Positions 1 to 38,517 of a DNA stretch of 38,517 bases are shown piece by piece (position 1 is the first letter of the stretch; the number at the start of each line of letters is the position of its first letter). The notes beneath the pieces were generated by a model. It was given only the letters and a program-made list of their open reading frames with translations, made no database searches and had not been told where the DNA came from. This DNA is from Clostridia bacterium. GTDB lineage: Bacteria > Bacillota > Clostridia > Christensenellales > Aristaeellaceae. The position numbers and the translations under genes were made by a program. The stretch is taken from contig JAFTPN010000062.1 in NCBI GenBank assembly GCA_017463245.1, forward strand, positions 1 through 38,517, given 5' to 3'.

Positions 1-1
1 G

Positions 2-256
2 CCGATGAATTTTCTGGTATATCTGGCGCTGCGCCGTCATGGCAGCAACGAGGCTTGTGTGGCCCGCCGCCAGCTGGCAGAGATGAGTGAAAGGCTGATC
101 CTGAAGGAATGGCGCAGCCATCGCCATGTGCACGAAAACTACTGCGCCGAAACCGGCGAAGGCTGCAATGTCGGCAACAGCGACCGCTTCTACCATTGGG
201 GCGGACTGCTTTCGCTCATCGCGCTCATGGAATGGAATGATGGCACTCAGGCGTAA
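2..256 (+). CDS. GH63-like (MGH1-type) glycosidase, C-terminal fragment
   Basis: This is the last 84 codons of a gene that enters from the left edge. The reading frame is already open at base 2, and the ATG at 5 is internal: it follows a Pro codon in what looks like the GP-M/I-N-F/Y-LVY stretch of the family. The tail carries the typical end of the (alpha/alpha)6 catalytic domain of GH63 and mannosylglycerate-hydrolase-like enzymes: an LVYLAL helix, a helix ending in L-x-x-EW, then HENY, a G-x-G turn, and SDRFYHWGGLL. These enzymes hydrolyse alpha-glucosides or related sugars. Specificity cannot be judged from the tail. The stop is at 254-256, and a terminator candidate lies about 380 bp further on. 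Confidence 0.72.
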   Translation, partial: PMNFLVYLALRRHGSNEACVARRQLAEMSERLILKEWRSHRHVHENYCAETGEGCNVGNSDRFYHWGGLLSLIALMEWNDGTQA

Positions 257-420
257 CACGCATGTGGATACCCGCCACAGAATCCTGCTGAGACTACGCA
301 ACTGACAGGTATCCTCCGAGGAAACCTGCTGCAAGGCTGCTCAACACCTGACGATAAGGAAGGTGTAACGTTCACAATCAAAGCGGGGGGCATGCTGTTA
401 ATACTCGCCGCAAGCAATGC

Positions 421-549
421 ATGTGGATAGCCAAATCCACATACTCGCTTGTTGGGCAGCAGCCCAAACCCATTGATTGCACACAACGTGTGCGGCTATT
501 CTGCGCGATGTTTGCAAAACACACGCGCACTGCTGCATGAGAATCATGC
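421..549. repeat. Row of four short perfect hairpins in a non-coding stretch
   Basis: The 257-675 interval has no credible gene. It contains perfect inverted repeats at 421-442 (8-bp arms ATGTGGAT/ATCCACAT, 6-nt loop), 452-467 (6-bp arms TTGGGC/GCCCAA), 479-493 (6-bp arms GCACAC/GTGTGC, 3-nt loop) and 535-549 (6-bp arms GCATGA/TCATGC, 3-nt loop). Their role is unknown. They could be the end of a decayed mobile element or a structured 3' untranslated region of the glycosidase gene. Confidence 0.5.
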
Positions 550-635
550 TCCAAAGGGTCTGAGGTGCTTCCCCAGCAAGCAGCATCTGAGGGCGCTGAG
601 CACTCACATGCACCACTTGCTACAACTGCATAATA

Positions 636-668
636 AATGTGTCTCAACTTGGGACACATTCTTTTTTT
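636..668 (+). terminator. Rho-independent terminator
   Basis: Ten-base-pair stem 636-645 with 651-660 (AATGTGTCTC against GGGACACATT, one G-U pair), a 5-nt loop, then C and seven T residues. It is oriented to stop plus-strand transcription coming from the glycosidase side, just before the recombinase remnant. Confidence 0.75.
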
Positions 669-675
669 GCTGACC

Positions 676-2074
676 TTCCTGCATGCCTGCAAGAAAATGC
701 CAGACTCATTCGTTAAGTACTTTGTTGATGATGGTTACTCCGGCGTAAACTTCAATCGTCCCAACTGGCAGCGGATGATCTCGCTGGTCGAAGCAGGACA
801 ACGATTTCACGCCGTTCCTGAACATCATCAACGAGTTCTACGTGAAGGACAGCAGCAAAAAAGTCAAGGCATCCATGAAGCAGAAAGGTGAATCCGGCGA
901 ATACCTGACCACCAATCCGCCCTACGGCTACATGAAGGATCCTGCCGATCCGAACCGTCATTGGATTGTCGATGAGGCAGCCGGTGGTGTTGTCAAGCAA
1001 ATCTTCGCGTGGTGCATGGAAGGCTACGGCCCATCGCAGATCGCTCGAAAACTGCGCGATGCGAAAGTCGAATGTCCTGCAGCGCATTGCCGGACGCTGG
1101 GCATTTGTACGCCAACAAAAGTCCCTGCTGATCCTTACGCTTGGAGTGCCCGCACAGTTGCCGATATGCTGGAACGGATGGAGTATCTCGGCCATATGGT
1201 CAACTTCCGAACCCATCGCCCGTCGTACAAGACCAAAAAGAGCGTGGACAATCCGGTTGACCAGTGGAAAGTATTTGAGAATACCCATGAGGCCATCATT
1301 GATGAGGACACCTTCACCCGTGTGCAGGAGCTGCGCAAGAACAAACGCCGCCCAACGCGCACTGGCAAGAGCAACATGTTCTCCGGCATTGTGCGCTGCG
1401 CCGATTGCGGCGAGAAGCTGTACTACTGCACCAGCAAGTCCTTTGAAACGCGGCAGGATCACTTCGTTTGCTCCACATCGCGCAAAAAAGGCAAGGAGGC
1501 TTGCGACACACACTTCATCCGTGCTGTGGTGTTGGAGGAAGGTGTGCTGCAGCACATGCGGCTGGTGATCTCCTGCGTTGCCTGCTACGAAGATGTGTTC
1601 CGCGAGGCACTCGGCGCAAGGCGGTCGGCTGAAGCAAAGAAGGAGCTGGCAGCAAAGCGCAAAGCCTTGCAGAAAGCAGAAGCCCGACTGACGGAGCTGG
1701 ACAGATTGTTCAAGCGTATCTATGAGGACATGGTCAACGGACGACTAAGCGAAGCCCGCTTCCAGATGCTCTCCGATGATTACGACCAGGAACAGGCCGA
1801 CCTTCGCATGAAGATTGACCAGCTGACTAAAGAAATTGCAGAGCAGGAAGATCAGTCGGGGAATGTGGAACGCTTCATCCAGCAGGTAAAGAAGTACTTG
1901 TACATTGATAAGCTGACTCCTACCATCCTCAACGACATGGTGAACGCGGTATATGTTCATGCTCCTGACAAGAGCAGCGGTCGTCGTGTGCAGGAAATTG
2001 AGATCAGCTACAACTGCATCGGTATTCTCCCGGCAAACCTGCTCTACAACGTACAAAATGCGAAAACGGCATGA
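676..2074 (+). pseudogene. Large serine recombinase remnant (frameshifted, internally deleted)
   Basis: This is the relic of a large serine integrase/transposase of the TnpX-like, DUF4368-containing group. Frame +1 (about 676-798) keeps the end of the resolvase domain, including VDDGYSG and NRPNWQRMI. Frame +2 (797-2074) keeps DNDFTPFLN, the recombinase domain (TTNPPYGYM), a zinc ribbon with CADCG near 1399, a coiled coil rich in Ala, Lys and Glu (about 1620-1860), and the DUF4368 tail ending KSSGRRVQEIEI. The N-terminal part with the catalytic Ser is missing. About 45-50 codons between LVEAGQ and DNDFTP, including the SRLGR-like motif, are also missing, and the frame shifts at that join (about 797). 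The protein cannot be a functional recombinase. Base composition is visibly less GC-rich than the neighbours, consistent with an acquired element. Confidence 0.85.
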
Positions 2075-2149
2075 CCTAAGCCATGTCGCTTTCGCAGAAA
2101 GATATGATACTGTCTTATGGGAGGCGACCTCAAGGGCAGGCATTTTTAT

Positions 2150-2493
2150 TGGTGGAGATGAGGGGAGTCGAACCCCTGTCCGAAAGCTCTTGAACGGGAC
2201 CTTCTCCGAGCGCAGTCAGCGATTTAACATTCCCTCAGCCGCCCGCCCACTGACAGGCTGACGACCTTGGTAGCTTCATGTTACGGGTGTACGGCAAAGC
2301 TTAGGCACACTCGTTCCCTGCGTTAATGACGCTGGTGACCGGGCACGCAGGCAACCCGGGCCAACGTCACGGCATTAAGCCGCGAAAGCGAAATCGCTAT
2401 TGTCAGTTACTTTTTTTCCCGGTTTTATCGTGGTCTGGGTCCACGGCTCGCTTATCCCGCTCTCGACACCCCCGTCGAAACCGGATCATCCCC
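2150..2493 (-). ncRNA. ssrA: transfer-messenger RNA (tmRNA, ssrA)
   Basis: On the minus strand the 5' end GGGGATGA (from 2493) pairs with TCATCTCC just before the encoded CCA (2150-2152), forming the alanyl acceptor stem. The T-arm GGTTCGA followed by CCCC is at about 2167-2175. The length of 344 nt is normal. A tag reading frame ends at TAA 2375-2377, and its last nine codons (2378-2404) read DNSDFAFAA. The preceding bases are AGTAACT, so GAC at 2402-2404 is the likely resume codon; GTA six bases upstream is the alternative. The RNA rescues stalled ribosomes together with SmpB, encoded just upstream in the same direction. No clear terminator follows the CCA end before the recombinase remnant. 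Confidence 0.95.
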
Positions 2494-2510
2494 ATGTACG
2501 CTGACGCGTG

Positions 2511-2722
2511 TCGTGAAAACCGGGGGTTTTCACGAGGTTTTGCAAATTCGGCCAACCAGAGGTCGTCCGAATTTGTAAGGAATGATTTTTGCTTTGCAAA
2601 AATCCCCCGCCCGACCGGCAAAGCCGGTCGATACGATTGCAGTCCTGCGGACGGCTTTGGTGCGTCACCCGGCTCTTTGGCTTCCCCTTGAGGGGAAGCT
2701 GTCAGCGCTTGCGCTGACTGAT
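2511..2722. repeat. Cluster of six tandem hairpins (REP-like composite element)
   Basis: Six inverted repeats follow one another between ssrA and smpB. They are 2511-2535 (11-bp arms TCGTGAAAACC, 3-nt loop), about 2542-2574 (9-bp arms CAAATTCGG/CCGAATTTG, 15-nt loop), about 2584-2604 (9-bp arms GATTTTTGC/GCAAAAATC, 3-nt loop), about 2612-2631 (8-bp arms CGACCGGC/GCCGGTCG, loop AAA), about 2682-2701 (8-bp arms GCTTCCCC/GGGGAAGC) and about 2701-2718 (8-bp arms GTCAGCGC/GCGCTGAC, 2-nt loop). Hairpins of the last two kinds resemble intergenic repeats of gut Clostridia from memory; this has not been searched. No gene is present here. Confidence 0.7.
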
Positions 2723-2784
2723 GAGGTGGACGCTGCTGCCATGCACAGTAACATTCCTTACATTTACTGACTTTTCGCTTTCAT

Positions 2785-3258
2785 TTACTTGTTATGTTCG
2801 CGGATCGCACGGCGGATCTCGCGGTCGCTGTCGCGCTTGGCGGCGGCGTCACGCTTGTCGTGGAGCTGCTTGCCCTTGCACAGGCCCAGCTGCACCTTCA
2901 TGCGGCCATCCTTCAGGTAGATCTCCAGCGGCACCAGGGTGTAGCCCTGGCGTGCCACCAGGCTGTCCAGCTTGCGGATCTCCGCTTTGTGCATCAACAG
3001 CTTCTTGGGGCGCATGGGATCACGGTTGAAGATGTTCCCCTGCTCATAGGGGCTGATGTGCATACCTTCCACCCATATCTCGCCCTTGCGGATCACCGCC
3101 CAGCTCTCCTTCAGGTTCACGCGCCCCTGCCGGATGCTCTTGACCTCGGTGCCGAAGAGCGCCACGCCGCACTCGTAGCGTTCCTCCACAAAGTAATCGT
3201 GAAAGGCCTTGCGATTCTGCGCCACAGGCTTGATTCCCTTCTGATGTGGCACACCCAT
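2785..3258 (-). CDS. smpB: SsrA-binding protein SmpB
   Basis: SmpB binds tmRNA, stabilises it and delivers it to stalled ribosomes for trans-translation. The sequence shows the OB-fold core with NRKAFHDYFVEE, GTEVKSIRQGRVNLKES, the MHISPYEQGN loop, the KLLMHKAEI helix and the basic C-terminal tail ending in REIRRAIREHNK, which inserts into the mRNA channel. Length is about 157 residues, normal for the family. The start is not settled. The ATG at 3258 follows an AAGGAGG by only two bases. A GTG two codons later (3252) has the better 8-base spacing. An ATG at 3273 has no ribosome binding site. The gene is colinear with ssrA and is driven by the promoter at 3294-3322. Confidence 0.95.
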   Translation of the reverse strand: MGVPHQKGIKPVAQNRKAFHDYFVEERYECGVALFGTEVKSIRQGRVNLKESWAVIRKGEIWVEGMHISPYEQGNIFNRDPMRPKKLLMHKAEIRKLDSLVARQGYTLVPLEIYLKDGRMKVQLGLCKGKQLHDKRDAAAKRDSDREIRRAIREHNK

Positions 3259-3293
3259 CGCCTCCTTCACCATTGTACTTTGTTTGGATTCTT

Positions 3294-3344
3294 AGTATAG
3301 CATAGCTTTTCCGGCTTTGCAATCTCCTTTTTTTCTGCTATAAT
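3294..3344. promoter_or_regulatory. Divergent smpB and proA promoters sharing one -35 hexamer
   Basis: The plus-strand promoter for proA is TTGCAA (3317-3322), a 16-bp spacer, then TATAAT (3339-3344). The minus-strand promoter for smpB is TTGCAA read from the same bases 3322-3317 (the hexamer is its own reverse complement), a 17-bp spacer, then TATACT (3299-3294). Both are good sigma-70-type matches. Confidence 0.7.
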
Positions 3345-3369
3345 GGTCAAATTAAGGGAGGTTTTGCCG

Positions 3370-4668
3370 ATGAACGACTTGCACCAGATGGCTCACGATG
3401 CTCGCATTGCCGCGTGGACGCTGGCCGCATCTGATATTGATATCCGCAACAGCGCTTTGCTGGCCATGGCTGACGAGCTGGAAGCACGCAAGGCTGATAT
3501 TTTCGCCGCCAACAAGGCTGATCTTGCCAAGGCGGAGCAGGATTGCCTGGCTGCGCCGCTGCTGGGCCGCTTAAAGTTTGCCGAGGAAAAGCTGGCCGCC
3601 GTCACCGCCGGACTGCGTGCATTGGCCGGCCTGCCCGATCCCATCGGCCAGACCACGCTTAGCCGCGAGCTGACCGAAGGCCTGAAGCTCTACCGCATCA
3701 CCTGCCCCATCGGCGTTATCGGCGTGATCTTCGAGAGCCGCCCCGACGCCCTGGTGCAGATCGCTTCTCTTGCCCTCAAGAGCGGCAATGCCGTGCTGCT
3801 CAAGGGCGGTCGCGAGGCCATCAACACCAACCGCGCCCTGTGCGACGCCCTCCGCGCCGCTGCTGAACAGGTTGGCCTGCCTGCCGATTTCGCCCAGCTG
3901 CTGGAGACCCGCGAGGACGTGGCCGCCATGCTCAAGGAGGACACCCTCATCGACCTGATCATCCCCCGGGGCAGCAACGAGTTTGTCCGCTACATCATGG
4001 ACAACAGCCGCATCCCGGTGCTGGGGCATGCCGACGGCGTGTGCCATGTTTATGTGGACAAGGCCGCCGACCTGGACATGGCCGTGAGCATCGCCGTGGA
4101 CAGCAAGAGTCAAAATGTGGCCGTGTGCAACGCCATGGAGACCCTGCTGGTGCATCGCGACATCGCCGCGGACTACCTGCCCAGGCTGCTTCCCGCCCTG
4201 CAGGCCAAGAATGTGAAGCTCTACGGTGACGAGACCGTGCAGGCCATCATCCCCGTGCTGCCCGCCACCGAGGACGACTGGCACGCCGAATACCTGGACT
4301 ATACCCTGTCCATCAAGGTGGTGGACAGCCTCGATACCGCCATCGACCACGTGAATACCTACGGCAGCCACCACACCGATGCCATCGTCACCGCTGACCA
4401 GGCCACCGCACAGGCCTTCCTGACCCGCGTGGACAGCGCCGGGGTGTATCACAATGTGTCCACCCGCTTTGCCGATGGCTTCGTCTATGGCTTCGGCGCG
4501 GAGGTGGGCATTGCCACCGGCAAGATCCACGCCCGCGGCCCCATGGGGCTGGAAGGTCTCACCACCTACAAATACAAGCTGCTGGGTTCCGGTCAGCTCA
4601 TGGCCGAAATGAAGAACGGCAAGCGCCAATACACCCATGTGCTGCTGAACGAGGACTGCCCGCTGTGA
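3370..4668 (+). CDS. proA: Gamma-glutamyl phosphate reductase
   Basis: ProA reduces gamma-glutamyl phosphate to glutamate-5-semialdehyde with NADPH, the second step of proline synthesis. The 432-residue product is an aldehyde-dehydrogenase-fold protein of normal length. Visible motifs are the cofactor-binding stretch with GVIFESRPD (about 118-126), LKGGREA (144-150), IIPRGSNEF (197-205), the catalytic Cys253 in SQNVAVCNAMET, and the C-terminal HARGPMGLEGLTT. The ATG at 3370 is chosen over one at 3343 because it lies 8 bases after AGGGAGG. The proB partner is not in this window. The stop overlaps the next start by one base (TGATG), which suggests translational coupling. Confidence 0.96.
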   Translation: MNDLHQMAHDARIAAWTLAASDIDIRNSALLAMADELEARKADIFAANKADLAKAEQDCLAAPLLGRLKFAEEKLAAVTAGLRALAGLPDPIGQTTLSRELTEGLKLYRITCPIGVIGVIFESRPDALVQIASLALKSGNAVLLKGGREAINTNRALCDALRAAAEQVGLPADFAQLLETREDVAAMLKEDTLIDLIIPRGSNEFVRYIMDNSRIPVLGHADGVCHVYVDKAADLDMAVSIAVDSKSQNVAVCNAMETLLVHRDIAADYLPRLLPALQAKNVKLYGDETVQAIIPVLPATEDDWHAEYLDYTLSIKVVDSLDTAIDHVNTYGSHHTDAIVTADQATAQAFLTRVDSAGVYHNVSTRFADGFVYGFGAEVGIATGKIHARGPMGLEGLTTYKYKLLGSGQLMAEMKNGKRQYTHVLLNEDCPL

Positions 4669-5318
4669 TGACCAAGTGCGCCTTTTTCGACTTTGATGAT
4701 ACCCTGGCCAGGGGCGATTCCGTCGTCCCCTTCCTGCTGTATGCCGTGCGCAGGGGTGTTGCGCCCAAATCCCAGCTGCTGCGCGCCGCCTGGGGCTTCT
4801 TGACCCAGATGGGCCGCCCCGGCAACATCCGCCGCGCCAAGGAGCATACCTTCTCCTTCATCAGGGGCAAGGAGCAAGCAGCGCTGGACGATCTTGCGCG
4901 AGATTTCTTCCGGGAGATCATCACCCCACGCCTGTTTGAGGATGCCATCGCCCAGCTGTGGAAGCTGAAGAGCGAGGGCTACACCGTGGTGGTGGTGTCC
5001 GCCTCCGTGGACGCCTATATGCGCCTCCTGCCGGAATTCCTGCCCGTGGATGCCGTGCTGTCCACCCGTTGCGAATGCGTGGATGGCCGCTATACAGGCC
5101 GAATCGAGGCCAACTGCAAGGGTGAGGAGAAGCCCCGCCGCATTGCCGAGTGGCTTGCCGCCAACGGCCTGGAGCTGGATGCCGCTGCCTCCTGCGCCTA
5201 CGGGGATTCTCCCTCCGATGCACCCATGCTGCGCCTGGTGGGGCAGCCCACGCTGGTGAACCCCGGCAAGAAGCTCTCTGCCGCCCTGCCCGATGCTCCC
5301 CATGTTCAATGGAGGTAA
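4668..5318 (+). CDS. HAD superfamily phosphatase, subfamily IB
   Basis: This is a predicted phosphomonoesterase of the HAD-IB (phosphoserine-phosphatase-like) group, 216 residues. All four HAD motifs are present: nucleophile motif I in FFDFDDTLARGD near the N-terminus, motif II Ser in VVVVSAS (about 107-112), motif III Lys in GEEKPRR (about 145) and motif IV in YGDSPSDAPML (about 180). The helical cap between motifs I and II is of the IB type. The substrate is unknown; the family includes phosphoserine and other small-metabolite phosphatases. The ATG at 4668 overlaps the proA stop, so it is probably coupled to proA translation. A GTG one codon earlier is possible. Confidence 0.85.
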   Translation: MTKCAFFDFDDTLARGDSVVPFLLYAVRRGVAPKSQLLRAAWGFLTQMGRPGNIRRAKEHTFSFIRGKEQAALDDLARDFFREIITPRLFEDAIAQLWKLKSEGYTVVVVSASVDAYMRLLPEFLPVDAVLSTRCECVDGRYTGRIEANCKGEEKPRRIAEWLAANGLELDAAASCAYGDSPSDAPMLRLVGQPTLVNPGKKLSAALPDAPHVQWR

Positions 5319-5320
5319 CC

Positions 5321-5887
5321 ATGCTCACCGTACGCAAGCTGACCCCGGAGCTAATGGAACGCATCCGCCCCATTTCTGATGCCTCGCTGGCCGGCGAGGA
5401 GGTCATGCTCCGCATTGGCCGCAGCGGATTCACCCTGGGCTATGTTCCCCTGCCCCGTGCCGAATGGCGCAGCTTCCCCATGGTCTCCCGCGCCGAGCCT
5501 GCCCGCCTGCTGGCTGACCCCAATGCAGCCATTCTCCTGGCCTTTGAGGACGATATCTTCGTCGGTCAGGCTGCCGTGGCCGCCGATGGCGAGACCGGCT
5601 GGACGGAGATCATCGACATCCGCGTGGATGCCGCCCACCGCCGCCAGGGCGTAGCACGGGCGCTGCTCAATGCCATGGAGAGCTTCTCCCGCAAGCAGGC
5701 CATGCGCGGCCTGCGCATTACTGTCACCGACACCAACCCCGCCGCCTGCCAGTTCTGCGAGCATTGCGGCTTCATCCTGCAAGGGCTGGATCGACATGCC
5801 CTCATCTATACCGAGCAGGAGCGGGACAAGCCCCTGGCCCGCCGCGCCTGCCAGCTGTATTTTTACCAACAACACCAGAAAGGTTGA
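5321..5887 (+). CDS. GNAT family N-acetyltransferase
   Basis: This is a predicted acetyl-CoA-dependent N-acetyltransferase, 188 residues. The GNAT core occupies roughly residues 60-165. It includes the beta4/alpha3 acetyl-CoA loop RRQGVARALL after IIDIRVDAAH, and the ITVTDTNPAACQFCEHCGF segment typical of motif B, where a substrate-side helix precedes a GF turn. The ATG at 5321 lies 5 bases after GGAGG and only 2 bases after the preceding gene, so an operon is likely. The first 60 residues show no domain I recognise. The substrate cannot be predicted. Confidence 0.85.
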   Translation: MLTVRKLTPELMERIRPISDASLAGEEVMLRIGRSGFTLGYVPLPRAEWRSFPMVSRAEPARLLADPNAAILLAFEDDIFVGQAAVAADGETGWTEIIDIRVDAAHRRQGVARALLNAMESFSRKQAMRGLRITVTDTNPAACQFCEHCGFILQGLDRHALIYTEQERDKPLARRACQLYFYQQHQKG

Positions 5888-5896
5888 TTTTTCGCC

Positions 5897-6607
5897 ATGA
5901 TGCGATTGCAGAAATATCTCGCCCTCTCCGGCGTTGCCTCCCGCCGCGCCTCCGAAAAGCTCATTGCCGAGGGCCACGTGGCCGTGAACGGCCTGGTCGT
6001 GACCGAAATGGGCGTTCAGGTGGACGAAAGCACCGATAAGGTCACCGTGGACGGCACGCTGATCCACCTGGAAGAGGAAAAGCACTACCTGGCCTACTAC
6101 AAGCCCGTAGGCGAGGTCACCACCGTGTCCGACCCGGAGGGCCGCGCCACGGTGATGGACAAGTTCCGGGATTATCCCGTGCGCCTCTACCCCGTTGGCC
6201 GCCTGGACTTCGACAGCGAAGGCCTGCTGCTGCTGACCAACGACGGCGATATGATGAACAGCCTGCTCCACCCCAGCCATGAGGTGGACAAGACCTACCT
6301 GGCCAAGGTGAGCAACCGTGTGGAGGAAGACGCCATCCGCCGCCTGCGCGCCGGTGTGCAGCTGGATGGCCGCCTGACCTCCCCTGCCCATGTCCGCGTG
6401 GTGCGCTACGAGGCCTTCGATACCGTGCTGCTGGTCACCATCCACGAGGGACGCTACCGCCAGGTTCGCCGGATGTTCGAGGCCGTCGGCCATCAGGTGG
6501 TGCAGCTCAAGCGTGTGGGCTTTGGCCCCATCCAGCTGGGCGACCTGCCCCGGGGCACCTGGCGTCAGCTCACCCCCAATGAAATCCGCAAGCTGAAGGA
6601 GCTGTGA
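5897..6607 (+). CDS. rluB: rRNA pseudouridine synthase, RsuA/RluB family
   Basis: This enzyme converts uridine to pseudouridine in rRNA; Firmicute members of this group are usually assigned to 23S rRNA. The 236-residue product has an N-terminal S4 RNA-binding domain (LQKYLALSGVASRRASEKLI, residues about 4-23). The catalytic domain follows, with the active-site Asp in YPVGRLDFDSEGLLLLTNDGD (GRLD is the signature) and the later motif EGRYRQVRRMFEAVGH. The start is at 5897, or 5900 one codon on; the ribosome binding site is weak. Assignment to RluB rather than RsuA is by similarity of layout and not certain. Confidence 0.88.
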   Translation: MMRLQKYLALSGVASRRASEKLIAEGHVAVNGLVVTEMGVQVDESTDKVTVDGTLIHLEEEKHYLAYYKPVGEVTTVSDPEGRATVMDKFRDYPVRLYPVGRLDFDSEGLLLLTNDGDMMNSLLHPSHEVDKTYLAKVSNRVEEDAIRRLRAGVQLDGRLTSPAHVRVVRYEAFDTVLLVTIHEGRYRQVRRMFEAVGHQVVQLKRVGFGPIQLGDLPRGTWRQLTPNEIRKLKEL

Positions 6608-6609
6608 CC

Positions 6610-7176
6610 ATGCCCTACGAGCTTCGTTCTGCCCGCTACCTGGCCGCCGACGCCCTGCGCCAGGTGATCCGCCCCGGGGACACCGTGATCGACGCCACCT
6701 TAGGCAATGGCCACGATACCTGCATGCTGGCTGAATTGGTGGGCGAAAGCGGCCATGTGATAGGCTTTGACATTCAGCCCGACGCCGTGGAGCGCACCGC
6801 CGCTGCCCTCACCGAGAAGGGGCTCATCAGCCGCTGCACCCTCTACGCGGAGGGACACCAGCACATCGCCCAGCGTGTCACCACGCCCATCCGCGCCGCC
6901 GTGTTCAACCTTGGCTGGCTGCCCGGCGGGGACAAGTCCATCACCACCCTGTGGGAAACCACCCAGGCCGCCATCGCCGCCGCGCTATCCCTGCTGGAAA
7001 AGGGCGGCGTCTGCACCGTGTGCGCCTATCCCGGCCATGCTGAGGGCGACCGGGAGCGCTATGCCCTGGCCGATTGGCTCGCCGCTCTGCGCCCCCAGGA
7101 ATACAACGTGCTGCACAATCGCTTCCTGAACGCAGGCCCCGGCGCGCCGGAGTGCTTCATCATCCAGAAACAATGA
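6610..7176 (+). CDS. mnmM: MnmM-type tRNA methyltransferase (YtqB family)
   Basis: This is a class I SAM-dependent methyltransferase of the family once called putative rRNA methylase (YtqB). B. subtilis YtqB is now assigned as MnmM, which methylates the wobble nm5s2U of tRNA to mnm5s2U. The 188-residue protein shows the SAM-binding motif I VIDATLGNGHDT (about 24-35), the acidic ribose contact in GFDIQPDA, and the signature FNLGWLPGGDKSITT (about 97-111), which is characteristic of this family. The ATG at 6610 is 8 bases after AAGGAG; a GTG at 6604 overlapping the previous stop is the alternative. It shares an operon with the pseudouridine synthase gene, giving two RNA-modification genes side by side. 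Confidence 0.85.
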   Translation: MPYELRSARYLAADALRQVIRPGDTVIDATLGNGHDTCMLAELVGESGHVIGFDIQPDAVERTAAALTEKGLISRCTLYAEGHQHIAQRVTTPIRAAVFNLGWLPGGDKSITTLWETTQAAIAAALSLLEKGGVCTVCAYPGHAEGDRERYALADWLAALRPQEYNVLHNRFLNAGPGAPECFIIQKQ

Positions 7177-7185
7177 GGTGATCCC

Positions 7186-7620
7186 ATGACCATCCGCAAG
7201 GCCACGCCCGCCGATAGCCGCACCCTTGCCCAGCTTGCCAGCCAAATGTGGGACGCATCCCCTGCCGAGCTGGAGCCAGAGTTTGCCCAGCTCACCGCCT
7301 CTGACGAAGCCGCCTGTTTCCTGGCCTATGAGGGCAGCGAACCCATCGGCTTCGCCCAATGCCAGCTCCGCCACGACTATGTGGAGGGCTGCGAAACCAG
7401 TCCCGTGGGCTTTCTGGAGGGCGTGTACGTCCAGCCGGAACACCACCGCAAGGGCATTGCCCGCCATTTAGTTGCCGCTTGCGAGGACTGGGCGCGCGGC
7501 GTGGGCTGCACCGAATTCGGCAGCGACTGCGAGATCGACAACACCGACAGCCTGGCCTTCCACCTGGCCATTGGTTTCGAGGAAGCTGGACGCACCATCT
7601 GGTTCAACAAAAAGCTGTAA
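7186..7620 (+). CDS. AAC(6')-I-like aminoglycoside N-acetyltransferase (GNAT)
   Basis: This 144-residue GNAT protein is close in length and layout to the chromosomal AAC(6')-Ig/Ih-type aminoglycoside 6'-N-acetyltransferases. Shared landmarks recalled for that group are the RHDYVEGCETSPVGFLEG block, the acetyl-CoA loop RKGIARHLV, CTEFGSDCEIDN and the C-terminal SLAFHLAIGFEE followed by a short basic end. Such enzymes acetylate the 6'-amino group of kanamycin- and tobramycin-like drugs. Housekeeping relatives of unknown substrate also exist, so resistance is not shown. The ATG at 7186 follows a GAGGTGATCCC ribosome binding site. Confidence 0.75.
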   Translation: MTIRKATPADSRTLAQLASQMWDASPAELEPEFAQLTASDEAACFLAYEGSEPIGFAQCQLRHDYVEGCETSPVGFLEGVYVQPEHHRKGIARHLVAACEDWARGVGCTEFGSDCEIDNTDSLAFHLAIGFEEAGRTIWFNKKL

Positions 7621-7632
7621 GGAGGCCGCCCC

Positions 7633-8082
7633 ATGCGAGAGCCTGAACAGGTCATTTTCACCAATATGTGCATGGTCTACGACGATCAGGGCAATGCCCT
7701 GGTGCAGGAGCGTGTGAAGAACTGGCCGGGTGTGACCTTCCCCGGCGGCCATGTAGAGCCGGGCGAGACCTTCACCCAGGCGGTGATCCGCGAGGTGTGG
7801 GAGGAAACCGGCCTCACCATCCGTCATCCCCGGCTGTGCGGCATCAAGCATTGGCACAAGCGGGGCGTTCGCAACGTGGTGCTGCTCTACAAGACCAACG
7901 AATATGAGGGCGAGCTTCACGCCTCCGATGAGGGCCGCGTGTGGTGGATGCCGCTAACTGATATGCCCAACGCCAACCTCGCCAACACCATGGACGCCAT
8001 GCTGCAAGTCTTTTTGCGCGACGACCTCAGCGAGCATTCTTTCCAGATGGTGGACGGTGAATGGCACAACCTGCTGGAATAA
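7633..8082 (+). CDS. Nudix hydrolase, MutT/8-oxo-dGTPase type
   Basis: This predicted pyrophosphohydrolase acts on a nucleoside diphosphate linked to another group, possibly 8-oxo-dGTP. The 149-residue product contains a complete Nudix box from Gly39 to Leu61 that fits GX5EX7REUXEEXGU, with the metal-binding Glu residues at 54, 57 and 58. KHWHKRGVRNVV and the downstream WW-x-x-L stretch resemble the YjhB/MutT-like group. The ATG at 7633 follows a strong AAGGAGG by 7 bases. The last codons overlap the possible start of the next gene. Confidence 0.88.
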   Translation: MREPEQVIFTNMCMVYDDQGNALVQERVKNWPGVTFPGGHVEPGETFTQAVIREVWEETGLTIRHPRLCGIKHWHKRGVRNVVLLYKTNEYEGELHASDEGRVWWMPLTDMPNANLANTMDAMLQVFLRDDLSEHSFQMVDGEWHNLLE

Positions 8083-8759
8083 CAACCAAAGTGGTGATTA
8101 CGCTGAATCAAGATCGTTTATTGACACAGGCAACCGATTTTCTTCGCCCCGCCCCCTTCACCTGGGCGGTGTGCGGCGGCCATGCCCTGGATCTTTTCCA
8201 CGGCCGTTCCCTGCGCAGCCATGGCGACATCGACATCTGCACGCTGGAAAGTGAACGGGCAACCATTCTTCCCTTCATGCTGCAAAATGGCTGGCGGGTG
8301 TATGAATTCCGCGGCCAGGGCAAGGTGCGCCCGCTGGACGCCGCCTCCGTCAGCGAAACGGGTCGCAACCTGATGTGCTTCACGCCGGATTGCCAGCTTG
8401 TGCACTTCTACCCCTGCGAGGACGAAGGACTGCTGTACCACGAGTTCCATCATGACGACGCAGCACCCTTCAACTACATCGAGTTCCTGTTCAACCAGGC
8501 CAGCGCCACCCATTTCGTGTTTGCCGCGGGGAAAGGCGTGGAGCGCAAGCTGTGCAAGGCCATCCTGAAGCGGGACAGCATCCCGTACCTTGCACCGGAG
8601 CTTGTGCTCCTGCACAAAGCCTCCAATCCGGGTATGGAAAAGAATCTATTCGATTTCCAGCAAACCTACCCGCAAATGAACGCCGAGCAGCAAGACTGGT
8701 TTATCCAAAGCCTTGCCACAATATATCCCGCAGGCCACCCCTGGCAGGATATGCTGTGA
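8061..8759 (+). CDS. Nucleotidyltransferase-fold protein, aminoglycoside adenylyltransferase-like
   Basis: This is a predicted nucleotidyltransferase-fold protein, about 232 residues. The N-terminal third carries the signature CGGHALDLFHGR followed by Asp56 and Asp58 in SHGDIDIC, which matches the hG-G ... D-h-D-h metal site. The overall layout recalls the ANT(2'')-like family (aminoglycoside 2''-adenylyltransferase domain). A helical region with AAGKGVERKL and PELVLLHKAS follows. The start is uncertain: the ATG at 8061 lies inside the end of the Nudix gene, while GTG codons at 8091 and 8094 would avoid the overlap, and none has a good ribosome binding site. Drug modification is inferred from fold only. 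Confidence 0.7.
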   Translation: MAQPAGITTKVVITLNQDRLLTQATDFLRPAPFTWAVCGGHALDLFHGRSLRSHGDIDICTLESERATILPFMLQNGWRVYEFRGQGKVRPLDAASVSETGRNLMCFTPDCQLVHFYPCEDEGLLYHEFHHDDAAPFNYIEFLFNQASATHFVFAAGKGVERKLCKAILKRDSIPYLAPELVLLHKASNPGMEKNLFDFQQTYPQMNAEQQDWFIQSLATIYPAGHPWQDML

Positions 8760-8769
8760 CCAAGGCCAT

Positions 8770-8802
8770 AAGAAAAAGCCTCCAATCGGAGGCTTTTTTC
8801 TT
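8770..8802. terminator. Bidirectional terminator between the plus operon and trpS
   Basis: A near-perfect stem AAGAAAAAGCCTCC / GGAGGC plus a T-run closes around an AATC loop at 8784-8787. It gives a T-tail on the plus strand (8794-8799) and an A-flank that serves as a T-tail for minus-strand trpS transcripts. It lies 10 bp after the upstream stop and 10 bp from the trpS stop. Confidence 0.88.
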
Positions 8803-8812
8803 ATATGCTCCC

Positions 8813-9829
8813 TTAACCACGAGAAGCGAAACCGACCTTCTTCTGCACCTTGCGCAGGGTCTTGTTAGCCAGATAATTGGCCGTCTTGGCGTTCTCGTCC
8901 AGGATGCCCTGCAGATAACCCTTGTCGGCAATCAGCTTCTTGTACTCATTCTGCAAGGGTTCCAGGGCGGCGATGACGCAATCGGCGGTGCGGGTCTTCA
9001 GCGTGCCGTAGCCCTGACCGTTCAGCTCGGCCACCAGGCTGTCCATGCTGCCAGCGCCCAGGGCGCTCATGATGGACAGCAGGTTGCTCACGCCAGGCTT
9101 GTTTTCGGGATCGTAGCGGATCTCGCCGTCGCTGTCGGTCACCGCGCGCTTGATCTTGCGGCGGATGGTGTCGGGATCGTCCAGCAGCGCCACAAAGGTG
9201 TCCTCGGGGTCGGACTTGGACATCTTGCGGGTGGGCTCCTGCAGGCTCATGATCTTGCTGCCCACCTTGGCGATGTAGGGTTCCGGAACGGTGAACACAT
9301 TGCCATACACACCGTTGAAGCGCTGAGCCACATCGCGGCACAATTCGAGGTGCTGCTTCTGGTCAACGCCCACAGGCACCATGTTGGTCTGGAACAGCAG
9401 GATGTCCGCAGCCATCAGCACAGGATAGGTGAACAGGCCGGCGTTGATGTTGTCGGCGTGCTTGGCGGCTTTGTCCTTGTACTGGGTCATACGGTTCAGT
9501 TCGCCCATGTAGGTGAAGCAGTTCAGGATCCATGCCAGCTCGGCGTGGCCGGTCACATGGCTCTGGCAGTAGATGAGGCTCTTCTTGGGATCCAGGCCGC
9601 TGGCGATGTAGATGGCGGCCAGCTCCATGCAGCGGCGGCGCAGGTCAGCAGGATTCTGGCGCACGGTGATGGCGTGCATGTCCACGATGCAGTAAATGCA
9701 GTCATAGTCGTCCTGCAAAAGGGAGAAGTTCTTCAGCGCGCCGATGTAGTTGCCCAGCGTCAGCGTGCCGGAGGGCTGGATGCCGGAGAAAATGATGGGT
9801 TTCTTTTCAGGCTTGACGATCTCGGACAT
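8813..9829 (-). CDS. trpS: Tryptophanyl-tRNA synthetase
   Basis: TrpS charges tRNA-Trp with tryptophan. The 338-residue class I synthetase has the HIGH-equivalent TLGN at residues 24-27 within PSGTLTLGNYIGALK, the conserved GHAELAWILNCFTYMGELNRM helix region, GVDQKQHLELCRD, and the KMSKS loop at 202-206. The start at 9829 follows AAGGAGG with 8-base spacing; the frame stays open upstream, but that stretch is the T-box leader. The gene stands alone behind a tryptophan T-box and ends at a shared terminator. Confidence 0.97.
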   Translation of the reverse strand: MSEIVKPEKKPIIFSGIQPSGTLTLGNYIGALKNFSLLQDDYDCIYCIVDMHAITVRQNPADLRRRCMELAAIYIASGLDPKKSLIYCQSHVTGHAELAWILNCFTYMGELNRMTQYKDKAAKHADNINAGLFTYPVLMAADILLFQTNMVPVGVDQKQHLELCRDVAQRFNGVYGNVFTVPEPYIAKVGSKIMSLQEPTRKMSKSDPEDTFVALLDDPDTIRRKIKRAVTDSDGEIRYDPENKPGVSNLLSIMSALGAGSMDSLVAELNGQGYGTLKTRTADCVIAALEPLQNEYKKLIADKGYLQGILDENAKTANYLANKTLRKVQKKVGFASRG

Positions 9830-9887
9830 GGGGAAAACCTCCTTGTTTCGGCAGTTGGCTAAGGGGACGCCCACACGCCTTGATAAT

Positions 9888-10095
9888 AAAAAACGCAGCC
9901 CATCCGTCCACGGGGACAGATGACTGCGGTGCCACCCCTGTTGCACGCAAATAGCTGCGTACCTCTCGATCCCTTTCACGGGGGAATCCGTCGCGGGATA
10001 CTGGGGATGTCCTGTTCCCCCGCGCCCTCAAAGCTCCACGTTTGCGCCGCCTGCTGCCGGGCTTCCACCACCCCCGGCTCTCTTTGAGCTGCTCT
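9888..10095 (-). promoter_or_regulatory. T-box leader (tryptophan) of trpS with terminator
   Basis: On the minus strand a Stem I with arms CTCAAAG/CTTTGAG (10088-10082 and 10033-10027) holds the likely specifier triplet TGG at 10038-10036. Downstream is the T-box sequence GGGGTGGCACCGC (about 9938-9926), which pairs with the uncharged tRNA end. The competing terminator is a long stem from CGCAG to CTGCG (9928-9894) followed by six T residues (9893-9888). Uncharged tRNA-Trp is expected to switch on trpS. Stem I is compact. Confidence 0.9.
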
Positions 10096-10127
10096 TCGCA
10101 ACACCCTGCTCATCCTCGGTTTAGACT

Positions 10128-10156
10128 ATTATATCCCATCCCATGGAAAATAGCAA
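10128..10156 (-). promoter_or_regulatory. Promoter of the trpS T-box transcript
   Basis: On the minus strand TTGCTA (10156-10151), 17 bp, then a perfect TATAAT (10133-10128). It lies about 35 bp upstream of Stem I. A GGTTTAG half-site like those in the polyamine operon leader sits at 10118-10124, at the expected transcription start. Confidence 0.75.
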
Positions 10157-10220
10157 GGCTTTCCGCCTGTATCCGCCCTGTATTTTTCGATAATATTTGC
10201 TATGAATTTTATAAGAAGTA

Positions 10221-10249
10221 TTGACATGAAGGCTATGCTGTGGTTTAAT
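10221..10249 (+). promoter_or_regulatory. Promoter of the regulator-potABCD operon
   Basis: A perfect TTGACA (10221-10226), a 17-bp spacer and TTTAAT (10244-10249). It is followed by two palindromic operator-like elements and then the regulator start at 10348. Confidence 0.8.
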
Positions 10250-10263
10250 GTATATCGTTTTGA

Positions 10264-10318
10264 GGTTTAGTTTTAGTAAACTCGCAACCTCGTCCCACGG
10301 TTTAGAATCACTAAACCG
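10264..10318. promoter_or_regulatory. Two matching palindromic operator candidates
   Basis: Two copies of GGTTTAG-N6-TAAAC occur at 10264-10281 and 10299-10316, with start positions 35 bp apart. The second is extended to perfect 8-bp arms CGGTTTAG/CTAAACCG. They lie just downstream of the promoter for the XRE-cupin gene, so autoregulation by that protein is the simplest reading. This is an inference from position and symmetry. Confidence 0.6.
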
Positions 10319-10347
10319 GATTTGACCCGGAAAAGGAGGGGTTCAGC

Positions 10348-10890
10348 ATGGATATCGGCGAGAAGCTTCGCCAGCTGCGATTGCAGCGCGGACTGACCCA
10401 GGAGGAGCTGGCTGACCGCTGCGAACTGAGCAAGGGGTTCATCTCCCAGGTGGAGCGCAACCTGGCGTCACCCTCCATTGCCACCCTGACCGACCTGCTG
10501 GAATGCCTGGGCAGCTCCCTGCCTGCCTTCTTCAACGAAAAGCAGGAGCAGAAGATCGTCTTCTCGCCCCAGGATATGTTTGAAAAGGTGGACGAGGAAG
10601 ACCTGCACGGCTCCATCACCTGGCTGGTGCCGGACGCCCAGAAGAACGACATGGAACCCATCCTGGTGGACATGGCCGAGGGCGGTCAGACCTACCCCCT
10701 GCCCCCCAGCGAGGCCGAGGAATTCGGCTATGTGCTTTCCGGCAGCATTTTCCTGGTGATGGGTGAAAAGAAGATTCGCGTCAAAACCGGCTGCAGCTTC
10801 TGCATTCACCCCAAGGTGACCCATTACCTGATGAACGCCGGAAAGTCCCGTGCGAAGGTTCTGTGGATCTCTACTCCTCCGAGTTTCTAA
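10348..10890 (+). CDS. XRE-cupin transcriptional regulator (PuuR-like)
   Basis: This is a predicted DNA-binding regulator of the downstream polyamine transporter. The 180-residue product has an N-terminal XRE helix-turn-helix (about residues 5-60, with LTQEELADRCELSKGFISQVE) and a C-terminal cupin sensor domain (about 110-178, with GYVLSGSIFLVMGEKK and FCIHPKVTHYLMN). The same two-domain layout is found in PuuR and in regulators that commonly precede potABCD in Clostridia. It starts at an ATG after AAAAGGAGGGG. The effector is probably a polyamine, but nothing in the sequence proves this. The two palindromes in its leader are likely its own operators. Confidence 0.88.
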   Translation: MDIGEKLRQLRLQRGLTQEELADRCELSKGFISQVERNLASPSIATLTDLLECLGSSLPAFFNEKQEQKIVFSPQDMFEKVDEEDLHGSITWLVPDAQKNDMEPILVDMAEGGQTYPLPPSEAEEFGYVLSGSIFLVMGEKKIRVKTGCSFCIHPKVTHYLMNAGKSRAKVLWISTPPSF

Positions 10891-10924
10891 TACATACAGA
10901 TTGATTTGAAGGGAGACTGCCCTC

Positions 10925-11974
<1,050 letters not shown>

Positions 11975-11978
11975 CGCC

Positions 11979-12971
11979 ATGCGCTATGATATGAGCCTGC
12001 CCTGGTGGGCGTGGGCGCTGATGGGCGCAGGTCTGGCGGCCTTCATCGCCATGATCGCCGTGTCCATCCGCCGCAACAGCGGTGTGAAGCGTTCCCTCTT
12101 CGCCGCCCCCTATACCCTGTGGATGATCCTGTTCACCATCGTCCCGGTGATCCTCATTGGCTACTATGCCTTTACCGATGCTTCCGGTGCCTTTACCCTG
12201 GATAACTTCCGCAATTTCTGGGACAGCAACTATGAGTCCAACAAGGTCATTCTGGATGTCATGGGCGATGCAGGCGCGGCCTACATCACCCGCGGCACGG
12301 TGAATGTGGACACCCTGGTCTACTCCCTGTGGATGGCCTTCCTCTGCACAGTCATTTGCCTCCTGCTGGGCTATCCCGCTGCGCTGTTCATGGCCGACCG
12401 CAACATGAAGCTGGGCTCCAGCCTGGTGGTGCTGTTCATCATTCCCATGTGGATGAATTTCCTCCTGCGGACCATTGCCTGGATGAGCCTCCTGGAGGAT
12501 TCCGGCCTGATCAACACCTTCCTGAAGTGGCTTGGTTTTGACGGCGTGCAGCTGATGTACAACTCCCAGGCCGTGCTGCTGGGCATGGTATACAACTTCC
12601 TGCCCTTCATGGTCTTCCCCATCTACACGGTGCTGTCCAAGATGGACTACCGCCTCTCCGAGGCCGCTGCCGACCTGGGCTGCAACAGCTTCAAGACCCT
12701 GTATAAGGTCACGCTGCCCCTGTCCATTCCCGGCGTGGTAAGCGGCATCACCATGGTGTTCATGCCCTCGGTGACCACCTTCTTCATTCCCCGCGTGCTG
12801 GGCGGCGGCAACACCATGATGTTCGGCGACCTGATCGAATCCAAGTTCCTCACGGAGGGCAACTGGAATGTAGGCTCCGCACTCTCCCTGATCATGATGC
12901 TGCTGATCCTCATCAGTCTGTCCATCCTTCGCAAAGCCGATCCCAATAACGATGGAGGTGGCATTGCATGA
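11979..12971 (+). CDS. potB: Spermidine/putrescine ABC transporter permease PotB
   Basis: This is one of the two membrane subunits of the polyamine importer. At 330 residues it is longer than the usual 275-290. The extra length is an N-terminal hydrophobic segment (about residues 6-28, WWAWALMGAGLAAF) ahead of the normal first helix (LFAAPYTLWMILF) and a long extracytoplasmic loop around residues 65-105. The EAA loop that contacts PotA is AAADLGCNSFKTLYKVTLP. The start follows GGAGG by 9 bases. The stop overlaps potC (ATGA), indicating coupled translation. Confidence 0.93.
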   Translation: MRYDMSLPWWAWALMGAGLAAFIAMIAVSIRRNSGVKRSLFAAPYTLWMILFTIVPVILIGYYAFTDASGAFTLDNFRNFWDSNYESNKVILDVMGDAGAAYITRGTVNVDTLVYSLWMAFLCTVICLLLGYPAALFMADRNMKLGSSLVVLFIIPMWMNFLLRTIAWMSLLEDSGLINTFLKWLGFDGVQLMYNSQAVLLGMVYNFLPFMVFPIYTVLSKMDYRLSEAAADLGCNSFKTLYKVTLPLSIPGVVSGITMVFMPSVTTFFIPRVLGGGNTMMFGDLIESKFLTEGNWNVGSALSLIMMLLILISLSILRKADPNNDGGGIA

Positions 12972-13735
12972 TCAAGTTCCTCAAGCGGTTCTACCTTGGC
13001 ATCGTGCTGGTCTTCCTCTATGTGCCGATCCTGGTGCTGATCGTGCAGAGCTTCAACGCAGGCAAGTCCCGCGCCAAGTGGGAGGGCTTCTCCCTGCGCT
13101 GGTATGTGGAGCTGTTCCAGGATGAACGCATCCTGAATGCGCTCTATGTCACCTTGTCCATTGCCGTGCTGGCCATGATCGTCTCCACCATCCTTGGCAC
13201 GCTGGCCGCCATTGGCATCCACGCCATGCGCAAGCGTCCCCAGGCGCTGATGATGACCCTGACCAACCTGCCCAACACCATGCCGGACATCGTGACCGGT
13301 ATTTCCCTGATGCTGCTGTTCATCTTCACCAAGGTGGATCGCGGCTACCTGACCATGCTGCTGGCGCACATCACCTTCGATGTACCCTATGTGATATTAT
13401 CGGTGCTGCCAAAGCTGAAGCAGATGAACAAGCATTGCTACGAGGCGGCGCTTGACCTGGGTGCAACGCCCATGTACGCACTCTTCCATGTGACCATCCC
13501 CCAATGCAAGCAGGGCATCATCACCGGCGCCATGCTGGCCTTCACCCTCTCGCTGGATGACTTCACCATCAGCTACTTCACCACCTCGCCCCTGGTGCAG
13601 AATCTCTCCACGCTGATCTACTCCTCCGCCAGAAAGGGCATCGATCCTTCCCTGAACGCCCTCTCTGCGCTGATGTTCGTGGCGCTTTTGATCCTGCTGC
13701 TCATCGTCAACCGCCGCACCGCAAGCGCGGATTGA
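12968..13735 (+). CDS. potC: Spermidine/putrescine ABC transporter permease PotC
   Basis: This is the second membrane subunit of the polyamine importer, 255 residues and of normal length. It has a first helix FYLGIVLVFLYVPILVLIV, the FNAGKSRAKWEGFSLRWY segment typical of PotC, further hydrophobic helices, and the EAA loop EAALDLGATPMYALFHVTIP that couples to PotA. It ends with a last helix and a basic tail. It starts within the potB stop (ATGA) behind GGAGG. Confidence 0.94.
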   Translation: MIKFLKRFYLGIVLVFLYVPILVLIVQSFNAGKSRAKWEGFSLRWYVELFQDERILNALYVTLSIAVLAMIVSTILGTLAAIGIHAMRKRPQALMMTLTNLPNTMPDIVTGISLMLLFIFTKVDRGYLTMLLAHITFDVPYVILSVLPKLKQMNKHCYEAALDLGATPMYALFHVTIPQCKQGIITGAMLAFTLSLDDFTISYFTTSPLVQNLSTLIYSSARKGIDPSLNALSALMFVALLILLLIVNRRTASAD

Positions 13736-13784
13736 CGTAGCGATAGTCCCCCATCTACAACATTTGTTCTTGGAGGTATTCACC

Positions 13785-14825
13785 ATGAAAAAGCTGCTTA
13801 CTGTTTTCCTGCTGCTGGCTCTGCTCCTTTCCGCTGTTCCCGCCGGAGCCGAGGGTGTTGTGAACGTCTACAACTGGGAGGATTACATCGATCCCGCCGC
13901 CATCACCCTGTTTGAGCAGGAGACTGGCATCGACGTCAACTACATGTGTTTTACCACCGTGGAGGACATGATCGTGCAGGTGGAAGCCAACCCCGGCGCC
14001 TTCGACGTGTGCTTCCCCTCCGACTACATCATTGAGCGCATGATCAACAATGACATGCTGGCCGAGATCGACTTTGCCAATGTGCCCAATGCGGTGCAGA
14101 CCATCGATTACCTGCGCAATCCCGACTACGACCCCGACGAAAAGTACTCTGTTCCTTATATGTGGGGCACCGTGGGCATCCTGTACAACAAGACCATGAT
14201 CCCCGATCCCGAGCGCTCCTGGGCCACCCTGTGGAACACCGAGTATCAGAATCAGGTCTTCATGCTGGACTCCATCCGCGACAGCATGGGCATCACCCTC
14301 AAGTCCCTGGGCTTCAGCATGAACACCCAGGAGATCCCCGCCATCATGCAGGCCAAGCAGAAGCTCATCGACCAGAAGCAGAGCGGCGTGGTGAAGGCCT
14401 ATCAGGTGGATGAAACCAAGGACAAGATGGTGGCTGGCGAGGCTGCGCTGGCGCTGATGTGGTCCGGCGACGCCATGTACGCCATCGACCTGAACGAGGA
14501 TCTTGACTACTTCGTTCCCGTGGAAGGCTCCAATGTGTGGGTCGACGGCGCTGTGATTCCCAAGACGGCCAAGAACAAGGAGAACGCCGAGAAGTTCATC
14601 AACTTCCTCTGCCGTCCCGATGTGGCTCAGATGAACTGCGAATACATCTGCTATTCCTCGCCCAACCAGGGCGCCATCGAGCTGATGGGCGAAGACTACA
14701 CCGGCAACCATGTGCAGAATCCTGCCCAGGAGCTGCTGGACAAGTGCGAGTTCTTCCACGACATCGAGCCCAGCTTTCTGAGCATCTACGAGGCCATGTG
14801 GAACGAGGTCAAGAACGCCAAGTAA
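13785..14825 (+). CDS. potD: Spermidine/putrescine-binding protein PotD
   Basis: PotD captures polyamines outside the membrane and hands them to PotBC. The 346-residue precursor starts at an ATG 8 bases after GGAGG. It has a signal peptide of about 22-24 residues (MKKLLTVFLLLALLLS, then AVPAGA). The mature part opens with VVNVYNWEDYIDP, the hallmark of the family, and continues with FPSDYIIERM, YMWGTVGILYNK and LMWSGDAMYAI. Unlike most Gram-positive binding proteins the signal has no lipobox Cys. It therefore looks like a signal-peptidase-I substrate or an uncleaved anchor. It is the last gene of the operon, followed by a strong terminator. Confidence 0.95.
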   Translation: MKKLLTVFLLLALLLSAVPAGAEGVVNVYNWEDYIDPAAITLFEQETGIDVNYMCFTTVEDMIVQVEANPGAFDVCFPSDYIIERMINNDMLAEIDFANVPNAVQTIDYLRNPDYDPDEKYSVPYMWGTVGILYNKTMIPDPERSWATLWNTEYQNQVFMLDSIRDSMGITLKSLGFSMNTQEIPAIMQAKQKLIDQKQSGVVKAYQVDETKDKMVAGEAALALMWSGDAMYAIDLNEDLDYFVPVEGSNVWVDGAVIPKTAKNKENAEKFINFLCRPDVAQMNCEYICYSSPNQGAIELMGEDYTGNHVQNPAQELLDKCEFFHDIEPSFLSIYEAMWNEVKNAK

Positions 14826-14845
14826 TCCCCTGCCCAAAACATCAG

Positions 14846-14883
14846 CGCCCCGCCGGAGCAATCTTCCGGCGGGGCGATTTTTT
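14846..14883. terminator. Strong terminator after potD
   Basis: Twelve-base-pair stem CGCCCCGCCGGA (14846-14857) with TCCGGCGGGGCG (14865-14876), 7-nt loop, then A and seven T residues. It ends the pot operon and separates it from the convergent minus-strand gene at 14887. Confidence 0.93.
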
Positions 14884-14886
14884 TGA

Positions 14887-16371
14887 TTATCCCAGCATTT
14901 GAATATAGTGATCCAGCAGGGTCATGGTGTCCTGATAGGACAGCACATGGCTGGTGAGCATATCCTTCATGAAGAACTCCTTGAAGGTCTCGTTCAATTC
15001 AGGATGATCCACCAGCGCTTCATTATGGCCGCGATCCAGGTCGTAGGAGGTATCGGCCTGCATGAACATCACGCCCTTGCCCTCATACAGGGTGATCTCT
15101 GCCTGCATTTCGTTCTCCTCATTCTTGAGGAAATACACCCAGAAATACGGGTTGTTCGCCGCCTGATCCCGCAGGTGCAGCAGGATGGCCTTGCGCTCTG
15201 CAGGTGTGTAGGGGCGGATGGCAAAGAAGTGATCGCTCTGCTTGCCGGTGCGCACAAAGCGCTCCATGGCCTTGGGTGAAAAAATGGTGTGGGTGACCTT
15301 CTTCTTTTTGAAGAAGTTGTTGAACCGCTTCAGCTGAATGCTGTACAGGGCGGAAATCAGCTGATGCATCTCCTGCTCCTCGGTCATGTTGGACTGGGTG
15401 AAGCCATCCAGCACGGGAGAAAGCAGAATGTCCGGATGGATGTAGTTGATGGGCACATCCGGCTTCAGGGACATAATGGCGCAGTTGTGCTCCAGCTGCC
15501 GGTATTGCTCCGTATAGCGAAGGTAATCCTTTGCATCATGCACCTTGTCGCGAAAATCGCTCTTGACCGGATGCATCTGCGGTAAGCTGCTCCTGACCAC
15601 ATCATCCAGCGTTCGCAGTAGCTGATGATCCACCATCATGCTGCGAACGATGTTCTGCCGGTCCAGCATCACCATCTGCTCAAAGCTTTCGTTGCCCTGG
15701 GCATCATGCAAGCTGAAGAGCACCGTGTTGGTGCGCAGCAGCACCTCCGTTTCCTGTGCGCAGCTGCCGGGCGTCATCATGTAGGCATTGTACCAATCCT
15801 CATACAGGATGGCCTGGGTGGCCATCATGTTGCGCACCACTTCGCCCTTGCCGGCAAAGAAATAGTGGGACACGCGCACCTGGCAGCGGTTGGCTGCAGC
15901 CCGCAGCTCCTTGGCCAGGGTGCGGATAAACCCGGCATTGCAGCAGTTGTATATGGTCACTTCCAGGCGCGCGCAGCGGGTCATTTCCTTCAGCACGCCA
16001 TAAAGCGGCTTTTGCTGCACGCTGCCGTTGCCGTCGCGCATAAAGCAGTTGAACATACCAGCTTCAGGCGGCGGTGCACTAAGCAGCATGCGGATCGCCC
16101 GGTGGCTGATGTAGTTCTCCACGCCCAGCCTGCTGATCTCCAGCGATTCCTCCAGCCGTGCCCATTCACAGGATGTCAGCCTCAGGCAGCCGCTGGCCTT
16201 CAGGTCGTTAAAGAAGCTCTGCTCCACATCGCTGCTGGTCTGGTCGTTCAGGATACGATAAAGGCTGTTGCGGCTCTTGAACCCCACCGCCCGTGCCAGT
16301 TCCGTGGTGGAAATGCCCCGCTCGTCCAGCAAGCGGGTCATATGCTCTGCAAATCGTTCGTATTGTTTCAT
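14887..16371 (-). CDS. Unrecognised 494-residue protein with N-terminal helix-turn-helix
   Basis: I do not recognise the family. The first 50 residues form an XRE/lambda-repressor-like HTH (RGISTTELARAVGFKSRNSLYRI), so it probably binds DNA. The remaining 440 residues are a soluble mixed alpha/beta region without transmembrane segments and without a catalytic motif I can name. It includes a CNCF-like and a YNCCNAGF segment, several Tyr/Phe-rich stretches and a run of four Lys near residue 360. The start at 16371 is chosen because AAGG lies 9 bases upstream; the ATG at 16380 has no room for a ribosome binding site. Its promoter overlaps a half-palindrome and lies close to a full palindrome, consistent with autoregulation. 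The pot operon ends convergently, so a link to polyamines is not implied. Confidence 0.75.
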   Translation of the reverse strand: MKQYERFAEHMTRLLDERGISTTELARAVGFKSRNSLYRILNDQTSSDVEQSFFNDLKASGCLRLTSCEWARLEESLEISRLGVENYISHRAIRMLLSAPPPEAGMFNCFMRDGNGSVQQKPLYGVLKEMTRCARLEVTIYNCCNAGFIRTLAKELRAAANRCQVRVSHYFFAGKGEVVRNMMATQAILYEDWYNAYMMTPGSCAQETEVLLRTNTVLFSLHDAQGNESFEQMVMLDRQNIVRSMMVDHQLLRTLDDVVRSSLPQMHPVKSDFRDKVHDAKDYLRYTEQYRQLEHNCAIMSLKPDVPINYIHPDILLSPVLDGFTQSNMTEEQEMHQLISALYSIQLKRFNNFFKKKKVTHTIFSPKAMERFVRTGKQSDHFFAIRPYTPAERKAILLHLRDQAANNPYFWVYFLKNEENEMQAEITLYEGKGVMFMQADTSYDLDRGHNEALVDHPELNETFKEFFMKDMLTSHVLSYQDTMTLLDHYIQMLG

Positions 16372-16400
16372 TCGCACCATCCTTACTACGCGAATGATTT

Positions 16401-16473
16401 ATTATACCATGTAACAAATTGCATTTTCAAGGTAAAATATGGAAGTTTTCCGCGCGTCACAAAATTTTGTAAC
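16401..16473 (-). promoter_or_regulatory. Promoter and palindromic operator upstream of the HTH gene
   Basis: On the minus strand TTGAAA (16430-16425), 18 bp, TATAAT (16406-16401). A half-site GTAACAAATT lies inside the spacer (16411-16420). An 18-bp near-perfect palindrome GTCACAAAATTTTGTAAC lies upstream at 16456-16473, only 3 bp from the stop codon of the upstream SGNH gene. The shared GT-ACAAA-TT element suggests one regulator binds both. Confidence 0.6.
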
Positions 16474-16475
16474 AC

Positions 16476-17129
16476 TCATTCCCCCATCATGCTGCGCAGC
16501 TTTTCAGCCACGGCAAGCCCCAGCGCCCGGTGCCCCTCCGGCTCCATGTGAACGCAGTCAATGTCCGAAGGCTGTGCAATGGTTTGCGCGTCCAGCATCT
16601 CCACACCCATGCCCGTGCACAGCTCTGCAAACAGCTTGGGAAACTTCGCCGCCTCGTCGTGCTTGCCAGCCAGGTCGTCATTCACATTCCTGTTGGCCAG
16701 GTCAGCGCCAATAGCAATGGGCGAAATCACCAGGATCTTTGGTCCGTTGCGGAACACATGCTCACCCCAGGGGTTCAGCTGATCCACGTGCTGGGCATAG
16801 CTCACCAGCCGTCCCACGCCCTGCGCCGCATGCCACGCCGGATGGTACTTCACATCATTCGTCCCCAGGCAGATCACCAGCGCATCCAGGGGCTTCTGAG
16901 CGTCCAGCGCCGTGGCAAAGGTGTCGCGCCCATTGGTGTTCACATCCCCCTTGAAGGGTGAATCAAACATGCTCATGCGGCCATTCAGGCCATCCTCGTG
17001 CACGCGCCAATCATCCCCCAGCGCATCCGCCAGCACCCCCGTCCACCGGGTATGCTCGTCATACCGCTTGCCAGACCCAGGAATGAACCCCCAGGTATTA
17101 GAATCCCCAAAGCAAAGAACGTGCTTCAT
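16476..17129 (-). CDS. SGNH/GDSL-family hydrolase
   Basis: This is a predicted esterase or arylesterase-type hydrolase, 217 residues and without a signal peptide. Block I is FGDSNTWGF with the nucleophile Ser10. Block III is LGTNDVKYHP with the oxyanion Asn, and block V is the Asp/His pair in SDIDCVHMEPEGH. GFIPGSGKRYDEHTRW after block I is typical of the GDSL group related to the mycobacterial arylesterase/acyltransferase. The ATG at 17129 sits behind AGGTGG; a GTG at 17141 is less likely. The substrate is unknown. Its stop lies beside the operator of the downstream HTH gene. Confidence 0.85.
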   Translation of the reverse strand: MKHVLCFGDSNTWGFIPGSGKRYDEHTRWTGVLADALGDDWRVHEDGLNGRMSMFDSPFKGDVNTNGRDTFATALDAQKPLDALVICLGTNDVKYHPAWHAAQGVGRLVSYAQHVDQLNPWGEHVFRNGPKILVISPIAIGADLANRNVNDDLAGKHDEAAKFPKLFAELCTGMGVEMLDAQTIAQPSDIDCVHMEPEGHRALGLAVAEKLRSMMGE

Positions 17130-17219
17130 ATTCCACCTCACAAAAAAGCAACTACACCCATACAGTCAAAAGGAATGCACCTGTATGGCCATAGTCGCCG
17201 CTTTTTCGGGAGAGCGCGA

Positions 17220-17369
17220 GGAAGGTCAGGCTGCGCCGCCAGTGGCGGAAGCAGCAGCCTGGCCTTCCAATGAGGCAACGAGTCCAGATGGCTTTAGCCA
17301 TATGGACGACTATGCCGAATTGTGAGGTTGGGCTTTTTCTCAGAAAAAGCCGCCTCTCGCACCTCGCAA
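17220..17369. repeat. Hairpin-rich intergenic element between SGNH gene and carB
   Basis: Three nested structures fill the 17130-17372 gap. First, a 15-bp stem GGAAGGTCAGGCTGC (17220-17234) pairs with 17254-17268 (one G-U) and encloses a 5-bp inner hairpin CCGCC/GGCGG. Second, 17282-17308 has arms GTCCA-ATGGCT/AGCCAT-TGGAC with one mismatch. Third, 17331-17351 has 9-bp arms GGCTTTTTC/GAAAAAGCC inside outer arms TTGTGAGGT/ACCTCGCAA (to 17369). No gene is seen. It resembles the element at 2511-2722 in layout. Confidence 0.65.
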
Positions 17370-17372
17370 TGA

Positions 17373-21388
<4,016 letters not shown>

Positions 21389-21398
<10 letters not shown>

Positions 21399-22468
21399 TC
21401 CTTATTCCCTCCCATCAGTGCAATGAAACGTTCAAACAGGAACCGGGTATCCAGCGGGCCGCCGTTCAGCTGGGGCATGAACTGCACCGAGAAGGCGGGC
21501 ATATCGCTGTAATCAAGACCCTCGCAGCTGCCGTCGTTGCAGTTGATGAAGCGCAGCGTGGCATTGTCGGGCAGGTTGTCGTTATCCACGGCATAGCCAT
21601 GGTTCTGGCTGGTGATGTAGTTCATGCCGGTGCGCAGATCCTTGATGGGCTGGTTGCCGCCGCGGTGGCCGTAGGGCAGCTTCACGGTGCCGCCGTTCTG
21701 GCTCAGCGCCAGCAGCTGGTGACCCAGGCCAATGCCCATCATGGGGATGCGCTTGTGGCACAATTCACGCAGCTCGTTCACCGCGTTCACGCACTCGGCA
21801 GGATCGCCAGCACCGTTGCTGATCACCACACCATCGGGATTCAGCTCGGCAATGGCCTCAGCGGTGCTGTCAGCAGGCACGCAGGTCACGGCGCAGCCGC
21901 GGGCTTCCAGCTCGCTCTGGATGCTGGCCTTGGCGCCGAAGTCCCACAGCGCCACAGTGTACTTGCCTTCCTTGGCAGCGGGGATCACTTCCTCGCAGCC
22001 CTTGGGATCAGCCTTCACCGCGTTGGCCTTCAGGCTGGCGATGGCGGCATCGATATCCTCGGGCTTCTCGCACAGGATGGCAGCCTTCATCACGCCATTG
22101 TCCCGCAGACGGCGGGAGATGGCACGGGTGTCCACGCCAGTCAGGCAGGTCACACCGTTGTCCTTCAGATAGTCGTCCAGCTTGCCCTGGCAGCGGAAGT
22201 TGCTGGGCGCGTCGCACAGCTCACGCACCACATAGCCCGCCAGCTTGGGCTGGGCAGGATTGTCCAGCGGGATCACGCCATAGTTGCCGATGGCCGGAAA
22301 GGTCTGCACCACGATTTGCCCTTCATAGGCGGGATCAGTCAGGGTATCCATGTAGCCCACCACCGAGGTGAGGAACACCAGTTCAGCGGCAGCTTCCTTC
22401 TGCGCGCCCCGGAGAACGCCCGTGTACAGGGTGCCGTCCTCCAGCAGGAGATAGCCTTTCTTTTCCAT
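21389..22468 (-). CDS. carA: CarA small subunit with a degenerate glutaminase site
   Basis: CarA normally hydrolyses glutamine and feeds ammonia to CarB. The 359-residue protein has the N-terminal CPSase small-chain domain (LEDGTLYTG, ELVFLTSVVGYMDTLTDPAYEGQ, GVDTRAISRRLRD) and a class I amidotransferase domain from about residue 170. The catalytic triad is absent. The nucleophile position in GIGLGHQ is Gly247 (codon GGC at 21730-21728), and the usual HPE motif reads Met331-Pro-Gln333 (21478-21470). SNGPGDP has become SNGAGDP. Flanking fold residues such as SQNHGYAVD remain. It probably keeps a structural role in an ammonia-dependent synthase. It lies between argF and carB in one operon. Confidence 0.93.
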
Positions 22469-22483
22469 GCTTTTCTTCCTTCC

Positions 22484-23389
22484 TTACTTCATGCAGGCCA
22501 CCAGCACAGCCTTCTGGGCATGGAGCCGGTTTTCAGCCTCGTCGAAGATCTCGTTGGCATGAGCCTCAAACACATCGGCGGTGATCTCCTCGCCCCGGTG
22601 TGCAGGCAGGCAATGCTGCACCATGCAGCCAGCGTGAGCCACATCCAGCAGCTCCTGGTTCACCTGGTAGCCCGCAAAGGCCTTCTCGCGGATGGCCTTC
22701 TCGTCCTCCTGACCCATGGAGGCCCACACATCGGTAAAGATGGCGTCGGCGTCCTTGGCAGCCTCCATGGGCTTGTCGGTCATGAAGAACTTGCCGGGGT
22801 ACTGCGCTGCCAGCTCCAGCACCTTCTGGTCGGGCTGATAATCCTTGGGGCAGGCAATGGACACGTGCATGCCCACCTTCAAGCCGCCCACGATGAGGCT
22901 GTTGGCCATGTTGTTGCCATCGCCGATGTAGCACATGTTCAGGCCTTCCAGCTTGCCCTTGTGCTCGCGGATGGTCATCAGGTCGGCCAGCACCTGGCAG
23001 GGGTGGCAGAAGTCCGTCAGGCCGTTGATGATCGGGATGGAGCCGTACTCCGCCAGGGATTCCACTTCCTCCTGGGCGAAGGTGCGGATCATAATGCCAT
23101 CCAGGTAGCGGCTCAGCACCCGCGCGGTATCCTCCACAGGCTCGCCGCGGCCGATTTGCAGGTCGCGGGAGGAAAGGAACAGTGCATGACCGCCCAGCTG
23201 ATACATACCCGTTTCAAAGCTGACGCGGGTACGGGTGGAGGACTTTTCAAAAATCATGCCCAGGGTCTTTCCGGCAAGAATAGGATGCGGAATGCCCGCC
23301 TTGCGCTCGGCCTTGAGCTTGTCGGCCAGATCCAGCAGTTCCAGGATCTCCTCTTTGGACAGGTCCATCAGTTTCAGCAGGTGTTTCAT
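22484..23389 (-). CDS. argF: Ornithine carbamoyltransferase
   Basis: This enzyme joins carbamoyl phosphate to ornithine to give citrulline in arginine synthesis (or works in reverse in arginine breakdown). The 301-residue product has the carbamoyl-phosphate loop STRTR (51-55), DFCHPCQ, the FTDVWASMGQE ornithine-side segment and HCLPAHRGEE with the catalytic Cys. The start at 23389 lies 9 bases after AGGTG; ATG 23398 and GTG 23401 are too close to it. It is the first gene of the operon with carA and carB::dapF, so its substrate is made by its neighbours. The argI/argF naming is a convention only. Confidence 0.95.
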   Translation of the reverse strand: MKHLLKLMDLSKEEILELLDLADKLKAERKAGIPHPILAGKTLGMIFEKSSTRTRVSFETGMYQLGGHALFLSSRDLQIGRGEPVEDTARVLSRYLDGIMIRTFAQEEVESLAEYGSIPIINGLTDFCHPCQVLADLMTIREHKGKLEGLNMCYIGDGNNMANSLIVGGLKVGMHVSIACPKDYQPDQKVLELAAQYPGKFFMTDKPMEAAKDADAIFTDVWASMGQEDEKAIREKAFAGYQVNQELLDVAHAGCMVQHCLPAHRGEEITADVFEAHANEIFDEAENRLHAQKAVLVACMK

Positions 23390-23469
23390 GGAGTGCATCA
23401 CCTTTCATCACACAATAATCTGTAGCAACATATTTCAAGCGGGCGCAAATTCCCATGCACCCACTCTCT

Positions 23470-23498
23470 ATTGTAGCATAAATTGATCGTGAGGTGAA
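23470..23498 (-). promoter_or_regulatory. Candidate promoter of the argF-carAB operon
   Basis: On the minus strand TTCACC (23498-23493), 17 bp, TACAAT (23475-23470). The -10 is good and the -35 is weak. The 5' leader of about 75 bases shows no convincing ARG box or attenuator. Confidence 0.5.
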
Positions 23499-23527
23499 TC
23501 GCCAATTCGGTAAAGGAGGTTACCAAC

Positions 23528-24166
23528 ATGGAGAAACAGCAGGAAAACATCGCCCCCCGCATCTGTTCCCGGGGCGCAAGCTACTACATCTGGCAGGCAG
23601 GCGACACCCTTGCTGCCCTGGCGCAAAGGAACGGCATCACCGTTTCCGACATCGAATCCTTCAACCCGGATATCCCCTTCCAGTCCATCACCCCCGGCAC
23701 GGAGATCTGCATCCCCGCCGCCGTGATCACCACCCAGCTCGAAGGCCCCGTGCTGGACGGCACCGGTATGGATGACAACACTGTGACGCCCAACCTCCCC
23801 TTGCAGCCCATTGTCCCCAGCCCTCCGGCTCTCGCCTGCCCCATCGGCTATGCCGCCCGGCGGGTGCGCTCCGGCCAGACCTATGCCGACCTGCTTATCG
23901 ATAACAACGTGAGCTACAAGGCCATGCGCAATGCCAACCCCAACCTACGCCCCGGCTCCATGGTGGCCGGAACCTACTATTGCGCACCGCCCGCCGGAAC
24001 CCGGGAAACCTGCTCTCCCAACCGCAGCTATGCCATTGCAGATGGCGACAACCTCACCGCCATCGCCCGGCGGCTGAACACCACCACCGGGCGCCTGCTG
24101 ATGTTGAATCCGACCCTGCTGCCCACGGACTTCTCCAACCCCGGCGTGGTGATCTGCATCCCCTGA
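23528..24166 (+). CDS. Protein with three LysM domains
   Basis: The 212-residue product consists of three LysM peptidoglycan-binding repeats. They lie at roughly residues 18-63 (YYIWQAGDTLAALAQRNGI), 107-155 (RRVRSGQTYADLL) and 166-212 (YAIADGDNLTAIARRLNTT). A Pro/Thr-rich linker of about 40 residues joins the first two. There is no signal peptide, transmembrane segment or catalytic domain. Cys residues recur at the end of the repeats (EICIP, YYCAP, VICIP). LysM-only proteins without signals occur among spore coat or morphogenetic proteins, so a role in sporulation is possible but unproven. The ATG follows a very strong AAAGGAGG. It is divergent from argF and ends at a shared terminator. Confidence 0.85.
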   Translation: MEKQQENIAPRICSRGASYYIWQAGDTLAALAQRNGITVSDIESFNPDIPFQSITPGTEICIPAAVITTQLEGPVLDGTGMDDNTVTPNLPLQPIVPSPPALACPIGYAARRVRSGQTYADLLIDNNVSYKAMRNANPNLRPGSMVAGTYYCAPPAGTRETCSPNRSYAIADGDNLTAIARRLNTTTGRLLMLNPTLLPTDFSNPGVVICIP

Positions 24167-24170
24167 CGCG

Positions 24171-24201
24171 AAAAGGAGCAGCTGTAGCAGCTGCTCCTTT
24201 T
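24171..24201. terminator. Bidirectional terminator between convergent genes
   Basis: Perfect 14-bp stem AAAAGGAGCAGCTG (24171-24184) with CAGCTGCTCCTTTT (24188-24201) around a 3-nt loop. The A and T ends serve both strands. It separates the LysM gene from the minus-strand XRE gene, whose stop is at 24204. Confidence 0.88.
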
Positions 24202-24203
24202 CC

Positions 24204-25004
24204 TTACGGTGTAAAATAATTCATATCCCCGCTGAAATAGCAATGCACCGCCTTGTAGTCAGCATATTCCTGGGCAAACAGCAAAGAAGCAAACAGCAGA
24301 TACATCTTCTGCTCCGCCTGCGTCAGCTCGTAGAAAGTCAGCAGGCCGTCATCAATGGCCAGGGTTCTGCAGGCAAACAGGCCGCTTTCCTGCAGAACCT
24401 GTTCCAGGTGCGCAGCGTCTGTCACGTCTGCCATTTTGCATAGTGCCGGCAGGGTGAAGGTCAGCATCCTCTTTTTCAGGATCACCGCCATGGCTTTGCG
24501 GAAATCCGCATCCGCCAGAATCGTCAGCATCTTCCGATTGCCTTCGTTGGTGAACAGGCTGTTCCATCCATCCTCCGGACGCTTGATGGCCATGGTGCCC
24601 ACAGCCTCCCGCATGTAGATCACGCTGCTGTTGCTCTGGATCACGCTGCGGGACACGCCATCCTTCAGCGCCTGGTGGAGTTCTTCTGCCAGTTCATCCA
24701 CATCAGCCTTGCGGTTACCGCCATAAAAGCATCGCACAATCACCCGCCGCATCTGCTCCATGGCTTCGTCCACCGATTCCTGGCGGTGCAGGCCTCGCTC
24801 CTCCGTGAGTCTCCCATAAAGGTCATCCACCGATACGCCAAAGAAATCCGCCAACACCGGCAGTAGGGACACGTCCGGGCAGGTGGTGCTGTTCTCCCAT
24901 TTGGAAATAGTTTGCGGCGTCACGCCCATGCTCTCCGCCAGGGCTTCCTGGGTCATGCCGCGTTCCCTGCGCAGCTTCGCAATGGTCTCCCCGATGATCG
25001 TCAT
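24204..25004 (-). CDS. XRE-family transcriptional regulator
   Basis: This is a predicted DNA-binding regulator, 266 residues. The N-terminal HTH spans about residues 5-60 (LRRERGMTQEALAESMGVTPQTISKWEN, then LADFFGVSVDDLYG), a form very common in Clostridia. The C-terminal 200 residues are helical and of no family I can name. A central RPEDGWNSLFTNEGNRKMLTILADADFRKAM segment and a later TFYELTQAEQKMYLL segment suggest a winged-helix-like or sensor module. It starts at an ATG 7 bases after AAAGGAGG. No clear target is visible; its neighbours are unrelated metabolic genes. Confidence 0.85.
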   Translation of the reverse strand: MTIIGETIAKLRRERGMTQEALAESMGVTPQTISKWENSTTCPDVSLLPVLADFFGVSVDDLYGRLTEERGLHRQESVDEAMEQMRRVIVRCFYGGNRKADVDELAEELHQALKDGVSRSVIQSNSSVIYMREAVGTMAIKRPEDGWNSLFTNEGNRKMLTILADADFRKAMAVILKKRMLTFTLPALCKMADVTDAAHLEQVLQESGLFACRTLAIDDGLLTFYELTQAEQKMYLLFASLLFAQEYADYKAVHCYFSGDMNYFTP

Positions 25005-25067
25005 GCCATCGCCTCCTTTGTGTCTCCATCATACCACCGCATCGTCCGATACTCCACCAACCAAACA

Positions 25068-25100
25068 GCGGACGACCCGCCCATTTGGCAAGCCGTCCGC
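25068..25100 (-). terminator. Hairpin after the fumarase operon, possible terminator
   Basis: Arms GCGGACG (25068-25074) and CGTCCGC (25094-25100) with a small inner hairpin, located 7 bases after the fumarase beta stop. The following minus-strand bases are only moderately T-rich (TGTTTGGTT), so the call is tentative. Confidence 0.4.
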
Positions 25101-25106
25101 CACCTG

Positions 25107-25661
25107 TTACTCAATCGAGCGCAGATATTTTTCCTGTCCCAGGGTGAAGGCATCCTTGCCATAGGCGTCCGCCGCCACCACCAGGGGCAGCTCACAAAGC
25201 GTCAGCCGCTTCACGGATTCCGGCCCCAGGTCGTCCCAGGCGATGACCTCGCAGCTGGTCACGCAGGCTGCCATCAAGGCTGCCGCGCCGCCCACCGCTG
25301 CAAAGTACACCGCAGGATGCTCCTGCATGGCCTGCATGACTTCCGCGCTGCGCTGGCCTTTGCCGATCATCCCCCGCAGGCCATGAGCCAGCAGCGTGGG
25401 GGTGGAAGCGTCCATCCGCGTGGAGGTGGTGGGGCCGATGGAACCCACGGGCTTCCCTTCCGGCGTAGGCGTGGGGCCAGCGTAGTAGATCACCTGACCC
25501 TCAAGCTCCATGGGCAGATCTTCGCCCTTGGCAATGCAGTCCATCATCCGCAGGTGGGCAGCATCCCGGGCGGTGTACACCGTGCCGGAGAGCAGCACGT
25601 GTTCCCCCGCATGGAGGGACAGCACGTCCGCCTCCGTCAGCGGCGCAGTCAAATGACGCAT
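25107..25661 (-). CDS. Fumarate hydratase (Fe-S type), beta subunit
   Basis: This is the C-terminal-type subunit of the two-subunit class I fumarase/tartrate dehydratase family, which interconverts fumarate and malate or dehydrates tartrate. The 184-residue protein has the swivelling-domain motifs GEHVLLSGTVYTARDAAH, YYAGPTPTPEGKPVGSIGPTTSTRMD and IGKGQRSAEV, then AVGGAAALMA. It lies 13 bases downstream of the alpha subunit with its own GGAGG site. Fumarase is the common assignment in Clostridia, but tartrate dehydratase cannot be excluded from sequence alone. Confidence 0.88.
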   Translation of the reverse strand: MRHLTAPLTEADVLSLHAGEHVLLSGTVYTARDAAHLRMMDCIAKGEDLPMELEGQVIYYAGPTPTPEGKPVGSIGPTTSTRMDASTPTLLAHGLRGMIGKGQRSAEVMQAMQEHPAVYFAAVGGAAALMAACVTSCEVIAWDDLGPESVKRLTLCELPLVVAADAYGKDAFTLGQEKYLRSIE

Positions 25662-25674
25662 CGTGTTTCCCTCC

Positions 25675-26514
25675 TTACAGCACAGCAGTCTTGTGCCGAG
25701 TCACGTGGCAGGAGACGTTCACCGCCACCGGAAGCCCGGCGATGTGGGTCGCCCCGGCCAGAATGTGCAGCCCCAGGCAGGTGGTCTTGCCGCCCAGCCC
25801 CTGGGGGCCAATGCCCGTGGCGTTCACCAGCGCCAGCAGCTCATCCTCCAGCGCGGCATAATAAGGGTCGTCATTGTGCTGACCCATGGGCAGCATCAGG
25901 GCTTCCTTGGCCATTTCGGCCACCCGCTCGAAGTCGCCGCCGATGCCGATGCCCAGCACCATGGGCGGGCAGGGATTCGCCCCGGCCAGCTTCACCGTTT
26001 CCAGCACGAATTCCTTCACGCCTTCCACGCCCTGGGCAGGGGTGAGCATCTTCAGGCGGCTCATGTTTTCGCTACCAAAGCCCTTGGGCGCCACCGTCAG
26101 CTTGATGGCATCGCCCTTCACCAGCCGCGTGTGGATGATGGCGGGCGTGTTGTCACCGGTGTTCACCCGGCGCAGCGGATCCCCCACCACGCTCTTGCGC
26201 AAGAGGCCGTCCACATAGCCGCGATGCACGCCCGCGTGAATAGCCTCTTCAAAATCACCGTTGATATGCACGTCCTGTCCCACCTCGGCAAACACAATGG
26301 CCATGCCGGTATCCTGGCAGATGGGCATGAGCGTTTCGCGGGCGATCTGCTCATTCTTGCCCAGCAGCGCCAGCAAGTCCTTCGCCGGAGCAAAGGGTTC
26401 CTCCTGCTCTGCCTGATGCAGCGCACAGGCCACATCCTGCGACAGGAAGCGGTTGGCCTCGATGCACAGCCGCGCCACGGTATCGGTGATCAATGCCGCG
26501 TCGATCTCCCGCAT
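25675..26514 (-). CDS. Fumarate hydratase (Fe-S type), alpha subunit
   Basis: This is the iron-sulfur subunit of the two-subunit fumarase/tartrate dehydratase, about 279 residues. The [4Fe-4S]-binding cysteines are visible in PICQDTGM (about 66-72), GANPCPPMVLG (about 190) and GGKTTCLGLHI (about 248). VHRGYVDGLLRKSVVGDPL and the PKGFGSENMS stretch are family signatures. The ATG at 26514 has 7-base spacing from GGAGGAGG; an ATG two codons upstream (26520) lies too close to it. The gene begins at the end of rsmI, so it is part of the long minus-strand operon. Confidence 0.9.
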   Translation of the reverse strand: MREIDAALITDTVARLCIEANRFLSQDVACALHQAEQEEPFAPAKDLLALLGKNEQIARETLMPICQDTGMAIVFAEVGQDVHINGDFEEAIHAGVHRGYVDGLLRKSVVGDPLRRVNTGDNTPAIIHTRLVKGDAIKLTVAPKGFGSENMSRLKMLTPAQGVEGVKEFVLETVKLAGANPCPPMVLGIGIGGDFERVAEMAKEALMLPMGQHNDDPYYAALEDELLALVNATGIGPQGLGGKTTCLGLHILAGATHIAGLPVAVNVSCHVTRHKTAVL

Positions 26515-26516
26515 GG

Positions 26517-27380
26517 TCATTCCTCCTCCGTCAGCAGACGCTTGAGCCGCAGGGCAGCGGCCTTCACGGCGTTCTTCTTGTTGCCCCGGTCGGTCAGCGC
26601 CATTTGCGCCTCCCGCCAGTCCATGCCAGAAAGCAGCAGATCGGTGAGCTGCGCCTCCAGGGAAATCTCTGCGGCAGGCTTCTCTTCCTCCGGCAGCTGA
26701 ACACCGTGGAAGTCCAGCACCAGGCAGTATTCGCCCTTCTCCGTTTTGGGATTGGCCTTCATCTCCGCCAACACTTCTTCAGCCGTGCCGCGGAGGGTCT
26801 TTTCATGGAGCTTGGTCAGGTCGCAGGAGGCAGAAATGCAGCACCCCGGCAGCACCGAGGCAATGGTCTCCACCAGCTCCACCACCCGATAGGGCGATTC
26901 ATGCACCACAGCCACGGTGCTCTTGCGAGCCATATCCACCAGCTTCTCCCGCAGGTCTTTCTTTTCGCGGGGAAGAAAGCCGTTGAAGGTGAACTCCCGC
27001 GTATCAAACCCGCTGACAGACAGCGCCGCCACCGCAGCGCAGCAGCCCGGCACCGGGATCACCTCAATGCCCCGCTCCACCGCCGCCTTCACCAGCCCAT
27101 AGCCCGGGTCAGAAACACAGGGAGTGCCAGCGTCGGTGGTCACCGCCACATCGATGTTCTCCGCCAGCATCTTCTCCGCCAGCCAGGCACCCTTGCTCTC
27201 TTCGTTGTGCTGATGGCAGCTGGTAAGGGGCGTGTGGATGTCAAACACCTGGCAGAGCTTCATGGTCACGCGGGTATCTTCGGCGGCAATCAGCCCCACG
27301 CTTTTCAGCGTGTCAATGGCTCGGGGCGACATATCCTGCAGGTTGCCGATGGGCGTCGCTACCACATACAGGGTTGGCAT
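26517..27380 (-). CDS. rsmI: 16S rRNA (cytidine1402-2'-O)-methyltransferase RsmI
   Basis: RsmI methylates the ribose 2'-OH of C1402 in the decoding centre of 16S rRNA. The 287-residue product is a tetrapyrrole-methylase-fold protein with LYVVATPIGNLQDMSPRA at the N-terminus, AAEDTRVT, the SAM-binding TTDAGTPCVSDPG (about 82-94) and GFLPREKKD. A C-terminal helical region follows (GNKKNAVKAAALRLKRLL). The ATG at 27380 overlaps the rsmH stop (TGATG) behind GGAGG, so the pair is translationally coupled. A GTG one codon earlier is possible. Length is normal. Confidence 0.95.
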   Translation of the reverse strand: MPTLYVVATPIGNLQDMSPRAIDTLKSVGLIAAEDTRVTMKLCQVFDIHTPLTSCHQHNEESKGAWLAEKMLAENIDVAVTTDAGTPCVSDPGYGLVKAAVERGIEVIPVPGCCAAVAALSVSGFDTREFTFNGFLPREKKDLREKLVDMARKSTVAVVHESPYRVVELVETIASVLPGCCISASCDLTKLHEKTLRGTAEEVLAEMKANPKTEKGEYCLVLDFHGVQLPEEEKPAAEISLEAQLTDLLLSGMDWREAQMALTDRGNKKNAVKAAALRLKRLLTEEE

Positions 27381-28324
27381 CACTCCACCTCCAGCTTCTC
27401 ACACACGCGCAGTTTTGCGCTGCGGGCGCGGGGGTTGCGCTCCACTTCCTCATCGGTGGGCGGCACAGCACCCTTGGCCAACACCTTCACCATGGGCTTT
27501 TTGCCGCAGGTGCAGATGGGCGCCTTGGGCGGGCAGGTGCAGGGGTTTTGCAGCCGCTGGAAGCAACGCTTCACCAACCTGTCTTCCAGGGAGTGGAAGG
27601 TGATCACCAGCAGCCTGCCGCCGGGCTTGAGGCAGTCCACAAAGTCGCACAGCGCCTTATCCAGCGGGTCAAGCTCGTCATTCACCGTAATGCGGATGGC
27701 CTGGAAGGTGCGTCGCGCCGGGTGGCCGTCGTCCTTGCGGCGCACCGCCTTTGGGATGGCTGCATCCACCGCATGCACCAGGTCAAAGGTGGTCTCCATG
27801 GGCTTCTTGGCGCGGTGTTCACAGATGATGCGGGCAATGCGCGCCGCCCACTTTTCCTCGCCGTAATCCTTGATGATCCGGGCAATCTCCGCTTCGCTGG
27901 CGGTATTCAGCAGGTCAGCCGCCGTGATGCCCTGGGTGGTGTCCATGCGCATATCCAGCGGCGCATCCTCGTGGTAGGAGAAGCCCCGCTCCCCCTTGTC
28001 CAGCTGGGGCGAGGACACGCCCAGATCCAGCAGCACGCCATCCAGCAGGGGCGCACCCGCGGCCTGCAAAAGCTCCTTGCCGTCATGGAAATTGCCGTGC
28101 AGCGCATGGAAGCCCGCAAACTGACCCAGCCTTTCGCTGGCAGCGTTGATGGCCATCATGTCCCGGTCGATGCCATAGAGCGTGGCCGTGCCGCCGCTCT
28201 GGCGCAGCATAGCGCCGCTGTGGCCGCCGCCGCCCAGGGTGCCGTCGCAGTAAGCGCCGCCCGGCTGCACGTCCATCCATTGCAGCACTTCCTTCAGCAG
28301 CACCGGCTCGTGGATAAATTCCAT
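27380..28324 (-). CDS. rsmH: 16S rRNA (cytosine1402-N4)-methyltransferase RsmH
   Basis: RsmH (MraW) methylates N4 of C1402 in 16S rRNA. The 314-residue protein shows HEPVLLKEVLQWM, the SAM motif DGTLGGGGHSGAML (about 27-40), DGVLLDLGVSSPQLD, GFSYHEDAPLDMRMD, and the late ITFHSLEDRLVKRCF block. A Cys-rich insertion CTCPPKAPICTCGKKP, common in Firmicute members, follows. In most Firmicutes this gene sits in the mraZ-ftsL division cluster; here it is next to rsmI. It starts at an ATG after AAGGGAG. Confidence 0.96.
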   Translation of the reverse strand: MEFIHEPVLLKEVLQWMDVQPGGAYCDGTLGGGGHSGAMLRQSGGTATLYGIDRDMMAINAASERLGQFAGFHALHGNFHDGKELLQAAGAPLLDGVLLDLGVSSPQLDKGERGFSYHEDAPLDMRMDTTQGITAADLLNTASEAEIARIIKDYGEEKWAARIARIICEHRAKKPMETTFDLVHAVDAAIPKAVRRKDDGHPARRTFQAIRITVNDELDPLDKALCDFVDCLKPGGRLLVITFHSLEDRLVKRCFQRLQNPCTCPPKAPICTCGKKPMVKVLAKGAVPPTDEEVERNPRARSAKLRVCEKLEVE

Positions 28325-28340
28325 GGTGAGTCTCCCTTCC

Positions 28341-28964
28341 TCATGCCTCGGTCACATAGGGGGTCAAGTCGTCCATGATGGCCCGATAGCCCTCCTCCTT
28401 GATGTGCATACCCTCAATGGTATACTCCGCCTTCAGCCTGCCCTGCTCGTCCTTCAGGGCGCGGTTCACGTCGATGTACCGCTGGCCGTGCTTGCAAGCC
28501 AGCTGCTCCACCAGCGTATTGGCGGCGTTGATCTTCTCGTTGGTGCGGATCAGCAGGCAAGGCTTCATGAAGTCCTCCGCCGCATCGTAATTGATGGGAT
28601 AGTAGGCCATCATGTAGATCTCAACGCCCGGCACCTTCTGCTCGATGGTGGTGATGATCTCGTCATACCGCTCCATCAGCTCTTCCAGGGAAATGCTGGC
28701 GTTGCTCAGATCGTTGGTGCCGATGTTGATGAACACCCGCCGGGGCTGGAGATCAGTCACGCACACGTCAAGATTGTCAAGCAATTCCTGCGTCACATAG
28801 CCGCCAATGCCCCGGTTGTACACCGTCACATCCACGCCGCGCTCCCGCAAGAGCTTCGCCACCGGGAACTGCTCCATCAGCGAGGAACCGGCAAACACGA
28901 TTTGACCCCTCTGTGCATCCTTGTTCGCTTCCCGGTAACGTTCCAGCTTTTCAGCCTTGTCCAT
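28341..28964 (-). CDS. SGNH/GDSL-type hydrolase
   Basis: This is a predicted intracellular esterase/lipase-like hydrolase, 207 residues and without a signal peptide. The nucleophile block is IVFAGSSLMEQFP (Ser27 or Ser28), followed by NRGIGGYVTQELLDNL, the oxyanion block INIGTNDLSN (about 95-104) and the terminal Asp/His pair around YTIEGMHIKEEGY. This arrangement is the platelet-activating-factor acetylhydrolase-like subgroup. The substrate is unknown. It begins behind GAGG, 4 bases after the upstream methyltransferase stop, and precedes rsmH by 16 bases. Confidence 0.86.
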   Translation of the reverse strand: MDKAEKLERYREANKDAQRGQIVFAGSSLMEQFPVAKLLRERGVDVTVYNRGIGGYVTQELLDNLDVCVTDLQPRRVFINIGTNDLSNASISLEELMERYDEIITTIEQKVPGVEIYMMAYYPINYDAAEDFMKPCLLIRTNEKINAANTLVEQLACKHGQRYIDVNRALKDEQGRLKAEYTIEGMHIKEEGYRAIMDDLTPYVTEA

Positions 28965-28968
28965 GGTT

Positions 28969-29649
28969 TCAGCCTCGCTTTCTCAAAAGCAGATGATGGA
29001 AAAACGCAATCGCCTGATACTCCGGCACCGTGGACACGCGATGCTCCAGCGCCAGCATCTTCTCCTGCCATTCGGGATCGGTGTGGCACTCCTGCTTCTG
29101 CTGCAGATCCCAGAAGGTGCGGGCACCCCACAGGTTTTGCAGCTCCATGTCCGGCAGAGCGCGCAGGGCGTCCTCATCCGTATAATAGCGGATATCCCCA
29201 AACTTGGAGGTGGTGCCGTTGCCGCCGGAGAGCAGCGTGTTGGCCATGTCGAAGTCATTGAGCAGCACGGCCATCTGCATCACCCGGCCGGGGCGGTTAT
29301 GCTTCACCAGCGAAAGCAGCCCGCCGGGCTTCACCACACGAGCCAGCTCCCGCAGATATGCTTCCTTCTCGTCCACGTATTCCAGCACATTGTGGCACAG
29401 CACCAGGTCAAAGGAGGCATCCTCCATGGCATGCACCAGCTCAATGCCGCCCTGCAGCTGCGTATAATTGCCCACGATGCGTTGGCTCAGCATCTCGTCC
29501 CAGGGTTCCACCGCCGTCACATCATTTCGCGCTGCAAGATGCGCCGCCGTTTCTCCCGCGCCGCTGCCAAAGTCCAGCACCTTCATGCCCTGCACAAAGT
29601 CCAGCTGCTTCCACAGCATCTGCTTGATCAAGTAGTCCCACGTGTTCAT
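28969..29649 (-). CDS. Class I SAM-dependent methyltransferase
   Basis: This is a predicted small-molecule or tRNA-type methyltransferase, 226 residues. The Rossmann motif I is VLDFGSGAGETAAHLA (about 24-39), the acidic ribose contact is the Glu in VTAVEPWDEML, motif IV is FDLVLCHNVLEYV and motif VI is VVKPGGLLSLVKHN. The layout resembles SmtA/CmoM-like enzymes, but the substrate cannot be assigned. Its ribosome binding site GGAGG is formed by the last codons of folC, and the folC stop is just 1 base before its start region, so coupling is likely. Confidence 0.86.
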   Translation of the reverse strand: MNTWDYLIKQMLWKQLDFVQGMKVLDFGSGAGETAAHLAARNDVTAVEPWDEMLSQRIVGNYTQLQGGIELVHAMEDASFDLVLCHNVLEYVDEKEAYLRELARVVKPGGLLSLVKHNRPGRVMQMAVLLNDFDMANTLLSGGNGTTSKFGDIRYYTDEDALRALPDMELQNLWGARTFWDLQQKQECHTDPEWQEKMLALEHRVSTVPEYQAIAFFHHLLLRKRG

Positions 29650-29650
29650 G

Positions 29651-30928
29651 TTACCTCCACGGCAGCCCCAGCACCGTGCGCAGTCCGCCCGCGAAATACA
29701 GCGAACCCGCTGCGATCACAATGCCTTCATCCCCCGCCAGCACCTGCGCCTTGGCAAGGCCTTCCTCCAGCGAGTCCGCCGCCTGGGCGCAGCCGCCCAC
29801 AGCGTTCAGCCGCTGCGCCAGCTCCTGCGCCAGCATGGCACGGGGATTGTCCGGCGTCACGGTCACGATGCACTCCCCCAGCGAGGCCAGCATCCCCAGC
29901 ATTTCCGGCTGAAGCTTGTCCTCCAGCACACCGGTAAGCAGCACCCGCTTCTCCTGGGGCAGATAAGTCTGTACATAGTCCCGCAGCGCCGCAATGCCCT
30001 GGGGATTGTGCGCTCCGTCGATGAGCACATTCCCGCACCATTCCAGGCGGGCAGGCCAGCGGGTGGCGGCTATGCCAGCATACACCGCTTCATCCGGGAT
30101 GTTCCACCCCTGCTTGCGCAGCTCTTCCACCATAGCCAGCACCGTCATGGCGTTGGTCAGCTGGTGCGCACCGGGCAGCGGAATGCGCACATTCTTCCAT
30201 TCATTTTCCAGCCGATAGGACGCAGCAGAGCCATGGGCATCGGACTGCGTCTCCGCCAGCATATCACGCCGCAGCTGGCGCAGGGGTGCCTGCATTTCCG
30301 CAGCTTTGGCAGCGAACACCGCCGCCACTTCATCCTCTGCCGGATGGCACACCACCGGCACGCCCCGCTTGATGATCCCCGCCTTTTCCCCAGCAATTTC
30401 TGCCAGAGAATTGCCCAGGAAGTTCATGTGATCCATGCCAATGGCGGTAATGCCGCACAGGCAGGGCTGCACCACGTTGGTGGGGTCGAGCCGACCACCC
30501 AGACCCACCTCGATGATGGCCACATCCGCCTTCTCGCCCTCGAAAACCGAGAGCGCCAGCGCCGTACCCATCTCGAAGGGCGTCACCTGCACGTCCTGCT
30601 TTTCCAGCTCCCGGGATACCGCCACCAGCGGCTCGCCGTATTTCACAAGCAGGTCATCAGTAAGGGGCAAGCCGTCCAGCCGGATGCGTTCCTGGTACAT
30701 CTGCAAAAAGGGCGAGGTATACAACCCCGTCCTGTAACCCGCAGCACGCAGGATGCTTTCCAGCATGGCGCAGGTGCTGCCCTTGCCGTTGGTGCCAGCC
30801 ACGTGAATGACTGGCACCCGGCTTTCGGGGCAGAGCTGCTCCAGCAGCAGCTGCATATTGCGCAGGCCATGCTTGCTCCCCTTGGCGTAGGAGCCGTGGA
30901 TGGCCTCGATCACTTGTTCAGCGTTCAT
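29651..30928 (-). CDS. folC: Bifunctional folylpolyglutamate/dihydrofolate synthase
   Basis: FolC adds glutamate to dihydropteroate and to folates, retaining them in the cell. The 425-residue Mur-ligase-fold protein shows VIHVAGTNGKGSTCAML (ATP P-loop, about 40-56), the YTSPFLQMYQERIRL omega region, VEVGLGGRLDPTNVV, GAHQLTNAMTVLA and the C-terminal WCGNVLIDGAHNPQG. Length is normal. It starts at an ATG overlapping the valS stop by one base (TAATG), the usual Firmicute valS-folC arrangement. Whether both activities are present cannot be told from sequence. Confidence 0.94.
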   Translation of the reverse strand: MNAEQVIEAIHGSYAKGSKHGLRNMQLLLEQLCPESRVPVIHVAGTNGKGSTCAMLESILRAAGYRTGLYTSPFLQMYQERIRLDGLPLTDDLLVKYGEPLVAVSRELEKQDVQVTPFEMGTALALSVFEGEKADVAIIEVGLGGRLDPTNVVQPCLCGITAIGMDHMNFLGNSLAEIAGEKAGIIKRGVPVVCHPAEDEVAAVFAAKAAEMQAPLRQLRRDMLAETQSDAHGSAASYRLENEWKNVRIPLPGAHQLTNAMTVLAMVEELRKQGWNIPDEAVYAGIAATRWPARLEWCGNVLIDGAHNPQGIAALRDYVQTYLPQEKRVLLTGVLEDKLQPEMLGMLASLGECIVTVTPDNPRAMLAQELAQRLNAVGGCAQAADSLEEGLAKAQVLAGDEGIVIAAGSLYFAGGLRTVLGLPWR

Positions 30929-33645
30929 TACAGCATTTCCTTCAGCTCGGCAATGCGCTTCTCCAGCGCTTCCACCTTCACCTGATTGGCGGCCAGCTTA
31001 TCCTTCTCCTGCTGCACCAGAGCGGCGGGAGCCTTGCTGACAAAGCCAGCATTGTTCAATTTGCCTTCGGCGCGGGCGATCTCCTTGCGGAGGTTGTCCA
31101 GCTCCTTGTTCAGGCGGGCGATCTCCTTCTCAAAGTCCACCAGGTCGCCCAGGGGAATGAACAGCTCGCCCGTGGCGGTCACAGCAGACACCGTCTTTTC
31201 GGTGATGCTGTTGCGGTCGGCGATCACTTCACTCTCGGAGGCGCCAGCCAGGCGGCGGAAGTAGATGTCCGCGCCCTTGAGGGTCTCCGTCCAGCCTTCG
31301 CCAGCCACCAGCATCAGGCGGGTACGCTTGCTGGGCGCCACGTTCATCTCGGCACGCAGGTTGCGGATGGTACGGATCACCTCCATGATGCCTTCCATCT
31401 TGGCTTCATCGGCCTGGAAGTCGTACTCTTCCTTGGCGATGGGCCAGGACTTGAGCATCAGGAAGCCTTCTGCGCCAGGCAGATACTTATACACCTGCTC
31501 CGTCAGGAAGGGCATGAAGGGATGCAGCAGCTTCAGCAGGCCTTCCAGCACGTAGAGCAGCACGGCCTTGGCGGCAGTCTTGCTCTCGCCGTCCTCGCCC
31601 AGCAGGCGGGACTTGGCCAGCTCGATGTACCAGTCGCAGAACTCGCTCCAGGCGAAGTCGTAGATGCGGGTAGCAGAGAGGCCGAAGTCGCCCTCCTCGT
31701 TGTGGATGGAGATATCCCGCACCGCATCCTGGAAGCGGGTCAGGATCCACTTGTCCGCCAGCTCGATCTTGCTAAGGTCGATCTCCTCGCGGCTGTCCAC
31801 GTTCATCAGCACGAAGCGGGAAGCGTTCCAGATCTTGTTGGCAAAGTTGCGGGCGGATTCCACCTTGTCCTTGGAGTAGCGGGTGTCGTTGCCAGGGCTC
31901 ACGCCCATCAGCAGGGAGAAGCGCAGGGCGTCCGCGCCGTATTCCTCAATGACCTCCAGGGGATCCACGCCGTTGCCCAGGGACTTGGACATCTTGCGGC
32001 CCAGCTCGTCGCGCACCAGGCCGTGGATCAGCACGGTCTTGAAGGGCGTCACGTCCATCTCTTCCACGCCCATGGTGATCATGCGGCTCACCCAGAAGGT
32101 GATGATGTCATAGCCGGTCACCAGCACGTCGGTGGGATAGAAATACTTCAGGTCTTCGGTCTGCTCCGGCCAGCCCAGCGTGGAGAAGGGCCACAGGGCA
32201 GAAGAGAACCAGGTGTCCAGCACGTCCTCATCCTGATGGATATTCTTGCTGCCGCACTTGGAGCAGCAGCAGGGATCCTCACGCAGCACCATCATTTCGC
32301 CGCAGTCCTCGCAATACCACACGGGGATGCGGTGGCCCCACCACAGCTGGCGGGAAATGCACCAATCGCGGATGTTGGTCATCCAGTTCATGTACTGCTT
32401 GGAGAAGCGATCCGGCACAAACTGGGTGCGGCCGGAGGTCACCGCCTCAATGGCGGGCTTGGCCAGGGGCTTCATGTCCACGAACCACTGCTTGGACACC
32501 ATGGGCTCGATCACGGTCTTGGAGTGGCGGTAGCACACGCCCACCTCATGCTTGATGGGCTCGATGCTCTTGAGCAGACCCAGCTCCTCCAGGTCGGCCA
32601 CGATGGCCTTGCGGGCATCGGCGGTGGTCATGCCGGCATACTTGCCGCAGTCCAGCACGATGGGCTCGTTCTTGCTGGCCTTGCCGGAGGCAAACAGCTC
32701 GTCGTTCTCGGCCTTGTCCTTGGCGCCGGTCATGTAGCCATCGTAGGTGAACACGCGCACGATGGGCAGATCATGGCGCTGACCCACCTCGTAGTCGTTG
32801 GGGTCGTGGGCGGGGGTAATCTTCACCACGCCGGTGCCCTTCTCCATGTCGGCGTGCTCGTCGCAGACGATGGGAATTTCCTTGTTGATCAGGGGCAGGA
32901 TCACGTGGCAGCCATGCAGGTGGGCATAGCGCTCATCCTTGGGGTTGATGGCCACGGCGGTATCGCCCAGCATGGTCTCGGGACGGGTGGTGGCCAGCTC
33001 CAGCATTTCGCCGGTCTCCTTCACAGGATACAGCAGGTGCCAGAAGTTGCCGTCCATCTCCTTGTGCTCCACTTCCGCATCGGAAATGGCGGACTGGCAG
33101 TCAGGACACCAGTTCACCAGGCGGTTGCCGCGGTAGATGAGTCCCTTCTCATACAGGCGGCAGAAGGTCTCGCGCACGGCCTTGGAGCAGCCCTCGTCCA
33201 TGGTAAAGCGCTCGCGGCTCCAGTCGCAGCTCACGCCCATGCGGCGCTGCTGATGCACAATGCGTCCGCCGTACTCTTCCTTCCATTGCCAGGCACGCTT
33301 CAGGAAGCCTTCGCGGCCCAGGCTGTCCTTGGTCAGGCCTTCCTTGGCCATGGCCTCCACGATCTTCACCTCGGTAGCGATGGCCGCGTGGTCGGTGCCG
33401 GGCAGCCACAGGGTGGGATCACCCTTCATGCGGTGATAGCGGATGGCAGCATCCTGCAGGGTGCAGTCCATGGCATGACCCATGTGCAATTGGCCGGTGA
33501 TGTTGGGCGGAGGCATCACGATGGTGAAGGGCTTCTTGCCTTCCTCACGGTGAGCAATGAAAGCGCCAGCGCCCTCCCACTCCTTGTAAATATCGCCTTC
33601 AATGGCTTGCGGGTTAAATTTCGTTTCCATTTCCTGAGCGTTCAT
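30928..33645 (-). CDS. valS: Valyl-tRNA synthetase
   Basis: ValS charges tRNA-Val. The 905-residue class I enzyme has HMGH (54-57) in PPPNITGQLHMGHAMD, and the editing domain (LATTRPETMLGDTAVA, KITPAHDPNDYEVG). It also has a zinc knuckle (YCEDCG and CSKCG, about 447-470), the DVLDTWFSSALWPFST block, and the KMSKS loop in GRKMSKSLGNGVDP. An anticodon-binding domain and a C-terminal coiled-coil arm (from about residue 840) follow. It starts at an ATG after AAAGGAG. Control is probably by the valine T-box upstream, across two small membrane genes. Confidence 0.97.
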   Translation of the reverse strand: MNAQEMETKFNPQAIEGDIYKEWEGAGAFIAHREEGKKPFTIVMPPPNITGQLHMGHAMDCTLQDAAIRYHRMKGDPTLWLPGTDHAAIATEVKIVEAMAKEGLTKDSLGREGFLKRAWQWKEEYGGRIVHQQRRMGVSCDWSRERFTMDEGCSKAVRETFCRLYEKGLIYRGNRLVNWCPDCQSAISDAEVEHKEMDGNFWHLLYPVKETGEMLELATTRPETMLGDTAVAINPKDERYAHLHGCHVILPLINKEIPIVCDEHADMEKGTGVVKITPAHDPNDYEVGQRHDLPIVRVFTYDGYMTGAKDKAENDELFASGKASKNEPIVLDCGKYAGMTTADARKAIVADLEELGLLKSIEPIKHEVGVCYRHSKTVIEPMVSKQWFVDMKPLAKPAIEAVTSGRTQFVPDRFSKQYMNWMTNIRDWCISRQLWWGHRIPVWYCEDCGEMMVLREDPCCCSKCGSKNIHQDEDVLDTWFSSALWPFSTLGWPEQTEDLKYFYPTDVLVTGYDIITFWVSRMITMGVEEMDVTPFKTVLIHGLVRDELGRKMSKSLGNGVDPLEVIEEYGADALRFSLLMGVSPGNDTRYSKDKVESARNFANKIWNASRFVLMNVDSREEIDLSKIELADKWILTRFQDAVRDISIHNEEGDFGLSATRIYDFAWSEFCDWYIELAKSRLLGEDGESKTAAKAVLLYVLEGLLKLLHPFMPFLTEQVYKYLPGAEGFLMLKSWPIAKEEYDFQADEAKMEGIMEVIRTIRNLRAEMNVAPSKRTRLMLVAGEGWTETLKGADIYFRRLAGASESEVIADRNSITEKTVSAVTATGELFIPLGDLVDFEKEIARLNKELDNLRKEIARAEGKLNNAGFVSKAPAALVQQEKDKLAANQVKVEALEKRIAELKEML

Positions 33646-33657
33646 GTTCTCTCTCCT

Positions 33658-33873
33658 TTATCCAATAACGTCCAGCAGGATCAGCGCGCCTGCGAACGCG
33701 ATGAGACCTCCTGCGGTTTTGATGATGAAGTTGATGTTCTCCTTTTTCTCCGCATTGCATTTTTCAGCAATCTTCTCGGAGATGAACACCGCGACAGCTC
33801 CTGCAATGAGCAGGATCAGTCCGGGGAGATTCAGCCTGGACGCCACCTTTTCAATGTAGGGCAATCGGATCAC
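33658..33873 (-). CDS. Small two-helix membrane protein, function unknown
   Basis: A 71-residue protein of no family I recognise. It has two predicted transmembrane helices, about residues 16-32 (LPGLILLIAGAVAVFIS) and 49-70 (INFIIKTAGGLIAFAGALILL). A short charged loop rich in Lys and Glu (EKIAEKCNAEKKE) lies between them. The start overlaps the stop of the preceding small gene by 4 bases (GTGA/ATGA type), and the stop lies 12 bases before the valS start, so all three are likely one transcript. The codon pattern fits a real gene and no competing frame explains the stretch. Confidence 0.7.
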   Translation of the reverse strand: MIRLPYIEKVASRLNLPGLILLIAGAVAVFISEKIAEKCNAEKKENINFIIKTAGGLIAFAGALILLDVIG

Positions 33874-34097
33874 CTCCTTGTTATCAGAGCAATGAAAAGC
33901 ACAACCGCCGCAAGCACCATAGTGGTTACTGCGACGATCCGCACCGTCTCCGCAGCACTTTCATGTCCACGTTCTTTCAATCTTGGTACGATAAAGCCCA
34001 ATATGCTCCACGCAGCAACCAGGATCAGGTAACCCGCGATCTCCGCAGTCCCTTTAAAATTCTGGCTGATTGTACCTTTCAAATCAGGACGTGCCAT
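33870..34097 (-). CDS. Small two-helix membrane protein, function unknown
   Basis: A 74-residue protein that I do not recognise. After a polar N-terminus (MARPDLKGTISQNFKGT) it has two predicted transmembrane helices, about residues 21-36 (GYLILVAAWSILGFIV) and 51-71 (IVAVTTMVLAAVVLFIALI), separated by a charged loop (PRLKERGHESAAETVR). The ATG at 34097 lies 4 bases after GGAGG. The frame extends upstream, but that part runs through the T-box terminator and is not coding. It is the first gene after the valine T-box, so valine starvation should induce it. Confidence 0.7.
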   Translation of the reverse strand: MARPDLKGTISQNFKGTAEIAGYLILVAAWSILGFIVPRLKERGHESAAETVRIVAVTTMVLAAVVLFIALITRR

Positions 34098-34160
34098 TCT
34101 GCCTCCAAATCCCAAAGCAGTTTCATCCGGCGGGCAGCTCCCGCGAGCATACTGTCTGAA

Positions 34161-34475
34161 AACAAAAAGCAGTTCCATCCGAAAGGACGGAACTGCTCCG
34201 TGGTACCACCTTGCTTTGCAAACGGCCGCCAGTAGCGACAGCCATATCCGACACACGCGTTGGTGACCATTGTAGGCCCACGCGATTGGAACAATGCTGC
34301 ATACTGACGTAGTTTACCTCACGCGCGCTTTAACGGGCGCACCCGCACCAAACTAAGGCATGCCAAAGCACACGTTCATCCGGCGCTCTGTGGAAGCGAC
34401 CTTCCCATGCCGCCTGCCGGAGCGGTCTTTCAGCCGATGAACCGCTCTCTCTTTGCTGTGCGCACAAGGTACTCC
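34161..34475 (-). promoter_or_regulatory. T-box leader (valine) with terminator
   Basis: On the minus strand a Stem I hairpin with arms GAGCGGT/ACCGCTC (34447-34420) is followed by a possible specifier GTC (34400-34398). The T-box AAGGTGGTACCACGG lies at 34212-34198. The terminator stem is GCAGTTCCGTCC with GGATGGAACTGC (34195-34169), followed by T residues. The downstream genes end in valS, which fits a Val codon at the specifier. No clear promoter was seen between this leader and rpmF, so readthrough from rpmF is possible. Confidence 0.88.
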
Positions 34476-34512
34476 TCTTCCGTTTGCGAGACTTATGTGG
34501 GATTCAGGCTGA

Positions 34513-34704
34513 TCAGGCGTTCTGAGCCTCGTCCTTCACGACGACCTGAGTTCCCTTGTAGTAACCGCAATGCTTGCACACGCGGTGGGCCAGCTTCATC
34601 TGATGGCACTGGGGGCATTCAACGATGCCGGGCAGGCTCAGCTTCCAGTTAGCCTGGCGGCTGTGCTTGCGAGCCTTGGAGATCTTTCCCTTAGGAGTAG
34701 CCAT
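34513..34704 (-). CDS. rpmF: 50S ribosomal protein L32
   Basis: Ribosomal protein L32 of the large subunit, 63 residues. The N-terminus MATPKGKISKARKHSRQANW is typical. It is the zinc-binding (C+) form: CPQC at about 30-33 and CKHC at about 43-46 supply four cysteines. It lies directly downstream of the DUF177 gene with an AGGAGG site, the usual pairing in bacteria, and is the last gene before the valine T-box. Confidence 0.97.
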   Translation of the reverse strand: MATPKGKISKARKHSRQANWKLSLPGIVECPQCHQMKLAHRVCKHCGYYKGTQVVVKDEAQNA

Positions 34705-34707
34705 TGT

Positions 34708-35214
34708 TTACACCTCCTCATCCTTTGTCAGCAACTGCTGCAATGCCGCAAAAGGATGCTGACCGGGCAGTTCCTTCTGGCATGAGTTATAATCACTATC
34801 CACAGCGATGGTTTCGCCCAGGCCAGCGCAATCCTCTTTGCAAAGGAAGCGGATGGGCAGGGACATCACCGCATAGGACATGGCCAGCTTGTCAAACTCG
34901 ACCTGATAACCTTCGTAGGAGAAGATTTCATCGTCGTTCGGGTCGCCGCCGCGCACGAAGGTCTCGTGGAAGGGCGCCTCGATGTCGAAGCTTGCGGGCT
35001 CCAGACAATTTGCGCATTGAGCATGAGCGACTGTGGTGAGCTTGCCGTCCACCGTCACACCGCCATCATCGTCCGTAAAGAACGCGCCCTGCAGCACCGC
35101 CGTATCGAATGTAACGGTTTCGCCGCCGATGTCCACAGGAGCAATGGCCTGCTCGCCATGGAACGCGTATTCCTGGCCGGGGTTGTGCAACGCATCGGAT
35201 ACGTTAAGCTTCAT
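34708..35214 (-). CDS. DUF177/YceD family protein
   Basis: A conserved bacterial protein usually encoded beside rpmF and thought to act in 23S rRNA or large-subunit maturation. The product is 168 residues. The family's zinc-like motif is visible as AQCANCLEP (about 66-74) with a second Cys pair in LCKEDCAGLG near residue 125. The C-terminus matches the DPRFAAL-type ending (HPFAALQQLL). The start at 35214 lies behind GAGGTG; the ATG at 35238 is less likely. The promoter at 35244-35272 drives this gene and rpmF. Confidence 0.88.
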   Translation of the reverse strand: MKLNVSDALHNPGQEYAFHGEQAIAPVDIGGETVTFDTAVLQGAFFTDDDGGVTVDGKLTTVAHAQCANCLEPASFDIEAPFHETFVRGGDPNDDEIFSYEGYQVEFDKLAMSYAVMSLPIRFLCKEDCAGLGETIAVDSDYNSCQKELPGQHPFAALQQLLTKDEEV

Positions 35215-35243
35215 CGACATCACCTCAAATGTGACCATTGCTT

Positions 35244-35272
35244 ATTATAGAAAATTTCCTGCCGTTTGTCAA
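35244..35272 (-). promoter_or_regulatory. Promoter of the DUF177-rpmF operon
   Basis: On the minus strand a perfect TTGACA (35272-35267), 17 bp, and a perfect TATAAT (35249-35244). This is the best consensus promoter in the window, as expected for a ribosomal protein operon. Confidence 0.88.
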
Positions 35273-35302
35273 CAGGAATTTCTATGGAAAATCAGGCAAA
35301 AA

Positions 35303-35339
35303 TGCGGCCAGAGGAGGAGTATCCCCCTCCCCTGGCGCA
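35303..35339 (-). terminator. Terminator after ackA
   Basis: On the minus strand TGCG-CCAG-GGAGG pairs with CCTCC-CTGG-CGCA (small bulges) across 35339-35303, followed by TTTTT. It lies 7 bases after the ackA stop and separates it from the DUF177 promoter. Confidence 0.75.
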
Positions 35340-35345
35340 TCGGAA

Positions 35346-36551
35346 TTACTTGCTCACCAGCTCCAGGGTGTCGCGGGCGATCATGATCTCCTCGTTGGTG
35401 GGGATAACCAGGATCTTGACCTTGGAATCATCGGTGGAAACGATGCACTCGGTGGCCTTGCCGTCAGCGCAGGCAGCGTTCTTGGCAATGTCCAGCTTGG
35501 CGCCCAGGTACTCGAAGTTAGCCATCACGCGCTCGCGCAGCTTGCCGTTGTTTTCGCCAATGCCGGCGGTGAACACGATCATGTCCACACCGCCCATGGC
35601 AGCGGCATAGGAGCCAATGTACTTCTGGATGCCGTACACCAGCATCTGACGAGCCAGCTCGGCGTTTTCGTCGCCAGCATCGGCAGCGGCGTCCACGTCG
35701 CGCATGTCGGAGGAAGTGCCGCTGATGCCCAGCAGGCCGGACTTCTTGTTCATCATGTCCAGCACCTGGTCGGGAGTCATGCCCTCGTTGTTGGCGATGA
35801 ACTGCACCACAGCGGGGTCGCAGCTGCCGCAGCGGGTACCCATCAGCAGACCCTCAAGAGGAGTCAGACCCATGGAGGTATCCACGCACTTGCCGTCCAC
35901 GCAGGCGCTCAGGGAAGAGCCGTTGCCCAGGTGGCAGATGATGATCTTGGTGCCTTCCTGGGGAATGCCCAGGTACTCGCACACGCGCTTGCTCACATAA
36001 CGATGAGAGGTGCCGTGGAAGCCATAGCGGCGCACGCCCAGCTCATCGTGATACTTCTTCGGCACGCCATACATATAGGCCTTGGCGGGCATGGTCTGGT
36101 GGAAAGCGGTGTCGAACACGGCGATCTGGGGCGTGGTGGGCATGACCTTCTCGCAGGCCTCGATGCCCATCAGGTTGGCAGGGTTGTGCAGGGGGCCCAG
36201 GGGGATGCACTTGCGGATGGCAGCCTTCACCTCGTCGTTGATGACAACGGACTCGGAGAACTCGGTGCCGCCGTGCAGCACGCGGTGACCCACAGCGCCG
36301 ATCTCGTCCACGGACTTGATCACACCCATGGTCTCGTCCTGCAGGGTGGCCAGCACCAGCTGGGTGGCCTCCACGTGATCCTTGATGGGCTGCTTGATCT
36401 CGTACTTATCCTTGCCCTTGGTGTGCTTGAGCTGGCTGCCCTCGATGTTGATGCGTTCCACAACACCCTTGGCCAGCACCTGCTCGCCTTCCATATCGAT
36501 GACCTGATACTTCAGGGAGGAAGAACCCGCGTTGACAATCAGAATCTTCAT
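35346..36551 (-). CDS. ackA: Acetate kinase
   Basis: AckA transfers phosphate between acetyl phosphate and ADP, giving ATP and acetate at the end of fermentation. The 401-residue protein shows the N-terminal phosphate-binding NAGSSSLKYQVID, VGHRVLHGG, the FHGTSHRYV block (about residue 180), CHLGNGSSL, GTRCGSCDP and FTAGIGENN. The ATG follows AAAGGAG. It is downstream of pduL in the same operon, so together they convert acetyl-CoA to acetate. Confidence 0.97.
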   Translation of the reverse strand: MKILIVNAGSSSLKYQVIDMEGEQVLAKGVVERINIEGSQLKHTKGKDKYEIKQPIKDHVEATQLVLATLQDETMGVIKSVDEIGAVGHRVLHGGTEFSESVVINDEVKAAIRKCIPLGPLHNPANLMGIEACEKVMPTTPQIAVFDTAFHQTMPAKAYMYGVPKKYHDELGVRRYGFHGTSHRYVSKRVCEYLGIPQEGTKIIICHLGNGSSLSACVDGKCVDTSMGLTPLEGLLMGTRCGSCDPAVVQFIANNEGMTPDQVLDMMNKKSGLLGISGTSSDMRDVDAAADAGDENAELARQMLVYGIQKYIGSYAAAMGGVDMIVFTAGIGENNGKLRERVMANFEYLGAKLDIAKNAACADGKATECIVSTDDSKVKILVIPTNEEIMIARDTLELVSK

Positions 36552-36587
36552 TGGTCTGAACTCCTTTATTCTTATAGCGCTGCCGAC

Positions 36588-37160
36588 TTATTTGACGATC
36601 TCGCCCATGGTGTCGCGGCCGCAGCAGGCAGCGTTGCTCTCATCGGTGTCGATGTGCATGGCCAGGGCATAGCTGTCGCTGACGCGAACCACCACGTCGC
36701 CAAAGATCAGGGCGCGGCCGTCGGTGTCGATCTTCACGGACACAACGTCCTTGTCCTTCACGTCCAGCTCGGCAGCATCGGCGCAGGTCATGTGGATGTG
36801 ACGCTTGGCAGCGATCACGCCCTCGGAGATCTCCACCTCGCCGCAGGGGCCGACCAGCTTGCAGGCGCCGGTGCCGGCGATGTCGCCAGACTCACGGATG
36901 GGGGCGCTCACGCCGATGGAACGGGCGTCGGTCAGGGAAATCTCCACCTGGGTGGCATTGCGGCAGGGGCCCAGGATGCTCACGCCGGAGAGGGTCTTCT
37001 TGGGGCCAACCACGTCCACGCGCTCTTCGCAAGCGTACTGGCCGGGCTGGGACAGCATCTTCTTGACCTTCAATTCATAGCCCTTGCCGAACAGGGTCTC
37101 CAGATCCTGCTGGGACACATGCACGTGACGGGCGGAGGTTTCAACGATAAACTTCTTCAT
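36588..37160 (-). CDS. pduL: Phosphate acyltransferase PduL
   Basis: PduL converts acetyl-CoA (or propionyl-CoA) and phosphate to the acyl phosphate, replacing the unrelated Pta enzyme. The 190-residue protein has the two beta-barrel domains with metal-binding histidines in SARHVHVSQ (about 9-17) and AKRHIHMTCADA (about 117-128). The conserved CRNATQVEIS and MHIDTDESNAA stretches are also present. There is no N-terminal encapsulation extension, so it is a cytosolic, non-microcompartment form. It is paired with ackA, 36 bases downstream. Confidence 0.95.
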   Translation of the reverse strand: MKKFIVETSARHVHVSQQDLETLFGKGYELKVKKMLSQPGQYACEERVDVVGPKKTLSGVSILGPCRNATQVEISLTDARSIGVSAPIRESGDIAGTGACKLVGPCGEVEISEGVIAAKRHIHMTCADAAELDVKDKDVVSVKIDTDGRALIFGDVVVRVSDSYALAMHIDTDESNAACCGRDTMGEIVK

Positions 37161-37197
37161 GACAAAAATCCTTCCTTTCCTTTGGTAGGCTTCTATT

Positions 37198-37225
37198 ATT
37201 ATACCATCTTTCTCCCATTTGTAAA
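37198..37225 (-). promoter_or_regulatory. Promoter of pduL-ackA
   Basis: On the minus strand TTTACA (37225-37220), 16 bp, TATAAT (37203-37198). It is divergent from the tmcAL promoter, with the inverted repeat at 37255-37352 between them. Confidence 0.75.
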
Positions 37226-37230
37226 GGGAA

Positions 37231-37367
37231 TTGGAGGGAGAATTCGGAATTATGAATGCGGAATTCGGAATTGAATGTGTTCCTTTTTCTCATGATCACA
37301 CATCCCAAGAACACCATCTAAATTCCGCATTCCGAATTCCGAATTCCGCATTTACTCTCCCCCTCCC
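37231..37367. repeat. Inverted repeat of GGAATT-type motifs between divergent genes
   Basis: A perfect 18-bp inverted repeat, AATGCGGAATTCGGAATT at 37255-37272 and its complement at 37335-37352, with extra GAATTC/GGAATT units on both sides and GGAGGG/CTCTCC flanks. The spacer of 62 bp has no gene. The right arm overlaps the -35 of the tmcAL promoter. Confidence 0.75.
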
Positions 37368-37379
37368 CTGTGCTATAAT
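37351..37379 (+). promoter_or_regulatory. Promoter of tmcAL
   Basis: TTTACT (37351-37356), 17 bp, perfect TATAAT (37374-37379), about 30 bp upstream of the start codon. The -35 touches the right arm of the inverted repeat. Confidence 0.75.
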
Positions 37380-37408
37380 GCTCAAGAAGAAAAAAGGGGG
37401 GAGAGTCC

Positions 37409-38517
37409 ATGCGTATCCTTGGCGTGATCGCCGAATACAACCCATTTCACAGCGGCCATGCGCACCATCTGCTGGAAGCACGCAAGGCCAGCGGTGCCGA
37501 TTATGTAGTCGTGGCCATGTCCTCCTGCTTCACCCAGCGGGGCGAGGCCGCCATCCTTTCCCCTGCCGACCGCGCCCGCATGGCGCTTTCCTGCGGCGCT
37601 GACGCTGTGTTTGCCCTGCCCGCCTGCTGGGCTGTGCGGGATGCAGAGCACTTCGCCCTGGGCGGCGTGGCGCTGCTGCACGCGCTTGGCTGCAGCGCCA
37701 TCTCCTTCGGTGCCGAGACCGCCGACTTGCCCGCCCTCACCGCCTGCGCCCGCATGATCGAACAGCCGGATGAAGCTTTCACCGCCGCCCTTCAGCGTCA
37801 TATGAGCAGCGGACTTCCCTATCCCGCCGCCCTGTCTGCCGCCATGGCGGAATGCCTGCCGGAAGCAGGTGCTGTCCTTGCTTCGCCCAACAACACCCTG
37901 GCGGTGTGCTATCTCCGCGCCATGCTGCGACTGAATGCGCAGATGGACGTGTACCCCATTCCCCGCCGCGCTGATTACCACGCCACCGGCCTCACCGAAG
38001 CCTTCCCCTCCGCCACCGCGCTGCGGGGAGCCATCCACCGAGGCGATTGGAGCAGCCTGACCGGGCGCATTCCGGAGCCCGCGCTGAGCATCCTTTGCAC
38101 CGCCGCTATGGAAGGTCGCCTCCACCGCAGTCATGCGCTGGATCAAGCCCTGCTCTACCGCCTGCGCACCATGCAGGATGCCGAATGGTCATCCCTGCCC
38201 GACCTGTCCGAGGGCATCGAAGACCGTCTCCACGCCGCTGCCCGCAGCACCGCCACCCGTGAGAACCTTCTCCTTGCCGCCAAGACCCGGCGTTATCCTC
38301 ACGCACGGCTTTCCCGCCTCTGCACCCACGCCCTGCTGGGCATTACCCAAGCCCAGCTGGAAGCAGAACCCCTGCCCACCGCCGCCTGGCTGCTGGGCTT
38401 CCGGCAGGCGGCAAGGCCGCTGCTGACCCAGCTAAAGCAAAACGGCTTCCCCATCATCGGGAAAGCCGCCGATTATACAACTGATGAAGCCTGGTTCCGC
38501 ACCGAGCTTGCCGCCTA
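37409..38517 (+). CDS. tmcAL: tRNA(Met) cytidine acetate ligase TmcAL (partial)
   Basis: TmcAL (YlbM family) uses acetate and ATP to make N4-acetylcytidine at the wobble position of elongator tRNA-Met. The frame is open from the ATG at 37409 to the window edge, giving 369 codons, so the 3' end is missing. The N-terminus has the nucleotidyltransferase HIGH-like motif GVIAEYNPFHSGHAHHL (residues 5-21), then MSSCFTQRGEAAIL, the ALSCGADAVFALP block, SFGAETAD and ASPNNTLAVCYLRAM. The ATG follows a GGGGGGAGAG ribosome binding site. Acetate, its substrate, is the product of the divergent pduL-ackA operon, which may be coincidence. Confidence 0.92.
   Translation, partial: MRILGVIAEYNPFHSGHAHHLLEARKASGADYVVVAMSSCFTQRGEAAILSPADRARMALSCGADAVFALPACWAVRDAEHFALGGVALLHALGCSAISFGAETADLPALTACARMIEQPDEAFTAALQRHMSSGLPYPAALSAAMAECLPEAGAVLASPNNTLAVCYLRAMLRLNAQMDVYPIPRRADYHATGLTEAFPSATALRGAIHRGDWSSLTGRIPEPALSILCTAAMEGRLHRSHALDQALLYRLRTMQDAEWSSLPDLSEGIEDRLHAAARSTATRENLLLAAKTRRYPHARLSRLCTHALLGITQAQLEAEPLPTAAWLLGFRQAARPLLTQLKQNGFPIIGKAADYTTDEAWFRTELAA

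Follow-up and report, generated by a model that had tools for sequence, protein, structure and literature searches.

A probably ammonia-fed carbamoyl-phosphate synthase with a glutaminase-dead small subunit in a clade of uncultured gut Clostridia

In carbamoyl-phosphate synthase (CPS), the glutaminase serves only to supply ammonia. In a review (PMC6245113, accessible part), every bacterial carbamoyl-phosphate synthase is held to take its nitrogen from glutamine. Human CPS1 carries Ser294 at the position of the glutaminase catalytic Cys (PMC4655335, available part). Among the amidotransferases, NadE is a family with natural ammonia-only bacterial members (PMC3376133, accessible part). We searched the CC-licensed PMC literature, a scope that most subscription papers and preprints fall outside, and found no report of a glutaminase-dead bacterial CarA in the portions of text that it makes available.

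The stretch of DNA that we analysed, called the window below, comprises 38,517 nucleotides of contig JAFTPN010000062.1 of a Clostridia bacterium. It contains carA (21389..22468, minus strand), an uninterrupted reading frame of 359 aa that matches PF00988 with 144.7 bits and PF00117 with 128.9 bits. Homology thus extends over both the CPSase_sm_chain and the GATase domain, and the curated equivalog cut-offs are exceeded (NF009475, 392.8 against 221; TIGR01368, 370 against 307). An earlier note on this DNA had claimed that the complete catalytic triad of CarA is lost, and the codons bear this out. Aligned with E. coli K-12 CarA, our reference for residue numbering, the protein has Gly247 (GGC, 21728..21730) at Cys269, Met331 (ATG, 21476..21478) at His353 and Gln333 (CAG, 21470..21472) at Glu355, all on the minus strand. 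The alteration of SNGPGDP to SNGAGDP, also reported there, is equally present, with Ala220 (GCT, 21809..21811, minus strand) at E. coli Pro242. Furthermore, we see a fourth replacement that the note did not list, namely Ala47 (GCC, 22328..22330, minus strand) at E. coli Ser47, a residue that we take to bind glutamine. The residues Gly241, Gly243, Gln273, Asn311 and Gly313, presumably part of the glutamine pocket, remain in the alignment with E. coli. In summary, the protein is a CarA by homology, it lacks the Cys-His-Glu triad by which class I glutamine amidotransferases are defined, and it shares with CPS I, the ammonia-specific type that needs N-acetylglutamate, the loss of the catalytic Cys from the glutaminase domain.

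A sequencing or assembly error as the origin of these codons was considered and rejected. The same changes recur across independent assemblies, since a close relative from the rectum of a water deer (96% identical) has the same residues as the window CarA and the Cys is missing in 13 further genomes of the genus. The Cys269 codon is TGC or TGT in five intact sister genes. The structure that AlphaFold predicts for the window CarA from 12 sequences (mean pLDDT 66.9) is too weak for judging the pocket, and its top Foldseek matches, E. coli CarA and human CPS1, add nothing beyond the sequence.

Next, we asked how widely the replacements are shared within the genus of the window. The search covered 18 genomes, 17 of them with CarA. 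In 15 of these 17 the Cys has been replaced, always by Gly, and Ser47 is lost; we call these genes dead. The other two genomes (G015 and G017) keep Cys, His, Glu and Ser. His is gone from all 15 dead genes, as is Ser47, and Glu is gone from 14. The residues at the His and Glu sites are Met/Gln in four genomes, Gln/Ala in nine, Gln/Glu in one (G008) and Leu/Gln in one (G001). In a tree of 53 CarA sequences, from which the trait columns had been removed before building, all 15 dead genes group together in a single clade (support 100/99), and the nearest relative is the intact gene of G017. The earlier note had asked whether Gly, Met and Gln are fixed in the clade; this is true of Gly247, whereas the replacements of His and Glu vary among the subclades. 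The pattern suggests a stepwise loss, in which Cys was probably exchanged for Gly early and His and Glu decayed later, because Gly is common to all dead genes, the other sites vary and Glu survives in G008.

In the Gln/Ala subclades, insertions of 5 or 9 residues follow right after the former triad. In the alignment they adjoin E. coli CarA positions 359-360, which we take to line the tunnel; for a G359F mutant there is a structure (1m6v). The group with dead CarA consists of uncultured gut bacteria, many of them from ruminants. Named records exist for ten Cys-less relatives; seven of these come from the gut of sheep, goat, roe deer or water deer, and the titles of the remaining three name no host.

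In the window, carA stands in an operon with the gene order argF-carA-carB/dapF. Directly upstream lies argF (22484..23401, minus strand), an ornithine carbamoyltransferase gene (TIGR00658, 426 bits, cut-off 281). The adjoining carB (17373..21398, minus strand) is fused to dapF, and its open reading frame, profile matches and alignment indicate a protein of 1341 aa that joins the large subunit with diaminopimelate epimerase. Since carA and carB are separate frames, the single chain of CPS I is not found here. As the earlier note had held, the downstream CarB is intact as far as the residues examined go. We compared 16 positions that we take to be active-site positions; 15 of them are identical to E. 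coli, position 754 being Gln in the dead and the intact group, and wherever sequence is present the dead genus genes equal their five intact sisters at all 16. Beyond five columns that set the dead genus genes apart from seven intact relatives, we found no clear adaptation of CarB to ammonia. Among the five is E. coli position 174, presumably a tunnel residue, with Met in the dead and Leu in the intact genes. Note that annotating the neighbourhood by the longest open frame often picked antisense frames, and only genes identified by blast were used. The CarB-DapF fusion is present 3' of carA in those first-type operons that were fetched far enough, with dead as well as with intact CarA, and it is missing from the second-type CarB at two loci (L065 and L390). 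Our search of the CC-licensed PMC literature returned nothing on it.

If the small subunit is dead, a second CarA or another enzyme could supply the cell with carbamoyl phosphate. The CPSase_sm_chain domain occurs only once in the window genome (91% complete), so the second intact carA for which the earlier note proposed to search is not found there. A profile search likewise returned no second CarA in 14 of the 15 dead genus genomes, the second matches of G008 and G009 being weak and confined to the GATase half. The exception is G016, whose second CarA is located on contig C103, the sole place in that genome where a canonical GuaA and a PyrG were found. This contig may be foreign DNA, the genome having 7% contamination. 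On C103 (L065, L391), as on contig C1 of G595 (L390), a second-type CarA-CarB, PyrG and GuaA are found on one stretch with all glutaminase motifs intact; they are adjacent in G595, and in G016 a region of about 15 kb holds them all. This looks as though a glutamine-dependent nucleotide module had not been broken up.

Carbamate kinase as the real source of carbamoyl phosphate was also considered and rejected. The cut-off for arcC was reached in none of 25 genomes, 18 of which have matches that stay far below it, and in two of 14 control genomes. The window genome contains ArgF and at least one further match to the transcarbamylase family, not typed as PyrB. Given the single small-subunit domain, the arcC result and these transcarbamylase matches, CarAB is probably the only source of carbamoyl phosphate in this genome, at 91% completeness of the assembly.

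We then looked at other amidotransferases of the genus. The number of PF00117 matches is three each in six genomes with dead CarA (G000, G001, G004, G006, G010, G013) and five or six in four with intact CarA (G015, G017, G074, G087). In three further genomes with dead CarA the number is higher, with six matches in G009, five in G134 and seven in G124; no intact sister has more than G009. Of 12 dead genus genomes, 10 have a short GuaA that lacks the GATase domain, where that of G016 was judged by frame length only and that of G004 is cut by a contig end; the short form of G013 scores 441, above the GuaA cut-off of 400. The sole form in G000 and G010 is a divergent homologue of full length in which Gly takes the place of the Cys; that of G000 scores 303 against the same cut-off and is not matched by PF00117. 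A GuaA of the canonical type, with the Cys, was found in none of the 12, apart from contig C103 of G016, as against four of five sisters with intact CarA. Three intact-CarA sisters, G017, G087 and G109, have the short form too, and GuaA-like frames of about 490 aa, as in G000, are listed for intact genomes too; the difference between the two groups is therefore the loss of canonical GuaA and not a gain. In the GMP synthases of four loci (L344, L346, L360, L361) the glutaminase part has shrunk to a degenerate remnant; these proteins are apparent intermediates between the full-length and the domain-less form.

CTP synthase, searched by its N-terminal domain, was undetected in 10 of the 12 dead genus genomes, one of which is 96% complete. 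The other two are G001, where the active-site Cys of PyrG has become Gly, and G016 with its PyrG on contig C103. Each of the five intact sisters has a Cys-bearing PyrG, or a fragment of one. In G015, G074 and G087 an extra PyrG paralogue with the Cys-to-Gly change stands beside the canonical CTP synthase. Full-length CTP synthase homologues of this kind, with Gly for the catalytic Cys, were seen at L328, L330, L331 and L332, and in G001 such a homologue is alone.

In PurF, the glutamine-site motif is altered in all five dead genus genomes that were read (G000, G013, G001, G006, G009) and intact in all four intact-CarA sisters read, which have GHCRY(A/G)T.G with HNGN. The five altered proteins keep the N-terminal Cys. 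The Arg of the motif, presumably a glutamine ligand, has been replaced by Leu in G000, G013 and G001; G006 and G009 retain it. As a control we used HisH, where GICLGMQ and HPE are intact in five of five dead genus genomes read (G000, G004, G006, G010, G013). A second, thin control is GlmS, with the N-terminal Cys and HTRWATHG kept in G000 and G009; the PF13522 search returned no GlmS in G013, G001 and G006. The frame of PurL leaves the stretches fetched from G000, G013 and G001.

Loss of the Cys is not limited to the genus. A search of the family covered 308 genomes, 229 of them with a match, and gave 109 distinct CarA, 17 without Cys and 92 with all four residues. Extending the search to the order (396 genomes, 246 with a match) and including second copies, we obtained 224 distinct CarA, of which 195 have Cys, 21 Gly, seven Ser and one Asp at the site. 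Note that the sequences read are best-scoring matches and no random sample, and these counts give no frequency for the whole order. On a FastTree tree of CarA, the loss of Cys requires about nine changes, and well-supported branches leave no alternative for seven of these; the number is approximate, since some of the rows sit on long branches. Ser47 is lost in 28 of the 29 Cys-less sequences as against four of the 195 with Cys, an association among related, non-independent sequences from which no probability is derivable. Three further genes have Arg for His with the Cys kept.

The changes from Cys to Ser belong to seven of the nine genomes read of another genus (f5-g112), where His and Glu are kept; in the remaining two, G383 and G603, none of the four residues has changed. 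Six of the seven Cys-to-Ser genomes and the three His-to-Arg genomes have, in addition, an intact CarA of another type, and G553 has an intact copy as well, so that here the dead CarA stands beside a glutamine enzyme. In G124, both CarA copies are dead.

Are losses in CarA accompanied by losses in other enzymes elsewhere in the order? The association of CarA with the other enzymes is strong in the genus of the window and partial elsewhere. In G555, the dead CarA goes together with a short GuaA, a PurF without its first Cys and no PyrG found. G387 has Asp for the Cys of CarA, a changed PurF motif with the Arg kept and a canonical GuaA, and PyrG was not found. G124 combines its dead CarA copies and a changed PurF with canonical GuaA and PyrG, plus a short GuaA. 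In G134, we find a dead CarA, only a divergent GuaA with Gly for Cys, a canonical PyrG cut by the contig end and no recognised PurF. CarA of G611 has Ser for Cys, and this genome has a GuaA with a shrunken GATase remnant and an intact PurF, with PyrG not found. In G312 (51% complete), CarA is dead and GuaA has a degenerate remnant, and again PyrG was not found. Three genomes have an altered CarA and a second, intact one; among these, PurF is intact in G579 and G553, and PyrG in G416 and G553.

Judging from these comparisons, we consider it highly probable that the window CarAB is an ammonia-fed carbamoyl-phosphate synthase with a glutaminase-dead small subunit, and that it belongs to a broader change from glutamine to ammonia. 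The small subunit would be a pseudoenzyme, kept as a structural scaffold and possibly as a regulatory partner of CarB. CarB would still make carboxyphosphate, carbamate and carbamoyl phosphate, and its nitrogen would be free ammonia that diffuses in via the emptied glutaminase cavity or enters the CarB tunnel directly. The absence of glutaminase activity, the use of ammonia, the order of the losses and the route of ammonia entry are what we infer from these data, and an ammonia-rich gut is our presumed cause of the loss in CarA. As described in the available part of PMC4655335, E. coli CPS variants with a blocked or perforated tunnel are normally active on external ammonia, and an alternative ammonia entry was proposed for CPS1. 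A review on CTP synthase (PMC9138612, accessible part) reports evidence for entry of external ammonia through the GATase domain; by analogy, such entry may explain why GATase domains persist after their death. The use of ammonia by E. coli CPS takes concentrations that are very high and probably not physiological (PMC6245113, accessible part), so a better affinity or high local ammonia would be required here.

In the coordinated change that we propose, CarA, GuaA and PurF, and in G001 also PyrG, would have stopped hydrolysing glutamine while HisH continues to do so. We lean, with some reserve, towards the wider reading that de novo nucleotide synthesis has switched wholly to free ammonia, with carbamoyl phosphate, GMP and phosphoribosylamine (in G001 also CTP) coming from enzymes of which the glutaminase part is dead or deleted and with histidine synthesis still on glutamine, that the switch was repeated in one order, sometimes via a paralogous ammonia-type set beside a glutamine-type set, and that most of the clade members searched depend on cytidine or have an unrecognised CTP-forming enzyme, because no recognisable CTP synthase was found in them. 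The relaxed selection invoked in the earlier note is too narrow an explanation, since carA is still under purifying selection and the loss in CarA is recurrent and accompanied by losses of the glutamine sites of GuaA, PyrG and PurF.

That note was right in that the subunit is retained. The purifying selection on carA shows in dN/dS of 0.094-0.218 over nine pairs of the dead clade, with 0.132-0.303 over four pairs of intact genes. This matters for the simplest alternative, that carA is drifting towards a pseudogene, with CarB alone making what carbamoyl phosphate the cell requires and the small subunit left without a function. When scaled to CarB, the divergence of CarA is indeed larger among the dead genes (log distances in a mean ratio of 3.81, 78 pairs) than among intact relatives (2.29, 10 pairs), therefore some constraint has been lifted, and fewer columns of the GATase half are invariant among the dead than among the intact sequences (73 of 184 in 13 sequences and 123 of 184 in five, the samples being unequal). 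The faster divergence fits relaxed constraint as well as it would fit adaptation. The frame has stayed open and kept its place before carB in 15 of 15 dead genus genomes, however, where a dispensable subunit would be expected to vanish somewhere in the clade, and over the nine pairs dN/dS is 0.045-0.185 for the CPSase part of the gene and 0.096-0.232 for the GATase part. We therefore find simple decay very unlikely.

Purifying selection on the GATase half would also be expected if CarA had become a regulator, for example a sensor of glutamine or nitrogen that gates CarB without hydrolysis, and the retention of Gly241, Gly243, Gln273 and Asn311 points in the same direction. Such a sensor is hard to reconcile with the loss of Ser47 in nearly all Cys-less CarA and with the extra residues just after the former triad in some subclades, and no ligand is indicated; we rate it as improbable, if slightly less so than decay. 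Most improbable of all, in our opinion, is that glutamine is still the donor, either because the glutaminase of another protein serves CarB or because CarA uses a different nucleophile. The pocket residues kept in the window and the f5-g112 proteins with Ser for Cys beside unchanged His and Glu would agree with it. Against it, the only other PF00117 matches of the window genome are HisH and an untyped frame of 452 aa (51.8 bits), the losses of His, Ser47 and Glu in the dead genus genes went together with replacements that differ, and no new nucleophile was noticed in the CarA sequences read.

If the wider shift holds true, models of nitrogen flow for these gut bacteria would change, and one would predict a direct need for ammonia together with resistance to glutamine analogues that target nucleotide synthesis. 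With repeated origins and intact sister lineages, the path from a glutamine enzyme to an apparently ammonia-only one is traceable stepwise in young clades. A practical consequence concerns annotation: automated names can mislead, as the dead CarA passes the cut-off of a 'glutamine-hydrolyzing' model. A coordinated loss across several amidotransferases would be new as a phenomenon.

How does this locus compare with the systems already described? The analogy with CPS1 that the earlier note drew is sound in that the human enzyme has Ser for the catalytic Cys (PMC4655335, available part). Like vertebrate CPS1, the window CarA has kept a class I glutaminase domain without its catalytic Cys, ammonia is the donor in CPS1 and would be so here, and the very same Cys-to-Ser change is found in the seven bacterial genomes of f5-g112. 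Unlike in CPS1, CarA and CarB of the window are separate chains with CarB fused to DapF, the Cys has become Gly, and His, Glu and Ser47 are lost as well. The window type also arose separately, within a bacterial clade with intact sisters, and from its sequence we infer convergence with vertebrate CPS1. With E. coli CarAB (CPS II) it shares the two-subunit organisation, 38% identity in CarA (Foldseek alignment) and nearly all CarB active-site residues (15 of 16), whereas the glutaminase triad is lost. Ammonia-dependent NadE differs in having no glutaminase domain, a state argued to be ancestral (PMC3376133, accessible part), while in the window CarA the domain is kept, dead, and its loss of function is derived. 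The closest known systems are thus CPS1 in function and bacterial CPS II in architecture.
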